Below, in pieces: positions 1 to 64,000 of a DNA stretch of 64,000 nucleotides (positions are counted from its first letter, which is position 1; each line of letters opens with the position of its first letter). The translations under genes were made by a program, and so were the position numbers. The stretch is from Glycocaulis abyssi (GTDB lineage: Bacteria; Pseudomonadota; Alphaproteobacteria; Caulobacterales; Maricaulaceae). A model generated the notes under the pieces. The model was given only the letters and a program-made list of their open reading frames with translations. It was not told the DNA's origin and searched no databases. Where the stretch lies: contig NZ_CP163421.1 of the NCBI RefSeq assembly GCF_041429775.1, positions 2,505,001 through 2,569,000 of the forward strand, written 5' to 3'.

Positions 1-607
1 GCGTGGTCAGCACGATGGTGACGCCCAGCCCGTTCAGCTTGACCACATACTCCCAGAGCTGGCGGCGCAGCTCGATATCCACGCCCGCTGTCGGTTCATC
101 GAGCACCAGAACGGGCGGGTTATGCACCAGCGCCTTGGCGATCAGCAGGCGGCGCTTCATGCCGCCCGATAGCTGGCGCACATAGGCATTGCGCTTTTCG
201 GCAAGGCCCATCACGTCGAGCAATTCATCGGAGCGCCGCTCGCCCTTGGGGACGCCATAAAACCCGGCCATCAGCTCCAGCGTCTCAAAGGGCGTGAAGA
301 ACACGTCCATATTGATTTCCTGCGGCACGACGCCGATCGAGGCGCGCGCCTGACGCGCGGCTGTGGTGATGTCGTGGCCCCAGATGCTGGCCGTGCCGCC
401 GGTCTTGTTGGTCAGCCCGGCGAGGATATTGATGAAGGTGGACTTGCCTGCGCCATTAGGCCCCAGCAGCCCGAAGATCGAGCCGCGGCGCACTTTCAGG
501 TCAATGCCGGTGAGCGCCTGCTTGGGCTCGCGCTTTTTCGACCCGGCATAAGTCTTTTCAAGGCCCTCGGCGATGATGGCATAATCGGGCAGGTTGGGCT
601 GGGTCAT
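1..607 (-). CDS. ABC-2 type transporter ATP-binding subunit (3' end cut by window edge)
   Basis: The minus-strand frame is open from an ATG at 607 to the window edge, about 202 codons. It encodes the nucleotide-binding subunit of an ABC exporter, the cytoplasmic ATPase that powers a separate membrane permease. Walker A (GPNGAGKST, about residue 45), a Q-loop (VPQEINMD), the signature LSGGMKRR and Walker B followed by VLDEPTAGVD are all visible in order. The arrangement resembles the CcmA/DrrA/NodI class of ABC-2 ATPases. The permease would be expected downstream, outside the window. The substrate cannot be inferred. The family assignment is secure; the C-terminus is not visible. Confidence 0.9.
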   Translation of the reverse strand, partial: MTQPNLPDYAIIAEGLEKTYAGSKKREPKQALTGIDLKVRRGSIFGLLGPNGAGKSTFINILAGLTNKTGGTASIWGHDITTAARQARASIGVVPQEINMDVFFTPFETLELMAGFYGVPKGERRSDELLDVMGLAEKRNAYVRQLSGGMKRRLLIAKALVHNPPVLVLDEPTAGVDIELRRQLWEYVVKLNGLGVTIVLTT

Positions 608-767
608 GTCGCGCGGGCCTTGATGTGTGAGCCATGCACGCTGGCGCCGATTGACGCAGCCAGCGGCTAAAACTAAAGCAGGGTGGAACTTAAGAGGCTT
701 GCACACCGGCGTCCATGGCCGGTCAGCAACCCTTGCACAGCGCGTTTCCTGCGAAGGACTGATACCG

Positions 768-998
768 ATGGCCCGTACCCGCGAAAAGTCTGCCAAGCCG
801 ACGGCTCCCAAGGCACCCGTGGCCGCGTTCCCGCCGCCGGAAATGATCGAGGTCTCCACCAGGCGCGTCATGTGCGATGGCGGTGGCGGTGCGCTCGGCC
901 ATCCGCGCGTCTGGTACGATATGGGCGACGAGAATTTCGTCGATTGCCTCTATTGCGACCGCCGCTTCGTGCTGAAAGCCGGATCGGACGGCCATTAG
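768..998 (+). CDS. Small zinc-finger domain protein (zf-CHCC, NDUFS6-like)
   Basis: A 76-aa protein with a zinc-finger signature: Cys in RVMCDGG, His-Pro in LGHPRVW, then CLYC near the C-terminus. This C-x8-H-x14-C-x2-C spacing is that of the short bacterial relatives of mitochondrial complex I subunit NDUFS6. The frame is open further upstream, but the ATG at 768 is preceded by GAAGGA and gives the length usual for the family. It is divergent from the ABC gene and stands alone. The biochemical role of these short forms is not established. Confidence 0.8.
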   Translation: MARTREKSAKPTAPKAPVAAFPPPEMIEVSTRRVMCDGGGGALGHPRVWYDMGDENFVDCLYCDRRFVLKAGSDGH

Positions 999-1093
999 TC
1001 CAGTCCGGGCGGTTGCCCTGACAACATCAATCCGGCTTAACTGCTCTCCGAAAAGCGCCCGCAAGCGGCGCAGAGGTTTGCGGGAGGCATAGT

Positions 1094-2611
1094 ATGGCGA
1101 AGGGCTGGACCGCCCGGCGGATAGGTCTTGTCACCGGGATCACGCTGGCGGTCATCGTTCAGCTCATCCCCGTGCCCGAAGGCGTCTCGCGCGAAGCCTG
1201 GGTCTGCCTGTCGCTGGCCCTGATGATGGCCAGCTGGTGGGCCACCGAAGCCATTCCGATTGCGGCAACGGCGCTGGTACCGGTCGCGCTCTTCCCCTTT
1301 CTTGGCATTGTCAGCGTACGCGAGGCGGCGGTGCCCTACGCTGACCCCATCGTGCTCCTGCTGCTCGGCGGGTTCATCATCGCGCTGGGCATCGAGAAGT
1401 GGAATCTCCATGCCCGCATCGCGCTCAATGTCGTGGCGTGGTTCGGCTCGCGCCCCTCGCTCATGCTGCTGGGCTTCATGATCGCCTCGGGCGTGCTGTC
1501 CATGTGGATTTCCAACACGGCGACCACGCTGATGATGATCCCCATCGCGTTGAAAGTGGCCGAGGCCGTCCAGAAAGAAGGCGTGGACACGAAGATGTTC
1601 GCGCCTGCCCTTGCGCTCGCCATCGCCTATTCGGCCTCGATTGGCGGGCTGGCAACGCCGGTCGGCACGCCCTCCAACCTCATCGCCATGGGCTATCTGG
1701 AACGCACCACGGAGCGCATTATCAGCTTTCCTGAATGGATGATGGTGGGCCTGCCAGCCGCCGCCCTCATCATTCCGGCAGCCTGGATCATCCTCACTCG
1801 CTTTGCTTTCAAGGTGCCGTCACGTGCCGGCAGCGGGGAAGGCCATGCCCTTATCCTTGCCGAGCGCGCCGCGCTGGGGCGCATGACCACGCCGGAGAAG
1901 CGCGTGGCGCTGGCCTTTGGCACGGTGGCGCTGCTCTGGATGGGCCGGGAGCTGCCGGGCGTGCTGATCGGGCTTCCCGATATCAGCTTTGGCTGGAACC
2001 CGCTTCTGTCGTGGATTGCCTCGGCCATCGGCCTGCCCGTGACGCCTACCCTTTCCGACATGCAGATCGCCATGGCGGGGGCGCTGGCCATGTTCCTGAT
2101 CCCGGCAGGCGGCAAGGAGAATGGCGGCAAGGCGCTGATGGACTGGGAGACCACCCAGCGCCTGCCCTGGGGCGTGCTGATCCTGTTCGGCGGCGGGCTG
2201 TCACTTGCCTATGCAATGGATGCGACGGGGCTTTCAGGCTGGATTGGCTCTCATCTCGCCATCGTGGCGGCCCTTCCGCTGCCCATCGTGGTGCTGATCC
2301 TCGCCTTCATGGTCGTCTTCCTGACCGAGCTGACCTCCAACGTGGCTACCACCACCGCCTTCCTGCCCGTGCTGGGCGGCGTTGCGGCGGCGGCCAATGT
2401 ACCGCCTGAGCATCTCATCCTGCCGGTGGCACTGGCCGCGAGCTGTTCCTTCATGCTGCCGGTAGCGACCGCGCCCAATGCCGTGGTCTATGCCAGCGGG
2501 GCGGTCACCATGGGCCAGATGATCAAGGCAGGCTTCCGGATCAACATCGTGGCCGCACCGATCATCGCCATGCTCGCCAGCTTCCTGGCACCCATGGTCT
2601 TTCCGGCCTGA
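1094..2611 (+). CDS. SLC13/DASS family sodium-coupled anion permease
   Basis: A 505-aa polytopic inner-membrane protein of the divalent anion:Na+ symporter (DASS) family, which imports di- and tricarboxylates such as succinate, malate or citrate. Both inverted-repeat substrate motifs are present: an SNT motif (WISNTATTLMMIP, about residue 140) and the second-half equivalent (TELTSNVATTTAFLP, about residue 415), with hydrophobic helices throughout. Length matches the family (450-550 aa). The ATG is preceded by GGGAGG. The gene is convergent with the regulator at 2612 and is probably monocistronic. The exact substrate cannot be read from sequence. Confidence 0.9.
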   Translation: MAKGWTARRIGLVTGITLAVIVQLIPVPEGVSREAWVCLSLALMMASWWATEAIPIAATALVPVALFPFLGIVSVREAAVPYADPIVLLLLGGFIIALGIEKWNLHARIALNVVAWFGSRPSLMLLGFMIASGVLSMWISNTATTLMMIPIALKVAEAVQKEGVDTKMFAPALALAIAYSASIGGLATPVGTPSNLIAMGYLERTTERIISFPEWMMVGLPAAALIIPAAWIILTRFAFKVPSRAGSGEGHALILAERAALGRMTTPEKRVALAFGTVALLWMGRELPGVLIGLPDISFGWNPLLSWIASAIGLPVTPTLSDMQIAMAGALAMFLIPAGGKENGGKALMDWETTQRLPWGVLILFGGGLSLAYAMDATGLSGWIGSHLAIVAALPLPIVVLILAFMVVFLTELTSNVATTTAFLPVLGGVAAAANVPPEHLILPVALAASCSFMLPVATAPNAVVYASGAVTMGQMIKAGFRINIVAAPIIAMLASFLAPMVFPA

Positions 2612-2908
2612 TCACTCGCCGACGAGCTTTTTCAGGTCATCGAGATAGGCCATCCACGCCTTGCGCCCGGCATCGGTCAGGGACGCATCAGTGCGCGGCT
2701 TGCGGTCCACAAAACGTTTGGTGATGGCGACATATCCGGCGTCCTCCAGCTTTCTAAGGTGGGTGGACAGATTTCCATCGGTGGCGCCGGTGCGCTCTTT
2801 CAGTTCGCCAAAGCTCGCTGCCTCGACCCCGGACAGATAGGCCATCAGGCCCAGCCGCATCCGCCCGTGAATGACATCATCGAGATCGGAGGAGTTGAAG
2901 TCCGCCAT
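2612..2908 (-). CDS. Winged-helix transcriptional regulator
   Basis: A 98-aa single-domain winged helix-turn-helix protein. The recognition region is FGELKERTGATDGNLSTHL followed by the wing (EDAGYVAITKRFVDRKPRT). It resembles the short ArsR/MarR-like regulators with a 'transcriptional regulator, HTH_27' architecture and has no ligand domain. It starts 4 bp after the stop of the membrane protein at 2913, so the two are co-transcribed. Such regulator/membrane-protein pairs often regulate themselves; the target is unknown. Confidence 0.85.
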   Translation of the reverse strand: MADFNSSDLDDVIHGRMRLGLMAYLSGVEAASFGELKERTGATDGNLSTHLRKLEDAGYVAITKRFVDRKPRTDASLTDAGRKAWMAYLDDLKKLVGE

Positions 2909-2912
2909 CGCC

Positions 2913-3542
2913 CTACACCACGTCCCGCGGCTCTCTTGCCATCAGGAAGAAGCCCGGAATGAACGTGCCCAGCAGCATACCGGCCGAGGCGACCAGATAG
3001 ACCCAGGGCGTCATCACCAGCGCAGTGCCGAAGAAGGCGGCGGCCAGCGTGATGATGGCAGGCACCAGAAGCAGCCGCTCGCGCGACAGCAGCGCATCCA
3101 CCATCCAGCCTGTCCCGTAGGCGAGAAACGCTATCGGCAGCATGGTGTTGATAAGCGCACCCGGCACCAGACCCGTCAGCATGCCGGCCACCAGCCCTGC
3201 AAAATAAAGGCCGATACATCCGCCCAGCACCGGCCATAATACCTGTTGTACCCGGTTACCCATCGAGCCCGCTCCCGGCTTGTTGCGCACGGACCAGCCA
3301 AGTATCGCACTGCCGATGGAGCCCAGCACCATATAGCCCAGCCAGAGCGGCCACAGCGCTTGCGCGCCGAAATCCAGCGTGCCGGTAATGATCAGCCAGT
3401 GAGCAAACGCCACCGCGCCCGTCAGCCCGCCCCACCAGACCATGAAGCGACCGCCCAGCAGGGGCGCCTTCGCGCCGGCCTCGGCCATTTCTCGCAGATA
3501 GGCGAGGTCTGCGCGGGCGGCGGTCTTGCGGTCGGTATTCAT
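2913..3542 (-). CDS. Hypothetical multi-spanning membrane protein
   Basis: A 209-aa protein with about six hydrophobic segments after a charged N-terminal cytoplasmic stretch (MNTDRKTAARADLAYLREM). I do not recognise a characterised family. Partnership with the wHTH regulator 4 bp downstream suggests a two-gene unit in which the membrane protein may be the regulated effector, or a sensor that titrates the regulator. There are no catalytic motifs. Confidence 0.7.
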   Translation of the reverse strand: MNTDRKTAARADLAYLREMAEAGAKAPLLGGRFMVWWGGLTGAVAFAHWLIITGTLDFGAQALWPLWLGYMVLGSIGSAILGWSVRNKPGAGSMGNRVQQVLWPVLGGCIGLYFAGLVAGMLTGLVPGALINTMLPIAFLAYGTGWMVDALLSRERLLLVPAIITLAAAFFGTALVMTPWVYLVASAGMLLGTFIPGFFLMAREPRDVV

Positions 3543-3713
3543 GGGCGCGGCTCCTTCACACGGCGAATGCGCTGATTCGGATCAGCTCGCGCTTTAATGG
3601 CACAATTCAAACTACTTTGCAACACAAAGTTTATGAGAGGGAGACGACAGGAAGATCGGAAGGGGGATAAGGGCGGGAAATTGTTTCGCTGCGCGCAGGG
3701 CTGGGCTGCCTTC

Positions 3714-3819
3714 CCCTTCGTCATTCCGGGCGAGCTTGAGGCGAGACCCGGAACCCAGCTTTTTCCAGAAGCTCTGGGTTCCGGATAAGCGCTGGCGCGC
3801 TTTCCGGAATGACGAAGGG
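3714..3819. repeat. Nested inverted-repeat element (small interspersed repeat)
   Basis: A 106-bp element with perfect 16-bp outer arms (3714-3729 and 3804-3819, CCCTTCGTCATTCCGG and its complement) and perfect 11-bp inner arms (3748-3758 and 3774-3784, CCGGAACCCAG and its complement). The structure and the ATTCCGG/CCGGAAT ends match the short palindromic repeats scattered between genes in many alphaproteobacterial genomes. It lies in the 290-bp gap between the membrane protein and xerC, where I see no gene. Confidence 0.8.
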
Positions 3820-3834
3820 AGCAGCAGCAAAGCG

Positions 3835-4770
3835 CTATCCGCCCGCCGCCCGCCTCGCCCGTGGATGCGTAGCCGCATGGACCGACAAAAGGCGCGCAGT
3901 ATCCACCTCGGCATAGATCTGGGTTGTCGAAAGCGAGGCGTGACCCAGCAATTCCTGTATCGCGCGCAAATCCCCGCCCCCGGCCAGCAGATGCGTGGCA
4001 AAAGCGTGGCGCAGGGCGTGGGGCGTAGCGGTGGAGGGCAGGCCCAGAGCGCCGCGCATGCACTCGACACAGCGCTGCACCGCGCGCGCATTCAGCGCCC
4101 CGCCGCGTGCGCCCTTAAAGAGCGGCTGGTCTGCAGCCAGCGGATAGGGGCAGAGCGTCACATACGCCTCTACGGCCTGCCGCACAGGCTCCAGCACCGG
4201 CACCAGCCGCGTGCGCCCGCCCTTGCCCGTGATACGCAAGGCATCAGCCAGCGGATAATCGCGGCCCATAAGCGAAAGCGCTTCTGATACGCGCAGCCCC
4301 GCCCCGTAGAGCAGGGCCAGCACAGCTGTATCGCGTGCGCCGTGCCAGGCTTCGGCGCGGGCAGTTCCAGCATCGTCCAGCATGGCCTTTGCGGCCGCTT
4401 CGCTGACCGGCCTTGGCAGGCGGCGCGGCGCGCGCGGCGCCTCGACCAGTGCCAGCGCGGCATTGTCGATCCCGTGCCGGGTGCGGATAAAGGCGTAGAA
4501 GCTGCGTACGGCAGAGAGGGCACGTTGCAGGGTGCGCGGGCCTGCCCCGTCCCTGCGCCGGTCAGCCAGCCAGGCGCGCCAGTCCGTGCCTGTCAGGGTG
4601 GAAAGGTCTTTTGAGGTGACGGCCCGGCCCTTGTGAGCGGTCAGAAAGGCGAGCCACTGGCCGAGATCACGCTCATAGGCTTTCACCGTATGGGCGCTAT
4701 AGCGCCGCCCGCCCTCAATATGCGCGAGGAAACCGGCCACAAGGGCCATCGGGGCAGCGCCTTGCGTCAT
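3835..4770 (-). CDS. xerC: Tyrosine recombinase XerC
   Basis: A 311-aa tyrosine recombinase that, with XerD, resolves chromosome dimers at dif. It has an N-terminal core-binding SAM-like domain (FLAHIEGGRRYSAHTVKAYE) and a C-terminal catalytic domain with the active-site set: Arg in GAGLRVSEALSL, Lys in TGKGGRTRLVP, HALRHAFATHL, a GHAS segment and Tyr in STTQIYAEVD. I chose the ATG at 4770 because it overlaps the DUF484 stop as ATGA and gives the normal length; the longer open frame upstream is low-complexity and antisense to DUF484. Confidence 0.95.
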   Translation of the reverse strand: MTQGAAPMALVAGFLAHIEGGRRYSAHTVKAYERDLGQWLAFLTAHKGRAVTSKDLSTLTGTDWRAWLADRRRDGAGPRTLQRALSAVRSFYAFIRTRHGIDNAALALVEAPRAPRRLPRPVSEAAAKAMLDDAGTARAEAWHGARDTAVLALLYGAGLRVSEALSLMGRDYPLADALRITGKGGRTRLVPVLEPVRQAVEAYVTLCPYPLAADQPLFKGARGGALNARAVQRCVECMRGALGLPSTATPHALRHAFATHLLAGGGDLRAIQELLGHASLSTTQIYAEVDTARLLSVHAATHPRARRAAGG

Positions 4771-5468
4771 CTCGGCAGAAGGGCCTCCAGCCGGCGTTCG
4801 AGAATACGGGCGAGGAAATGGGCCAGATCGGCGGCATCGCTGGGCCGGAAGGCATCGCGCCGGGCGGAGCCAAGGCACACAACGCCAGAAAAGCCGCGGC
4901 CCTCCAGCGCGATAACGGCTTCGCTCGCCACCCGGCTGGCCTGTACACCGTAAATCGGCCCGGAAAGGCGCGGATCTGGCGCGCCAAGGCGTTCGGACGC
5001 GTCGCCCAGCATGGCCGCTTTCAGGCCCGGCGCGGCGGGCAGTATGGCGATCGCGCGCGGCAGGGCGGTGATGCCTTCAAGGCAGACACGCACAGCCTCA
5101 AGACCCAGCGTGGTCGCTGTATGGCCTGCAAGGCGGCGGTCCAGCGCGGCCAGTGTCGGCTCGTCCATCAGGCCCATCACCGCGGCATGCGCGCTCGCCT
5201 GAGCAGCGAGATTGCCACGCAGCATATGCTGCAAATCTTCATTGGCCGCCTTCAGCAGGGTGATTTCGCTCTGCAGGCGCGCGCGGGCCGCCGCATTGAG
5301 ATCGGCGACATTCGCATCACTACGCACCCCCAGCAGCGCATTCATCAGCTCGCCATCAGCCAGCACGCGCGACGGGTCGGCCAGTATCGCGCTGCGCCAG
5401 TCCGGCGTGTCCTCTGTGTTGCGGGTTGCGGGCATAGCGTTGCTGCGCATGCGTTTCATGCCGATCAT
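4767..5468 (-). CDS. DUF484 family protein
   Basis: A 233-aa DUF484 protein, a GAF-like family that neighbours xerC in many proteobacteria. The N-terminal third contains the typical DWRSAILADPSRVLADGELM helix, followed by a coiled-coil segment (LQSEITLLKAANEDLQHML) and a GAF-like C-terminal half. It is translationally coupled to xerC through an ATGA overlap. Molecular function is not established. Confidence 0.88.
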   Translation of the reverse strand: MIGMKRMRSNAMPATRNTEDTPDWRSAILADPSRVLADGELMNALLGVRSDANVADLNAAARARLQSEITLLKAANEDLQHMLRGNLAAQASAHAAVMGLMDEPTLAALDRRLAGHTATTLGLEAVRVCLEGITALPRAIAILPAAPGLKAAMLGDASERLGAPDPRLSGPIYGVQASRVASEAVIALEGRGFSGVVCLGSARRDAFRPSDAADLAHFLARILERRLEALLPR

Positions 5469-5596
5469 TATCCATCCATCCTGTTGCCGGCCCCTCTTGG
5501 CGGGGGCGCTTGTCTATGCAGGCACTTTTGCATGAGACCGGTTCCAGATGCGTTAACTCACCTGCACGAAATGCGCGGCGCCGCTAAGGTGCGTGC

Positions 5597-7786
5597 ATGA
5601 ACGCGAATCGAGACCCGTCCACCCCTCAGATCGCTACCGTCCTGCTGCCCCTGCCCTTGCCGGAGGCGTTCGACTACGCCGTGCCGGAAGGCATGACGGT
5701 CAGCGAAGGCGATCATGTTGTGGTGCCGCTGGGCAAACGGCTCAGCCATGGCGTCGTCTGGGGGGTGCGCGACGGGACAGGCGGCAACCGGCCCTTGAAG
5801 CCTGTTGCCGAGCGCCTCGATGCGCCGCCCTTTACCGCCGCCATGCGCGATTTTGTGGACTGGACGGCGCGCTATCTGGCCGAAAACCCCGGCCTCGTCC
5901 TGCAGGCCACATTGCGCAGCCGGGGCGGGCTTGGTCCGTCACCCACCGAGACGCTCTACCACCCTACGGGCCAGACGCCGGACCGGATGACACCGGCGCG
6001 TCAGGCTGTACTGGATGCGGCTGCCGAAGAACCGGCCAGCGGGGCAGAGCTCGCCCGGCGCGCAGGCGTATCGCCCGGCGTGGTGAAGGGGCTCGCCGAT
6101 GCTGCCGCGCTGCGCGCTGAAGCACGCGATGTCGACCAGCCTTTTCCTGCGCCTGACCCTTATCGCGATGGCCTTACCCTGAATGACGGGCAGGAAGCGG
6201 CCGCCAGCCAGCTGCGCCGTCTCGTCGCGGCTGGCGGCTTTCAAGCGGCGCTTCTTGATGGCGTGACGGGGTCCGGCAAGACCGAAGTCTATCTGGAAGC
6301 CATCGCCGAGCTCTTGCGCCGCGAACCAGACGCGCAAGTGCTGGTGCTGCTGCCGGAGATTGCCCTGACACAGGCCGTCACCGCCCGGTTTGAAGAGCGT
6401 TTCGGCGTCTCGCCTGCGCTCTGGCATTCGGCCATCGGGCCAACAGAGCGCCGCCGGGCCTGGCGCGAGATCACGGCGGGGCGAGCACGGCTGATTGCAG
6501 GGGCGCGCTCGGCCATCTTCCTGCCCTACCGCAATCTGCGCCTGATCGTGGTCGATGAGGAACATGACCCGACCTACAAGCAGGATGAGGGCCTGACCTA
6601 TCACGCCCGCGATCTCGCCGTGGCGCGCGCCAAGATCGAAGGTGCCGTGGCGATCCTCGCCAGCGCCACGCCCAGCCTTGAAACCCTCGTCAATGCGCGC
6701 GCGGGCCGCTACGGCCATATCCGGCTGGCGGCGCGGGCGGGCTCTGCCGTCTTGCCGCAGATCGAGACGATTGATCTGCGCGAGCATCCGCCAGAGCAAG
6801 GCCACTGGCTCTCCCCGCCTTTGACCGCCGCCATGGCCGAAACGATCGCGCGCGGCGAGCAGGTACTGCTCTATCTCAACCGGCGTGGCTATGCGCCGCT
6901 CGTCCTGTGCCGGGCCTGCGGTCACAAGATGAAAAGCCCGGACACCGACCGCTGGCTGGTCGAGCACCGCTATACCGGGCGGCTCATCTGCCACACGACC
7001 GGATTCTCCATGCCCAAGCCGCGCGCCTGCCCGGAATGCGGCGCGATTGATTCGCTCACAAGCGTCGGCCCCGGCGTGGAGCGTGTGGCGGAAGAAGCCG
7101 CCTTGCGCTTTCCCGATGCGCGCGTGGAGGTCTTCTCCTCAGACAGTGCCGCCGGGCCCAATGGCGTGCGCGAGCTGATTGCCCGCATGGAGGCTGGCGA
7201 GATCGATATTCTGGTCGGCACCCAGATTGCCGCCAAGGGCCATAACTTCCCAAAACTGACGCTGGTGGGTGTGGTCGATGCCGATCTGGGCCTCAAAGGC
7301 GGTGATCTGCGCGCGGGCGAGCGCACCTATCAGACTTTGGTGCAGGTAGCGGGCCGGGCCGGGCGCGCCGACCGTCCGGGCCGGGCGCTGCTGCAGACCC
7401 ATGAACCGCAGCACGAAGCCATTCAGGCGCTGCTGGCCGGAGACCGGGACAGCTTCCTCGATCTGGAAGCCATGATGCGCGAGCAGCTCGGCCTGCCCCC
7501 TTTCGGGCGTCTGGCGGCTCTGGTGATGTCCGGCACCGATGAACGCCTGCTGGTGGAGACGGCTAAAATCGCCGCTGCAGCCGCGCCACTGAGCGATGAT
7601 GTGAAACTGTTCGGGCCAGCCGAACCGCCGCTGGCGGTCGTGCGCGGGCGCTACCGGCGGCGCTTTCTGGTGCAGGCACAGCGCAATGTGGATGTATCCG
7701 CCTTTATGGCGACCTGGATGGCGCGCTTCAAACTCCCCTCATCGATCCGCGCCCGTGTCGATATCGAGCCGTACTCGTTTTTGTGA
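5597..7786 (+). CDS. priA: Primosomal protein N' (PriA helicase) with atypical zinc site
   Basis: A 729-aa DExH helicase that restarts stalled replication forks. N-terminal DNA-binding domain (FDYAVPEGM), Walker A (LDGVTGSGKTEVYLEAI, about residue 220), DEEH box (VVDEEHDPTYKQDEG) and helicase motifs up to VAGRAGRADRPG are present. The cysteine region is unusual: CRAC and CPEC are intact, but the canonical CPNC is SPDT and CHHC is CHTT, so one of the two zinc sites has lost three of four ligands. The protein is otherwise full length, so it is probably functional. Confidence 0.95.
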   Translation: MNANRDPSTPQIATVLLPLPLPEAFDYAVPEGMTVSEGDHVVVPLGKRLSHGVVWGVRDGTGGNRPLKPVAERLDAPPFTAAMRDFVDWTARYLAENPGLVLQATLRSRGGLGPSPTETLYHPTGQTPDRMTPARQAVLDAAAEEPASGAELARRAGVSPGVVKGLADAAALRAEARDVDQPFPAPDPYRDGLTLNDGQEAAASQLRRLVAAGGFQAALLDGVTGSGKTEVYLEAIAELLRREPDAQVLVLLPEIALTQAVTARFEERFGVSPALWHSAIGPTERRRAWREITAGRARLIAGARSAIFLPYRNLRLIVVDEEHDPTYKQDEGLTYHARDLAVARAKIEGAVAILASATPSLETLVNARAGRYGHIRLAARAGSAVLPQIETIDLREHPPEQGHWLSPPLTAAMAETIARGEQVLLYLNRRGYAPLVLCRACGHKMKSPDTDRWLVEHRYTGRLICHTTGFSMPKPRACPECGAIDSLTSVGPGVERVAEEAALRFPDARVEVFSSDSAAGPNGVRELIARMEAGEIDILVGTQIAAKGHNFPKLTLVGVVDADLGLKGGDLRAGERTYQTLVQVAGRAGRADRPGRALLQTHEPQHEAIQALLAGDRDSFLDLEAMMREQLGLPPFGRLAALVMSGTDERLLVETAKIAAAAAPLSDDVKLFGPAEPPLAVVRGRYRRRFLVQAQRNVDVSAFMATWMARFKLPSSIRARVDIEPYSFL

Positions 7787-7802
7787 GACGGCATAAGCGC
7801 GA

Positions 7803-7842
7803 CATAATCTGACACTTTGTGTATCATTCCTGTCAGATTATG
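7803..7842. promoter_or_regulatory. Perfect 12-bp inverted repeat upstream of parDE (probable ParD operator)
   Basis: Arms CATAATCTGACA (7803-7814) and TGTCAGATTATG (7831-7842) are perfectly complementary with a 16-bp spacer. The right arm ends 9 bp before the parD ATG and abuts the GGAGGCAGG ribosome site. RHH antitoxins of this class autorepress through such palindromes, so this is the likely operator overlapping the promoter. Confidence 0.75.
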
Positions 7843-7851
7843 GAGGCAGGC

Positions 7852-8106
7852 ATGCATATCTCGCTCACCGAAACGCTCGAAAAATGGGTCCGCGAGAAGG
7901 TGGAAAGCGGGCTTTATTCCAATGCCAGCGAGGTGATCCGCGAGGCCCTGCGCGAACGCATCCGCGCTGAACGCACCGAAGCAGAGGATATCGAAGCCTT
8001 GCGCGCCCAGATCGATGTCGGCCTGCAACAGGCCGAGCGCGGGGATCTGCTGGACTGGACCATGGCCGATATCAAGTCCCGCTTGCGCGAAGAGCGTAAT
8101 GGCTAG
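7852..8106 (+). CDS. parD: ParD-type RHH antitoxin
   Basis: An 84-aa antitoxin: an N-terminal ribbon-helix-helix DNA-binding domain (MHISLTETLEKWVREKV, then YSNASEVIREALRER) and an acidic C-terminal tail that wraps the toxin. The ATG at 7852 follows GGAGGCAGG; the in-frame ATGs upstream lie within the operator palindrome. It overlaps parE by 8 bp, so the pair is translationally coupled, antitoxin first as usual. Confidence 0.92.
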   Translation: MHISLTETLEKWVREKVESGLYSNASEVIREALRERIRAERTEAEDIEALRAQIDVGLQQAERGDLLDWTMADIKSRLREERNG

Positions 8107-8392
8107 GTGGCGCCTCTCTCCCGAAGCGGGGGAAGACCTGCTGGAGATTGGCCGTTATACGACGCAGGAATGGGGAGAGGCGCAAAGCGAGCGCTATCTC
8201 GATCGCCTCGATGACGCTTTCAACCGGCTGGCGGGCATGCCCGGCCTTGGCCGTCTGCGCGGCGATGTCCGGCCCGGCGTGTTCAGCTTTCCGGCCGGCC
8301 ACCATGTCGTCTGGTACCGGCAGGCGGCTTCCGGCATCGAGATATTACGCGTCCTGCACACCCGTCAGAGCAGCCACGCCGCGTTTTCGTGA
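8099..8392 (+). CDS. parE: ParE/RelE-superfamily toxin
   Basis: A 97-aa toxin of the ParE fold. It begins WRLSPEAGEDLLEIGRYT, has the characteristic SERYLDRLDDAF helix, PGLGRLRGDV and the strand FPAGHHVVWYRQ, and ends EILRVLHTRQ. ParE proteins poison DNA gyrase. The start lies inside parD. The pair is inserted between priA and the ATP synthase operon. The following 200 bp hold no gene and presumably contain the atp promoter. Confidence 0.9.
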   Translation: MARWRLSPEAGEDLLEIGRYTTQEWGEAQSERYLDRLDDAFNRLAGMPGLGRLRGDVRPGVFSFPAGHHVVWYRQAASGIEILRVLHTRQSSHAAFS

Positions 8393-8592
8393 CTTTCCGC
8401 CTGCGCCGTTTGCGCGCGGGCAGGTTGCCGCCCTCAAACCCTTGTGCTAGGTGGGCGCCGGACTGAACGGGACTGTCCTTGCACGGCCAAGGCGGTCTTT
8501 TGAAAAACCTCAATATCTCAAGTGCTTGGGCCTGATCTGCCGACCAGACCCGATTTGGCGCTAACCACAGAGAAGAGAGCGGGCGAAAAACG

Positions 8593-10697
<2,105 letters not shown>

Positions 10698-10730
10698 GGT
10701 GCAGGGCAAGGGCTGACCGAGGCATAATCG

Positions 10731-11615
10731 ATGGCGAGCTTGAAAGAACTGCGCAGCCGGATTTCCTCCGTGAAATCCACGCAGAAGATCACCAAGGCCA
10801 TGCAGATGGTGGCCGCAGCCAAGCTGCGCCGCGCGCAGGACAGCGCGCAGGCAGCGCGCCCCTATGCGCAGAAAATGGCGCAGGTCATGGCCAATCTCGC
10901 CAATGGCGTTGTGGCCGGGCCGGAAACGCCGCGCCTGCTTACCGGCACGGGCAAATCCGAAACGGTGCTCCTGCTGGTGCTCAGCGCGGATCGCGGCCTG
11001 TGCGGCGGTTTCAACACCAATATCGCGCGTCTGGCGCGCGAGCGCGTGGCCACGCTTGTCGGCGAAGGCAAGGACGTGAAGATCGTCACGGTCGGCAAGA
11101 AGGGGTTTGACGCCCTCAAGCGCCTGCACCGTGACCGGATCGTCAGCGCAATTGAGCTGAAAGACGCAGCCAGCCCGGCAGCCCTCGCTGCGCGTGTCGG
11201 CGACGAGCTGCGCAAGCTTTTCGAGGCTGGCGGGTTTGATGTGTGTGAGCTGGTCTCTTCGGAGTTCATCTCTGTCATCAGCCAGAAGCCCAAGGCACGC
11301 ACGCTGATCCCGGCACGCGAAGCCATTGATCCTGATGCGCCCGGCCCTGACCTCAAGGGTGCCATCTACGAGTACGAACCTGATGAGGAGGCCATTCTGG
11401 CCGCTCTTCTGCCGCGCTATGTCGACACCGTCATTCTTTCGGCCCTGCTGGAGAATGCGGCTGGCGAGATGGGCGCGCGGATGGCCGCAATGGACAACGC
11501 CACGCGCAATGCCGGCGAGCTCATCAACAAGCTGAACCTGCAATACAACCGTACCCGCCAGGCCAAGATCACCACCGAGCTTACGGAGATCATCTCCGGG
11601 GCCGAGGCGGTCTAG
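10731..11615 (+). CDS. atpG: F1 ATP synthase subunit gamma
   Basis: A 294-aa central rotor subunit. The N-terminal coiled-coil helix (LKELRSRISSVKSTQKITKA) and the C-terminal helix (NATRNAGELINKLNLQYNR, then ITTELTEIISGA) form the asymmetric shaft. It lies in the F1 operon 33 bp after atpA. A small hairpin (CCTGC/GCAGG) sits in the 73-bp gap before atpD. Confidence 0.96.
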   Translation: MASLKELRSRISSVKSTQKITKAMQMVAAAKLRRAQDSAQAARPYAQKMAQVMANLANGVVAGPETPRLLTGTGKSETVLLLVLSADRGLCGGFNTNIARLARERVATLVGEGKDVKIVTVGKKGFDALKRLHRDRIVSAIELKDAASPAALAARVGDELRKLFEAGGFDVCELVSSEFISVISQKPKARTLIPAREAIDPDAPGPDLKGAIYEYEPDEEAILAALLPRYVDTVILSALLENAAGEMGARMAAMDNATRNAGELINKLNLQYNRTRQAKITTELTEIISGAEAV

Positions 11616-11637
11616 GGCAGCGGACCACACATATTAG

Positions 11638-13128
<1,491 letters not shown>

Positions 13129-13135
13129 GCGTAAC

Positions 13136-13342
13136 ATGGCCGCAGGTCGCCCCATGCTGCGGATCGAGGACTGCGTCAATGACGTATGTCCCTGGTCGGG
13201 CAAGCCGGTGAGCGCAGATTCGCTCACCCTCTATCGCGGGGCGGTCGTCGGCTTCTGCAATCCCGGCTGCCGGGACAAGTTTGAAGCGGCAAGTAGCGCG
13301 TTCGACAGCGCGCTGGCTGCAAGGGACGAAGACAATGGCTGA
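13136..13342 (+). CDS. Small Cys-rich YHS/TRASH-like protein between atpD and atpC
   Basis: A 68-aa protein with a CPWSGKPV pair, a short hydrophobic strand and FCNPGCRDKFEAA. The Cys-x-x-Ser/…FCNPGCRDKF pattern resembles metal-binding TRASH/YHS-type treble clefs. It sits between atpD (7 bp before) and atpC (8-bp overlap), so it is co-expressed with F1. Relatives are sometimes labelled glutathione-S-transferase-like, which the sequence does not support. Function is unknown; metal binding is an inference. Confidence 0.7.
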   Translation: MAAGRPMLRIEDCVNDVCPWSGKPVSADSLTLYRGAVVGFCNPGCRDKFEAASSAFDSALAARDEDNG

Positions 13343-13742
13343 CAAGCTGCAATTCGACCTCGTTTCGCCTGAAGCACGCGTGTTCTCTGGCGAGGTGGAT
13401 ATGGTGGTTGTACCCGGCGCCGAAGGCGATTTCGGCGTGCTGGCGGGTCATGCACCCTTCATGGCCACGATCCGCACCGGCACGATCGACGTGCATGCCG
13501 AAAGCGGCGTCACCCGCATCTTCATCCATGGCGGATTTGCCGAAGTGACCCCGCAGGGCCTGACCATTCTGGCCGAGGAAACGGCCGAGCTCGCCACGCT
13601 CGATGCGGCCGATATCCGTCAGAAGCTGGAGGCCGCCCGCCTGCGCGCCAAGGATGCGGCTGACGATAGCGCGCGCGATCAGGCTGAAGCCGAGATCGCC
13701 AAGCTCGAGGCGATGCAGTCGGCTATGGAACTGGCCCACTAG
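13335..13742 (+). CDS. atpC: F1 ATP synthase subunit epsilon
   Basis: A 135-aa subunit with the N-terminal beta-sandwich (LQFDLVSPEARVFSGEVDM, PGAEGDFGVLAGHAPF) and a C-terminal helical region rich in Ala/Glu. The ATG overlaps the preceding small gene's stop by 8 bp. It is the last F1 gene; its stop overlaps the stop of the convergent PIN-like gene. Confidence 0.95.
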   Translation: MADKLQFDLVSPEARVFSGEVDMVVVPGAEGDFGVLAGHAPFMATIRTGTIDVHAESGVTRIFIHGGFAEVTPQGLTILAEETAELATLDAADIRQKLEAARLRAKDAADDSARDQAEAEIAKLEAMQSAMELAH

Positions 13743-14320
13743 GGCTTTTTTAGCAGCCTCTCAGCTTCTTGTGGCGACAGTATCCTTGCTGCCGGAAATG
13801 CTGGTGACTTCGTCAATCGCCTAAAATTCTGATCGCTCGTGACGAAGATATCGCGCTGGTGATACTCGTGAGCCCAGTATGCTTGGGCGTCTAGAATTCT
13901 ATTGCGCCAATTTCGGTAAGATTTTGAACTGGTGTCATCTATATCAAGCCGTTCGGCATTAGCCCAGTCAGACCAGCTGTAGGTTGATGTTGGAAACAAC
14001 ACACTAAATATCTCTTCCTCCCGGCGGGCATCACCGGCACCCGCCCAAAGGCCATGGTGCCAAAAGCCCATGTCCCATCGAAGCAGGGGAGGCAGAATTT
14101 CGATGTGACCGAAGCCCAATCGATCCATCCGCGACCTAAAAGTTTCGAAGTCTGTGAGGTAGGTTCCGCTCTGTTGTCGTTCAGATGCGCTCGACGCGAC
14201 GATGGCGACGTCAGCAGTTCTCAGCTTCGCTGATCGAACAAGATGTTCGATCGACGGTGCGCACGGTCTACTTTCGTCGACTTCGATGAGGCAATTGGTA
14301 TCAAGTGTAAACTTAATCAT
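13739..14320 (-). CDS. Putative PIN-like domain protein
   Basis: A 193-aa protein beginning MIKFTLDTNCLIEVDES, the typical first strand and first catalytic Asp of PIN nucleases. Near the C-terminus RDIFVTSDQNFRR gives the late Asp of the fold. Other acidic residues (DAQAYWAHEYH) fit the remaining metal site. The ATG at 14320 is chosen over a longer frame running into the next gene. Base composition is visibly less GC-rich than atpC or rppH, and no antitoxin partner is visible. It was probably acquired by transfer; the nuclease role is inferred. Confidence 0.65.
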   Translation of the reverse strand: MIKFTLDTNCLIEVDESRPCAPSIEHLVRSAKLRTADVAIVASSASERQQSGTYLTDFETFRSRMDRLGFGHIEILPPLLRWDMGFWHHGLWAGAGDARREEEIFSVLFPTSTYSWSDWANAERLDIDDTSSKSYRNWRNRILDAQAYWAHEYHQRDIFVTSDQNFRRLTKSPAFPAARILSPQEAERLLKKP

Positions 14321-14346
14321 TTGGGTATTGTTGTTGACCCAGTATG

Positions 14347-14838
14347 TTAGGCAAACGGCGCAAATGCCTTCGCCACTTCCACATACACCGCCCGCTTCCA
14401 CGGAATGATGAGCTCTGGCACGCGCTCCAGCCTTTCCCAGCGGAAAGCTTCAAATTCCTGTGGCGGCACGGCGGTCAGATCGAAGTCGGCATCCGTGCCC
14501 AGAAAGCGGAAGGCAAACCAGCGCTGACGCTGGCCCTTCCAGTTCTTCTTGCGCAGCGCCAGCACTTCGGGCGGGAAGTCATAGGCCAGCCAGTGCTCGA
14601 TACCGCCCAACAGCTCAACCTGATCGCCGCGGATTCCGGTTTCCTCGTATAGTTCACGATAAGCGGCGGCTTGCGGGTCTTCCCCGGCATCCATGCCCCC
14701 TTGCGGCCACTGCCAGATCCATTGCCCTGTTTCGCGGTAACGGCGGCCAACCCAGGTCAGCCCGTCCCGGTTGAACAGGACAATACCGGCATTGGGCCGG
14801 TAAGCGGCAAGCGCCGCCGGATCCTGCAGGGTGCTCAT
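14347..14838 (-). CDS. rppH: RNA pyrophosphohydrolase RppH (Nudix)
   Basis: A 163-aa Nudix hydrolase that converts 5'-triphosphate mRNA ends to monophosphate to start decay. The Nudix box is intact (GGMDAGEDPQAAAYRELYEETG), preceded by WQWPQGG, which is diagnostic of RppH. It overlaps the deacetylase stop by 4 bp and is the last gene of a unit with the deacetylase. Confidence 0.94.
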   Translation of the reverse strand: MSTLQDPAALAAYRPNAGIVLFNRDGLTWVGRRYRETGQWIWQWPQGGMDAGEDPQAAAYRELYEETGIRGDQVELLGGIEHWLAYDFPPEVLALRKKNWKGQRQRWFAFRFLGTDADFDLTAVPPQEFEAFRWERLERVPELIIPWKRAVYVEVAKAFAPFA

Positions 14839-15995
14839 GTATCCTGCCCGGCGCGGTCCTCGCGGACATTGGCCACATGGGAGGCCGGTGCAAGCTGATA
14901 GCCGCGCCGCTCAAGGCCCTCTGCCCAGCTCTGCAGCGCCGAAACCGTGACCGGGTAGGCAAAGCCGGAGCCTAAGGAATGCCCGTTCTGGATGGCCAGC
15001 GCCTCCAGCTCCAGAAGCCTGGCATCTATCGCGCGCGCGCTGGGGTCAGCGTCAATCACCCGCTCGGCCAGCGTCAGCGTGGTGCCCGCCCGCGCGGCAG
15101 CGGCCGAGGCTGCGCCGGGGCGTCCGGCACCGTCATGGAAGATGGTCAGTCCGCGCCGGCCCGCCTCGCGGTAGATGCGCGCCAGCGCTGCCTCCGAACC
15201 GGAAAGGCGTGCGCCGAGATAGTTGGTAACGCCGAAATAGCCTGAAGAGCGTGAGAGCAGCCAGTGAAGGCGGCGCATATTCTCCGCTTCGCTGGCATCG
15301 GCCAGCAGGGTATGCGGGCCGGGATCATTATTGGGATAGTCGAACGGCTCCATGGGCAGTTCGATCATCACTTCGTGGCCGGCCGCGCGCGCCCGGTTCA
15401 TCCAGCTTTGCAGATCACGCGCATAAGGCACAAAGGACAGGGTTATTTCCGGCGGCAGCGAGTCTATGGCTGCCTGCGTCAGGGATTCGCTTACCCCCAG
15501 CCCGCCGACAATCACCGCAATGACGGGCGTGCCAGGTTCTCCCTCAAATGGGCGTGCATAGGCCGTAGAGGGGCGCCGTCCATCGGCTGCGATAATGGGC
15601 AATGGCCCGCCCGGACCGTCTTCATAGAGGCCAGCATGGGGAACATTGGACACGCGCTGCAGCGCCAGTGCGCGCGCCGCATTGCTGCCCGGAGGCGGTT
15701 CCACCTCGCCGCCCAGCACGTCCTGCGTTTCGCGCACGCCAGGAAGGCTGAAACTCTCGTCCTCTTCGCCTTCGGCGAATATGGCCGGGCTTGCCGCCGG
15801 AACCTCGGCTACCTCGATAACCTCGTCTTCACCGGTGGGCCTGTCCAGCACTGCGCGCGCGGCTGTTCCGGTTTCAGGTGCAGGCGCGAAAAAGACGATG
15901 GCCGCAAACACCAGCCCGGCGCCCGCAAACAGGCAGGCAGCCGCGATAAGCGGATTGCGCAAAGGCGGCGTGTCGGATGTCTGGCGGGCGGGCAT
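14835..15995 (-). CDS. Divergent polysaccharide deacetylase (YibQ-like)
   Basis: A 386-aa protein with one N-terminal transmembrane helix (LIAAACLFAGAGLVFAAIVF), an acidic linker and a divergent NodB-fold domain: GTPVIAVIVGGLGVSE, LPPEITLSFVPYARDLQ, HEVMIELPMEP and NPGPHTLLAD are typical of the DUF610/YibQ family. It neighbours ctpA and envC, as in many alphaproteobacteria, suggesting a periplasmic envelope role. Enzymatic activity is unproven for the family. Confidence 0.88.
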   Translation of the reverse strand: MPARQTSDTPPLRNPLIAAACLFAGAGLVFAAIVFFAPAPETGTAARAVLDRPTGEDEVIEVAEVPAASPAIFAEGEEDESFSLPGVRETQDVLGGEVEPPPGSNAARALALQRVSNVPHAGLYEDGPGGPLPIIAADGRRPSTAYARPFEGEPGTPVIAVIVGGLGVSESLTQAAIDSLPPEITLSFVPYARDLQSWMNRARAAGHEVMIELPMEPFDYPNNDPGPHTLLADASEAENMRRLHWLLSRSSGYFGVTNYLGARLSGSEAALARIYREAGRRGLTIFHDGAGRPGAASAAAARAGTTLTLAERVIDADPSARAIDARLLELEALAIQNGHSLGSGFAYPVTVSALQSWAEGLERRGYQLAPASHVANVREDRAGQDT

Positions 15996-16132
15996 GGTGT
16001 CCGGTTTTGCCTGAACAGGTGAAGGCGTACTGACGAGCAGAACTCATCGGCACGCTGACATGCAAGACCATTCAATGCGCCGGGGTAAGGAAAGGTTAAT
16101 GTCCGCGCAAGCCGGCAAGGCCGGTGCGGGTT

Positions 16133-17440
16133 TTACCGGCCCCCGCTCCCTGCGCGCGCTTCGCGCCGCTCCATCATGCTCGACAATTGCTCGATGGCGC
16201 GGTGAAGCTGGTAATCCTCATCTGCCGGCCAGTCTTCGGGCGGATACTCCATATCCTCGCGTTCGCGCCGTTCGGTCCCGCTCTCATGGGTCAGGGCATT
16301 GCGCAGATTGGCTTCGCTGAACCGGTTTGTCTCGCCTTCGCGCGGGCGGCGGAAGGCCACGGCGATATCCGGCTCCAGGCCGGTCGCCTGAATGGAGGTG
16401 CCAGAGGGCGTGTAATAGCGCGCCGTGGTCAGGCGCAGCGCCCCGTCGCGTCCGCCCCGCAGCGGAATGACGGTCTGCATGGACCCTTTGCCAAAGCTGT
16501 TGGTCCCCATCAGCACGCCGCGTTCCCGGTCGCGTATGGCGCCCGCGACAATCTCCGAGGCGCTGGCAGAGCCGGCATTGATAAGCACCACTATGGGCGC
16601 CCCGTCGAGAACATCGCCCGGGCGGGCATTGAAGCGATAGGTGTTGCGCGCATCGCGGCCGCGGGTGGAAACAACTTCCCCGCCACTCAGGAACAGGTCG
16701 GACACCGACACGGACTGATCGAGTAGACCGCCCGGATTGGACCGCAGGTCCAGAACCAGACCCGGCAGCGGGCCACCATAGGCTTCGCTCAGATCGTTGA
16801 GGGCCCGCATGGTGGCCTCGGTCGTATGTTCGTTGAATGTGGTGATACGCAAATAGGGGGTATTGTTGGCTTCCATGCGGTAGATCACCGAGCGCACTTC
16901 AATAATGGCGCGTACGATCGTTACGTCGAACGGCTCCACCCCGTCGCGCGCGATGGTAATCGTGACAGGTTCACCGGCCGGTCCGCGCATCCGCTCCACC
17001 GCCACATCAATACCCACGCCGATCATGGACTCGCCATCAACGGCGATGATGCGGTCCTCCGGCTCGATCCCGGCCCTGTCTGCAGGTGTTTCAGCGATGG
17101 GCGAGACGACGGTGACAAAGTCGTCACGCAGCGTCACCTCGATGCCCAGCCCGCCATATTCGCCCCGGGTGGACACTTGCATGTCCTGAAACGCATCGGC
17201 GTTGAGATAGGCCGAATGGGGATCGAGCGAGCCGAGCATGCCGTTAATGGCCGCCTCGATCAGCTCGACCTGGTCCGGGTCGCTGACATAGTCGGACTCG
17301 ATCCGGCTCAATATGTCACCGAACAGTTCCAGTTGCCGGAAGGTCGCGTCCCGGCTCCGCTCTTCGCCCTGCGCCGAAACGGCCAAAGCCGCTGCGCCTA
17401 TGCCAAAGGCGATGGCCGAAGCGATAATGTGCAAGCGCAT
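16133..17440 (-). CDS. ctpA: S41 carboxy-terminal processing peptidase (CtpA-like)
   Basis: A 435-aa exported serine protease with a signal peptide (MRLHIIASAIAFGIGAAALAVSA), a PDZ domain (GGLGIEVTLRDDFVTVVSPI) and the S41 catalytic core. The nucleophile Ser lies in INAGSASASEIVAGAI and the general-base Lys in NSFGKGSMQTV. It acts in the periplasm on misfolded or cell-wall-related proteins. It is directly downstream (16 bp) of the EnvC-like gene, matching the known amidase-activator/CTP pairing. Confidence 0.94.
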   Translation of the reverse strand: MRLHIIASAIAFGIGAAALAVSAQGEERSRDATFRQLELFGDILSRIESDYVSDPDQVELIEAAINGMLGSLDPHSAYLNADAFQDMQVSTRGEYGGLGIEVTLRDDFVTVVSPIAETPADRAGIEPEDRIIAVDGESMIGVGIDVAVERMRGPAGEPVTITIARDGVEPFDVTIVRAIIEVRSVIYRMEANNTPYLRITTFNEHTTEATMRALNDLSEAYGGPLPGLVLDLRSNPGGLLDQSVSVSDLFLSGGEVVSTRGRDARNTYRFNARPGDVLDGAPIVVLINAGSASASEIVAGAIRDRERGVLMGTNSFGKGSMQTVIPLRGGRDGALRLTTARYYTPSGTSIQATGLEPDIAVAFRRPREGETNRFSEANLRNALTHESGTERREREDMEYPPEDWPADEDYQLHRAIEQLSSMMERREARAGSGGR

Positions 17441-17456
17441 GAATTCGTCCTGTCTG

Positions 17457-18668
17457 TCAGCGGACCCGATACTCGGCTCTTAGCCAATTTTCGGGGTTTT
17501 CGGCGGCTCCGGTACCCCGTCTTACTTCATAATATAGTCTCGGCGGCGGAATTTCACGCTCCGGCATGAGTCCGATCGGTTCTCCCGCCAGCACACTTTG
17601 CCCTTCCTCAGCATAAAGCAGGCCAATTCCGCCAAGAATAAGGGTGTAGCCGTCTGTCGTGTTTATCATCACCACCGCTTCAAAGCTCTGGAAGGGTCCG
17701 GCAAAAACCACCATTCCGTCAAACGGCGCTGACACCTGACCGCCGCTGCGTGCTTCCAGCCACAGCCCGTCGCGCCGGATTCCGTCCGGCCCAGGCTCGC
17801 CGGCCCGGCTGGCAATGCGTCCTTCTGCAGGCGGGCGCAGGCGTCCGCGCATATCGCCAAATCCCGGTCCGGAGGCCGCCGCCTCGACCGGCAGCGCCGA
17901 GAGCAGTGTCTCACCTTCCAGCATCGCGACATCCGCCATCATGGCGGCGCGCCGCTCACGCAAAGGTGATAGCCGGGGCGAGATATCGGCCAGCTGTGTG
18001 ATCTCCTCCCAGAGCTGGCGCAGGGAGCGGGCCTCGGCGGCGATCCGGGCGGCCTGGCTGGCCAGATCACCCGCTTCGCGCCTTAGCGCCGTTTCAGCCT
18101 GACGCCGCTCCGCAATCAGCGCCTCCACCTGCGCCCGCACCGCCGCCAGCGCATCGCGGGCCGCCTCGACCGTCTCGCGCTGCCCGGACAGCTCTTCGCG
18201 CAGACGCGCCAGCGCCTCGATATCGCTGCGCAGCGCACTTGCGCGGCGCTCCAGCTCTGGGGCGATGGCGGCAAGAAGGCCGGCTGCGCGCGCTGCCTCG
18301 CTGGCATCATCAGGGCTGACGGCCAGCGCAGGCGGCGCGTTCATCTCCAATCTCTGCAAGGCGGCCAGCACGTCAGTCAGGCTTTGCCTCTCGCGGGCCA
18401 GCCGGGTGCGCAGCGCGTCCTCCTCCGCCTCCAGCTCGGCCAGCCGCGCCTCGGCGGCGTCCGCATCCGCCTCGCGGGCCTGTACCCGTGAGCCGGCTTC
18501 CACAAGGCGTGCCTGCAATTGCGCGATTTCCTGGCGCAGGGCATCGGCCTCTGCCTCGCGCGCTTCGCTGATGGCACGCGTCTCGCGGGCCGTTTCCTCC
18601 ATCGCCTCGATCTCCTGGGGATCAGGCGGCGTCTGCAACAGGGCGATGGCAAGGAGGAGCGCGCTCAT
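17457..18668 (-). CDS. EnvC-like murein hydrolase activator (degenerate M23)
   Basis: A 403-aa protein: short signal peptide, a long N-terminal coiled coil (residues ~20-240, Ala/Glu/Arg-rich) and a C-terminal LytM/M23 domain (VSAPFDGMVVFAGPFQSF, GYTLILGGIGLLYAEEGQSV). The catalytic HxH of active M23 enzymes is absent (LILGGIG at that place), as in EnvC, which activates amidases rather than cutting murein. It lies between rlmH and ctpA. Confidence 0.88.
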   Translation of the reverse strand: MSALLLAIALLQTPPDPQEIEAMEETARETRAISEAREAEADALRQEIAQLQARLVEAGSRVQAREADADAAEARLAELEAEEDALRTRLARERQSLTDVLAALQRLEMNAPPALAVSPDDASEAARAAGLLAAIAPELERRASALRSDIEALARLREELSGQRETVEAARDALAAVRAQVEALIAERRQAETALRREAGDLASQAARIAAEARSLRQLWEEITQLADISPRLSPLRERRAAMMADVAMLEGETLLSALPVEAAASGPGFGDMRGRLRPPAEGRIASRAGEPGPDGIRRDGLWLEARSGGQVSAPFDGMVVFAGPFQSFEAVVMINTTDGYTLILGGIGLLYAEEGQSVLAGEPIGLMPEREIPPPRLYYEVRRGTGAAENPENWLRAEYRVR

Positions 18669-18679
18669 TGTGCCGGCCT

Positions 18680-19147
18680 TCAGTCCCGGTGATAGGGCGC
18701 GCCGGACAATAATGCGCTGGCCCGGTAAATCTGTTCTGCCAGCATGACGCGCACCAGCTTGTGCGGCCAGACCATGTGTCCCAAGGACAAAAGCCGCACA
18801 CCGCCGGGCAGGAGGCTGTGGTCAAACCCGTCTGCGCCGCCGATGAGAAACTGCATCTCGCGCGCACCCTGATCGCGCTCGCGCCCGATCATCTGTGAAA
18901 ACTCACGCGAATCCATCTGCTTGCCCCGTTCGTCCAGCGCGATGACCGGGCCGGACGTCAGGCCCTCCACAAGCGCGCGGGTTTCGGCAGCTGCGCCGGC
19001 CAAGGTGCGCGTGTCGAACTCGCGTTCATTGACCGGGCCAAGGCCGGTAGCGCGTCCATGATGATTGGCGCGCTCGATATAGCTGTCGACAAGCGTGCGC
19101 TCCGGCCCCGGCCGGATGCGGGAAATGGCGCGGATCTCGATGCGCAA
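18680..19147 (-). CDS. rlmH: 23S rRNA (pseudouridine1915-N3)-methyltransferase RlmH
   Basis: A 155-aa SPOUT methyltransferase that modifies helix 69 of 23S rRNA. Diagnostic segments: LDERGKQMDSREFS, FLIGGADGFD and a C-terminal LRVMLAEQIYRA-like knot with YHRD at the end. It follows rsfS by 7 bp, the common rsfS-rlmH pairing. Confidence 0.95.
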   Translation of the reverse strand: MRIEIRAISRIRPGPERTLVDSYIERANHHGRATGLGPVNEREFDTRTLAGAAAETRALVEGLTSGPVIALDERGKQMDSREFSQMIGRERDQGAREMQFLIGGADGFDHSLLPGGVRLLSLGHMVWPHKLVRVMLAEQIYRASALLSGAPYHRD

Positions 19148-19154
19148 GGCTGGC

Positions 19155-19556
19155 TCAGGCCGCCGTTTCCGGCGCCCCGTCCCACATCTTTTCCAGATCG
19201 TAGAAGCTGCGCACTTCCGGGCGGAAGAGGTGGATGATCACATCCCCGGCATCAATCAGTACCCAGTCGGCGGCCTGCAGGCCCTCGACCTTCACATTGC
19301 CGTGTCCGCCCTCTTTGAGCGCACGCATCAAATGGTCGGCCAGCGCGCCGACATGACGGTTTGACCGCCCGCTCGCGATGACCACGAAGTCGGTGACGGG
19401 CGATTTGCCGGTCAGGTCTATGGATACGATGTCCTCTGCCTTGTCGTCGTCGAGTGTTTTGACGACGAGGGCCTCGAGAGCTTCACTTTGCTCCCGGCCG
19501 CCTTTCAGGCTTACCGGGGCGGGCGCAGTATCATTGCGTTGGCGTTCGACGGGCAG
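19155..19556 (-). CDS. rsfS: Ribosome silencing factor RsfS, apparent CTG start
   Basis: RsfS binds L14 and blocks subunit joining. The conserved region starts EALEALVVKTLDDDKAEDIV, then TDFVVIASGRSNRHV, ADWVLIDAGDVIIHLF and ends FYDLEKMW. No ATG, GTG or TTG exists in frame between the egtD stop (19599-19601) and the conserved core; the first GTG, at 19385, would delete the first beta-strands. A CTG at 19556-19554 has AGGAG (19569-19565) 8 bp before it, giving 133 aa, so I place the start there. A sequencing error or frameshift upstream is the alternative. Confidence 0.8.
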   Translation of the reverse strand: MPVERQRNDTAPAPVSLKGGREQSEALEALVVKTLDDDKAEDIVSIDLTGKSPVTDFVVIASGRSNRHVGALADHLMRALKEGGHGNVKVEGLQAADWVLIDAGDVIIHLFRPEVRSFYDLEKMWDGAPETAA

Positions 19557-19598
19557 TGCCGGAGCTCCTGTTGTTTGGGCGGGACCAGTAAAATCAGT

Positions 19599-20615
19599 CT
19601 AGCACGCTTCGCCCGCTGGTTCGAGCCAGTGGATGGAAAAGGGTTCACGCGCCGAAACCCAGGCCTTGCGCGAGCGCAGACCCGCCTTGGCAGCCAGGTC
19701 TTGGAAGGTTTCCAGCGTGAACTTGTGGGAGTTTTCCATGTGGATGGTTTCGTCCTTGCGGATCACGAAGCGCTCCCCGCCGACCGTGAAATGCATGTCA
19801 CGCCTGGCTACCAGATACATCTCCACACGTGAGCGGTAGGGGTTCCAGAGTGCCCGGTACTGCAGGCCATCAGCATCGATATCGCCGTCCAGCTCGCGAT
19901 TGATCCGGGCGATGAGATTGAGGTTGAAAGCCGCCGTTACCCCGGCCTCATCATCATAGGCCGCCTCCAGCGCTTCGGAGGCTTTGCGCATGTCCGCCCC
20001 GATCAGCAGCGCATCGCCCTCGCGCAGCCAGCCGCGCAGGGTCTTCAAGAGGGCGAGTGCATCAATCAGCTCGAAATTGCCAATCGTCGAGCCGGGAAAG
20101 AATACCAGCCGCCGGCCCGCATGGGCCTTGGCCGATAGCGGCAGGGCCGCCACATCAAGGCTCTGGGTGAAATCATGGCACAGCGCGCCAATCTCCAGCG
20201 ACGGATAATCAGCAGCCAGCGCCTCGCACGCGCTTCGCACATGGTCGCCGGATATATCCATGCCGACATAGGCGCTGGGGCTATCGAGCGCATCGAGCAG
20301 CGTACGGATTTTCACGCTGGACCCGGCACCGGGCTCCAGCACCAGCGCGCCTTCGCCCGCCAGTTCACGCAGTTCCGGACCGATAGTGCGCATCAGCTCC
20401 AGCTCGGTGCCGGTGACATAGTATTCGGGCTGCTCGGTGATCGCGTCGAACAGGCGCGAGCCTTCCTCGTCATAATAGTATTTGGGTGGAAGCGCCTTTT
20501 GCGGCTTTGACAGGCCAGCCAGAATATCGGCGCGGAAATCGGCCGCCGGTGGATGCATGTCCTCAAAGAAGGACAGGCCGCCTGTCTGGCTGGGCATCTT
20601 GCGGGGCTCGGTCAT
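19599..20615 (-). CDS. egtD: L-histidine N-alpha-methyltransferase EgtD
   Basis: A 338-aa SAM-dependent methyltransferase that makes hercynine from histidine, the first step of ergothioneine synthesis. Family motifs: PPKYYYDEEGSRLFDAITE, YYVTGTELELM, LEPGAGSSVKIRTLL (SAM site) and FFPGSTIGNFE. Its usual partner egtB is not next to it; the neighbours are nadD and rsfS, which are normally adjacent, so egtD appears to have been inserted between them. Confidence 0.93.
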   Translation of the reverse strand: MTEPRKMPSQTGGLSFFEDMHPPAADFRADILAGLSKPQKALPPKYYYDEEGSRLFDAITEQPEYYVTGTELELMRTIGPELRELAGEGALVLEPGAGSSVKIRTLLDALDSPSAYVGMDISGDHVRSACEALAADYPSLEIGALCHDFTQSLDVAALPLSAKAHAGRRLVFFPGSTIGNFELIDALALLKTLRGWLREGDALLIGADMRKASEALEAAYDDEAGVTAAFNLNLIARINRELDGDIDADGLQYRALWNPYRSRVEMYLVARRDMHFTVGGERFVIRKDETIHMENSHKFTLETFQDLAAKAGLRSRKAWVSAREPFSIHWLEPAGEAC

Positions 20616-20648
20616 GGAAGGTCTGGGGGTCGCTTCGTACGAGGGCTG

Positions 20649-22363
<1,715 letters not shown>

Positions 22364-22924
22364 TTATAGCGTGGGAAGGGCGGCGCGCACCATGCGCGGG
22401 CAGGGGGCCGATGCCATGCGGCCCGATGAGAACGCAATCGGCACCTCGCCGGTATAGACAAAGCCGCATTTCTCCAGAATGCGGCCCGATGCCGGATTGT
22501 CGGCATAGTGGCCTGCGACAATGGGGGCAATGCCTGCCAGGTCGGCCGCGTTCAGCAATAGCTGCGCTGCTTCACTGGCATAGCCCTGGCTCCAATAGGG
22601 TTCGCCCAGCCAGTAACCGAACTCCCATGCCCCATCTTTACGCGGATGCAGGCCGATCATGCCCATGCCCGCGCGATCGGCCTTGCGGATGATGGCGCGC
22701 ACCCGGTCTCCCCGATTGGCCTCTGCCGCCTGGCAGGTGAGCACGTAAAGTTCGGCGCCCAGAGGCGGATTGGGATAGGGGATGCGCCCGGTCATGTCGG
22801 TAACCTTGCGGTTGGTCGTGCCTTGGGCGATCCAGCCCGCATCCTCGAGCGTCAGCATGCGCAGGCTCAGCCGTTCGCTCTCCAGCGGCCGTGTCCAGTC
22901 GGGTCTTGCGTTATCGGCATGCAT
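22364..22924 (-). CDS. GNAT family N-acetyltransferase (RimJ/RimL type)
   Basis: A 186-aa acetyltransferase with ESERLSLRMLTLEDAGWIAQ at the N-terminus and the acetyl-CoA region WSQGYASEAAQLLLNAAD, ending with NPASGRILEKCGF. This is the RimJ/RimL-like subgroup. The ATG at 22924 is chosen; the longer frame runs through the rpmA terminator. A GNAT gene between rpmA and obgE is common in alphaproteobacteria. The substrate is unknown. Confidence 0.88.
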   Translation of the reverse strand: MHADNARPDWTRPLESERLSLRMLTLEDAGWIAQGTTNRKVTDMTGRIPYPNPPLGAELYVLTCQAAEANRGDRVRAIIRKADRAGMGMIGLHPRKDGAWEFGYWLGEPYWSQGYASEAAQLLLNAADLAGIAPIVAGHYADNPASGRILEKCGFVYTGEVPIAFSSGRMASAPCPRMVRAALPTL

Positions 22925-22973
22925 GGCCGTCTCCGCACGCTGGCCGGGAAAGGGTCCGGCACAACGAAAAAGA

Positions 22974-22994
22974 GGAGCGGGATGATCCCGCTCC
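22974..22994 (-). terminator. Rho-independent terminator after rpmA
   Basis: A perfect 9-bp GC-rich stem (GGAGCGGGA / TCCCGCTCC, loop of 3). On the minus strand it is followed by TCTTTTTC. It lies 86 bp past the rpmA stop, so it ends the rplU-rpmA transcript. Confidence 0.8.
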
Positions 22995-23079
22995 CCTTTC
23001 AGAGTTTTGCAGCTTTCGCCGCCCGGGATCACCTTTTCTTTAAAGAAGGGCGATCCGGCATGAAGCTTTCGGAAAAACC

Positions 23080-23349
23080 CTATTCGGCGGCGTCGCTAAG
23101 CGGGGCGACCGATACGTACATGCGGTCGTCCTTCTTGCGGCGGAATTCCACCTTGCCTTCGGTAAGGGCGAAAAGGGTGTGATCCTTGCCCATGCCGACA
23201 TTGGCGCCGGGATAGTATTTCGTGCCGCGCTGGCGAATGATGATATTGCCCGGAATCACGGCCTGACCGCCGGCCTTCTTGACGCCAAGGCGCCGGCCTT
23301 CACTGTCGCGTCCGTTGCGGGATGAACCGCCTGCCTTCTTGTGAGCCAT
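23080..23349 (-). CDS. rpmA: 50S ribosomal protein L27
   Basis: An 89-aa L27 with the conserved N-terminus [20 protein letters not shown], then [19 protein letters not shown] and [14 protein letters not shown]. Its N-terminal tail reaches the peptidyl-transferase centre. It is downstream of rplU in the usual two-gene unit and followed by a strong terminator. Confidence 0.97.
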
Positions 23350-23396
23350 GGTTCGCTCTCCTCAGATATTGTCTGCTATCGAAACGGCGCGGGGGC

Positions 23397-23639
23397 TTAG
23401 CCCTTCGCCAGTTCCTTGGCTTGTTTCACCCACTCGCCGCTTTCCGCTTTCGCCTTTACGCCGGCGATTTCAGCGTCCAGCGCGTCCAGATCAGCAGCCT
23501 TCCAGGCGGCGACCTGCGCAAAGCTGGTCACGCCCGCCTCGTTCAGCTTCTTGGCATAGGCCGGGCCCACACCATTGAGCTGGGTCAGATCGTCATGGCT
23601 GGCAGCCTTGGCTTTCGGTGCGGCTTTGGCGGCGGCTTT
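23397..23639 (-). pseudogene. Frame-displaced helix-hairpin-helix tail of rplU
   Basis: In the -1 frame relative to rplU, an 80-codon segment continues the Ala/Lys-rich linker and encodes [20 protein letters not shown] and a further helical region to ELAKG and a TAA. This is the helix-hairpin-helix extension found fused to L21 in many alphaproteobacteria. It has no start codon of its own. Adding one A to the AAAA run at 23637-23640 would rejoin it. It is a recent deletion, a sequencing error, or a -1 slippage product. Confidence 0.82.
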
Positions 23640-24067
23640 TCAGCCTTCGCGGCAGCTTTGGGCGCAGCAGCCTTCGGAGCGGCCTTGGCAGGCGCGTCCT
23701 CAGATTTTGCCGCCGGCTTGGCTTTCGCCTTGGCAGCCGTTTTCGGCTTGGCGCCCGGCAGCACGATCTCGGAGATCGCTACGAACGCTTCCCACTGGCG
23801 GTGGCCTTTGGTGCGGCGATAGTTCTGGCGGCGGCGTTTCTTGAAGACGATGACCTTCTCGCCCTTGCGCACGTCCACCAGCTCACCGATCACCTGCGCG
23901 CCGTCTATCAGCGGGCTGCCCACGGTCACGCCGTTTTCACCGCCCAGCATGAGGACTTCGCCAAACACGACCTGATCGCCGGCTTCGCCGTCAATTTTTT
24001 CAACGACGAGGCGGTCGCCTTCGGCAACCTTGTACTGCTTCCCGCCGGTCTTGATTACCGCATACAT
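23585..24067 (-). CDS. rplU: 50S ribosomal protein L21 (C-terminal extension frameshifted)
   Basis: The L21 core is intact ([53 protein letters not shown]; residues ~1-105), followed by a Lys/Ala/Pro-rich linker. At codons 143-144 (GAA AAG) the frame departs from the expected one, giving a 16-residue nonsense tail. The core binds 23S rRNA and should still function; the tail is described separately. It is first in the rplU-rpmA unit. Confidence 0.9.
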
Positions 24068-24371
24068 CTCTCAATCACCTTTTCTACGGCCAGATCTCCC
24101 CAAGCCATTGGGAAGCCTTGCCCTTTTTCTTCGCCAGCTTCTTTGCAAGATGGCGTTGTCACAACAAAGCGCCCGCACTCATGGCCTGAGGCGGGCATCA
24201 GAGGCGCGCACTTACACGCAATAGGCGCCTTGAGTCAATCGTGGCGGGGCGTGCACGGGCCTTTGCAGGCAGTGCGAATGACCGCGCCGCACGACGTGGC
24301 CACCGCCGGTTTCATCTGCACATTACCCGCTTGCGGGGGGAGAGGCTTGCCGCTAGTTTCCGCCGCTTCGC
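24068..24371. other. Intergenic region between rplU and tRNA-Ser
   Basis: 304 bp without a gene I can support. It must contain the leftward rplU-rpmA promoter and the rightward tRNA-Ser promoter. I see no confident -35/-10 pair or leader structure. The long plus-strand open frame across it is an in-frame upstream extension of the integrase and crosses the tRNA. Confidence 0.6.
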
Positions 24372-24462
<91 letters not shown>

Positions 24463-24557
24463 ATTTCCGCAAAAACCACACCCGCAAATAATTGATTGTA
24501 ATCACAATTTATGGAAATTAACTTTTCCACTCGATTTGCATTGCTTCGATGTGCTAC

Positions 24558-24574
24558 ACATTTTGCTGCACAAT
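24558..24574 (+). repeat. Left copy of 17-bp internal end repeat (possible integrase arm site)
   Basis: ACATTTTGCTGCACAAT lies 96 bp inside attL, between attL and the integrase ATG. An identical 17-mer lies at 54043-54059, 70 bp inside attR, in the same orientation. A partial third copy (TGCTGCACAA) is at 54025-54034. This placement fits arm-type binding sites of a tyrosine integrase or excisionase. Confidence 0.7.
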
Positions 24575-24589
24575 TTGCGGGGCAGAGCG

Positions 24590-25855
24590 ATGAATATCAC
24601 CCGGCGTGGGAGCACGTTTTATCTCGTCCGGCGGGTACCGAGACGCTATCAGCGGGTCGAAAAGCGCGCCACGATCTGGATAAGCCTGCACACCGATTCT
24701 GAAAGCGAGGCGCAGCGCAAGGCTCCGGCCGCTTGGAGCCTGATGGAAGCTGCTTGGGAAGCGCGGCTTGCTGGAGACAGCGATGATGCCGAGCGCCGCT
24801 ATGAGGCGGCCCGCGATCTCGCGGCCATGCGCGGCTTTCATTATCTGCCAGCGCAGAAGGTGGCAGCCTTGCCCCGTGAGGAACGCCTGCAACGCATGGA
24901 AGCTGTCCTGCGCGATGGCGAACCGGACCGGGTTGAAGCATCGGCCCTTCTTGGCGGCGTTGAACAGCCTGCCATCACGGTCAGCCGCGCGCTGGAACTG
25001 TTCTGGACGCTCGCGAGGGACCGCACTCTTGGAAAGAGTGAGGATCAGCTGCGCCGCTGGAAGAACCCGCGCATAAAGGCGGTCCGCAATTTTCTTCAGG
25101 TGGTGGGCGACAAGGCGATCAGCGAGATCACGCCCGATGATGTGCTCGAATTCCGCCAATGGTGGATCGACCGGATTGAAGCCGAAGGGCTGACCGCCAA
25201 CAGCGCCAACAAGGATTTCACGCATCTGGCCGATATGCTGAAAACCGTGAACCGGATGAAGCGGCTGGGTCTGGTTCTGCCCTTTACCGATGTCGCCCTG
25301 AAAGAGGGCGAGAAACGCACGCGCCCGCCCTTCTCGGTGGGCTGGATCAGGACGCGGCTGATGGCTCCCGGTGCGCTGGATGGGCTGAACACCCAAGCGC
25401 GCTGCCTGGTGCTGGGCATGATCAATACCGGCTACCGGCCAAGCGAGGCGGCGGGGCTTTTAGCCGAGCATATCCGGCTCGATACCGATATTCCCCATAT
25501 CTCGATCGAGCCGGCCGGGCGTCAGCTGAAAAACGCCACCAGCAAACGCGTCATTCCGCTGGCCGGGATTTCGCTGGAGGCGTTCCGGGCCTGTCCTGAC
25601 GGATTTCCGGCTTATCGCGGCAAGGACAAGATCAGCGCGACCGTGAACAAATATCTGCGCGAGAATGGCCTTCTGGAAACGCCCGCACACAGTCTTTACG
25701 GCCTGCGTCACAGCTTCGAGGACCGCATGATCTCTGCGCACGTGGATGAGCGCGTGCGCCGTGATCTTTTCGGGCATGCCTATAACCGCGAACGCTATGG
25801 CAAGGGGGCTGATCTGAAGCATCTTCACAAGGTCGTTTCCAGTGTCGCCTTGTAG
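24590..25855 (+). CDS. Tyrosine-type site-specific integrase
   Basis: A 421-aa phage/island integrase. An N-terminal DUF6538-like strand (MNITRRGSTFYLVRRVPRRY) is followed by a SAM-like core-binding domain (ISEITPDDVLEFRQWWIDRI) and a catalytic domain: Arg in NTGYRPSEAAG (~R283), HSLYGLRHSFEDRM (~370) and GHAYNRERYGKG with the nucleophile Tyr near residue 400. The ATG at 24590 follows GGGGCAGAGCG; the frame is open far upstream through the tRNA, but that is not coding. It drives insertion at tRNA-Ser. Confidence 0.93.
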   Translation: MNITRRGSTFYLVRRVPRRYQRVEKRATIWISLHTDSESEAQRKAPAAWSLMEAAWEARLAGDSDDAERRYEAARDLAAMRGFHYLPAQKVAALPREERLQRMEAVLRDGEPDRVEASALLGGVEQPAITVSRALELFWTLARDRTLGKSEDQLRRWKNPRIKAVRNFLQVVGDKAISEITPDDVLEFRQWWIDRIEAEGLTANSANKDFTHLADMLKTVNRMKRLGLVLPFTDVALKEGEKRTRPPFSVGWIRTRLMAPGALDGLNTQARCLVLGMINTGYRPSEAAGLLAEHIRLDTDIPHISIEPAGRQLKNATSKRVIPLAGISLEAFRACPDGFPAYRGKDKISATVNKYLRENGLLETPAHSLYGLRHSFEDRMISAHVDERVRRDLFGHAYNRERYGKGADLKHLHKVVSSVAL

Positions 25856-26088
25856 GCGCGCTCAAGCGCTTCCAGCTCCTCCAGATCCCGCTCAAAGGCG
25901 CGGAATATCGGCAGATAGACCGGATCCTCGCGCACCAGCTTTGCTGCCGCGATATGAGCGCGCCGCACACGGGCAAGTTCGCTCAAACCCTGCGCCGGTA
26001 AAGCCCCTCGCCCCTTCCCGGTCTGGCCGGAGTGTTGCGGCGCCGAACGGGCAGGCTTGGCCCCTGGCGGGGCGCAAGTGCGGTTCAT
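25825..26088 (-). CDS. Hypothetical small protein in conjugation-relic operon
   Basis: An 87-aa protein: a Pro/Ala-rich N-terminus then a helical, charged second half (ELARVRRAHIAAAKLVREDP, LEELEALERAYKATLE). The ATG overlaps the stop of the TraD-like fragment as ATGA, and the 3' end overlaps the integrase by 31 bp. I do not recognise a family. Coupling to the two upstream genes suggests a DNA-transfer accessory or a decayed remnant. Confidence 0.55.
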   Translation of the reverse strand: MNRTCAPPGAKPARSAPQHSGQTGKGRGALPAQGLSELARVRRAHIAAAKLVREDPVYLPIFRAFERDLEELEALERAYKATLETTL

Positions 26089-26465
26089 ATCCCGCCCTCC
26101 GGCCTGACCCTTTGTCCCGCAGGACGCACGCTAAATCCGGGAGGGATTTGAGGCCCAATGCCGATGCGTTCGGCGGGCATGCGCACATTGCTTCTGTCAT
26201 GGCGTGCGACGGCAAATTCGCGGTTCGAACCAAGCGCGGTATTCAGCCGCGCCATGTTCACTGACATCCAGTTCTGCTGGTCGACCGGGTTGGCGTGCTG
26301 AGTGATCAGATAGAAGGCTGTGCCCATCGTAGTGATGACGCAGAGCACGGCCATAAGGCGCACGATCTGGAGCGACATGCGCGCCGTATGGATGAAGACC
26401 TGACCGCCGCGCAGCCATGAGGAATGGGCAGCATTGCTTCCAAGAGAGGTGTCGTGCCTTCTCAT
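26085..26465 (-). CDS. N-terminal fragment of a TraD-like coupling protein
   Basis: 126 aa. The region WLRGGQVFIHTARMSLQIVR followed by a hydrophobic helix (LMAVLCVITTMGTAFYLI) resembles the GGQ-x-RM-Q N-terminus and first membrane helix of F-type TraD/VirD4 coupling proteins. The rest, including the ATPase domain, is missing, so this is probably a truncated gene. It starts on the stop of the RHH gene (1-bp overlap). Family assignment is by motif resemblance only. Confidence 0.5.
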   Translation of the reverse strand: MRRHDTSLGSNAAHSSWLRGGQVFIHTARMSLQIVRLMAVLCVITTMGTAFYLITQHANPVDQQNWMSVNMARLNTALGSNREFAVARHDRSNVRMPAERIGIGPQIPPGFSVRPAGQRVRPEGGI

Positions 26466-26830
26466 TATGCGCCCTCCCCGTCGATCCATTTTTCAGGATT
26501 GAGGGCGCTGATCGCGGTACACAATTCGAGCGGCGTGAGGACGTTATCGGCGCCCATTCTCACGGCCGCCTGGACCACATCTTTCTTGTGAGAATCGGGC
26601 CAGTTTTCGACCTGGGCGGCGATGAGTGCGAAGCTCAGCCAGCGCAAGGTTTTGAGCATTTCCCGGCGTTCGGATGCGCCCTTGAGATGCTCGCGAATAG
26701 CGGTTCGGATCAGCTCTGGCCGGGAATTGGCCAGCCCTGACTGAACGCCATAATCAAGCTGCTGAAGAAGATCCGCATCGATACGGAAGCGCACTCTGGG
26801 CGCGCTATCGAGGTCGGGGAGATTAGTCAT
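26465..26830 (-). CDS. Ribbon-helix-helix protein, possible relaxosome accessory
   Basis: 121 aa with an N-terminal ribbon-helix-helix motif (RVRFRIDADLLQQLDYGV, NSRPELIRTAIREHL) and a helical C-terminal domain. RHH proteins encoded just before coupling-protein genes in conjugative elements are often relaxosome components or regulators binding oriT. Position upstream of the TraD-like fragment and next to a palindrome cluster supports this, but no relaxase is present. It could simply be a transcriptional regulator. Confidence 0.65.
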   Translation of the reverse strand: MTNLPDLDSAPRVRFRIDADLLQQLDYGVQSGLANSRPELIRTAIREHLKGASERREMLKTLRWLSFALIAAQVENWPDSHKKDVVQAAVRMGADNVLTPLELCTAISALNPEKWIDGEGA

Positions 26831-26946
26831 ATTGCCACCCTTACTGGTTATGTAAGGACAGCGGGACTTGAGACAGCTTCATTCAAGCATAGGGATAGCC
26901 GGGACGCAACTCGTCGAGCGGCAAGACACAGCCGCTGAGAGGGGGA

Positions 26947-27005
26947 GGGCCGCGTGCGGCCCTGGGGGAGGCCGGGACCGGCCCATGTGGGGGCCGCCAG
27001 CGGCC
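26947..27005. other. Cluster of three palindromes, candidate oriT
   Basis: Three perfect hairpins in 59 bp: 26947-26962 (7-bp arms, GGGCCGC/GCGGCCC), 26970-26983 (6-bp arms, GGCCGG/CCGGCC) and 26992-27005 (5-bp arms, GGCCG/CGGCC). They sit 117 bp upstream of the RHH gene. Tandem inverted repeats next to relaxosome genes are typical of oriT, but I see no recognisable nic motif. Confidence 0.35.
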
Positions 27006-27764
27006 TAACCTAAGCCATTGAATTTACTGAAGTACAGAAAAACGTCCCATTCGGACCTTAAGGCGTTGTCGCCTTGGCCCTGAAGTCGCGTATCGCATAT
27101 GTCCATGTAATAACAGTTCCTTTTCGTCTTGCGCAGCAAGACGGCACGGCGTGCATACTGTGTGATAAAAAACCAATGCGCTGATGCGCGGGCGGCGCAG
27201 CCGCCCGTACCGGCTAACAGTCGCAAAGGGGAACGGGGCCACATCGTCAGAACTGTTGTCGCGATATTGCCGGTGGCGAAGACTGGATCGGTACGCATGG
27301 CGACCAACCTCTCCGTCTGGACGGGAGAGGATCACACCCCTCATAGGGATGTGAACACGTCAGCGTTCTATCGGTGCGGATCGCGGCGGGCCGAAATGGG
27401 CGCTCATGTCGCGTGCGCGCGTTCACCCGGTGCCGCGAAAAAACCGCTCCGGGTAAGCGGAAGAAAACCGTCGCGCACCATGCCCAAAAACGAAGCCCAA
27501 ACGGCCCACGAGCTGGCCCGAAAAACATCCCCGCCAAAGTGGATTTGCCGGAGAGAATGGACGCAAAAAACTAGTCCCCGGCGATCAGCGCACCTCACAG
27601 CGCCATACGGCCCTGCGCGTCGATACCGGTGGGCTTACGCCGCCACTTCCCGGGAAGGCGTTGGCAAGGCACAGCGGGTTCACAAAAGGCTGGGGATGGG
27701 ATAGACTGAGGGAGTGGGGATTGAGCTTTCGCCCGACCCCCGTTTCTCTAGAACGCGATGAGAG

Positions 27765-27805
27765 AGACCCGGAGTCTAACTTGCCAGCTAGTCCGGGTCT
27801 TTTTC
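27765..27805 (+). terminator. Rho-independent terminator of an unknown plus-strand transcript
   Basis: A 9-bp stem AGACCCGGA (27765-27773) / TCCGGGTCT (27792-27800) with an 18-nt loop, followed by TTTTC. Two weaker hairpins lie immediately upstream (GGGG 27716 / CCCC 27737; TCTCT 27745 / AGAGA 27761). There is no credible ORF before it, so it may end a small structured RNA beginning somewhere in 27.6-27.7 kb. Confidence 0.55.
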
Positions 27806-28029
27806 ATTGGAAAAGACGCCGCCGGATTGGCGTCAATCCGGCCATCAGCGGCAGCGGCATACAAAACCAGTTCGCAGCATATCGCCGCCGTAAGGGACGT
27901 ACGCTGAGCGCGCATCCCGGTGCGCTGGGGAACAGAATTTGATTGCGCTCTTAACGCCCTCACCTCCCCACATGCTTTGGAAGCAGGCTTAGGGTAGCAT
28001 CGGCACGGATCCGATGACATGGTCTCGAA

Positions 28030-29811
28030 ATGTGGGCAGATGCTGAAACCGATGTCGATTATCTGAACTACTCCGAAATTGCGGAGCTGGTCACCGAACT
28101 TATCACGGACCCCGATCTTCTACCCATCTCGCTGGGCGTTTTCGGCGGATGGGGTACAGGCAAATCCAGCACATTAAATCTAGTGGAGGCGCAGCTCGCA
28201 GCTGCCGACTCGCCCCCCATCATCGTCAAGTTCGATGCTTGGCTCTATCAAGATTTCGATGATGCCCGCGCGGCATTGATGTCAGTGATTGCTCGCTCGC
28301 TTTATGCGGCAGCACCAGAAACCCTAAAGGACAAGGCCGTAGGCCTCATTAAACGGGTCAACAAGCTCAGACTTCTGGGTTTGGCCGCAGAAGTTGGCGC
28401 GCTCGCCTTCGGCGCACCGGCCTTTGGCGTTGCGGCACGAGGCGTCGAGGCTCTGGGAGATGTCGCCAAAGGTAAAGCAGACGCCAAAGATATCGAAGCT
28501 ATCCGCACCGCGGCCGAAGATGTACGGGAGCGTCTGACGGAGCTCGTCGGACCAAAGTCTGATCGGACACCGCCTGATGAAATTGATGCCTTCCGAAAGG
28601 AGTTCGGGGATCTATTGGGTGCCCTGGACCGTCAGCTAGTGGTCTTCATCGATAATCTAGACCGATGTCTACCCACCAACGCCATACATACACTGGAGGC
28701 GGTACGGCTATTTCTCTTCATTCCACGCACGGCCTTTGTCGTCGCGGCTGATGAAGATATGATCCGGCACGCGGTGGCCCAGCACTTCAGTAATCCAGCC
28801 AAGCGGCATGTCTCCGACTATCTGGACAAACTGATCCAGGTCCCAGTACGCGTTCCTCGGGTAGGGGTGCAGGAGGTCAGAGCCTACCTATTCATGCTCT
28901 ATGCAAGCCGATCCAAGGTCGAACCAGAGAAACTAGAGAGCCTGCGGCAAGCTCTGATCGGCAACTTGCAACGAACTTGGCAATCCGACGAGCAAATAAC
29001 AGTCGATTCTGCTCTGAGCAGGCTCAGCCGAAGTGGCGATGAGGAATTGCAGCAGGCATTCAGCATGGCCGACCGAATGGCGCCGTTGCTGGCAAAGGCT
29101 GCACGAGTATCAGGCAATCCGCGCATCGTTAAACGGCTCCTAAACGTAGTTCGGATGCGGTCCTCAATCGCGCGGCGGCGATCCATGCCGTTGGACGACG
29201 CCGTTATCGCAAAACTCGCTTTGTTCGAGCGATGCACGGACGAGGCCGCATCCCTAGCGCTTCATACGCTGATCAATCAGGCTGAGGGAGGCAAGCCAGA
29301 TGCGCTACGCCGCATCGAACAAAACCAGCCGGTATCCGCGACCGATACGTTGCCGGAAGCTTGGACTAACCATCTACCGTTTATAAAAGATTGGGCGATC
29401 CTTGAGCCGCGCCTGTCGGGCGTCGACTTACGTCCGGCAGTTTACCTCGCGCGTGAGACCGTGCCCGTCCAGATCGCGACTTCTTCGGCATCTGCCGCGC
29501 TAATAGCGGCCGTCGACATTCTTTTGAAGGTTGCGACGATAGCATCACCTGCTGCAAAGGAGGCTTTGGACGCGGTCCCAGCCATAGAACATGTAGCTCT
29601 CATGGAAGCGGTCATTGCTGAGATGCGCAAGAATTCGGATTGGGCCAAGGCTCGATCCGACTTCCGCGGGGCGACCTTGATTGCATCTCGCTCACCAGAG
29701 GCGGGATTCCTTTTGGCGAGATTTATTCGTTCGCTACAATTGTCCCGGTTGCCACCTTGGATGTCGACGATGCTCAAAGATGCCGACTGGTGGAAAAATA
29801 CCGCGAAGTAG
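28030..29811 (+). CDS. qatA: QatA: KAP-family P-loop NTPase
   Basis: A 593-aa KAP NTPase. The Walker A motif is GVFGGWGTGKSSTLNL (~residue 40) and the KAP Walker B is QLVVFIDNLDRCLP (~residue 205), with a helical insertion between them (Ala-rich, 28360-28480) and the conserved FVVAADEDMIRHAV downstream. It is the first gene of a four-gene set with the exact content of the Qat anti-phage system (ATPase, QatB, QueC-like, TatD DNase). It probably acts as sensor or energy module. The mechanism of Qat is not well resolved. Confidence 0.92.
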   Translation: MWADAETDVDYLNYSEIAELVTELITDPDLLPISLGVFGGWGTGKSSTLNLVEAQLAAADSPPIIVKFDAWLYQDFDDARAALMSVIARSLYAAAPETLKDKAVGLIKRVNKLRLLGLAAEVGALAFGAPAFGVAARGVEALGDVAKGKADAKDIEAIRTAAEDVRERLTELVGPKSDRTPPDEIDAFRKEFGDLLGALDRQLVVFIDNLDRCLPTNAIHTLEAVRLFLFIPRTAFVVAADEDMIRHAVAQHFSNPAKRHVSDYLDKLIQVPVRVPRVGVQEVRAYLFMLYASRSKVEPEKLESLRQALIGNLQRTWQSDEQITVDSALSRLSRSGDEELQQAFSMADRMAPLLAKAARVSGNPRIVKRLLNVVRMRSSIARRRSMPLDDAVIAKLALFERCTDEAASLALHTLINQAEGGKPDALRRIEQNQPVSATDTLPEAWTNHLPFIKDWAILEPRLSGVDLRPAVYLARETVPVQIATSSASAALIAAVDILLKVATIASPAAKEALDAVPAIEHVALMEAVIAEMRKNSDWAKARSDFRGATLIASRSPEAGFLLARFIRSLQLSRLPPWMSTMLKDADWWKNTAK

Positions 29812-29820
29812 GGAGTGAAC

Positions 29821-30579
29821 ATGGGGACATCTTCATCGAGAGGCGGGCGGTCAAGTGATCGACCATTGGTTCCAGCCCATGCCGACGCTAATCCCGATCA
29901 GCCATTGCCGCAGCCCGAAGGCCAGCGCTTTCGTGGATTCCGGACAGAGTTTGGTCGCGCAGTAGCAGGAGCGGGCCTGGGCTCGTTCAACTCCGCACTC
30001 GGAAAGTACGCACGGAACGCGACAGGCGGTGTCAGCGTTGGGCCCCGGCGCTTTGGACCAGCATATACCGCTGGTGGTACGTTGATCGACGTTCTGGGGC
30101 AGCTGGCGACAACCGGCACAGCTGAGATAAACGGGACCGATCTCTCAGCGTTACTGGGCCAGCCTCTCCAGCAATGCGCTGAAACCATTGCCGAGCTCCT
30201 CGCACCTGAAAACGCCGATAGAGACCTCATCCGAACGGCGATGCTCGCCGCGATTATCGAGGCTCTCCCTGATGTTGAGTTTTTTGAGCCGACCGCACTT
30301 TCGCCTGATCAAATCATTGCACTACTTGTGGAGTTTCACGCCCAAGTTCTCTTCCAAGAAATAACCAATGATGCAGGAGACGCGTGGAATAAGTCCGAAA
30401 GCCCGGAACGAACTATCGAAGCCGAGTCCGAGTTCCTTGATCTCATTCGGGCCGCAGTAGATCGTCACCTCGCGCCGGCTCTCGCGGATGGACTGGCACA
30501 TGCCTCCCGGCTCGAGGTCGAGGCACTACAGCGCCGAGCCATGGACGATATCTGGACCGAGTGGTCTACCCAACAATGA
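29821..30579 (+). CDS. qatB: QatB: defense-associated protein of unknown fold
   Basis: 252 aa. Low-complexity N-terminus (GTSSSRGGRSS), then FRGFRTEFGRAVAGAGLGSF, GGVSVGPRRFGPAYTAGGTL and a helical C-terminal half. Apart from matching the QatB position and general form, it has no enzymatic motif. ATG 29821 is preceded by GGAG at 5 bp; an in-frame GTG lies at 29815. The stop overlaps the qatC start (ATGA). Confidence 0.82.
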   Translation: MGTSSSRGGRSSDRPLVPAHADANPDQPLPQPEGQRFRGFRTEFGRAVAGAGLGSFNSALGKYARNATGGVSVGPRRFGPAYTAGGTLIDVLGQLATTGTAEINGTDLSALLGQPLQQCAETIAELLAPENADRDLIRTAMLAAIIEALPDVEFFEPTALSPDQIIALLVEFHAQVLFQEITNDAGDAWNKSESPERTIEAESEFLDLIRAAVDRHLAPALADGLAHASRLEVEALQRRAMDDIWTEWSTQQ

Positions 30580-31883
30580 CTCGTATTATTTGTCATGTGG
30601 ACGCAAACGCGATCCCACTGGTCGATGTCCCAGGCACTGTCTATGTCCATCTCTACGGGAGCCAGCCAGTTCGTGCTGGGACCGGCTCGATCGGGAACCA
30701 GGCAAGAGATGCTTTGATGCGCTTGGGTGCTGCGCCCCGCACTGCCGCCGTCGATCTGCTCTCTATCGCCTTAGCGGTCACCGCAGCTGACACCTTTATC
30801 AGACGCGCAGATGCGGACGATAGCTGGGCCCGAGATATTGAGCTTCATGTTCCATTGATCCGACCGCAGCAATGGAAGCCATTCACAAATGACCTCGAGC
30901 GCATGCTGGGGTTTCTTACCGGCGACATGTGGCGGCTCGAGCTGAAAGACGGCGGTCAACGAGCGCCTACTCGGCTTGATATCAAGGATCGGAGGGCCCA
31001 AGCGAACATATCAAAAGTCGATTTCGTCTCTCTGTTCTCCGGCGGGCTAGACAGCGGGATCGCAACACTGGCAGCGATGAGCGCCGGAGAGCGGCCCCTT
31101 CTCGTCAGTCATGCCTATCGCGGCGATGCGACCTACCAGGATGCAGTGGCAAAGCTTCTTCCCGCAAAGCCCGAGCGGCTTATCGTCAATGTCCACCCTC
31201 AGATTGACACGGAACACGAAGACAGCATGCGCGCCCGCAGCTTTATCTTTTTGGCGCTCGGCGTCTTAGCTGCCGATACCGTTAGCGAATTCAAAGGCAA
31301 AATGATCGACCTGCGTGTCCCTGAAAACGGGCTTATCGCGTTAAACCCGCCCCTTACGCGTCGCCGAATTGGCAGCCTCAGCACGCGCACGACGCACCCA
31401 CATTATCTGTCGAAATTCCAGCAAATAATTAACAGAGTCGACCTCCGGGCGAACATCATCAATCCGTTCGAGGCCATGACGAAGGGCGAGATGGCCAAGA
31501 ACATGGTAGCGGTTCCCGGATTCGAGTCCTTCGCTTCCGCGACCGTGTCCTGTGGAAAGTGGAAACGGAAAAAACAGCAATGTGGTCGATGCGTGCCTTG
31601 TCTGATCCGACGCTCATCTTTATACGCGGCGAATGTCGATGACAAAACCGAATACACCTTTCCAGATCTCCATGCCGTTCTGGCGGATGAGGAAAATAGG
31701 GATGACCTACTTTCCATGATGACCGCTATAACCCGGGCACAGAACAACAATCTATCGCGCTGGGTGGCGCAGAGCGGACCAATGCCGGAAGATATCGCCC
31801 GCCGCAACGTCCTAGAGGACGTGGTCCGACGAGGGTTGGCGGAGGTCGCAGCTTTCTTGCGAGATACAGGACTGAAAGTTTGA
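30576..31883 (+). CDS. qatC: QatC: QueC-like PP-loop enzyme
   Basis: A 435-aa protein whose central domain matches 7-cyano-7-deazaguanine synthase: the PP-loop SLFSGGLDSGIATLAAM (~residue 155) and a C-terminal zinc site CGKWKRKKQQCGRCVPC. It carries an extra ~140-aa N-terminal domain not found in housekeeping QueC. No queD/E/F genes are nearby, so it belongs to defense rather than queuosine synthesis. It is coupled at both ends (ATGA with qatB, TTGA with qatD). Confidence 0.92.
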   Translation: MTRIICHVDANAIPLVDVPGTVYVHLYGSQPVRAGTGSIGNQARDALMRLGAAPRTAAVDLLSIALAVTAADTFIRRADADDSWARDIELHVPLIRPQQWKPFTNDLERMLGFLTGDMWRLELKDGGQRAPTRLDIKDRRAQANISKVDFVSLFSGGLDSGIATLAAMSAGERPLLVSHAYRGDATYQDAVAKLLPAKPERLIVNVHPQIDTEHEDSMRARSFIFLALGVLAADTVSEFKGKMIDLRVPENGLIALNPPLTRRRIGSLSTRTTHPHYLSKFQQIINRVDLRANIINPFEAMTKGEMAKNMVAVPGFESFASATVSCGKWKRKKQQCGRCVPCLIRRSSLYAANVDDKTEYTFPDLHAVLADEENRDDLLSMMTAITRAQNNNLSRWVAQSGPMPEDIARRNVLEDVVRRGLAEVAAFLRDTGLKV

Positions 31884-32620
31884 TCGACTTCCATTGCCAT
31901 CTCGATCTTTACCCTGACCCGGAACTTGCAGCGGAGGATGCAGGGCGAGCGCGAATTTTTGTGCTCTCGGTAACCACAACTCCAAGGGCATGGCGCAAAA
32001 CCTCTGAACTTGCTCGCCCTTACCCCCGAATTCGCACTGCGCTAGGACTGCATCCGGAGCTCGCGCACGAGCGTTTCGAGGAGCTTCCATTGTTTGAGGC
32101 GCTAGCTCGCGAAACGCGGTATTTCGGTGAGATCGGACTGGACGGAAGCTCAAAGTACCGAAGTATGCAACATCGTCAGGTTCAAGTCTTTGAGACGATT
32201 CTGAAAACGGCGACCCAAGCAGGCGGACGCATCATGTCCATTCACAGTCGCAACGCAGCTGCGGAAGTTCTTCAGTCTCTCAAGAAGCACGGTGACGCTG
32301 GCATTCCGGTTCTACATTGGTTCAGCGGCACGTCATCCGAGTTGGAGACCGCTATCCGCCGAGGATGCTGGTTCAGCGTTGGTCCAGCAATGCTTCGCTC
32401 CAAAAAGGGGCGGGAACTGGCGTTGCGTATGCCCAAGCATCACGTGCTAACCGAAACCGATGGCCCCTTCGCCAGAGACAAGAGTCGCCCATTACAGCCG
32501 GTGGACTCCTGGGCTGCAGTTTCTGAACTCACTTCAATATGGCGCGTGACTGATGAGGTGGTGCAGGCTCAATTGGCGTCCAACCTACGCCGTTTGACGG
32601 CGCAGATTGCTGAGCCCTAA
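31880..32620 (+). CDS. qatD: QatD: TatD-family DNase
   Basis: A 246-aa metal-dependent hydrolase. It has the N-terminal HCHLD metal motif (MIDFHCHLDLYPDPE), GEIGLDGS, the His in MSIHSRNA, a His in VLHWFSG and TETDGPF near the C-terminus, the full TatD metal set. It starts with TTG overlapping the qatC stop by 3 bp. It is last in the qat operon; an IS left-end relic and a full IS follow. Confidence 0.92.
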   Translation: MIDFHCHLDLYPDPELAAEDAGRARIFVLSVTTTPRAWRKTSELARPYPRIRTALGLHPELAHERFEELPLFEALARETRYFGEIGLDGSSKYRSMQHRQVQVFETILKTATQAGGRIMSIHSRNAAAEVLQSLKKHGDAGIPVLHWFSGTSSELETAIRRGCWFSVGPAMLRSKKGRELALRMPKHHVLTETDGPFARDKSRPLQPVDSWAAVSELTSIWRVTDEVVQAQLASNLRRLTAQIAEP

Positions 32621-32722
32621 CTTTCCTGTCTATGCTTTCTGTGCTGGTCCGTATGCCTTCTCCGAGATAAGTCCACGCTACTATAAGTTTAAAAACAAAA
32701 GCGAAACAATGAGGCCGACGGA

Positions 32723-32780
32723 GTCCCGTGAACCTGGACCATTGAATGGTAGAGTCCATTGAAAAGAGGGTGGATTATAC
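32723..32780 (+). repeat. Diverged left-end relic of the adjacent IS3-type element
   Basis: The stretch from about 32723 (TCCCGTGAACCTGGACCATT…) to 32776 aligns base for base, with a few substitutions, to the first ~60 bp of the intact IS at 32782 (CCCGTGAATTCCGGCCATT…, TGAATGGTAGAGTCCATcGAAAAGAGGaTGGA). The two lie in tandem. It is an older copy's end into or beside which the newer copy inserted. Confidence 0.8.
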
Positions 32781-32842
32781 GTGACCCAGCCCCGTGAATT
32801 CCGGCCATTGAATGGTAGAGTCCATCGAAAAGAGGATGGACC

Positions 32843-33109
32843 ATGCGCAAGAGCCGTTATTCGGAGGAGCAGATCATCGGCATGCTCAGGGAGCACGATG
32901 CTGGTGTGAGCACGAAGGAGGTCTGCCGCAAGTACGGCATCTCCGACGCGACGTTTTACAAATACAAGGCGAAGTTCGGCGGCATGACAGTATCCGATGC
33001 CCAGCGCCTAAAGTCGCTGGAGCTGGAGAACAACCGGCTGAAGCGGCTTCTGGCCGATGCGATGCTGGACAATGCGGCCCTGAAGGACCTCGCCTCAAAA
33101 AACTTCTGA
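32843..33109 (+). CDS. IS3-family transposase OrfA, copy 1
   Basis: An 88-aa DNA-binding subunit: a helix-turn-helix ([37 protein letters not shown]) and a leucine zipper ([20 protein letters not shown]). It ends just past the heptamer AAAAAAC (33097-33103) in the A AAA AAC phase, which allows -1 frameshifting into orfB. Confidence 0.93.
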
Positions 33110-34020
33110 CGCCCGACGTCAAGCGCCAGGCCGTGCACCACATGGTGACCAGGCACGGGCTGAGCGAGCGTCGGGCGTGTGCCCTTGCAGAACTTGATCG
33201 CTCCACGTTCCAGTATCAGAAGCGTTCTGGTGGTGATGACGCCTTGCGAGCTCGCTTGCGCGATCTGGCAGGCGAGCGCCGCCGGTTCGGCTATCGTCGG
33301 CTTGGCATCCTGCTGGAACGGGAGGGTCTTTATGCGAACCACAAGAAGGTCTACCGGCTCTACCGGGAAGAAGGGCTGGCGGTCCGTCGGCGGCGTGGCC
33401 GCAAGCGGTCGGTTGGAACCCGTCGCCCGATACTGTTGCCTGCGGCGGCGAACCATCGCTGGAGCCTCGACTTCGTCTCCGACGCTCTAATCGACGGGCG
33501 GCGCTTCCGGACGCTATGCGTGGTCGACGACTTCACGCGAGAGGCCTTAGCCGTCGTGGTCGATACCTCGCTGTCAGGCGTGCGCGTGGCCCGTGAGCTT
33601 GATCGTCTGATCGAGCGGCGAGGAAAGCCGCGCATGATCGTCAGCGACAATGGCACCGAACTGACCAGTCACGCGATCCTGCGATGGCAGAAGGACAGCG
33701 GTGTGGAGTGGCATTACATCGCACCCGGAAAGCCCACCCAGAACGCGTTCGTGGAAAGCTTCAATGGCCGGTTCAGGGACGAGTGCCTGAACGAACACCT
33801 GTTCTCCTCGCTCGGCGAAGCGCGCGACCTGATCGAGGCATGGAGGATCGACTACAACACCGAGAGACCGCACACCGCACTCGGCGGGCTCGCACCTTGT
33901 GTCTACGCCGAGCGAACACGTCACCCCCGGCCCGGTTCGCTTGAGCTACGCGCAAGCGCCGCTCACCGGGCCTTGACCAACCACATCAACCCAGAAAGAA
34001 AGGCGAACAGACTCTACTAA
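33103..34020 (+). CDS. IS3-family transposase OrfB (made as OrfAB by -1 frameshift), copy 1
   Basis: About 305 aa from the slippery site. It has an HTH_21-type segment ([17 protein letters not shown]) and an rve integrase core with the DDE set: Asp in [10 protein letters not shown], Asp in [12 protein letters not shown], Glu in [16 protein letters not shown]. There is no independent start near the frameshift. All frames are identical to copy 2, so transposition was recent. Confidence 0.92.
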
Positions 34021-34049
34021 CTCACGGCCCGGATCACGGGGCTGGGTCA

Positions 34050-34252
34050 ATCTGCATGAGACGTGCAAGTCCCAGGAACTCGATCAGCTCCTGCTCGGCC
34101 GAGAGTCCGCGGTGCGACGCAATAAGCTGAACGCTCGCCCCGAAACTGGGCAACGAGAATTTTCTGGTTACCTCTTCGCCCCGTCCGGCCAAAATCCCAA
34201 CCCGGTCAACTGCCCCGTCAGAATCAATCATGTGTAGCAATTCGTCTCTCAC
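34050..34252 (-). pseudogene. Gene fragment truncated by IS copy 1
   Basis: A leftward frame opens at ATG 34252 (MRDELLHMIDSDGAVDRVGI) and reads about 67 codons (…EFLGLARLMQ) until it enters the IS end, where it stops. Its natural 3' part is not found elsewhere in the window. I do not recognise the family. It may alternatively be a chance frame. Confidence 0.45.
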
Positions 34253-34444
34253 GCAACCCTTGAAGCTTATTTTGCATCTTATGCGAGCATATGACAGGAA
34301 AACACGCGACAGGTAAAGGGCTGCACCTTGGCCATCCCGTCATGCAAAGGGGCTTACGGAGTAGCGCTTGAGCGTCCATGCTGGCTGGGCAGGTTTCGCC
34401 GCGTCTGGTTTTAGGGGGGCAACCTGTCTTGAGGGGGTGGTGGT

Positions 34445-34954
34445 TTGCTCATCATTGCTGCCAGCCTGCTGCTGATTGCGGCCCTGCTTGCGCTTTCGAT
34501 CATAGACGTCCGGCATTTGCGCCTGCCCGATATGTTGACGCTTCCACTGACCGGCGCCGGGCTGATAATGACTGTCCTGCTGGGCTGGCCGTTAACGGAT
34601 CATCTCATTGGCGCCGTGGCAGGCTTCACGTTCTTTGCAGGGCTGACTTACACCTATCGGCTAGCGACTGGGCGGACGGTTCTGGGTTTAGGTGATGCCA
34701 AGTTGCTGGCCGCTGGCGGTGCGTGGTGCGGCTGGTTCATGCTCCCCTTGATTGTTGCTCTTGCGTCCCTGTCTGGCCTTGCCTTTGCCGCAGCCAGCAC
34801 GGTCCTTACCCGCCGCCCGTTTTCTCGCCGCTCTCTGATTCCGTTTGGTCCGTTTCTGGCGGTGGGCATTTTTCTGACATGGCTGGTCCTGATCGGGGTC
34901 GAGGGTGATGTCGCAGGTTTCCGGCGCTTGCTTTTATATGGAGACTTGCAATGA
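34445..34954 (+). CDS. A24 prepilin peptidase (CpaA-like), copy 1
   Basis: A 169-aa membrane protein with the two aspartates of type IV prepilin peptidases: DVRHLRLPD (~residue 20) and GLGDAKLLAAGGAW (~residue 79), plus IPFGPFLAVG. It lacks the methyltransferase domain, as in CpaA. The TTG start follows GGGGGTGG. No pilin genes are nearby; the copy is part of the inverted duplication and identical to copy 2. Confidence 0.88.
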   Translation: MLIIAASLLLIAALLALSIIDVRHLRLPDMLTLPLTGAGLIMTVLLGWPLTDHLIGAVAGFTFFAGLTYTYRLATGRTVLGLGDAKLLAAGGAWCGWFMLPLIVALASLSGLAFAAASTVLTRRPFSRRSLIPFGPFLAVGIFLTWLVLIGVEGDVAGFRRLLLYGDLQ

Positions 34955-35055
34955 TTTCTGCTGCTTGGCGGAAAGTTGGCCCCAGGCATAAATTTTAATT
35001 TGACCTGTCCGTCAGGTTGCAAGACGCTTTGATGCATTCAGTTATGGGGGCGTGA

Positions 35056-35271
35056 TTGATGATTTTTCCCTGCCTTTCACCTTTGGTGCTGGCTGTTTCT
35101 GTGGCTGTCTCGGCGCAGTCTGGCGGAACCACCACGGAAACCTACACCTATGACGCGCGTGGCCAGCTGGTCGATGTCCAGCGTAGCGGCGGCGTCAATC
35201 ACGGCATCCGCACCGAATACACGTACGATGCCGCTCTCAACCGGATACGCAAGAAGGTGACCGGAGCCTAG
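35056..35271 (+). CDS. Mini YD-repeat secreted protein, copy 1
   Basis: 71 aa: a signal peptide (MIFPCLSPLVLAVSVAVSAQ) and a single YD-repeat unit (TYTYDARGQLVDVQRSGG … YTYDAALNRIRKKV). It may be a remnant Rhs fragment or a real small protein; it has its own terminator whose loop contains its stop codon. The same ORF recurs in the right arm. Confidence 0.6.
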   Translation: MMIFPCLSPLVLAVSVAVSAQSGGTTTETYTYDARGQLVDVQRSGGVNHGIRTEYTYDAALNRIRKKVTGA

Positions 35272-35288
35272 CGGGCTCCGTTTTTTTT
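35262..35288 (+). terminator. Rho-independent terminator before rhs, copy 1
   Basis: A 7-bp stem CGGAGCC (35262-35268) / GGCTCCG (35274-35280), loop TAGCG, followed by eight T residues. It separates the prepilin peptidase/mini-YD transcript from the Rhs gene, so rhs needs its own promoter or read-through. Confidence 0.88.
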
Positions 35289-35369
35289 GTGCCTGGGCGC
35301 GCGGGCGTATGTCCGCTGGTTCAATTTCAGATTGGGTTTGTTTTCAGATTTAAAGCGGGGATTGCGGGA

Positions 35370-38300
35370 ATGGGGCTGCTTGCTGCGGGATTTTTCACAC
35401 GGACGTTTTCTACGTTTCGAGCGATGCCACGCCTGGCCAGTTTGATGGCTGCCATCGCCTCCTTCCTTTTTGCTGCAGAGGCTGTGCAGGCCCAGATCTT
35501 GCCGGAGGAGGGTCATGCCTTTCCGCTGGTCAACCCGGCCTTTGACGATAATGGCGTGGATATGGCCACCGGCCTGTTACAGGCCGCGATTCCGGTCATA
35601 TCCATTGGCGACCCTGATGCCGGGGGGCTGAGCTATACGCAGATATTCACCGGCAATGACTGGCGTCACAGCCTGATGGGATCGGTCAGGGTGAGCGGCA
35701 CGCAATACACGATCAGCCTGGGTGGCGGTGCCGAGATTTTCACCAAGTCGGGCAGTACTTTCACCCCGAACAGGCCGAGCGGCACGACGCTGACATATAG
35801 CAGCTCGACGGGGATCTATACCTACACGCTGAGTGACGGCACGGTGGTGGAGTACGACGAGGCCAATCTGGGTGATGCCAGCGGTGTCGCTCTCATCCAG
35901 GCCAATATCGTCTCGGTGACACGCCCCAATGGCAGCCGGATGGATTATCACTACCGCAGCGTCACGGTATTCGAGCAGATTGCCTCCTGGCCGGAACCGG
36001 TCATCATCCCTTACACGTATTTCCGCCTGCAGTCGGTGACGACCAATCGTGGCTATCAGTTGCACGTGCACTACCAGCGCGATTCCCATCCGGGCGGGAA
36101 CCTCACTCAGACCATGCCGGAATGGTGGAATGCCACCGGGGTCACCCTGTTTAACCTGACGCAGGATTATTGTGAGCCGGCGGCGGCCTTTTCCTCATGC
36201 AGCTTTTCACAGACCTGGCCGGAGCTGACCTTCCAGAATGTCAGCTCCACCGAGCGTACCTATACCGATACGCTCGGCCGGGTGACGCGTATCACGCGCG
36301 CGGGCAACGGGAATGTCACCCGCATCCGCCACCCTGGCAGTACAAGCGACGATGTGATCATCAGCTATGCATCGGGCCGGGTCTCCTCGGTCAACCAGAA
36401 CGGTCTCGTCACGAGTTACACCTATGCTGATGCTGGCGGCCAGCGCACCACGACGATGACGAGCCCTCTGGGGCATACGCAGGTGGTGGTGTCGAACCTC
36501 TCGACGGGTCTTCCGGTATCGAGCACGAACGGGACGGGCCATACGACGAGCTTTCTTCATGATAGCCATGGCCGGGTGACGCGGGTCACCTACCCGGAAG
36601 GCAATCAGGTACGCTACACCTATGACGCGCGCGGCAATGTCACCGAGGTGCGCCGCGTCGCCAAGCCGGGCACGGGCCTTCCCGATCTGGTGACGAGCGC
36701 GGGCTATCCGTCCTCCTGCTCCAACCCTGTGATCTGCAACCGGCCCTTATGGACCGAGGATGCGGCCGGCAACCGGACCGATTATACCTACAACACGGCC
36801 CATGGCGGGGTGCTGACAGTGACCGCGCCAGCGCCATCAGGTTCGGGCGCGCGTCCACAGACGCGTTATACCTACGCCTCGCTGTATGCGTTTTATAAGA
36901 ACTCCACAGGCAATATCGCACAAGCGCCATCTCCTGTGTGGCACCTGACGCAGGTCTCCACCTGTTCCAGCGGCACCTCGCCCTCGTGTGTAGGCACGGC
37001 AAACGAGACGCGCACCACGATCAGCTATGGCTCGGCCGGGGTCGCCAATAACCGCCTGCCGGTCTCGACCACGGTGGCGGCAGGTAATGGCACGCCCTCA
37101 TCGACCGTGACGCAGAGCTATAATGTGGTCGGCGATGTGGTCTGGAGCCAGCCAGCCGTGGGCGGGTCTGCGGCGCGGGTGCACTATCATTACGATGCGT
37201 TGCGCCGGCCTGTGGGGGTGATCGGGCCGGACCCTGATGGCGGCGGGCCTCTTTTACGCCGGGCTGCGCGTATCGGCTATACGACAGCCGGCCAGGAGGC
37301 GTTCGTCGAGCGCGGCACGGTGACGGGTACGGGTCTCTCGCATCTCAATGCTATGAGCGTGCTGGAGCGCCAGGAGACCGAGTATGATGCGCTTTACCGG
37401 CCTGTCATCGCCCGCCTGAAATCCGGCTCCACCACGCTGGCTCTCCAACAGGTGAGCTATGATGCTGACGGCCGTCTGCAATGCTCGGCGGTGCGCATGA
37501 ACCCGGCCCAGTTCGCCTCGCCCCCGTCTGATGCGTGTGTGCCAGGCACGCCCGGCGCCCATGGCCCTGACCGGATCACCCACCGCACCTATACCGCCGC
37601 CAATCAGATCAGCATCGTGCGCAATGGCTATGGCACCTCCGAGGCGGGGATCGATGCGCGTTACAACTACCGGGCCAACGGGCATGTCGCCTATGTGCGC
37701 GACGGGGCGAGCAACCGCACCACCTATGTCCGCGACGGCCATGACCGGCTCTCCCAGATCCGCTACCCCCAGGAGACCGTGGGCGCCAATGCCAGCAACA
37801 ACGCTGACCGCGAGCAGTTCACCTATGATGCGGCAGGCCGCCTTGTCACCCACCGGCGCCGCTCGGGCCACAACATCACCTACACCTATGATAATCTGAA
37901 CCGGATCACGGCGAGGAACACCCCGTCCGGCCAGGCCAATGCCTCCTACACTTACGATCTTCTGGGCCGGGTGACGCAAGTCTCCCAGACCGGGGGGCAC
38001 ACGCTCTCCTATACCCATGATGCGCTGGGCCGGAACCTCACCGCTGTCACCCCGCAGGGGACGATTCTCTATCAATACGATGCGGCCGGACGCCGGACCC
38101 GGATGGACTGGCCGGACGGGCTCTATGTCACCTATAGCTATGACACGGTGGGGGCCCTCACCCATATCCGGGAGAACGGGGCCACATCCGGCATCGGGGT
38201 GCTGGCGGCCTACGCCTACGATAATCTCGGCCGGGTGACCTCCATCACGCGCGGGAATGGCGTGGTGACCGGGTTCGATTATGATGCAGCCGGGCGTCTG

Positions 38301-39764
38301 ACCGAGCTCACCCAGGATATGGCCGGTACGGCGAACGACCAGACCCTCTCCTTCACCTGGAATGCGGCCGGCCAGATCGCCAGCCGCACCATGGCGAACG
38401 ATATCTACGCCTTTACCGGCCACACCAACCAGGATGTCACCCTCACCGTCGATGGCCTCAACCGCTTCCTCTCCGGCGGGGGTGTCACCTATGATTACGA
38501 TGATCGCGGCAACATGACGGCTGATGGCGTGCGCGCCTATGCCTATGACTTCGACAACCGGCTCACATCCGTCACCGGCGGCGGCACCGGAGACGTCTCC
38601 CTCACCTACGACCCGGCAGGCCGCCTCTATCAGACAGCCCAGGTGTCAGGCGCGACGACGCGCTTCCTCTATGATGGCGCGAACCTGATCGGGGAGTACA
38701 ACGCCTCGAACGCCCTCCTCAGGCGCTACGTGCAGGGGCCGGGGCTGGATGCGCCTCTGGTGCGCTATGACGGCACCGGCACCAGTAACCGGCGCTGGCT
38801 CATCACAGACGAGCGCGGCTCGGTCGTCGCCGAGACCAACGCCTCGGGCGCGGCCGTCCAGATCAACACCTATGACGAGTACGGCATGCCGGGATCGGGC
38901 AACACGTCCCGGTTCGGCTATACAGGCCAGATGTGGATCGCCGAAATCGGCCTCTACCACTACCGCAACCGGGTCTATAACCCTAACCTGGGACGGTTCA
39001 TGCAGACCGACCCCATCGGACAAGCAGGCGGCATAAACCTCTACGCATACGTCAGCAACGACCCCATAAACTACACAGACCCGTGGGGGCTGCAGAAGAA
39101 CCCGATAGAGGTTATAAAAGTCACAGGAGAACGGTGGGGCGGCTGGGCCGGCTGGGCTGGCTTCGTGTCCTGGGGCGGCAGAAGTGATGGCGGCAACTTC
39201 TTCGGCGGCGCTGAGAATAACTGGGCACTGGGTGGTGGAGGACAAGACGGACAGGAGGGGGAGTGCGCCTCGGGCTCATCGGCATTTGTTGGACCTGTTC
39301 CAGCGCCTGCAAGAGCCGCCGCAGCTCGCCCCTCATTGGGTATGAGCTTAACCGGTGTAGCGCGGCTTTTTGCTCCACTTGCAATCTTGGAGATATTACA
39401 GCCGGGGGCACGAAATGATCCGCATATCCCTATCTATCGCGCTGTCAGCGGAGCAGAGCTTACAAACATATATTCGACAAATCCTGCGGCTTTCCGATCC
39501 ACCCCCGGAATGATGGAGGGTAAAGAATTCTTCCTTAGCCTAGGCGGAGCTCAACAGTTCGCGAGCATTCCCGAAATGGGTGTAGAAGCAATCGTAATGA
39601 CCCGCATTCGTCCCACGACGATGGCCCAGGGAGATCGCTTCGGACTTCCTTCGGGTGAATCTGCGGGAGCAACGGCAATATATTTCTCAGACGCAGCTCT
39701 TCCAGCTGTAAATCGGGATGCTGCGCAGAGTGGAATTCAGGTGGTTCAATCATGTCAGAGATAG
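35370..39764 (+). CDS. Sec-exported YD-repeat/Rhs polymorphic toxin, left copy
   Basis: About 1464 aa. Signal-peptide-like N-terminus (LASLMAAIASFLFAAEAVQA), a YD-repeat barrel (many YTYDxxGR units, residues ~250-1230), the RHS core end (YHYRNRVYNPNLGRFMQTDP…NLYAYVSNDP…DPWGL) and a ~210-aa variable tip. The tip ends IPIYRAVSGAELTNIY…EGKEFFLSLGGAQQFA, reminiscent of ADP-ribosyltransferase-like toxin folds (low confidence). No PAAR domain, so not a classic T6SS Rhs. ATG 35370 is chosen; GTG 35289 and ATG 35424 are alternatives. Its stop overlaps the immunity gene. Confidence 0.88.
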   Translation: MGLLAAGFFTRTFSTFRAMPRLASLMAAIASFLFAAEAVQAQILPEEGHAFPLVNPAFDDNGVDMATGLLQAAIPVISIGDPDAGGLSYTQIFTGNDWRHSLMGSVRVSGTQYTISLGGGAEIFTKSGSTFTPNRPSGTTLTYSSSTGIYTYTLSDGTVVEYDEANLGDASGVALIQANIVSVTRPNGSRMDYHYRSVTVFEQIASWPEPVIIPYTYFRLQSVTTNRGYQLHVHYQRDSHPGGNLTQTMPEWWNATGVTLFNLTQDYCEPAAAFSSCSFSQTWPELTFQNVSSTERTYTDTLGRVTRITRAGNGNVTRIRHPGSTSDDVIISYASGRVSSVNQNGLVTSYTYADAGGQRTTTMTSPLGHTQVVVSNLSTGLPVSSTNGTGHTTSFLHDSHGRVTRVTYPEGNQVRYTYDARGNVTEVRRVAKPGTGLPDLVTSAGYPSSCSNPVICNRPLWTEDAAGNRTDYTYNTAHGGVLTVTAPAPSGSGARPQTRYTYASLYAFYKNSTGNIAQAPSPVWHLTQVSTCSSGTSPSCVGTANETRTTISYGSAGVANNRLPVSTTVAAGNGTPSSTVTQSYNVVGDVVWSQPAVGGSAARVHYHYDALRRPVGVIGPDPDGGGPLLRRAARIGYTTAGQEAFVERGTVTGTGLSHLNAMSVLERQETEYDALYRPVIARLKSGSTTLALQQVSYDADGRLQCSAVRMNPAQFASPPSDACVPGTPGAHGPDRITHRTYTAANQISIVRNGYGTSEAGIDARYNYRANGHVAYVRDGASNRTTYVRDGHDRLSQIRYPQETVGANASNNADREQFTYDAAGRLVTHRRRSGHNITYTYDNLNRITARNTPSGQANASYTYDLLGRVTQVSQTGGHTLSYTHDALGRNLTAVTPQGTILYQYDAAGRRTRMDWPDGLYVTYSYDTVGALTHIRENGATSGIGVLAAYAYDNLGRVTSITRGNGVVTGFDYDAAGRLTELTQDMAGTANDQTLSFTWNAAGQIASRTMANDIYAFTGHTNQDVTLTVDGLNRFLSGGGVTYDYDDRGNMTADGVRAYAYDFDNRLTSVTGGGTGDVSLTYDPAGRLYQTAQVSGATTRFLYDGANLIGEYNASNALLRRYVQGPGLDAPLVRYDGTGTSNRRWLITDERGSVVAETNASGAAVQINTYDEYGMPGSGNTSRFGYTGQMWIAEIGLYHYRNRVYNPNLGRFMQTDPIGQAGGINLYAYVSNDPINYTDPWGLQKNPIEVIKVTGERWGGWAGWAGFVSWGGRSDGGNFFGGAENNWALGGGGQDGQEGECASGSSAFVGPVPAPARAAAARPSLGMSLTGVARLFAPLAILEILQPGARNDPHIPIYRAVSGAELTNIYSTNPAAFRSTPGMMEGKEFFLSLGGAQQFASIPEMGVEAIVMTRIRPTTMAQGDRFGLPSGESAGATAIYFSDAALPAVNRDAAQSGIQVVQSCQR

Positions 39765-40141
39765 ATCGTGAAGAATGGCTCCAGTTATTTGTAAACGTCA
39801 CAGTGAGTGTAAAATCCCTTAGTGAGATAGGCTGGGGGGAATGGTCTGGCCTTCAAGAGGGAGCACATATAGCCTTCTATGTAGATGGAATTCATTATGA
39901 TTTTGCGGTAATCGAATGCAAAGAGCGGATACCACCAGGAGCGAGCGGTCCTGCTGTATTTTTAACACTAAGCGATGCATTGCTCGAGACCGGGGTGCAA
40001 ATTGGTTCACTTGTTGAACTCCGACGGGGAAGTGTAGTTCTTGGACATGCACATATTGATGGCTTAGCGCGTGTATGGGTCGTAAGAGATCGAATGGCAG
40101 AGAAGGGATATCGTTTTTCCCGCGGCCCCATTCCTGTATAG
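39752..40141 (+). CDS. Putative immunity protein for left Rhs tip
   Basis: 129 aa, overlapping the rhs 3' end by 13 bp, the standard position of a cognate immunity gene. It is an all-beta-looking soluble protein (HIAFYVDGIHYDFAVIEC, GSLVELRRGSVVLGHAHI). The right-arm counterpart has the same length but clearly different sequence, diverging together with the toxin tip. Function is inferred from position. Confidence 0.7.
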   Translation: MSEIDREEWLQLFVNVTVSVKSLSEIGWGEWSGLQEGAHIAFYVDGIHYDFAVIECKERIPPGASGPAVFLTLSDALLETGVQIGSLVELRRGSVVLGHAHIDGLARVWVVRDRMAEKGYRFSRGPIPV

Positions 40142-40144
40142 TGC

Positions 40145-40457
40145 AGCTGCAGGCTGGCGCACGCGCATGGCCTGGCCGGACGGGCTCTATGTGACCTACA
40201 GCTATGATACGGCAGGCGCCCTCACCCACATAAGGGAAAACGGGGCCAGTTCGGGCATCGGCGTGCTGGCAAGCTATACTCACGATAATCTTGGCCGGGT
40301 GACCTCGCTGACGCGCGGCAATGGCGTGGTGACCGGGTTCGATTATGATGCGGCGAGCCGTCTGACCGAGCTCACCCAGGATCTGGCCGGTACGGCCAAC
40401 GACCAGACGCTCGCCTTCACCTATAATGCCGCCGGCCAGATCGGGCTTCTTGCTTGA
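40145..40457 (+). pseudogene. Rhs core fragment, 5' part of orphan cassette 1
   Basis: Begins immediately after the immunity stop and encodes RHS core sequence (RTRMAWPDGLYVTYSYDTAG … LTRGNGVVTGFDYDAASRL) until an in-frame TGA caused by a 50-bp insertion. It lacks signal peptide and N-terminus. It provides homology for recombination with the full-length rhs. Confidence 0.8.
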
Positions 40458-40492
40458 TGCCCGTCCTCGGCGCTGACGCGCCTGCGGGCGAG
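40443..40492. other. 50-bp insertion disrupting orphan Rhs core
   Basis: In every other Rhs copy here the core reads CAGATC then GCCAGCCGC; in this cassette 50 extra bases (GGGCTTCTTGCTTGATGCCC…GCGGGCGAG) lie between them. The length is not a multiple of three and brings a stop, splitting the cassette. No inverted repeat or target duplication is visible; its source is unknown. Confidence 0.8.
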
Positions 40493-41914
40493 GCCAGCCG
40501 CACCATGGCCAATGACATCTATGCCTTTACCGGGCACACCAACCAGGATGTCACCCTCACCGTCGATGGCCTCAACCGCTTCCTCTCCGGCGGGGGCGTC
40601 AGTTACGATTACGATGATCGCGGCAATATGACCGCTGATGGCGTGCGCGCCTATGCCTATGACTTCGACAACCGGCTCACATCCGTCACCGGCGGCGGCA
40701 CCGGAGACGTCTCCCTCACCTACGATCCGGCAGGCCGCCTCTATCAGACAGCCCAGGTGTCAGGCGCGACGACGCGCTTCCTCTATGACGGGGCGAACCT
40801 GATCGGGGAGTATGACGCCTCCAACACCCTGCTGCGCCGCTACGTGCAGGGGCCGGGCCTCGATGCGCCGCTGGTGCGCTATGACGGCACCGGCACCAGT
40901 AACCGCCGCTGGCTGATCACCGACGAGCGCGGCTCGGTCGTCGCCGAAACGAACGCCTCGGGCGCGGCCGTCCAGATCAACACCTATGACGAGTACGGCA
41001 TGCCGGGATCGGGCAACACGTCCCGGTTCGGCTATACAGGCCAGATGTGGATCGCCGAAATCGGCCTCTACCACTACCGCAACCGGGTCTATAACCCTAA
41101 CCTGGGACGGTTCATGCAGACCGACCCCATCGGACAAGCAGGCGGCATAAACCTCTACGCATACGTCTCAAACGATCCGGTGAACTATACCGATCCGTGG
41201 GGGCTGAGCCGGGAATGTATCACCAGTTTCTCGGACAAGAATGGAAGCGGCCGCCTTTCCGTGCCTTGCGTGCGGGGAAGCGGCGGGCTGCGTGACGGTC
41301 CGAAATCAGGCATGCGTGCAGGCGGCACAGGGTTCTTTAGCGGACATGCAGAGCCACGAGACCCCCTCGTCCTCACACCCATCGCCCTACAAAACGCAGA
41401 TGGACAGGAGGGGGAGTTGGAGTGCGGGCGCCATGCGCAAACCGGACAGCATTTCTCCCGTTTCGCTGGTGACGTGGTCGGAAGATCAGGGTCCACTGCT
41501 GGAGACTGGTTGCGGAGCATGATCCAAAGCGGAGCCGCTCGCACGCTATCAGATTTCAGTCAGAGCATTGGGCGGGAGCTGGTTTGGGCATACTATGTGG
41601 ACGGTGGGAATGTCCTAATGGGGCCCGCAGTGGTGCAATTTGAGGGACGCGCTTTTATCTCTGCCGCTCGCAATGCATTACCCCCGGGCGCTATGGCAAT
41701 AGGATACGGGCATACACATGGCTCAAATTTGAGAGCGAGTCCCATGGGTGGTGGCCCTTCCACGCAAGATATCAACTATCCGTTGCCCCATGTTCTCATT
41801 GATAATACTTTACAGACTTACTATCGAGACTCTTCCCAAGCGGGGAACCGACACGATTGGCGACCAGGTCCAAGGTTATCAGGCGGATTAAGGTGTAGAG
41901 GTGCAAATGAATAA
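40454..41914 (+). CDS. Orphan Rhs C-terminal cassette 1 with JAMM/JAB-like tip
   Basis: 486 aa: RHS core from SRTMANDIYAFTGHTNQDV to YTDPWGLS, then a ~240-aa tip unlike the other tips. The tip contains IGRELVWAYYVDGG and GYGHTHGSN…GPSTQDI, matching a JAMM metalloprotease pattern (Glu, HxH, SxxD). Polymorphic toxins do carry JAB-type peptidase tips. As an orphan with no export signal it is likely a silent cassette. It overlaps its immunity gene. Confidence 0.72.
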   Translation: MMPVLGADAPAGEASRTMANDIYAFTGHTNQDVTLTVDGLNRFLSGGGVSYDYDDRGNMTADGVRAYAYDFDNRLTSVTGGGTGDVSLTYDPAGRLYQTAQVSGATTRFLYDGANLIGEYDASNTLLRRYVQGPGLDAPLVRYDGTGTSNRRWLITDERGSVVAETNASGAAVQINTYDEYGMPGSGNTSRFGYTGQMWIAEIGLYHYRNRVYNPNLGRFMQTDPIGQAGGINLYAYVSNDPVNYTDPWGLSRECITSFSDKNGSGRLSVPCVRGSGGLRDGPKSGMRAGGTGFFSGHAEPRDPLVLTPIALQNADGQEGELECGRHAQTGQHFSRFAGDVVGRSGSTAGDWLRSMIQSGAARTLSDFSQSIGRELVWAYYVDGGNVLMGPAVVQFEGRAFISAARNALPPGAMAIGYGHTHGSNLRASPMGGGPSTQDINYPLPHVLIDNTLQTYYRDSSQAGNRHDWRPGPRLSGGLRCRGANE

Positions 41915-42284
41915 CGCTATTTATTGGATCGTATTGGCTCTGATTGCTGATGAACCTGCAATTCAACGGAACCTAGACAATTTTCGAGACATGCACCAAT
42001 CCATGGCAACATTTGCCTATGAGGCGGGGCGCACGTCCTATATTTTTGGCCCTTTTGCGAATGATATATTTAATTGCGCTGAGCGCGCGCGCGAAATTTC
42101 ACCGAACATTGGAGAGATTGTTAACTATGGGGTAAAAATAACTCAAAGAGCAAATACTATAACTTACGATTATAATCCACTTTATTATATAGAAGAGCTA
42201 CATGGGCCATATGAATATGTACGAGCATTTAGTTGCACTAGATACACACATAATGATAGTTTAATTATTTATATGGATAATTGA
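41907..42284 (+). CDS. Putative immunity protein for orphan tip 1
   Basis: 125 aa from ATG 41907 (GTG 41901 is in frame), overlapping the orphan tip stop by 8 bp. It is markedly AT-rich compared with neighbours, with a hydrophobic start (AIYWIVLALIADEPAIQRNL). I recognise no family. Role inferred from position. IS copy 2 begins 12 bp after its stop. Confidence 0.6.
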   Translation: MNNAIYWIVLALIADEPAIQRNLDNFRDMHQSMATFAYEAGRTSYIFGPFANDIFNCAERAREISPNIGEIVNYGVKITQRANTITYDYNPLYYIEELHGPYEYVRAFSCTRYTHNDSLIIYMDN

Positions 42285-42356
42285 TTTATAAATCGTGACC
42301 CAGCCCCGTGAATTCCGGCCATTGAATGGTAGAGTCCATCGAAAAGAGGATGGACC

Positions 42357-42623
42357 ATGCGCAAGAGCCGTTATTCGGAGGAGCAGATCATCGGCATGCT
42401 CAGGGAGCACGATGCTGGTGTGAGCACGAAGGAGGTCTGCCGCAAGTACGGCATCTCCGACGCGACGTTTTACAAATACAAGGCGAAGTTCGGCGGCATG
42501 ACAGTATCCGATGCCCAGCGCCTAAAGTCGCTGGAGCTGGAGAACAACCGGCTGAAGCGGCTTCTGGCCGATGCGATGCTGGACAATGCGGCCCTGAAGG
42601 ACCTCGCCTCAAAAAACTTCTGA
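42357..42623 (+). CDS. IS3-family transposase OrfA, copy 2
   Basis: 88 aa, identical to the copy 1 OrfA (HTH plus leucine zipper). It ends after the slippery AAAAAAC at 42611-42617. Confidence 0.93.
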
Positions 42624-43534
42624 CGCCCGACGTCAAGCGCCAGGCCGTGCACCACATGGTGACCAGGCACGGGCTGAGCGAGCGTCGGGCGTGTGCCCTT
42701 GCAGAACTTGATCGCTCCACGTTCCAGTATCAGAAGCGTTCTGGTGGTGATGACGCCTTGCGAGCTCGCTTGCGCGATCTGGCAGGCGAGCGCCGCCGGT
42801 TCGGCTATCGTCGGCTTGGCATCCTGCTGGAACGGGAGGGTCTTTATGCGAACCACAAGAAGGTCTACCGGCTCTACCGGGAAGAAGGGCTGGCGGTCCG
42901 TCGGCGGCGTGGCCGCAAGCGGTCGGTTGGAACCCGTCGCCCGATACTGTTGCCTGCGGCGGCGAACCATCGCTGGAGCCTCGACTTCGTCTCCGACGCT
43001 CTAATCGACGGGCGGCGCTTCCGGACGCTATGCGTGGTCGACGACTTCACGCGAGAGGCCTTAGCCGTCGTGGTCGATACCTCGCTGTCAGGCGTGCGCG
43101 TGGCCCGTGAGCTTGATCGTCTGATCGAGCGGCGAGGAAAGCCGCGCATGATCGTCAGCGACAATGGCACCGAACTGACCAGTCACGCGATCCTGCGATG
43201 GCAGAAGGACAGCGGTGTGGAGTGGCATTACATCGCACCCGGAAAGCCCACCCAGAACGCGTTCGTGGAAAGCTTCAATGGCCGGTTCAGGGACGAGTGC
43301 CTGAACGAACACCTGTTCTCCTCGCTCGGCGAAGCGCGCGACCTGATCGAGGCATGGAGGATCGACTACAACACCGAGAGACCGCACACCGCACTCGGCG
43401 GGCTCGCACCTTGTGTCTACGCCGAGCGAACACGTCACCCCCGGCCCGGTTCGCTTGAGCTACGCGCAAGCGCCGCTCACCGGGCCTTGACCAACCACAT
43501 CAACCCAGAAAGAAAGGCGAACAGACTCTACTAA
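42617..43534 (+). CDS. IS3-family transposase OrfB, copy 2
   Basis: Identical to copy 1 OrfB, with an intact DDE triad ([21 protein letters not shown]). It is translated as an OrfAB fusion after -1 frameshifting. Confidence 0.92.
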
Positions 43535-43781
43535 CTCACGGCCCGGATCACGGGGCTGGGTCACGGGCTCTCAGCCGACGAGGCAGAATGCCTCGCAGGG
43601 CATTTTACCTTGCTGTCCTCAAGCACCTCTGTTGATCCTGCTATTGCCGCTCATCCGGCCTTTCGGGGCCAGGCATCCGCCCCGGACTATCCGTCACACG
43701 CCGTACGCTGGACCTTCACCGCGAGCGAGCAACATGCCCCGCACGACGTGCGATCTGACCTGAGACCCTCGGGTCCCTCAC

Positions 43782-44674
43782 TTATTTCGAGAGTCTGATC
43801 CTTTCATAGTGCATGGTTTGAGGGCTGGCGAGCGCGCCGGGAGCGATGTCCCCCGCGAGCTCTAGCGACCGGCGCGCTGCGGGCGTGAGCCCGCCCAGCG
43901 ATGAGTGAGGCCGGTGATGGTTGTAGTCGTGGCGCCAGCGGGCCAGCACCCGGCGGGCATGGGCGAGGCTGTCGAAGACCTCCTCGTTGAGGCATTCGTC
44001 ACGAAGCCTGCCATTGAAGCTCTCCACGAAGCCGTTCTGCTGGGGCTTGCCCGGCGCGATGTAGTGCCAGGCGATACCGGTCTGGTTCTGCCATTCCAGG
44101 ACCGCCCGGCTGGTCAGTTCGGTCCCGTTGTCCGACACGATGGTGTCAGGCCTGCCGTATAGCCGGATGCAGCGCTCCAGCTCGCGCACGACCCTTGCGC
44201 CAGACAGCGACGTGTCCGCCACAAGGGCGAGACATTCACGCGTATAGTCGTCGATCACGCACAGCATGCGGAACCGGCGTCCGACGCCGAACACATCAGA
44301 CACGAAGTCGAGGCTCCAGCGCTTTGAAGGCGCGTCCGGTGCCAGCATGGGTTCGCGTGTGCCGGTGGCACGCTTGCGGCCCCTGCGGCGCTTCACCGAC
44401 AGGCCTTCCTCCTTGTAGAGACGCCGGAGCTTCTTCTGGTTCATCACGATCCCCTCACGCTCAAGCATCAGCCCGATACGCCGATAGCCGAACCGGCGGC
44501 GTACGGCCGCGATCTCGCGCATGCGCGAGCGCGCCTCCGGATTATCCGGGACGGCCTCACGCCTGACGGTCTTCGGATCGACGCTGACCAGTCGGCAGGC
44601 CCGGCGCTGGGAGATGTCGTAGGTCTCGATCACCCGTCGCGCCGCAGCCCGTTTTGCCTGGGGCGTCGTCAGCT
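43782..44674 (-). CDS. IS3-family transposase OrfB (second IS type)
   Basis: About 297 aa from the slippery site (283 from the GTG at 44633). It begins [21 protein letters not shown], followed by [17 protein letters not shown] and the DDE core: [39 protein letters not shown]. It is intact. It is expressed as OrfAB by -1 frameshifting at GGGAAAG (44681-44675). Confidence 0.92.
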
Positions 44675-44932
44675 CTTTCCCAGCAGGTCTTTCAGGATCG
44701 ACACATCCAGCATGCTGTCGGCCAGAAGCTTCTTCAGCCGGGCATTCTCGGCCTCAAGTGTCTTCAGCTTGCGTGCGTCCGACACGTCCAGACCGCCGAA
44801 CTTCGCCTTCCATTTGTAGAATGTTGCCGTGCTGACGCCGTGGCGTCGGCAGACATCCACCGTTGCCATGCCGCTCTCCTGCTCAGCCAGGATCGCGATG
44901 ATCTGTTCCTCGGTGAACCTGCTCTTGCGCAT
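44669..44932 (-). CDS. IS3-family transposase OrfA (second IS type)
   Basis: 87 aa: HTH ([37 protein letters not shown]) and zipper ([20 protein letters not shown]). It ends LLGKS just past the canonical slippery heptamer G GGA AAG. It starts at ATG 44932. Confidence 0.92.
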
Positions 44933-45114
44933 AGTCTGCCTCCTTGTGACAGACTCTCCATTCAAATGCGGGACCAAACGGGTCTCAGGTCAGATCCACC
45001 ATCCTGCTTACATCGGCGCCGGACACCCCAGTGCTGGTGTACGAGTGGCTGGACATTGCGTCTGCGGATAGGGGGCGGTGCTTTGGAGATTAGGCATTCC
45101 TCGACCGGCAGGGA

Positions 45115-45186
45115 TCCATCGACCGTCACCATCACATCCTGGTTGGTATGGCCGATAAAGCCACAGATATCGTTGGTCATGGTGCG
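45115..45186 (-). pseudogene. Scrap of Rhs core
   Basis: 24 codons (RTMTNDICGFIGHTNQDVMV, then TVDG) clearly derived from the core segment RTMANDIYAFTGHTNQDV of the full Rhs genes but diverged. It lies just beyond the immunity gene of orphan cassette 2 in the same orientation, probably the start of a further, now lost, orphan cassette. Confidence 0.78.
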
Positions 45187-45190
45187 CATG

Positions 45191-45664
45191 TTAATCTTGC
45201 GGAATCCTGCTAATTCGCACCTGATCATCTCCAAAAAGCGAGAGTCCCTCCACGTTCGGAATTAGAGACACGCCGAGCTTATCCAATTCGGACGAAACCG
45301 GATCACGAAACCAAAATAACTTGATCAACTCAAATGCTTCGCGCTCTGTCATCAGCATTAGCTCATTTTTACTTTGTAGCGCAATGTTTCCTTCAACTCT
45401 TCGTGCAGAAAGAGCGGAGTTCGCTCCAACCCCAAAATAACTTAGCTCCACTTCATATTGCTGATCAGCAACAAACTTTTGGAATCCGATAAAAACTTCA
45501 CTTAAAATAAATTCTTCTATATGCAAAATAGATCTTCCTTTGCTCACAATGCTGTCGCCATATATAAATATTTGACTAGAATATATGTGAATCTTGTCGT
45601 TCTCGTGCAAATGCACAGAGGCCGAGCTTAATGTTGTTTTCATTTTCATCGGGGTCAATTCCAT
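45191..45664 (-). CDS. Putative immunity protein for orphan tip 2
   Basis: 157 aa from ATG 45664 (MELTPMKMKTTLSS), overlapping the stop of the orphan toxin by 10 bp. AT-rich, mixed alpha/beta, no signal peptide or membrane helix. No family recognised; immunity role inferred from its position and overlap. Confidence 0.62.
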   Translation of the reverse strand: MELTPMKMKTTLSSASVHLHENDKIHIYSSQIFIYGDSIVSKGRSILHIEEFILSEVFIGFQKFVADQQYEVELSYFGVGANSALSARRVEGNIALQSKNELMLMTEREAFELIKLFWFRDPVSSELDKLGVSLIPNVEGLSLFGDDQVRISRIPQD

Positions 45665-47355
45665 CGGGGGTAACCAGGGTGCATAGTAACTACACTGAAC
45701 CGTCCATTTCCCATTTCTCCCAAAACTAATGTCGCAGCATAAGTGCGCTCTCCGTAACTCTGTCCGATCGGGTAGGTAAAATGTGTCACCCAAATAGTTC
45801 GACCCCGAGACACCCATGGCCCGTAATATATAAAGCCAGAATTCTGATTATTGACGATCGCCGCCGCAAGCAAAGCAACAACGTGTTCGTCAGAGTTTGT
45901 CTGCAGTAGGGCAGGGTGAAATGTACTGATCGCAGTGCCACCATCTCCGTGCCTTTCTGTGATATGGCCCACATTGCCAGAAAACAAAACTATATGCTCA
46001 ACGCCATGCTCTCTCAACATCGAGTTAATGGGTATTGATACTATAATTTCATTTTGCATCCATCCAATATCCCGCAGGAAGAACGATTGGTTGTGATGTG
46101 ATGCAAGATTCTGGGAACTTCGCTGCCCGGGAACCGTGCATGTATCGTTGTTGAGCGGTCCGCTGCATTGGAAGGACGCTCCATGATTTTCGCCATTTCC
46201 GCCGCCTAACCAGCCTCGCCCTATTGAACCTGTTCCATAGAACTTATCGCATATGCCGATGCATTCGGTTCCAAGCCTTGAGCAGTCGAACCCCGCATCG
46301 CGGCTTATGTTCGACCCCGTGCACATTTTCGAGAGCCCCCAGGGATCGGTGTAATTGATCGGATCGTTGCTGACGTATGCGTAGAGGTTTATGCCGCCTG
46401 CTTGTCCGATGGGGTCGGTCTGCATGAACCGTCCCAGGTTAGGGTTATAGACCCGGTTGCGGTAGTGGTAGAGGCCGATTTCGGCGATCCACATCTGGCC
46501 TGTATAGCCGAACCGGGACGTGTTGCCCGATCCCGGCATGCCGTACTCGTCATAGGTGTTGATCTGGACGGCCGCGCCCGAGGCGTTGGTCTCGGCGACG
46601 ACCGAGCCGCGCTCGTCTGTGATGAGCCAGCGCCGGTTACTGGTGCCGGTGCCGTCATAGCGCACCAGAGGCGCATCCAGCCCCGGCCCCTGCACGTAGC
46701 GCCTGAGGAGGGCGTTCGAGGCGTTGTACTCCCCGATCAGGTTCGCGCCATCGTAGAGGAAGCGCGTCGTCGCGCCCGAAACTTGCGCTGTCTGATAGAG
46801 CCGCCCGGCCGGATCGTAGGTGAGGGAGACGTCTCCGGTGCCGCCGCCGGTCACGGATGTGAGCCGGTTGTCGAAGTCATAGGCATAGGCGCGCACGCCA
46901 TCAGCGGTCATATTGCCGCGATCATCGTAATCGTAGGTGACGCCCCCGCCGGAGAGGAAGCGGTTAAGGCCATCGACGGTGATGGTGACATCCTGGTTGG
47001 CATGGCCGGTAAAGGCGTAGATATCGTTCGCCATGGTGCGCGAGGCGATCTGGCCGGCGGCGTTATAGGTGAAGGCGAGGGTCTGGTCGTTCGCCGTGCC
47101 CGCGAGGTCCTGCGTCAGCTCGGAGAGGCGCCCGGCCGCATCATAATCGAACCCGGTCACCACGCCATTGCCGCGCGTCAGAGACGTGACCCGGCCAAGA
47201 TTGTCGTAAGCGTAGGCCGCCAGCACCCCGATGCCGGATGTGGCCCCGTTCTCCCGGATATGGGTGAGGGCCCCCACCGTGTCATAGCTATAGGTGACAT
47301 AGAGCCCGTCCGGCCAGTCCATCCGGGTCCGGGGGAGGCCGCGTGGTGGCTGCAT
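45655..47355 (-). CDS. Orphan Rhs C-terminal cassette 2 with HITERH-motif tip
   Basis: 566 aa. The start ATG overlaps the immunity stop (TAATG), then RHS core (MDWPDGLYVTYSYD … FMQTDP … YTDPWGLS) and a ~235-aa tip rich in Cys, containing VGHITERHGDGGT and ending THFTYPIGQ…GNGRFSVVTMHPGY. The His/Arg-His motif plus late Thr/Tyr segments recall RNase toxins of the BECR/EndoU group, a tentative idea. There is no signal peptide, so it is probably a donor cassette, though the start is translationally coupled. Confidence 0.72.
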   Translation of the reverse strand: MQPPRGLPRTRMDWPDGLYVTYSYDTVGALTHIRENGATSGIGVLAAYAYDNLGRVTSLTRGNGVVTGFDYDAAGRLSELTQDLAGTANDQTLAFTYNAAGQIASRTMANDIYAFTGHANQDVTITVDGLNRFLSGGGVTYDYDDRGNMTADGVRAYAYDFDNRLTSVTGGGTGDVSLTYDPAGRLYQTAQVSGATTRFLYDGANLIGEYNASNALLRRYVQGPGLDAPLVRYDGTGTSNRRWLITDERGSVVAETNASGAAVQINTYDEYGMPGSGNTSRFGYTGQMWIAEIGLYHYRNRVYNPNLGRFMQTDPIGQAGGINLYAYVSNDPINYTDPWGLSKMCTGSNISRDAGFDCSRLGTECIGICDKFYGTGSIGRGWLGGGNGENHGASFQCSGPLNNDTCTVPGQRSSQNLASHHNQSFFLRDIGWMQNEIIVSIPINSMLREHGVEHIVLFSGNVGHITERHGDGGTAISTFHPALLQTNSDEHVVALLAAAIVNNQNSGFIYYGPWVSRGRTIWVTHFTYPIGQSYGERTYAATLVLGEMGNGRFSVVTMHPGYPRWN

Positions 47356-47744
47356 TATATGGGAACTGGGCCCCGTGAAAAACGATAGCCTTTTTCGGTC
47401 GATCGATCACGCACGATCCATACTCGGGCGATGCTATTGATACGTGCATGGCCGAGAACCGCAGCCCCCCCTCTCAGTTCAATAACAGAGCCAATTTTTA
47501 CACCAGTATCGAGTATTGCATCGCTTAACGTTAAAAAATCAGCTTCTCCTTGCTCGCCAGGCCTTACCGGGGCCACGCATTCATGCACTACAAAATCATA
47601 ATGGATCCCATCGACATAGAAGGCCATGCGCATGCCTTCTTGAACTCCCAACCATTGAGTCCACCCGATGTCTTTCAACGTTCTCAGTTGCACATGGACA
47701 TTCATGAGTAGTTTCAGTTGCTCGACCTTATTTATCTCTGACAT
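47355..47744 (-). CDS. Putative immunity protein for right Rhs tip
   Basis: 129 aa, same length and fold pattern as the left-arm protein (MAFYVDGIHYDFVVHEC, IELRGGAAVLGHARI, EKGYRFSRGP) but strongly diverged in its N-terminal half. It overlaps the right rhs stop by 13 bp. Confidence 0.7.
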   Translation of the reverse strand: MSEINKVEQLKLLMNVHVQLRTLKDIGWTQWLGVQEGMRMAFYVDGIHYDFVVHECVAPVRPGEQGEADFLTLSDAILDTGVKIGSVIELRGGAAVLGHARINSIARVWIVRDRSTEKGYRFSRGPVPI

Positions 47745-50700
47745 GATTGAACCACCTGAATCCCGCTCTGTGCGGCATCGCGATTTAGGGCTGGTAGCGC
47801 CGCAGCGGGGAAGGATACCGCGGCTGCTCCCGCAGATTCGCCAGACGGCAAACCTAGGGCCTCGCCTTGGGCCATCGTTGTTGGACGAATGCGGGTCATG
47901 ACGATTGCATCCGCACCGGAATCGACGTTGCTGGCGTATTGCTGGGCTCCGCCGAGGCTGAGAAAGAATTGTTTGGCCTCCAACATCCCAGGCGCGAGCT
48001 GGAAAGAGGCAGGCGTGGTTGAGTATATGTTGGTGAGTTCTGCTCCGCTGACAGCGCGATAGATAGGGATATGCGGATCATTTCGTGCCCCCGGCTGCAA
48101 CATCTCCAAGATTGCAAGTGGAGCAAAAAGCCGCGCTACACCGGTTAAGCTCATACCCAATGAGGGGCGAGCTGCGGCGGCTCTTGCAGGCGCTGGAACA
48201 GGTCCAACAAATGCCGATGAGCCCGAGGCGCACTCCCCCTCCTGTCCGTCTTGTCCTCCACCACCCAGTGCCCAGTTATTCTCAGCGCCGCCGAAGAAGT
48301 TGCCGCCATCACTTCTGCCGCCCCAGGACACGAAGCCAGCCCAGCCGGCCCAGCCGCCCCACCGTTCTCCTGTGACTTTTATAACCTCTATCGGGTTCTT
48401 CTGCAGCCCCCACGGGTCTGTGTAGTTTATGGGGTCGTTGCTGACGTATGCGTAGAGGTTTATGCCGCCTGCTTGTCCGATGGGGTCGGTCTGCATGAAC
48501 CGTCCCAGGTTAGGGTTATAGACCCGGTTGCGGTAGTGGTAGAGGCCGATTTCGGCGATCCACATCTGGCCTGTATAGCCGAACCGGGACGTGTTGCCCG
48601 ATCCCGGCATGCCGTACTCGTCATAGGTGTTGATCTGGACGGCCGCGCCCGAGGCGTTCGTTTCGGCGACGACCGAGCCGCGCTCGTCGGTGATCAGCCA
48701 GCGGCGGTTACTGGTGCCGGTGCCGTCATAGCGCACCAGCGGCGCATCGAGGCCCGGCCCCTGCACGTAGCGGCGCAGCAGGGTGTTGGAGGCGTCATAC
48801 TCCCCGATCAGGTTCGCCCCGTCATAGAGGAAGCGCGTCGTCGCGCCTGACACCTGGGCTGTCTGATAGAGGCGGCCTGCCGGATCGTAGGTGAGGGAGA
48901 CGTCTCCGGTGCCGCCGCCGGTGACGGATGTGAGCCGGTTGTCGAAGTCATAGGCATAGGCGCGCACGCCATCAGCGGTCATATTGCCCCGGTCATCGTA
49001 ATCGTAACTGACGCCCCCGCCGGAGAGGAAGCGGTTGAGCCCATCGACGGTGAGGGTGACATCCTGGTTGGCATGGCCGGTAAAGGCGTAGATATCGTTC
49101 GCCATGGTGCGGCTGGCGATCTGGCCGGCCGCATTCCAGGTGAAGGAGAGGGTCTGGTCGTTCGCCGTACCGGCCATATCCTGGGTGAGCTCGGTCAGAC
49201 GGCTCGCCGCATCATAATCGAACCCGGTCACCACGCCATTCCCGCGCGTGATGGAGGTCACCCGGCCGAGATTGTCGTAGGCGTAGGCCGCCAGCACCCC
49301 GATGCCCGATGAGGCCCCGTTCTCCCGGATATGGGTCAGCGCCCCTGCCGTATCGTAGCTGTAGGTCACATAGAGCCCGTCCGGCCAGTCCATCCGGGTC
49401 CGGCGGCCTGCGGCGTCATATTGATAGCTGACCGTGCCTTGCGGGGTGACAGCGGTGAGGTTCCGGCCCAGCGCATCATGGGTATAGGAGAGCGTGTGCC
49501 CCCCGGTCTGGGAGATTTGCGTCACCCGGCCCAGAAGATCGTAAGTGTAGGAGGCATTGGCCTGGCCGGACGGGGTGTTCCTCGCCGTGATCCGGTTCAG
49601 ATTATCATAGGTGTAGGTGATGTTGTGGCCCGAGCGGCGCCGGTGGGTGACAAGGCGGCCTGCCGCATCATAGGTGAACTGCTCGCGGTCAGCGCTGTTG
49701 CTGGCATTGGCGCCCACGGTCTCGACCGGATAACGGATCTGGGAGAGCCGGTCATGGCCGTCGCGCACATAGGTGGTGCGGTTGTTGGCTCCGTCGCGCA
49801 CATAGGCGACATGCCCGTTGGCCCGATAGTTGTAACGCGCATCGATCCCCGCCTCGGAGGTGCCATAGCCATTGCGCACGATGCTGATCTGGTTGGCGGC
49901 GGTATAGGTGCGGTGGGTGATCCGGTCAGGGCCGTGGGCGCCGGGCGTGCCTGGCACACACGCATCAGACGGGGGCGAGGCGAACTGGGCCGGGTTCATG
50001 CGCAGCGCCGAGCATTGCAGACGGCCGTCAGCATCATAGCTCACCTGTTGGAGAGCCAGCGTGGTGGAGCCGGATTTCAGGCGGGCGATGACAGGCCGGT
50101 AAAGCGCATCATACTCGGTCTCCTGGCGCTCCAGCACGCTCATGGCATTGAGATGCGAGAGACCCGTACCCGTCACCGTGCCGCGCTCGACGAACGCCTC
50201 CTGGCCCGCTGTCGTATAGCCGATGCGCGCAGCCCGGCGTAAAAGAGGCCCGCCGCCATCAGGGTCCGGCCCGATCACCCCCACAGGCCGGCGCAAGCCA
50301 TCGTAATGATAATAGGTGCGCGCCGCAGACCCGCCCACGGCTGGCTGGCTCCAGACCACATCGCCGACGGCATCGTGCGCCCATCGCTCGACCGAGGCCA
50401 GAGAGCCATCCCCCGCTGCAGTGTGTGTGGAGATAGGCAGGCGGTTATTGGCCACCCCTGTCTGACCGTACCCGATCGTGGTGCGCGTCTCGTTTGCCGT
50501 GCCTACACACGAGGGCGAGGTGCCGCTGGAACAGGTGGAGACCTGCGTCAGGTGCCACACAGGAGATGGCGCTTGTGCGATATTGCCTGTGGAGTTCTTA
50601 TAAAACGCATACAGCGAGGCGTAGGTATAACGCGTCTGTGGACGCGCGCCCGAACCTGATGGCGCTGGCGCGGTCACTGTCAGCACCCCGCCATGACTGG

Positions 50701-52126
50701 TGTTGTAGGTATAGTCGGTCCGGTTGCCGGCCGCATCCTCGGTCCATAAGGGCCGGTTGCAGATCACAGGGTTGGAACACGAGGACGGATAGCCCGCGCT
50801 CGTCACCAGATCGGGAAGGCCCGTGCCCGGCTTGGCGACGCGGCGCACCTCGGTGACATTGCCGCGCGCGTCATAGGTGTAGCGTACCTGATTGCCTTCC
50901 GGGTAGGTGACCCGCGTCACCCGGCCATGGCCATCATGAAGAAAGCTCGTCGTATGGCCCGTCCCGTTCGTGCTCGAGACCGGAAGACCCGTCGAGAGGT
51001 TCGACACCACCACCTGCGTATGCCCCAGAGGGCTCGTCATCGTCGTGGTGCGCTGGCCGCCAGCATCAGCATAGGTGTAACTCGTGACGAGACCGTTCTG
51101 GTTGACCGAGGAGACCCGGCCCGATGCATAGCTGATGATCACATCGTCGCTTGTACTGCCAGGGTGGCGGATGCGGGTGACATTCCCGTTGCCCGCGCGC
51201 GTGATGCGCGTCACCCGGCCGAGCGTATCGGTATAGGTACGCTCGGTGGAGCTGACATTCTGGAATGTCAGCTCCGGCCAGGTCTGTGAAAAGCTGCATG
51301 AGGAAAAGGCCGCCGTCGGCTCACAATAATCCTGCGTCAGGTTAAACAGGGTGACCCCGGTGGCATTCCACCATTCCGGCATGGTCTGAGTGAGGTTCCC
51401 GCCCGGATGGGAATCGCGCTGGTAGTGCACGTGCAACTGATAGCCACGATTGGTCGTCACCGACTGCAGGCGGAAATACGTGTAAGGGATGATGACCGGT
51501 TCCGGCCAGGAGGCAATCTGCTCGAATACCGTGACGCTGCGGTAGTGATAATCCATCCGGCTGCCATTGGGGCGTGTCACCGAGACGATATTGGCCTGGA
51601 TGAGAGCGACACCGCTGGCATCACCCAGATTGGCCTCGTCGTACTCCACCACCGTGCCGTCACTCAGCGTGTAGGTATAGATCCCCGTCGAGCTGCTATA
51701 TGTCAGCGTCGTGCCGCTCGGCCTGTTCGGGGTGAAAGTACTGCCCGACTTGGTGAAAATCTCGGCACCGCCACCCAGGCTGATCGTGTATTGCGTGCCG
51801 CTCACCCTGACCGATCCCATCAGGCTGTGACGCCAGTCATTGCCGGTGAATATCTGCGTATAGCTCAGCCCCCCGGCATCAGGGTCGCCAATGGATATGA
51901 CCGGAATCGCGGCCTGTAACAGGCCGGTGGCCATATCCACGCCATTATCGTCAAAGGCCGGGTTGACCAGCGGAAAGGCATGACCCTCCTCCGGCAAGAT
52001 CTGGGCCTGCACAGCCTCTGCAGCAAAAAGGAAGGAGGCGATGGCAGCCATCAAACTGGCCAGGCGTGGCATCGCTCGAAACGTAGAAAACGTCCGTGTG
52101 AAAAATCCCGCAGCAAGCAGCCCCAT
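47732..52126 (-). CDS. Sec-exported YD-repeat/Rhs polymorphic toxin, right copy
   Basis: Same architecture and length as the left copy (signal peptide, YD barrel, RHS core, ~210-aa tip). Differences are clustered: a central patch (IGYGQTGVANNRLPISTHTA … ERWAHDAVGDVVW versus the left ISYGSAGVANNRLPVSTTVA) and the last ~90 residues (TTPASFQLAPGMLEAKQFFL). Clustered rather than scattered differences indicate mosaic exchange with other Rhs alleles. The start is placed by symmetry at 52126. Confidence 0.88.
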   Translation of the reverse strand: MGLLAAGFFTRTFSTFRAMPRLASLMAAIASFLFAAEAVQAQILPEEGHAFPLVNPAFDDNGVDMATGLLQAAIPVISIGDPDAGGLSYTQIFTGNDWRHSLMGSVRVSGTQYTISLGGGAEIFTKSGSTFTPNRPSGTTLTYSSSTGIYTYTLSDGTVVEYDEANLGDASGVALIQANIVSVTRPNGSRMDYHYRSVTVFEQIASWPEPVIIPYTYFRLQSVTTNRGYQLHVHYQRDSHPGGNLTQTMPEWWNATGVTLFNLTQDYCEPTAAFSSCSFSQTWPELTFQNVSSTERTYTDTLGRVTRITRAGNGNVTRIRHPGSTSDDVIISYASGRVSSVNQNGLVTSYTYADAGGQRTTTMTSPLGHTQVVVSNLSTGLPVSSTNGTGHTTSFLHDGHGRVTRVTYPEGNQVRYTYDARGNVTEVRRVAKPGTGLPDLVTSAGYPSSCSNPVICNRPLWTEDAAGNRTDYTYNTSHGGVLTVTAPAPSGSGARPQTRYTYASLYAFYKNSTGNIAQAPSPVWHLTQVSTCSSGTSPSCVGTANETRTTIGYGQTGVANNRLPISTHTAAGDGSLASVERWAHDAVGDVVWSQPAVGGSAARTYYHYDGLRRPVGVIGPDPDGGGPLLRRAARIGYTTAGQEAFVERGTVTGTGLSHLNAMSVLERQETEYDALYRPVIARLKSGSTTLALQQVSYDADGRLQCSALRMNPAQFASPPSDACVPGTPGAHGPDRITHRTYTAANQISIVRNGYGTSEAGIDARYNYRANGHVAYVRDGANNRTTYVRDGHDRLSQIRYPVETVGANASNSADREQFTYDAAGRLVTHRRRSGHNITYTYDNLNRITARNTPSGQANASYTYDLLGRVTQISQTGGHTLSYTHDALGRNLTAVTPQGTVSYQYDAAGRRTRMDWPDGLYVTYSYDTAGALTHIRENGASSGIGVLAAYAYDNLGRVTSITRGNGVVTGFDYDAASRLTELTQDMAGTANDQTLSFTWNAAGQIASRTMANDIYAFTGHANQDVTLTVDGLNRFLSGGGVSYDYDDRGNMTADGVRAYAYDFDNRLTSVTGGGTGDVSLTYDPAGRLYQTAQVSGATTRFLYDGANLIGEYDASNTLLRRYVQGPGLDAPLVRYDGTGTSNRRWLITDERGSVVAETNASGAAVQINTYDEYGMPGSGNTSRFGYTGQMWIAEIGLYHYRNRVYNPNLGRFMQTDPIGQAGGINLYAYVSNDPINYTDPWGLQKNPIEVIKVTGERWGGWAGWAGFVSWGGRSDGGNFFGGAENNWALGGGGQDGQEGECASGSSAFVGPVPAPARAAAARPSLGMSLTGVARLFAPLAILEMLQPGARNDPHIPIYRAVSGAELTNIYSTTPASFQLAPGMLEAKQFFLSLGGAQQYASNVDSGADAIVMTRIRPTTMAQGEALGLPSGESAGAAAVSFPAAALPALNRDAAQSGIQVVQSCQR

Positions 52127-52207
52127 TCCCGCAATCCCCGCTTTAAATCTGAAAACAAACCCAATCTGAAATTGAACCAGCGGACATACGCCCGCGCGCC
52201 CAGGCAC

Positions 52208-52234
52208 AAAAAAAACGGAGCCCGCTAGGCTCCG
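52208..52234 (-). terminator. Rho-independent terminator before rhs, copy 2
   Basis: Mirror image of the left-arm terminator: CGGAGCC/GGCTCCG stem followed by a T8 run on the minus strand. Confidence 0.88.
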
Positions 52235-52440
52235 GTCACCTTCTTGCGTATCCGGTTGAGAGCGGCATCGTACGTGTATTCGGTGCGGATGCCGTGATTG
52301 ACGCCGCCGCTACGCTGGACATCGACCAGCTGGCCACGCGCGTCATAGGTGTAGGTTTCCGTGGTGGTTCCGCCAGACTGCGCCGAGACAGCCACAGAAA
52401 CAGCCAGCACCAAAGGTGAAAGGCAGGGAAAAATCATCAA
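52225..52440 (-). CDS. Mini YD-repeat secreted protein, copy 2
   Basis: 71 aa, identical to the left-arm copy: signal peptide plus a single YD-repeat unit. See the left copy for the doubt whether it is functional. Confidence 0.6.
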   Translation of the reverse strand: MMIFPCLSPLVLAVSVAVSAQSGGTTTETYTYDARGQLVDVQRSGGVNHGIRTEYTYDAALNRIRKKVTGA

Positions 52441-52541
52441 TCACGCCCCCATAACTGAATGCATCAAAGCGTCTTGCAACCTGACGGACAGGTCAAATTA
52501 AAATTTATGCCTGGGGCCAACTTTCCGCCAAGCAGCAGAAA

Positions 52542-53051
52542 TCATTGCAAGTCTCCATATAAAAGCAAGCGCCGGAAACCTGCGACATCACCCTCGACCC
52601 CGATCAGGACCAGCCATGTCAGAAAAATGCCCACCGCCAGAAACGGACCAAACGGAATCAGAGAGCGGCGAGAAAACGGGCGGCGGGTAAGGACCGTGCT
52701 GGCTGCGGCAAAGGCAAGGCCAGACAGGGACGCAAGAGCAACAATCAAGGGGAGCATGAACCAGCCGCACCACGCACCGCCAGCGGCCAGCAACTTGGCA
52801 TCACCTAAACCCAGAACCGTCCGCCCAGTCGCTAGCCGATAGGTGTAAGTCAGCCCTGCAAAGAACGTGAAGCCTGCCACGGCGCCAATGAGATGATCCG
52901 TTAACGGCCAGCCCAGCAGGACAGTCATTATCAGCCCGGCGCCGGTCAGTGGAAGCGTCAACATATCGGGCAGGCGCAAATGCCGGACGTCTATGATCGA
53001 AAGCGCAAGCAGGGCCGCAATCAGCAGCAGGCTGGCAGCAATGATGAGCAA
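52542..53051 (-). CDS. A24 prepilin peptidase (CpaA-like), copy 2
   Basis: 169 aa, identical in sequence to the left-arm copy, with both catalytic aspartates (DVRHLRLPD and GLGDAKLL). TTG start. Identity of both copies and of the shadow frames indicates a very recent duplication or ongoing gene conversion. Confidence 0.88.
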   Translation of the reverse strand: MLIIAASLLLIAALLALSIIDVRHLRLPDMLTLPLTGAGLIMTVLLGWPLTDHLIGAVAGFTFFAGLTYTYRLATGRTVLGLGDAKLLAAGGAWCGWFMLPLIVALASLSGLAFAAASTVLTRRPFSRRSLIPFGPFLAVGIFLTWLVLIGVEGDVAGFRRLLLYGDLQ

Positions 53052-53287
53052 ACCACCACCCCCTCAAGACAGGTTGCCCCCCTAAAACCAGACGCGGCGA
53101 AACCTGCCCAGCCAGCATGGACGCTCAAGCGCTACTCCGTAAGCCCCTTTGCATGACGGGATGGCCTAAGCTCACTGACGTTCCGATGTGGCGGAGATAC
53201 GGACTCTGGCGACGACAAGAGCCCGCCTGCAGCGAAGAGTTGGCGCTGCTGGCGAGCTTACCGATGGCTCTGGTCTTGCCGGGGAAG

Positions 53288-53790
53288 CTAGACCAGATAG
53301 AGTGCCATCAGTTCCGGCTGCTGTTTTACCAGCGTGACCAGCTCTTCCTGTTCGGGTGTGAGCGCGTCCTTTGCGGCCATGACATCAGGGCGGCCCGGTT
53401 CAGCCATTCGAGCGGGTCGCGCCCTTCCACCCAGCCGACATTGGGTAGGTGGACTGATAGCCGAGCAGGCGCTGCAGCTTCTCCGGCATCTGCGCAGCTA
53501 CCTCCCAGGGGATGGAGAGGTAGAAGTTTTCCGTCTGGCGCAGCCAGCCAAGATTATAGCTGATTACCGCGCCGGTCCGGTTCTCGCCGGAGGTGTTGGC
53601 CCCTCCGCCATGCAGGGTCGATCCCAGGAAGATAAGCACATCACCAGGGTCCATCTCCGCTCGCCGGACGTCATCTGGATCAGGCAGGCGGTCCTTGTCC
53701 CATTTATGACTGCCGGGAATGACCCGTGTCGCACCGTTCGCGGCGGTGAAGGGTGACAGCGCCCAGATGGCGTTCATCATCACGCACTTT
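53288..53790 (-). pseudogene. Phytanoyl-CoA dioxygenase (PhyH) family pseudogene
   Basis: The surviving C-terminal part reads MMNAIWALSPFTAANGATRV, IPGSHKW, GDVLIFLGSTLHGGGANTS (iron His) and TGAVISYNLGWLRQTENFYL. After LGYQSTYP the frame is lost; the continuation NVGWVEGRDPLEWLNRAALM is in another frame, ending at a TAG at 53288. The N-terminal half, including the first iron ligands, is missing. So it is both 5'-truncated and frameshifted. Confidence 0.82.
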
Positions 53791-54042
53791 TTATGTGCCG
53801 GTGTAACCGGTCCCGGAGGTCCGCCTAGCAACAATGCATTGAGCACACGCAAGATGCGGTAATTTGGGCAGCAGACCCTGCGTCGCAGGAAAACAGCGAT
53901 CTCCATATGGAGGCGATTGCCCGTTTACCTCAGCACAGGAAACGGTGAAACGTCTCTGCATGGCCTGCAGCACTGCATCACTTGTTTCCGGTCGTATGGG
54001 TAACGCAAATAAGGCCGTGAAATCTGCTGCACAACCTGCTAT

Positions 54043-54059
54043 ACATTTTGCTGCACAAT
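54043..54059 (+). repeat. Right copy of 17-bp internal end repeat
   Basis: ACATTTTGCTGCACAAT, identical to 24558-24574, with a partial copy (TGCTGCACAA) at 54025-54034. The stretch 53791-54128 around it holds no supportable gene and is AT-rich toward attR. Confidence 0.7.
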
Positions 54060-54128
54060 ACGAAAACTGCGCTTTCTAATATGTTGAATTTTATTGTTTT
54101 TTATGGGCTTTCTGACCAATATGGCGCA

Positions 54129-54143
54129 CTCCCTCTCCGCCAG
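54129..54143 (+). other. attR (15-bp direct repeat)
   Basis: CTCCCTCTCCGCCAG, identical and in the same orientation as the tRNA-Ser 3' end at 24448-24462. It marks the right end of the integrated element; flanking sequence to the right is the chromosome, here occupied by an IS481-type element. Confidence 0.85.
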
Positions 54144-54152
54144 TTCCTTCAA

Positions 54153-55453
54153 TGTACGACCCGGAGACATAGGTAACGGATTGTACCTAAGACATGGGTG
54201 ACACCCGCGTGCCGAACGGGTTGTCGATAGTCTGCAGGGTTTTCTGTTCCAGGTCGATATATCCCAGATCGTAGGTCATGAAGCTGACGAGCCAGATGCC
54301 GTCGTCGACTTCCTTGATTCCGAGTTTCTGGCCGGCGAGCACGGTTGAGATGTTGATCTTCTTGCGGTGCATGCAGATGCGCCCGCATGCGGTGACCAGA
54401 ATGTCCTTGTCGTGGAGGGGGTAGTCGATCTCCTGCAGTCCCTGCCATGGCCTTGAGGCGGGCGTGTAGAGTTCGCCCGGCGTCTTCATGGCGATGGCTT
54501 CGTGCGGGCGTTCTGTATTGAACTCGCTGACGAATGCGTCGAACCGGGCCTGCTGCTGAAGGGCGTTCATGCCCGGCGGGCGGGCAGTTTCCTGCTTCAG
54601 GGTCCGGTGCATGCGCTCGTGGCGGCCGTTCTGCTGGGGATGGCCGGGCCTGATGCGCTCGATGGCGATGCCGAGCCTGAGCCAGAGCACGGACAGCCGC
54701 GACAGGTTGTAGAGCCCGTTGGGGCTGGCGAAGGGCAGGCCGTTATCGCTTCTGATGGCGGCTGGCAGGCCGCGCTCCCTGAACACGCTCACGAAGGTCT
54801 CGATGACGGGCCGCTCCTTGGTACTCTCAAGGGCTTCGCAAACCAGGATCATGCGCGAGGCCTGGTCGGTGACGGTCAGGGGGTAACAATAGCGCCCGTC
54901 GCCCAGCTTGAACTCACCCTTGAAGTCGGCGCACCACAGATCGTTGGGCTCAAAGGCCTGCGACAGCGCCGTGCCCACGGCCTTGTTGGCCGTGCGCCGC
55001 TTGCGCGACCGGCTGACCAGGCCGTGCCGGTCAAGCACCGCATGGACGGTGCTCCTGGCCGGGATGCGCACATCACCGGCCAGCTTGCGCACCAGCAACT
55101 CGCGGATCTTCCTGGCGCCCCAGTGAGGCTTCTCGCGCTTGGCTTCCACGATCAGCCGCTCGATCTGGTCAGGCAGCTGGTTGGCGTAGCGCACCGGGCG
55201 GCGCGAGCGGTCGCACAGCGCCTCCAGACCCTCTTGCCTGTAGCGGCCCCATATCTTGTAGCCGGTCTTGCGCGAGATGCCGAACTGGCGGCAGACCTCG
55301 CTCATGCTCTCGCCATCCAGAAGACGGCCGACAAACCGAACACGCTCATCCATTACCGAACACTCCTTCCACGGCATCTCCACCTCCAGCCCAAAGCCAA
55401 AAGTGTGACCCATGTGTCCGGTACGTTCCGTCACCTATCTCTCAGGTCGCTCA
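54153..55453 (-). mobile_element. IS481-family-like insertion sequence
   Basis: About 1.3 kb with long imperfect terminal inverted repeats: the left end (CGACCCGGAGACATAGGTAA…) and the complement of the right end (CGACCTGAGAGATAGGTGAC…) match over roughly 48 bp, ending in CATGGGT(G/C)ACAC. It starts 9 bp outside attR. The exact ends and target duplication are uncertain. Confidence 0.82.
54187..55377 (-). CDS. IS481-family transposase
   Basis: About 396 aa. An N-terminal HTH ([20 protein letters not shown]) is followed by a second HTH and the rve DDE core: Asp in [11 protein letters not shown], Asp in [12 protein letters not shown], Glu in [12 protein letters not shown]. It ends with a C-terminal beta domain. 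The ATG at 55377 ([16 protein letters not shown]) is chosen over an upstream one lying in the inverted repeat. It appears intact. Confidence 0.92.
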
Positions 55454-55491
55454 CAAAACAAGTCCATGCAGCCCGGCGCGCGATGGCCTCG

Positions 55492-56148
55492 CTAGCTCAC
55501 GGACTCGCGCTTCTCGCCGATATGGACGAGGCTCTCCACATCGATGCGTTCATCTCCGCCGCACACGCCGATGATCAGGGCTTCATCGCATCCTTCGCCC
55601 ACCAGGTAGGCATGGCCCATCGAGCTGTCGAGATAGAAGGATTCCCACTTCTCCAGCACGACCGGGTCGTAAAACTCGGTATGCACCTCCACACGGCCTT
55701 CCAGCACGAAGATGAACTCTTCCCCGCCATGGCGGATCAGCTCGCCAAACTCCTCCACCGAGCGTGCCCGCACTTTGGTGAAGATCGGGATCATGCTCTT
55801 CTTGCGCAGCTCGGTACACAGATAGAAATAGTCGTAATTGTCCGTTTCGACGCGCATGCCGGTATCCAGCGTGCCCTTGGCACGCCGCCCGGTAACCGCG
55901 CCTGCCGGCGCGCCATTGTCCGGGCTGGGGGCGCTGAACAGGTCCGATAGCGGGATATCCAGCCTCTGGCTGAGCTGCAACAGCTTGTCATAGGTCAGCG
56001 TCAGCCGGTCGTGCTCGATCTTGGACAGGGTCGAGAGCGGAATGCCCGAGCGCTGGCTCATCTCCTTCAGGGTCCAGCCATTGCGCTGGCGTATGGCGCG
56101 CACGACCTGGCCCAGCGTCGTGCTGGCTTCGGTAGCGGTGTTATTCAT
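55492..56148 (-). CDS. XRE-family regulator with C-terminal cupin domain
   Basis: 218 aa: an HTH_3 domain ([40 protein letters not shown]) then a cupin sensor domain ([31 protein letters not shown]). XRE-cupin regulators commonly control amino-acid or polyamine catabolic genes. It is divergent from the TonB receptor operon by 305 bp and is the obvious candidate to regulate it. ATG 56148 is chosen; the longer frame has no family match. Confidence 0.9.
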
Positions 56149-56325
56149 CGCACATTCCTGACTATGCCCTGACCGAAAATAGCCAAAACCGGCCCGTTCG
56201 GAAAACCACTTTCCATTCGGGACTTGGCACAGGCTAGCCGCGTTGCATGGCCGCCGCCAAGCCCACAACGCTTCCAGGCGTCACGAGCCTGCAGAACGCG
56301 GTGTTGTCCTGATCAGAAAATTTTG

Positions 56326-56354
56326 TTGACAATTCTCCTATTGGGATCGACCCT
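56326..56354 (+). promoter_or_regulatory. Possible promoter of the TonB-receptor operon
   Basis: A perfect -35 hexamer TTGACA (56326-56331) lies 17 bp before a weak -10 (GACCCT, 56349-56354). It sits about 100 bp upstream of the receptor ATG in the divergent intergenic region. The -10 match is poor, so this is tentative. Confidence 0.3.
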
Positions 56355-56453
56355 GTTCCGGATAGACCTGATCTGGTGTGCGCTTCATCCGCGATGGGGC
56401 GGGCCTGTCAGGCCGGCAACCATGAACGCAAAGTTCAGGAGGGGAGACTAACC

Positions 56454-58670
56454 ATGATCAGGAAATCGCTTCGCGCGGGGCTTCTGGGCACGGCCGCCAT
56501 GGCCATGTGCGCACCGGCACTCGCATTTGAGGACGCATCCCAGGAAGGCAGCCAGCCGGTTGCCACCTCGCAGGTGCGTGACGTCATCATCATCACCGCG
56601 CAGAAGCGCGAGGAAGCCATCACCGACATTCCGGTGTCGATCAGCGTGGTCTCTGGCGAGCGGCTGGTCAATTCCGGTGCGGGCTCGCTGGTCGATTTTG
56701 CGGCCTATGTGCCCGGCGTGAATGTCGGCAGCGGGGGCAGCCCGGGCCAGACATCGATCACCCTTCGCGGGATCGCCCCTATCGGGGCCGGGGCGACGGT
56801 CAGCACGCACATCGACAACTCGCCGCTGGGCGGCAGTTCGAACTACTCGCGCTCACCGGCCTTTGCGCTCGACCTGTTCCCCAACGATATCGAGCGGGTG
56901 GAAATCCTGCGCGGTCCGCAAGGCACGCTCTACGGCGCCAGTGCCATGGGCGGGCTGCTGCGCTATGTCACGCGCACACCCGATCCGTCCGGATTTTCCG
57001 TGCAGATGGCTGGCGAGATGTTCTCACTGGCTGATGCCAGCTCGCTGGGCTACGGCGCGCGCGGGCGGGTGAATGTGCCACTCGCTGACAATGCCGCGTT
57101 CAGCGCCAGCCTCTTCACGCGTGAAACGCCGGGTTATGTCGATAACACCTTTACCGGTGAGAACGATCAGAACGAGCTGACCCAGACCGGCGGGCGCGTT
57201 GCGCTCTTCCTTGAGCCGGCGTCCAATTTCACCATCAATCTCTCGGCGATGTTCCAGGACATCGACTCGGCCAATAACGGTCAGGTCTATCTCGACCCGG
57301 TGACGCTGGAGACGATTGATGGTCCGCGTACGACCCGCAACATCATCGCCGAGCCGTTTGCGAAGCGTGAGCGCTACTACGCCGCGCGGCTGAACTGGGA
57401 TCTCGGCTTTGCAGACTTCGCCTCGATCACCAGCTTCTCGAACACCCAGAACCGTCAGGACACGGACGCTTCACGGATTTTTGGTACCATTTTCCCGCTT
57501 CTGACGGGCGGCGCGGTGCCTGAAGGGCTGTCCGAGTTCAACCTGTTCCTCGATCTTGAGAAGTATACGCAGGAATTCCGCCTCACATCGGCTGGCGACG
57601 GCCGTTGGCAATGGCTGATCGGCGCGTTCTACACCAACGAGGAAAGCGAAAACCGGCAATTTGTGTCCGCCACCGACATGGCAGGCAACATCATTCCCGG
57701 ACTGCACCCCGCAGCCGTGGTCAGCCTTCCCTCTTCCTATGAAGAGTATGCGGTGTTCGGAAACGCCAGCTTTGATCTGACCGACCGACTGACGATCGGG
57801 TTCGGGGGGCGGCTGGCGCGTAACGAGCAGGATTTTGCGCAGATATCAGACGGTGCCCTGGTGGGCGGTGCCACCAACTTCACCGGTGAATCGTCCGAAG
57901 ACGTCTTCACCTACATGCTCAATGCAACGTTCGACCTGACCGACCAGACCATGCTCTATGGCCGGATCGCCAGCGGCTACCGGCCGGGTGGTCCCAACGT
58001 GGCTCTGCTGGGCATGCCCCCACAGGTCGATGCTGACCGGCTGGTGAACTATGAGGTCGGGGTGAAGTCCGACTTCTGGGACGGGCGTGCGCTCATCGAA
58101 GCCACAGCCTACTGGATCGAGTGGGAAGATATTCAGCTGTCCAGCGTTATCGGCGGCGTCGGCGGCCTTATCAATGGCGACACCGCCCGCAGCCGCGGCA
58201 TCGAGTTCCAGGCAGTGGTCGCACCGACCGACGGGCTTCGCCTTGGTTTCAATGCTGGTCTTACCGATGCCGAGCTGACAGCAGACGCGCCTGACCTGTC
58301 CGGCGTTGATGGCGACCGTCTGCCCGGCGTGCCCCGCTACAACTACGCGCTGACGGCGGACTATGACTGGACGTTGCAGAACGGCTGGGATGCGCGCGTT
58401 GGCGGCGGCGTCCGCTGGGTCGGAGACCGCAATGTCTCCTACCCCGCGAGCGCGACCTATATGGTGCTCGACAGCTACCACTCCGTGGATGTCAACGCGG
58501 AAGTCTCCAACGGCGCCTGGTCGCTGCGCGGTTATGTGCGCAATCTGACCGACGAGGACGTGTATGTCAGCGGCACGCGTATGACCAATGCGCTGGGCGC
58601 TCCGGTGTTCGTCATGGCTACATTGCTCCAGCCGCGTACAGTCGGCCTTGTGCTGAGTGTCAGCCGCTAG
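56454..58670 (+). CDS. TonB-dependent outer membrane receptor
   Basis: 738 aa: signal peptide (MIRKSLRAGLLGTAAMAMCA), plug domain (DVIIITAQKREEAITDIPVS, then IERVEILRGPQGTLYGASAM) and a 22-strand barrel ending in LQPRTVGLVLSVSR. The plug motif 'TAQKREE' places it among the FecA/CirA-like receptors used by sphingomonads and caulobacters for organic substrates. ATG 56454 follows AGGAGGGGAG. It heads a catabolic operon and probably imports its peptide or amino-acid substrate. Confidence 0.93.
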   Translation: MIRKSLRAGLLGTAAMAMCAPALAFEDASQEGSQPVATSQVRDVIIITAQKREEAITDIPVSISVVSGERLVNSGAGSLVDFAAYVPGVNVGSGGSPGQTSITLRGIAPIGAGATVSTHIDNSPLGGSSNYSRSPAFALDLFPNDIERVEILRGPQGTLYGASAMGGLLRYVTRTPDPSGFSVQMAGEMFSLADASSLGYGARGRVNVPLADNAAFSASLFTRETPGYVDNTFTGENDQNELTQTGGRVALFLEPASNFTINLSAMFQDIDSANNGQVYLDPVTLETIDGPRTTRNIIAEPFAKRERYYAARLNWDLGFADFASITSFSNTQNRQDTDASRIFGTIFPLLTGGAVPEGLSEFNLFLDLEKYTQEFRLTSAGDGRWQWLIGAFYTNEESENRQFVSATDMAGNIIPGLHPAAVVSLPSSYEEYAVFGNASFDLTDRLTIGFGGRLARNEQDFAQISDGALVGGATNFTGESSEDVFTYMLNATFDLTDQTMLYGRIASGYRPGGPNVALLGMPPQVDADRLVNYEVGVKSDFWDGRALIEATAYWIEWEDIQLSSVIGGVGGLINGDTARSRGIEFQAVVAPTDGLRLGFNAGLTDAELTADAPDLSGVDGDRLPGVPRYNYALTADYDWTLQNGWDARVGGGVRWVGDRNVSYPASATYMVLDSYHSVDVNAEVSNGAWSLRGYVRNLTDEDVYVSGTRMTNALGAPVFVMATLLQPRTVGLVLSVSR

Positions 58671-58692
58671 ATCCAGACGGGAAGGAAAAGTG

Positions 58693-60687
58693 ATGATGAA
58701 GAACTCGATGCGGGGCGCGCTCGCCGCGTTGCTTGCCAGCTTTGGCCTGGCGGCGGCTTCTGCCCAGGTGCCTGACCTCGACCCGCGCGAAGACGAGCAG
58801 GCCGAGCTGCCGGTATTGCCAGAACAGGAAACGGTACCGGTAGCCGCATCGGGTCTCATCGACCGGGCCGATCTGGAAAGCTGGCTGGATGGCTTCATGC
58901 CCTACGCGTTGGCCCAAGGCGACATTGCCGGTGCCGTCGTAACGGTGGTGGCAGACGGGGAAATCCTCCTGTCGCGCGGGTTTGGCTATGCGGATGTTGC
59001 AACCCGCACGCCGATTGATCCTGAAACCACGCTCTTCCGCCCCGGCTCTGTATCCAAGCTGGTCACCTGGACGGCTGTCATGCAGCTGGTCGAGAGCGGG
59101 CAGATCGATCTGGATGCCGACATCAACACCTATCTCGACTTTGAAGTGACCGGCGTTGAGCGCCCGATCACCATGCGCCATCTGCTTACCCATACACCGG
59201 GCTGGGGCGAGCAGGTGCGTGCCCTCATCATGGAAGATCCCGAGCGGTTCCAGCCGCTGGACGAATATGTCCGCAATAATATTCCGGCGGCCGTCTACCC
59301 GGCCGGCGAAATGCCTGCCTATTCCAACTATGGCACGGCGTTGGCGGGTTATGTCGTCGCGCGGGTGTCCGGGCAGAGCTTTGATGATTATGTCGACGAG
59401 CACATTCTTGCGCCGCTGGGCATGGAGTATTCTACGCTCCGCCAGCCTTTGCCCGACCATCTCGAGGGCCTGATGTCCTCGGGTTATATGCGGGCCTCTG
59501 ACGGCGAGGGGCGTGATTTCGAGATTGTGACGCCTGCCCCGGCCGGCTCCATGTCGGCCAGCGGTAATGACATGGCTCGCTTCATGATCGCCCATCTCAA
59601 TAATGGCGAAGGGCTGTTCTCGCCGGAAACGGCCGAGCTGATGTACACCAGCGAGGACCGCAAGCTGCCTGGCGTCAACGCGATGCTGCTTGGCTTCTAC
59701 CAGCAGAACCGCAACGGCCACCGTATTATCGGTCATGGCGGGGATACGACCCTCTTCCACTCCAATCTTCACCTCTATCTCGATCATGGCGTCGGGCTGT
59801 ACATCTCGATGAACAGCACAGGACGGGGCGGGGCTACGGGGCGTATCCGGCAGGCGCTCTTCGAGCAGTTCACCGACCGTTACTTCCCGGTGGAGCTGGA
59901 AGAGCTGCCGACGCTGGAAACGGCCGAGGAACATGGCCGGATGCTGGTCGGCAACTACGTGATTTCGCGCCGCGCCCACCAGAACTTCGTGGCGGCAACG
60001 GCTTTGCTCAGCCAGCCCAGCGTGACCATGAATGATGACCATGAAATCAGCCTGTCTATCCTCACCGACGCGTCGGGCACACCACTGCGTTTCCGCGAGG
60101 TGGAGCCCTTCGTCTGGCAGCAGGTGAACGGGGTCGAGCGCCTGTCCGCCCGCCTGAACGATAATGGCGAGGTGGAGATGTTCTCCGCCGCCTTCTTCTC
60201 GCCCTTCATGATGTTCACGCCGGTGGAGTGGTGGCGCAACGGGACGTTACTGATGCCGCTGGCGGGCATTGCGGCCGGGGCGCTGCTTCTTACCGTGCTC
60301 TTCTGGCCGGTACGCGCGATTGTGCGCTGGCGGTTCAAGAAGCCCTTCGCGCTCTCCGGACGTCAGGCGATGGCTTATCGCCTGTCCAATCTCGGTGCGC
60401 TGCTGCCTCTGTTACACGCGGGCGGCTGGCTCTGGCTTGTCACGCACATGATGTCGGAACTCAGCCGCCTTGATGGCCGCATGGACGGCATGATCGTTCT
60501 CATGCAGTTCCTGTCGGTCCTGCCGGTTGCGGCTCTGCTCATCGCCCTGTGGAACACGTTCATTGTGTGGAGCGGCGGCGCGAGCTGGTTTGCCAAGCTC
60601 TGGAGCCTCGTGCTGGTCCTATCCACGCTGGTGATGATCTGGTTCCTGGCCGCCGGCGGATTCTTCAGTTTCGGTCTGACCTACTAG
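58693..60687 (+). CDS. Periplasmic serine hydrolase, beta-lactamase/S12 family, with membrane tail
   Basis: 664 aa: signal peptide (MRGALAALLASFGLAAASAQ), S12/class C domain with the catalytic SVSK (FRPGSVSKLVTWT), YSN (PAYSNYGTALAGY) and HGG in place of KTG (IIGHGGDTTLFH), then three or more C-terminal membrane helices (residues ~520-660). Such enzymes act as D-aminopeptidases, DD-peptidases or esterases. In this operon a peptidase releasing D-amino acids or dipeptides is plausible. GTG 58690 is an alternative start. Confidence 0.88.
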   Translation: MMKNSMRGALAALLASFGLAAASAQVPDLDPREDEQAELPVLPEQETVPVAASGLIDRADLESWLDGFMPYALAQGDIAGAVVTVVADGEILLSRGFGYADVATRTPIDPETTLFRPGSVSKLVTWTAVMQLVESGQIDLDADINTYLDFEVTGVERPITMRHLLTHTPGWGEQVRALIMEDPERFQPLDEYVRNNIPAAVYPAGEMPAYSNYGTALAGYVVARVSGQSFDDYVDEHILAPLGMEYSTLRQPLPDHLEGLMSSGYMRASDGEGRDFEIVTPAPAGSMSASGNDMARFMIAHLNNGEGLFSPETAELMYTSEDRKLPGVNAMLLGFYQQNRNGHRIIGHGGDTTLFHSNLHLYLDHGVGLYISMNSTGRGGATGRIRQALFEQFTDRYFPVELEELPTLETAEEHGRMLVGNYVISRRAHQNFVAATALLSQPSVTMNDDHEISLSILTDASGTPLRFREVEPFVWQQVNGVERLSARLNDNGEVEMFSAAFFSPFMMFTPVEWWRNGTLLMPLAGIAAGALLLTVLFWPVRAIVRWRFKKPFALSGRQAMAYRLSNLGALLPLLHAGGWLWLVTHMMSELSRLDGRMDGMIVLMQFLSVLPVAALLIALWNTFIVWSGGASWFAKLWSLVLVLSTLVMIWFLAAGGFFSFGLTY

Positions 60688-60704
60688 GAAGGGGCGCATC
60701 AAGC

Positions 60705-61721
60705 ATGTCTGCAACAACTGCGCTTTCCCTGTCGGTCCGCGTTGAGCCGGTTCGCCTGAAAACACCGTTCCGGATTACCGGACACGTGATGGACAAGGTT
60801 GATCTGGTGGTGTGCACCGTGTCCCGCCGCGGCCTAACGGGCCGGGGCGAGGCCACCGGGGTCTATTATCACGCCGAGACGGGAGCCAGCATGCTGGCTC
60901 AGATCGAGGCGGTACGCGGACAGATCGAGGCGGGGGTCACGCGTGAGGCGCTGCAGGACCTACTGCCGCCCGGCGGTGCCCGCAACGCTGTGGACTGTGC
61001 CTTGTGGGATCTGGAAGCGCGCGAGACGGGAAAGCCGGCCTGGCAACTGGCCGGTCTGGCGAAAACCTCGCCTCTGCTCACCACCTTCACGCTGGGCGCT
61101 GACAGCCCGGAGGCGATGGGCATCAAGGCGGCGGGGCTGACATACGCAAAGGCGCTCAAGCTCAAGCTGATCGGGGATGGTCAGGATGCAGAGCGTGTGC
61201 GGGCCGTGCGCGCCGCTGCGCCTGAAGTCTGGATCGGGGTGGACGCCAATCAGGCGTTTGACCGGGCCGGTACCGAAGCGCTTCTGCCCTGCCTGATCGA
61301 CGAGAAGGTGAGCCTTCTGGAGCAGCCCTGTGCCATCGGCGCGGATGAAACGCTGGCAGGGCTGAACTCGCCCATTCCGCTGGCGGCTGACGAGAGCGCG
61401 CAGACCAGCGCCGATATCGCCCGGCTCGTGCCCATCTACGACATTATCAATATCAAGCTCGACAAGTCTGGCGGTCTCACCGAAGGGCTGAAAATGGCGT
61501 ATCTGGCGCGCGAGCATGGCCTTGGCGTGATGGTAGGCAATATGGTCGGGACCTCGCTCTCATGCGGGCCAGCGGCCATAGTCGGCCAGCTATGCGATGT
61601 AGTGGACCTTGATGGTCCCTGGCATCTGTCCGCCGACCGCGATCCGCCTGCGCGTTATGAAAACGGCCATCTTGTATGCCCGCCTGAAGGGTGGGGTCTG
61701 CCGGAAAGGAAAGCGGCCTGA
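60705..61721 (+). CDS. dgcA: Enolase-superfamily epimerase (DgcA/dipeptide epimerase type)
   Basis: 338 aa with the muconate-lactonizing-enzyme fold. The general-base Lys lies in KALKLKLIGDG; metal ligands are in VDANQAF, LLEQPC and AADESAQT; the second Lys is in INIKLDKSGGLTEG. This pattern is shared by L-Ala-D/L-Glu epimerases and by DgcA, the N-acetyl-D-glutamate racemase. Being fused in an operon with a DgcN-type DUF1611 gene favours the DgcA role. The ATG follows AGGAAGGGG; the stop overlaps the next start by 1 bp. Confidence 0.85.
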   Translation: MSATTALSLSVRVEPVRLKTPFRITGHVMDKVDLVVCTVSRRGLTGRGEATGVYYHAETGASMLAQIEAVRGQIEAGVTREALQDLLPPGGARNAVDCALWDLEARETGKPAWQLAGLAKTSPLLTTFTLGADSPEAMGIKAAGLTYAKALKLKLIGDGQDAERVRAVRAAAPEVWIGVDANQAFDRAGTEALLPCLIDEKVSLLEQPCAIGADETLAGLNSPIPLAADESAQTSADIARLVPIYDIINIKLDKSGGLTEGLKMAYLAREHGLGVMVGNMVGTSLSCGPAAIVGQLCDVVDLDGPWHLSADRDPPARYENGHLVCPPEGWGLPERKAA

Positions 61722-62761
61722 TGAGTGTTCTCTCCCTTCCCCGCCCCTACCTGCTCTTTCTGGGCGATGTCACGGACCTGTCCTACGCCAAGACGGCAGC
61801 GGGTCTGCGCGACTGGGTGCCGGATCAGTGTGTGGCCGAATGGTCCTTGCCGGGAAACCCCTTACGGCTTGGTCTTCCGGTCATGGCACCGGCAGAGGCG
61901 GCTCGCGCAGGTGCCCGCTCGCTGGTGATCGGCGCGGCGACAATGGGCGGGGCGATCCGCCCGGCCTGGGTGCCAGCGCTGGTCGAAGCCATGGAAGCCG
62001 GTCTCGACATTATTTCCGGCATGCACGCCCCGCTGGCCGGCGTTCCGGAGCTGAAGGAAGCGGCCGCGCGCCTGGGCCGTCAGCTGATCGATGTCCGGCG
62101 CCCGCCCGCCGGCTTGCCGCTCGGCACGGGCCGCAAGCGCACCGGCAAGCGCCTGCTGACCGTCGGGACAGACTGCGCGCTGGGCAAGAAATACACCGCG
62201 CTGGCCCTCACCCAGGCGTTCACGCGCGCCGGAGCCAGGGCAACCTTCCGCGCCACCGGCCAGACCGGTATTCTCATCGCGGGCGGCGGCGTGCCGATGG
62301 ACGCGGTGGTCAGTGACTTTCTGGCCGGGGCCGCCGAGGCTTTGTCACCCGATGCGCCAGCCGATCACTGGGATATTGTCGAAGGGCAGGGCTCGCTCTT
62401 TCATCCCTCCTATGCCGGTGTATCGCTGGGTCTCCTGCATGGCAGCCAGCCCGATGTGCTGGTGATCTGCCACGAGTTCGGCCGTAAACGGATTATCGGT
62501 ATCGACGCCCACTATCCCATCCCCTCCATTGAGGAGGTGATCGAGCTCAACCTGATGCATGCGCGCCGGGTAAATCCCGATGTGCGCGTCGGCGGGATCA
62601 GCCTCAATACCTCGAAACTCTCCGAGGACGAGGCGCGCCGCGCCATCGAGACGGAGGCGCGGCGCACGGGCCTTCCCTGCGCCGATCCGATCCGCGGCGG
62701 CGCAGCCTTCGACCGGCTTGTCGAGGCTTGCCTGGAACCCGAAGCAGCCCTCGCCCAATGA
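61721..62761 (+). CDS. dgcN: DUF1611 protein, DgcN-like D-glutamate N-acetyltransferase
   Basis: 346 aa of the DUF1611 family: an N-terminal Rossmann-like domain and a C-terminal P-loop-like domain (LLTVGTDCALGKKYTALALT, TGQTGILIAGGG, VEGQGSLFHPSYAGVSLGLL). Characterised members named DgcN acetylate D-glutamate, which DgcA then racemises to N-acetyl-L-glutamate. The adjacent epimerase supports the same two-step pathway. TGATG and ATGA overlaps couple it to both neighbours. Confidence 0.82.
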   Translation: MSVLSLPRPYLLFLGDVTDLSYAKTAAGLRDWVPDQCVAEWSLPGNPLRLGLPVMAPAEAARAGARSLVIGAATMGGAIRPAWVPALVEAMEAGLDIISGMHAPLAGVPELKEAAARLGRQLIDVRRPPAGLPLGTGRKRTGKRLLTVGTDCALGKKYTALALTQAFTRAGARATFRATGQTGILIAGGGVPMDAVVSDFLAGAAEALSPDAPADHWDIVEGQGSLFHPSYAGVSLGLLHGSQPDVLVICHEFGRKRIIGIDAHYPIPSIEEVIELNLMHARRVNPDVRVGGISLNTSKLSEDEARRAIETEARRTGLPCADPIRGGAAFDRLVEACLEPEAALAQ

Positions 62762-63855
62762 GCGTGAGCCCCAGCCTCTTTCAGCGCCTGATCCTGCCCG
62801 GCCTTGCCTTCAAGGCGGTGGTGATTGGCGGGGGCTATGCCACGGGGCGTGAGCTGGTGGAGTATTTCATGCCATCCGGCCCGGTGGGCGGATTGCTGGG
62901 GCTGGCGCTGGTCACGGCACTGTGGAGCGGTATCTGCGCGCTGACCTTCGTCTTCGCGCACGCTACGCGCAGCGGCAATTATCTCGCCTTCTTCCAGGCG
63001 TTGCTCGGGCCCTTCTGGCCGCTTTTCGAGATTGCCTATCTGCTCTTCCTCTTCCTGATCCTCGCCGTGTTCGGCGCGGCAGCAGGCGAGATCGGGGCGG
63101 CGCTTTTCGGCCTGCCTAACCTGGTGGGTTCGGCGGCGCTCGCGCTCTCCATCCTCCTCTTTGCCGCTCTTGGCCAGGAGAGCGTGGAGCGGCTTTTCAA
63201 ATACGCCTCGCTCTTCCTCTATCTGGTCTATCTCGTCTTCGTGGTGATGTGCTTCACGCAATTTGGCGGGGATATCCTCGCAGGGCTTGATGCCGGTATT
63301 CCGGCGACGGGCTGGGTGTCGGGCGGTGTCACCTATGCGGGCTATAACGTGGTCGGCGCGGTGGTGATCCTGCCCATGCTGCGACATCTGACTAGCCGCA
63401 AGGACGCAATTATTGCCGGCGCGCTTGCCGGACCTTTGGCCGCGCTTCCCGCGCTTCTCTTCTTCGCCTGCATGATCGCTTTCTACCCGGAGATTTCAGG
63501 CGCGGCCCTGCCTTCAAACTATATCCTCGAACGCCTCGGCTCGCCGGTCTTCCAGATGGCGTTCCAGTTCATGGTGTTTGTGGCCCTGGTGGAAACCAGC
63601 GTCAGTGCAGTCCATGCCGTCAATGAACGGATATCGGCTGTGCGGCCCCGCGCCATCGGGATACGCACCCGTCTTGCGGTCACCTCCGTCATACTGCTCG
63701 CGGCCATGGTGGTCGCAGACCGGTTCGGCCTGATCGCCCTGATTGCCAACGGCTACCGCATGTTGGCGTTCGCGATCATCGCCGTCTTCGTCCTGCCGCT
63801 CCTGACACTCGGCGTCTGGAAGCTGATGCGTATGCGCAAGGAGGCCGGCGCATGA
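62758..63855 (+). CDS. YkvI-like inner-membrane transporter
   Basis: A 365-aa protein with about ten hydrophobic helices, starting MSVSPSLFQRLILPGLAFKA and with the conserved GGGYATGRELVEYFMP. It resembles the YkvI family, distant relatives of LeuT-fold amino-acid transporters. It is translationally coupled to dgcN, so it probably takes the periplasmic product of the S12 hydrolase into the cytoplasm. The substrate is inferred only from context. Confidence 0.8.
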   Translation: MSVSPSLFQRLILPGLAFKAVVIGGGYATGRELVEYFMPSGPVGGLLGLALVTALWSGICALTFVFAHATRSGNYLAFFQALLGPFWPLFEIAYLLFLFLILAVFGAAAGEIGAALFGLPNLVGSAALALSILLFAALGQESVERLFKYASLFLYLVYLVFVVMCFTQFGGDILAGLDAGIPATGWVSGGVTYAGYNVVGAVVILPMLRHLTSRKDAIIAGALAGPLAALPALLFFACMIAFYPEISGAALPSNYILERLGSPVFQMAFQFMVFVALVETSVSAVHAVNERISAVRPRAIGIRTRLAVTSVILLAAMVVADRFGLIALIANGYRMLAFAIIAVFVLPLLTLGVWKLMRMRKEAGA

Positions 63856-64000
63856 GACATGTCCTGATAGCTGCCGTGCTGGGCACCGCCCTCTGCACGG
63901 GGCCGCAGACCGGTGTCAGCCATGCCGCCTTGCTGGAAGAGAGCGAAACCGCCGCGATAGAGGCGCGCATTGCCGCGCTGGCGCAGATCGCGGGCGGGCG
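63852..64000 (+). CDS. Start of an exported protein (cut by window edge)
   Basis: The ATG overlaps the transporter stop (ATGA). About 49 codons are visible: a signal peptide (MRHVLIAAVLGTALCTG, cleavage near SHA-A) and an acidic, helical mature start (LLEESETAAIEARIAALAQ). It is probably another periplasmic enzyme of the same operon; the family cannot be told. Confidence 0.7.
   Translation, partial: MRHVLIAAVLGTALCTGPQTGVSHAALLEESETAAIEARIAALAQIAGG

Follow-up and report, generated by a model that had tools for sequence, protein, structure and literature searches.

A candidate operon for the use of peptides with D-amino acids, centered on an altered DgcA-lineage racemase, in Glycocaulis abyssi

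The window analyzed here is a stretch of 64,000 nucleotides of the Glycocaulis abyssi genome (contig NZ_CP163421.1, positions 2,505,001 to 2,569,000). Close to its end lies an operon (55492-63855) that comprises a divergent XRE-cupin regulator and genes for a TonB receptor, an S12 serine peptidase, a DgcA-like racemase, a DgcN-like DUF1611 protein, and a permease (Table 1). An earlier note, made from the sequence alone, had described these gene families, the gene overlaps, and the divergent regulator, and our searches agreed with it: Pfam revealed Plug and TonB barrel domains in the receptor and a Beta-lactamase family domain (PF00144) in the S12 hydrolase, MR/MLE racemase as well as DUF1611 N and C domains were matched in the following two proteins, and a gene with HTH and cupin domains was found on the opposite strand. 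The gene order given there, with the permease third, was wrong, as the permease is the last of five genes, after those for the receptor, the S12 enzyme, the racemase, and the DUF1611 protein. The overlaps of 1 and 4 bp between the distal genes were found as described, with TGATG at the racemase stop and DUF1611 start (61721) and ATGA at the DUF1611 stop and permease start (62758-62761). A further ATGA overlap of 4 bp joins the permease gene to a seventh gene, encoding a class A beta-lactamase-like protein, which runs past the window end. The earlier note lacks this gene, most of which is beyond the window, as well as a convergent D-aminoacylase-family gene farther out. An antisense 547-aa ORF at this gene was discarded as a shadow ORF. 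The same gene order was observed in four of the five congeners examined (G001, G002, G003, and G005, not G004). G008, another member of the family, has this order plus a second S12 gene and an M19 gene, and G033 contains the gene set in a rearranged order. This recurrence indicates that the arrangement is not due to chance.

Table 1. Genes and features at the locus, with window coordinates unless stated otherwise
Feature	Position	Strand	Basis
XRE-type HTH and cupin regulator, 218 aa, divergent	55492..56148	-	Pfam HTH_3/HTH_19 over cut-off, Cupin_2 slightly below cut-off
Conserved promoter/operator-like block with GTTGACAATTCTCCTAT	56307..56351		Alignment of five genus genomes including that of the window
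TonB-dependent outer-membrane receptor, 738 aa	56454..58670	+	Pfam Plug and TonB barrel
S12 serine peptidase, 664 aa: signal-like N terminus, S12 domain, beta domain, C-terminal membrane helices	58693..60687	+	Pfam PF00144
Type 2 N-acyl-amino-acid racemase / dipeptide epimerase, enolase superfamily, 338 aa	60705..61721	+	Pfam MR_MLE N and C; catalytic residues retained, capping loops altered
DgcN-like DUF1611 protein, 346 aa, putative N-acyltransferase for D-amino acids	61721..62761	+	Pfam DUF1611 and DUF1611_N
Inner-membrane permease, 365 aa, predicted APC/LeuT fold	62758..63855	+	Structure model
Class A beta-lactamase-like serine hydrolase, 331 aa	63852..64000 in window; ends at 64847 outside	+	NCBIfam bla_class_A
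D-aminoacylase-family gene, ~1.6 kb beyond window end	L029:12557-14113	convergent	NF006560, 685 bits (cut-off 340)

The racemase has the KxK motif, the metal-binding D/E/D set, and the second lysine of MR/MLE enzymes (K152, K154, D180, E206, D229, and K251). In the numbering of E. coli YcjG, which is used for the racemase classes, K149, K151, D176, E202, D225, K247, D297, and D299 are common to all 109 racemases aligned. These were sorted into type 1, which is DgcA/AEE-like, and type 2, a separate class that includes the window enzyme, whereas 15 type 3 rows were kept outside this contrast. Arg21, Arg/Lys24, and Arg50 were present in 54/54 type 1 and 0/40 type 2 racemases, a contrast that is partly circular because these residues helped to define the classes; the window enzyme has Gly, Met, and Tyr at these positions. 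Positions outside the sorting criteria (E179, A86, and C275) also switch between the types, and a total of 22 of 331 columns divide them, including P47G, Y48V, A86G, E179Q, C223A, C275N, and A293C. In a quick tree with the loop columns excluded, a single clade (SH-aLRT 99) contained 36 of the 40 type 2 racemases, including that of the window. All 15 type 3 racemases have Tyr/Phe50, mostly with Gly47 and Gln179, as in type 2, and 9 of them keep Arg21. Six racemases with too short a frame were left out of the alignment (G021, L057, L058, L076, L105, and L121); L076 was later read as type 2 and counted among the 41 type 2 loci, L105 is type 2 but enters no count, and the other four were not classed.

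With the NCBIfam DgcA model (NF042940), the window racemase scored 367.8 bits, below the cut-off of 400 that was passed by 5/5 type 1 racemases tested (474-505 bits) and failed by 5/5 type 2 relatives (318-365 bits). It also scored below the cut-off of the L-Ala-D/L-Glu epimerase model NF011708 (240.0 versus 343 bits). E. coli YcjG and the window racemase share the two catalytic lysines, the metal ligands, and the DxD motif near strand 8, whereas R21, R24, and R50 of YcjG are all missing from the window enzyme. According to section 4 of a review (PMC5808125), YcjG, which bears these Arg loops, accepts a broad range of L-Ala-Xaa dipeptides, so that the loops need not enforce glutamate.

The DUF1611 protein, with both its DUF1611_N and P-loop DUF1611_C domains, reached 450.8 bits with the DgcN model NF041892 (cut-off 480), and type-specific changes between DgcN-like proteins of type 1 and type 2 loci were few. 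A DgcN-DgcA pathway for D-glutamate, consisting of an N-acetyltransferase and an N-acetyl-D-Glu racemase, has been reported (PMC10845958, PMC12363236). The window operon resembles it in having adjacent genes for a homologous racemase and a DUF1611 protein, but both proteins fall under the equivalog cut-offs, the racemase loops differ, and receptor, S12, permease, and XRE-cupin genes are added. The racemase gene precedes the DUF1611 gene in the window, whereas the opposite order was observed in 19/19 loci of the class that have both (20 loci examined). The N-succinylamino acid racemase pathway, which consists of an acyltransferase, a racemase, and a deacylase, has a comparable logic, with a D-to-L conversion that is irreversible and passes through an N-acyl intermediate; unlike it, the window operon has a putative acyltransferase of the DUF1611 family. 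We recognized no deacylase gene linked to the operon that would act on the L product.

The permease matched no Pfam or NCBIfam family. Its structure model (pLDDT 85.6) matched YcsG (integrative model), LAT2, and BasC with Z scores of 27.5-30.6, and the best Foldseek E-values included Nramp metal transporters, which have the same fold. These matches support a predicted APC/LeuT-fold transporter. The "YkvI-like transporter" of the earlier note was correct as a polytopic membrane protein, whereas comparison with the Pfam and NCBIfam family models gave no support for its YkvI label.

The class A-like protein scored 236.7 bits with NF033103 (cut-off 200) and contains STFK, SDN, and KTG. At the position that corresponds to Glu166 of the class A motif, there is a Thr, which was seen by eye in the DR(D/N)T stretch of 6/6 class A-like proteins; KTG was found in 3/6. 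As Thr replaces Glu166 in all six, ordinary beta-lactam hydrolysis is unlikely, and the annotation of the seventh gene as a beta-lactamase was rejected despite its score. All six genes come from type 2 loci, three each in Stenotrophomonas and in the family of the window. The neighboring amidohydrolase matched N-acyl-D-glutamate deacylase 3gip first, with D-aminoacylase close behind; "D-glutamate deacylase" is presumably an older name of model NF006560. D-aminoacylase genes were present at 16/41 type 2 and 5/54 type 1 loci. A general partnership of this enzyme with DgcN was discarded, since NF006560 exceeded its cut-off in 8 of 289 genomes of the class and next to DgcN in the window genome only. 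In one other genome, G187, DgcN has a divergent neighbor with a weaker match (173 bits, with one stop read through).

In the S12 protein, the motifs SxxK, YSN, and HxG (S119, K122, Y210, N212, H348, and G350) are invariant in 23 homologs, and the C-terminal segments are hydrophobic. The longest alignment of its structure model (pLDDT 87.2) was with the DL-peptidase Lip3 (PDB 9sn1; Z 37.9, 441/664 model residues, span 54-663, 21% identity). The S12 domain and the C-terminal membrane part aligned with Lip3 as one match, Lip3 being the sole such entry compared. The model also aligned with D-amino acid amidase and full-length ClbP, and comparable or higher Z scores were obtained with an archaeal PBP homologue, an esterase, and beta-lactamases. 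Lip3, from Paenibacillus, is reported to cut DL-amide bonds of syringafactin (PMC13188892). Both enzymes have the S12 domain and the C-terminal part, but the window S12 gene sits in a putative catabolic operon with a racemase and a permease. Another receptor, with 26-30% identity, occurs within the operons of G001, G005, and G033.

Regulator homologues of 75-87% identity occupy the same position in five related genomes (G001, G002, G003, G005, and G008). The block upstream of the receptor gene contains GTTGACAATTCTCCTAT, which has one match within the window; with up to 3 mismatches, its core has one match in the genome, as has the reversed control. The core was found, with up to 3 mismatches, at 15/41 type 2 and 0/54 type 1 loci, and we consider the block a putative binding site of the XRE-cupin regulator. 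A search for a palindromic operator in the intergenic region yielded only a weak 9-bp repeat outside the conserved block.

The partner genes differed largely between the two types of loci. At the same thresholds for both, S12 genes (34/41 type 2 versus 0/54 type 1 loci; filter of 35% identity and 50% coverage), XRE-cupin regulators (32/41 versus 0/54), window-type permeases (21/41 versus 0/54), POT peptide symporters (19/41 versus 0/54), and M19 dipeptidases (10/41 versus 0/54) were linked to type 2 loci, a contrast confounded by ancestry and taxon and obtained with partner queries mostly from type 2 loci. These counts come from the stricter search; a looser clustering, which lumped a DUF819 gene with the POT genes, gave 37/41 versus 3/54 for S12. 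The receptor queries retrieve relatives of the two operon receptors and no others: among type 1 loci, L033, L039, and L046, which come from the same family or order, also have receptors and D-aminoacylases of other kinds, with other TonB receptors at L039 and L046. The permease co-occurs with DgcN at 20/21 type 2 loci, a link that comes down to 5 well-supported independent pairs, for which a sign test was not significant. Of the 15 type 2 genomes in which DgcN is not linked, 8 lack any DgcN match, and at L085, L090, L091, L093, and L102 the racemase lies beside a POT gene in a genome where no DgcN was found. Such pairing would be expected of a single racemase that accepts N-acyl amino acids as well as dipeptides. 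The POT and M19 linkage points to peptides as food; neither gene was detected in the 20 kb of sequence that surround the operon of the window.

Considering these data, we tentatively favor, at somewhat less than even probability, a probably inducible operon for the catabolism of peptides with D-amino acids, in which a neutral, hydrophobic, or aromatic residue is more probable than D-glutamate. The food may differ from D-glutamate because the racemase is devoid of the residues that mark known D-glutamate enzymes; it could perhaps be nonribosomal lipopeptides. We infer a route in which the receptor would carry an oligopeptide across the outer membrane and the membrane-anchored S12 enzyme, with its DL-peptidase-like build, would cleave it at D-residues in the periplasm, possibly helped in trimming by the class A-like hydrolase and the D-aminoacylase-family enzyme outside the operon. 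The permease would import the freed D-amino acid, and in many relatives a POT symporter would import di- and tripeptides, instead of or alongside it. The amino group would then be acylated by the DgcN-like protein, and inversion at the alpha carbon by the type 2 racemase, in the N-acyl amino acid or in the D-residue of a dipeptide, would give the L form; the regulator would control these steps and a deacylation would presumably complete them.

The earlier note had proposed a full route to N-acetyl-L-glutamate, in which D-glutamate of peptidoglycan peptides would enter the cell, be acetylated by DgcN, and be racemized by DgcA. Its scavenging operon for D-amino acids or peptides, with a DgcA-lineage racemase and a DgcN-like protein, finds support, but D-glutamate as the residue does not: the curated cut-offs of DgcA, DgcN, and AEE were all missed, the basic capping-loop residues are absent, and DgcN is lacking from part of the type 2 genomes. 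Since DgcA and DgcN are the nearest curated families, the DgcN-like proteins barely differ between the types, and the adjoining amidohydrolase best matches a D-glutamate enzyme, we regard this proposal as unlikely rather than refuted. ArgJ was considered for the release of N-acetyl-L-Glu, and a search of the genome gave no match to it. We dropped the idea that the locus makes D-Glu for want of a glutamate racemase, since no useful association of MurI with DgcN emerged. MurI had no match in the window genome or in six genus genomes, and no D-Glu-making enzyme was found in the former by the MurI search and inspection of the ORFs of the mur cluster. By hand count, MurI is absent from 21/37 family genomes (an 18.9-bit match in G033 taken as absent, a 63-bit partial match in G036 as present); it is likewise missing from 12 of the 24 family genomes that lack DgcN. 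MurI matches above 100 bits were counted by hand in 17/72 class genomes with full-length DgcN and in 66/217 others.

The racemase may also act on unrelated dipeptides, which the earlier note had named as refuting its proposal. A pure dipeptide epimerase (L-Xaa-D-Xaa) for the recycling of muropeptides or D-peptides, with a DUF1611 protein that does not acylate its substrate, would be consistent with the POT and M19 genes of relatives, with type 2 genomes devoid of DgcN, and with the retention of D297/D299, which we take to bind the dipeptide amino group; it is quite unlikely for the window operon, where the permease is coupled to the DgcN-like protein and neither POT nor M19 was found within the 20 kb around it. 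A resistance island, in which the S12 and class A-like enzymes would destroy D-peptide or beta-lactam antibiotics and the other proteins would salvage the pieces, is improbable given the Thr at the Glu166 position, although the S12 architecture resembles Lip3 and ClbP, the class A-like gene recurs at type 2 loci, and S. maltophilia is reported to break down lipopeptides with release of amino acids (PMC12516957), with Stenotrophomonas loci (L082, L088, and L096) bearing the gene set.

D-Amino acids form a slow-turning pool in seawater and soil, and D-residues shield peptide antibiotics. Extending the favored reading, a catabolic system widespread among Alpha-, Beta-, and Gammaproteobacteria might feed on nonribosomal lipopeptides and on further peptides that carry hydrophobic D-residues, using one retooled racemase and two entry routes (dipeptides through POT, and D-amino acids through the permease and acylation by the DgcN-like enzyme); we consider this broader proposal rather doubtful. 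If true, a second DgcA-lineage class, tied to a DL-peptidase-like enzyme, a receptor, and a symporter, would constitute a complete route for non-acidic D-residues and would suggest which genes may underlie the reported breakdown of lipopeptides by Stenotrophomonas, and D-glutamate labels assigned automatically to type 2-like genes may mislead.

The operon is real and conserved, and its genes, the starts of which we chose to fit overlaps and leader sequences, are listed in the table below. The racemase gene follows the S12 gene after a gap of 17 bp and overlaps by 1 bp the gene for the DUF1611 protein (DgcN-like, a putative N-acyltransferase), which in turn overlaps the permease gene by 4 bp. 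An earlier note had described these six genes; its gene positions were confirmed, with one error in the gene order. The operon is longer than could be seen there, since the permease gene shares 4 bp with a further, class A beta-lactamase-like gene that runs past the window edge.

Genes of the operon and its regulator (positions in the window; L029, fetched locus of the window)
Gene	Position	Remark
Regulator (XRE-cupin)	55492-56148	divergent
Receptor (TonB-dependent)	56454-58670	
S12 protein	58693-60687	
Racemase	60705-61721	
DUF1611 protein	61721-62761	
Permease	62758-63855	
Class A beta-lactamase-like gene	63852-64847, extended numbering (L029:10853-11848)	past window edge; 4 bp overlap with permease

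The class A-like gene is followed, in convergent orientation, by a gene of the D-aminoacylase family, the product of which has a hydrophobic N terminus. After the latter lies a pair of genes, one for an ATP-grasp protein and the other for a C26 gamma-glutamyl hydrolase (L029:14137-16239), also observed in the congeners G002 and G005, and an IS481-family transposase (54187-55434) is located directly past the regulator gene. A DgcN match was obtained in 17 of 61 genomes, the window's own counted, and the operon was present with identical gene order in four of the five congeners examined. The fifth, G004, harbored in its place a pair of type 1, the class of DgcA/AEE-like racemases with Arg capping loops, along with a receptor and a different D-aminoacylase. 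Among further relatives, the G008 operon contained an extra second S12 gene and an M19 dipeptidase gene, and that of G033 was rearranged, with a DUF819 protein. The receptor slot was occupied by one of two receptor kinds sharing 26-30% identity; the other kind was found in G001, G005, and G033, and the remaining operon genes of G001 and G005 were still 80-95% identical to those of the window despite the different receptor. The G008 S12 genes are in tandem (L035:4221-8267), several type 2 loci contain two or three S12-like genes, and a short stretch elsewhere in the window genome (G000:C1:1990221-1990360), with 77% identity to the S12 gene, may represent a second S12 gene. Further DgcN-DgcA loci within the order (L033, L039, L044, and L046) encode D-aminoacylase-type amidohydrolases, beside which L033, L039, and L046 also encode TonB receptors.

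The racemase locus sample comprised 80 named loci retrieved by racemase similarity, 20 loci around DgcN from the window's taxonomic class, and 18 DgcN regions from the window genome and its relatives. The alignment, with six short frames left out, contained 110 sequences including the Escherichia coli L-Ala-D/L-Glu epimerase YcjG, whose numbering is used here. Sorting by capping loops resulted in 54 sequences of type 1, 40 of type 2, the window's class (41 with locus L076), and 15 of neither. The residues that helped to define the classes were R21 (54/54 type 1 versus 0/40 type 2), R or K at 24 (54/54 versus 0/40; F 31, M 5, W 3, L 1), and R50 (54/54 versus 0/40; Y 37, F 3), whereas E179 (54/54 versus 0/40; Q 39), A86 (54/54 versus 0/40; G 40), C275 (54/54 versus 0/40; N 37), and P47 (54/54 versus 1/40; G 39) were not used in sorting. 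By our own thresholds, 22 of 331 columns differed between the two types. The catalytic and metal residues K149, K151, D176, E202, D225, and K247, plus D297 and D299, were identical in all 109 racemases. In a tree built by a quick method with loop columns removed, 36 of the 40 type 2 racemases, including that of the window, formed a single clade (SH-aLRT 99), and the remaining four (L042, from G033, L109, L114, and L147) were placed among the sequences of neither type.

In alignments with PDB entries, 3jva and 3q45, which are more distant and act on non-acidic dipeptides, had Leu at the position of R21 and Ile or Leu at that of R24, a residue with a role in binding the Glu side chain. A review (PMC5808125) describes YcjG as broad on L-Ala-Xaa dipeptides, which weakens any strict link between Arg loops and Glu. 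According to this review, YcjG is narrow on Xaa-L-Glu and probably acts in nature on L-Ala-D/L-Glu, and the residues preferred by a relative from Thermotoga are Phe, Tyr, and His.

The partner genes (tblastn matches of at least 80 bits in the fetched loci; for S12, with the further requirement of ≥35% identity and ≥50% coverage) were distributed between 41 type 2 and 54 type 1 loci as follows: XRE-cupin, 32 versus 0; receptor kin, 31 versus 1; S12, 34 versus 0 (37 versus 3 with looser clustering); window-type permease, 21 versus 0; the peptide symporter POT, 19 versus 0; M19 dipeptidase, 10 versus 0; D-aminoacylase, 16 versus 5; class A-like gene, 6 versus 0; and DgcN, 26 versus 38, counts that are non-independent, as rows are related, most queries were taken from type 2 loci, the loci are unequal in length, and many hosts of type 1 loci are members of other orders. 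The POT and M19 identities were taken from Pfam. DgcN was present in 20 of the 21 type 2 loci with the permease (exception, L090), and eight type 2 loci, some on short contigs, contained POT and neither permease nor DgcN. On the tree, this permease-DgcN link comprised only five well-supported independent pairs, and a sign test was not significant. Among 15 type 2 genomes lacking a linked DgcN, 8, for which completeness is not stated and which include metagenome assemblies, had no DgcN match genome-wide.

A 45-bp block 5' of the receptor gene was kept across the genus. With up to 3 mismatches, its core had one match in the genome, a reversed control being equally frequent, and was found anywhere in the locus in 15/41 type 2 versus 0/54 type 1 loci; the sites in L079, L080, and L109 had no adjoining regulator gene. 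Since the block contains a TTGACA -35-like element, its type 2 matches are partly due to promoter likeness.

The S12 model (pLDDT 87.2) scored highest with 2qmi, a PBP homologue from an archaeon (Z 40.0, 336 residues), and with the esterase 7spn (Z 39.0, 413 residues). The DL-peptidase Lip3 (Z 37.9) gave the longest alignment among the best 50 matches (441 residues, span 54-663), closely followed in score by a D-amino acid amidase, the R61 DD-peptidase, full-length ClbP, and many beta-lactamases. Because a PBP homologue, an esterase, an amidase, and beta-lactamases score alongside Lip3, it is from architecture and context that we infer a putative D-peptidase. A LeuT/APC fold was seen in the model of the permease (pLDDT 85.6), which is closest by Z to YcsG, LAT2, and BasC; by Foldseek E-value, Nramp metal transporters, also of this fold, rank first, and the substrate cannot be told from the fold. 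Operon-linked class A-like proteins occurred in L029, L032, L035, L082, L088, and L096 (Alpha- and Gammaproteobacteria). Both of the two scanned were above the family cut-off, and in all six the Glu166 position is occupied by Thr and additional residues precede a DPRDT-like stretch.

In the window genome (3.05 Mb, rated 100% complete), no match to glutamate racemase (TIGR00067) or ArgJ (TIGR00120) was obtained, and a cell-wall D-Glu source was not found, including by ORF reading of the mur cluster. Among the papers listed in literature searches, none was seen to describe this gene set. Published work describes a DgcN-DgcA route for D-Glu (PMC10845958, PMC12363236) and lipopeptide-destroying D- and DL-peptidases (PMC8127968, PMC13188892). 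Stenotrophomonas maltophilia is reported to degrade iturin, fengycin, and surfactin inducibly, with release of amino acids, the enzymes being left open (PMC12516957). The whole gene set is present in three Stenotrophomonas loci (L082, L088, and L096). Judging from sequence, we would not keep the D-Glu label of the earlier note as it stands; the operon most likely serves to break down D-containing peptides or D-amino acids by means of a retooled racemase.
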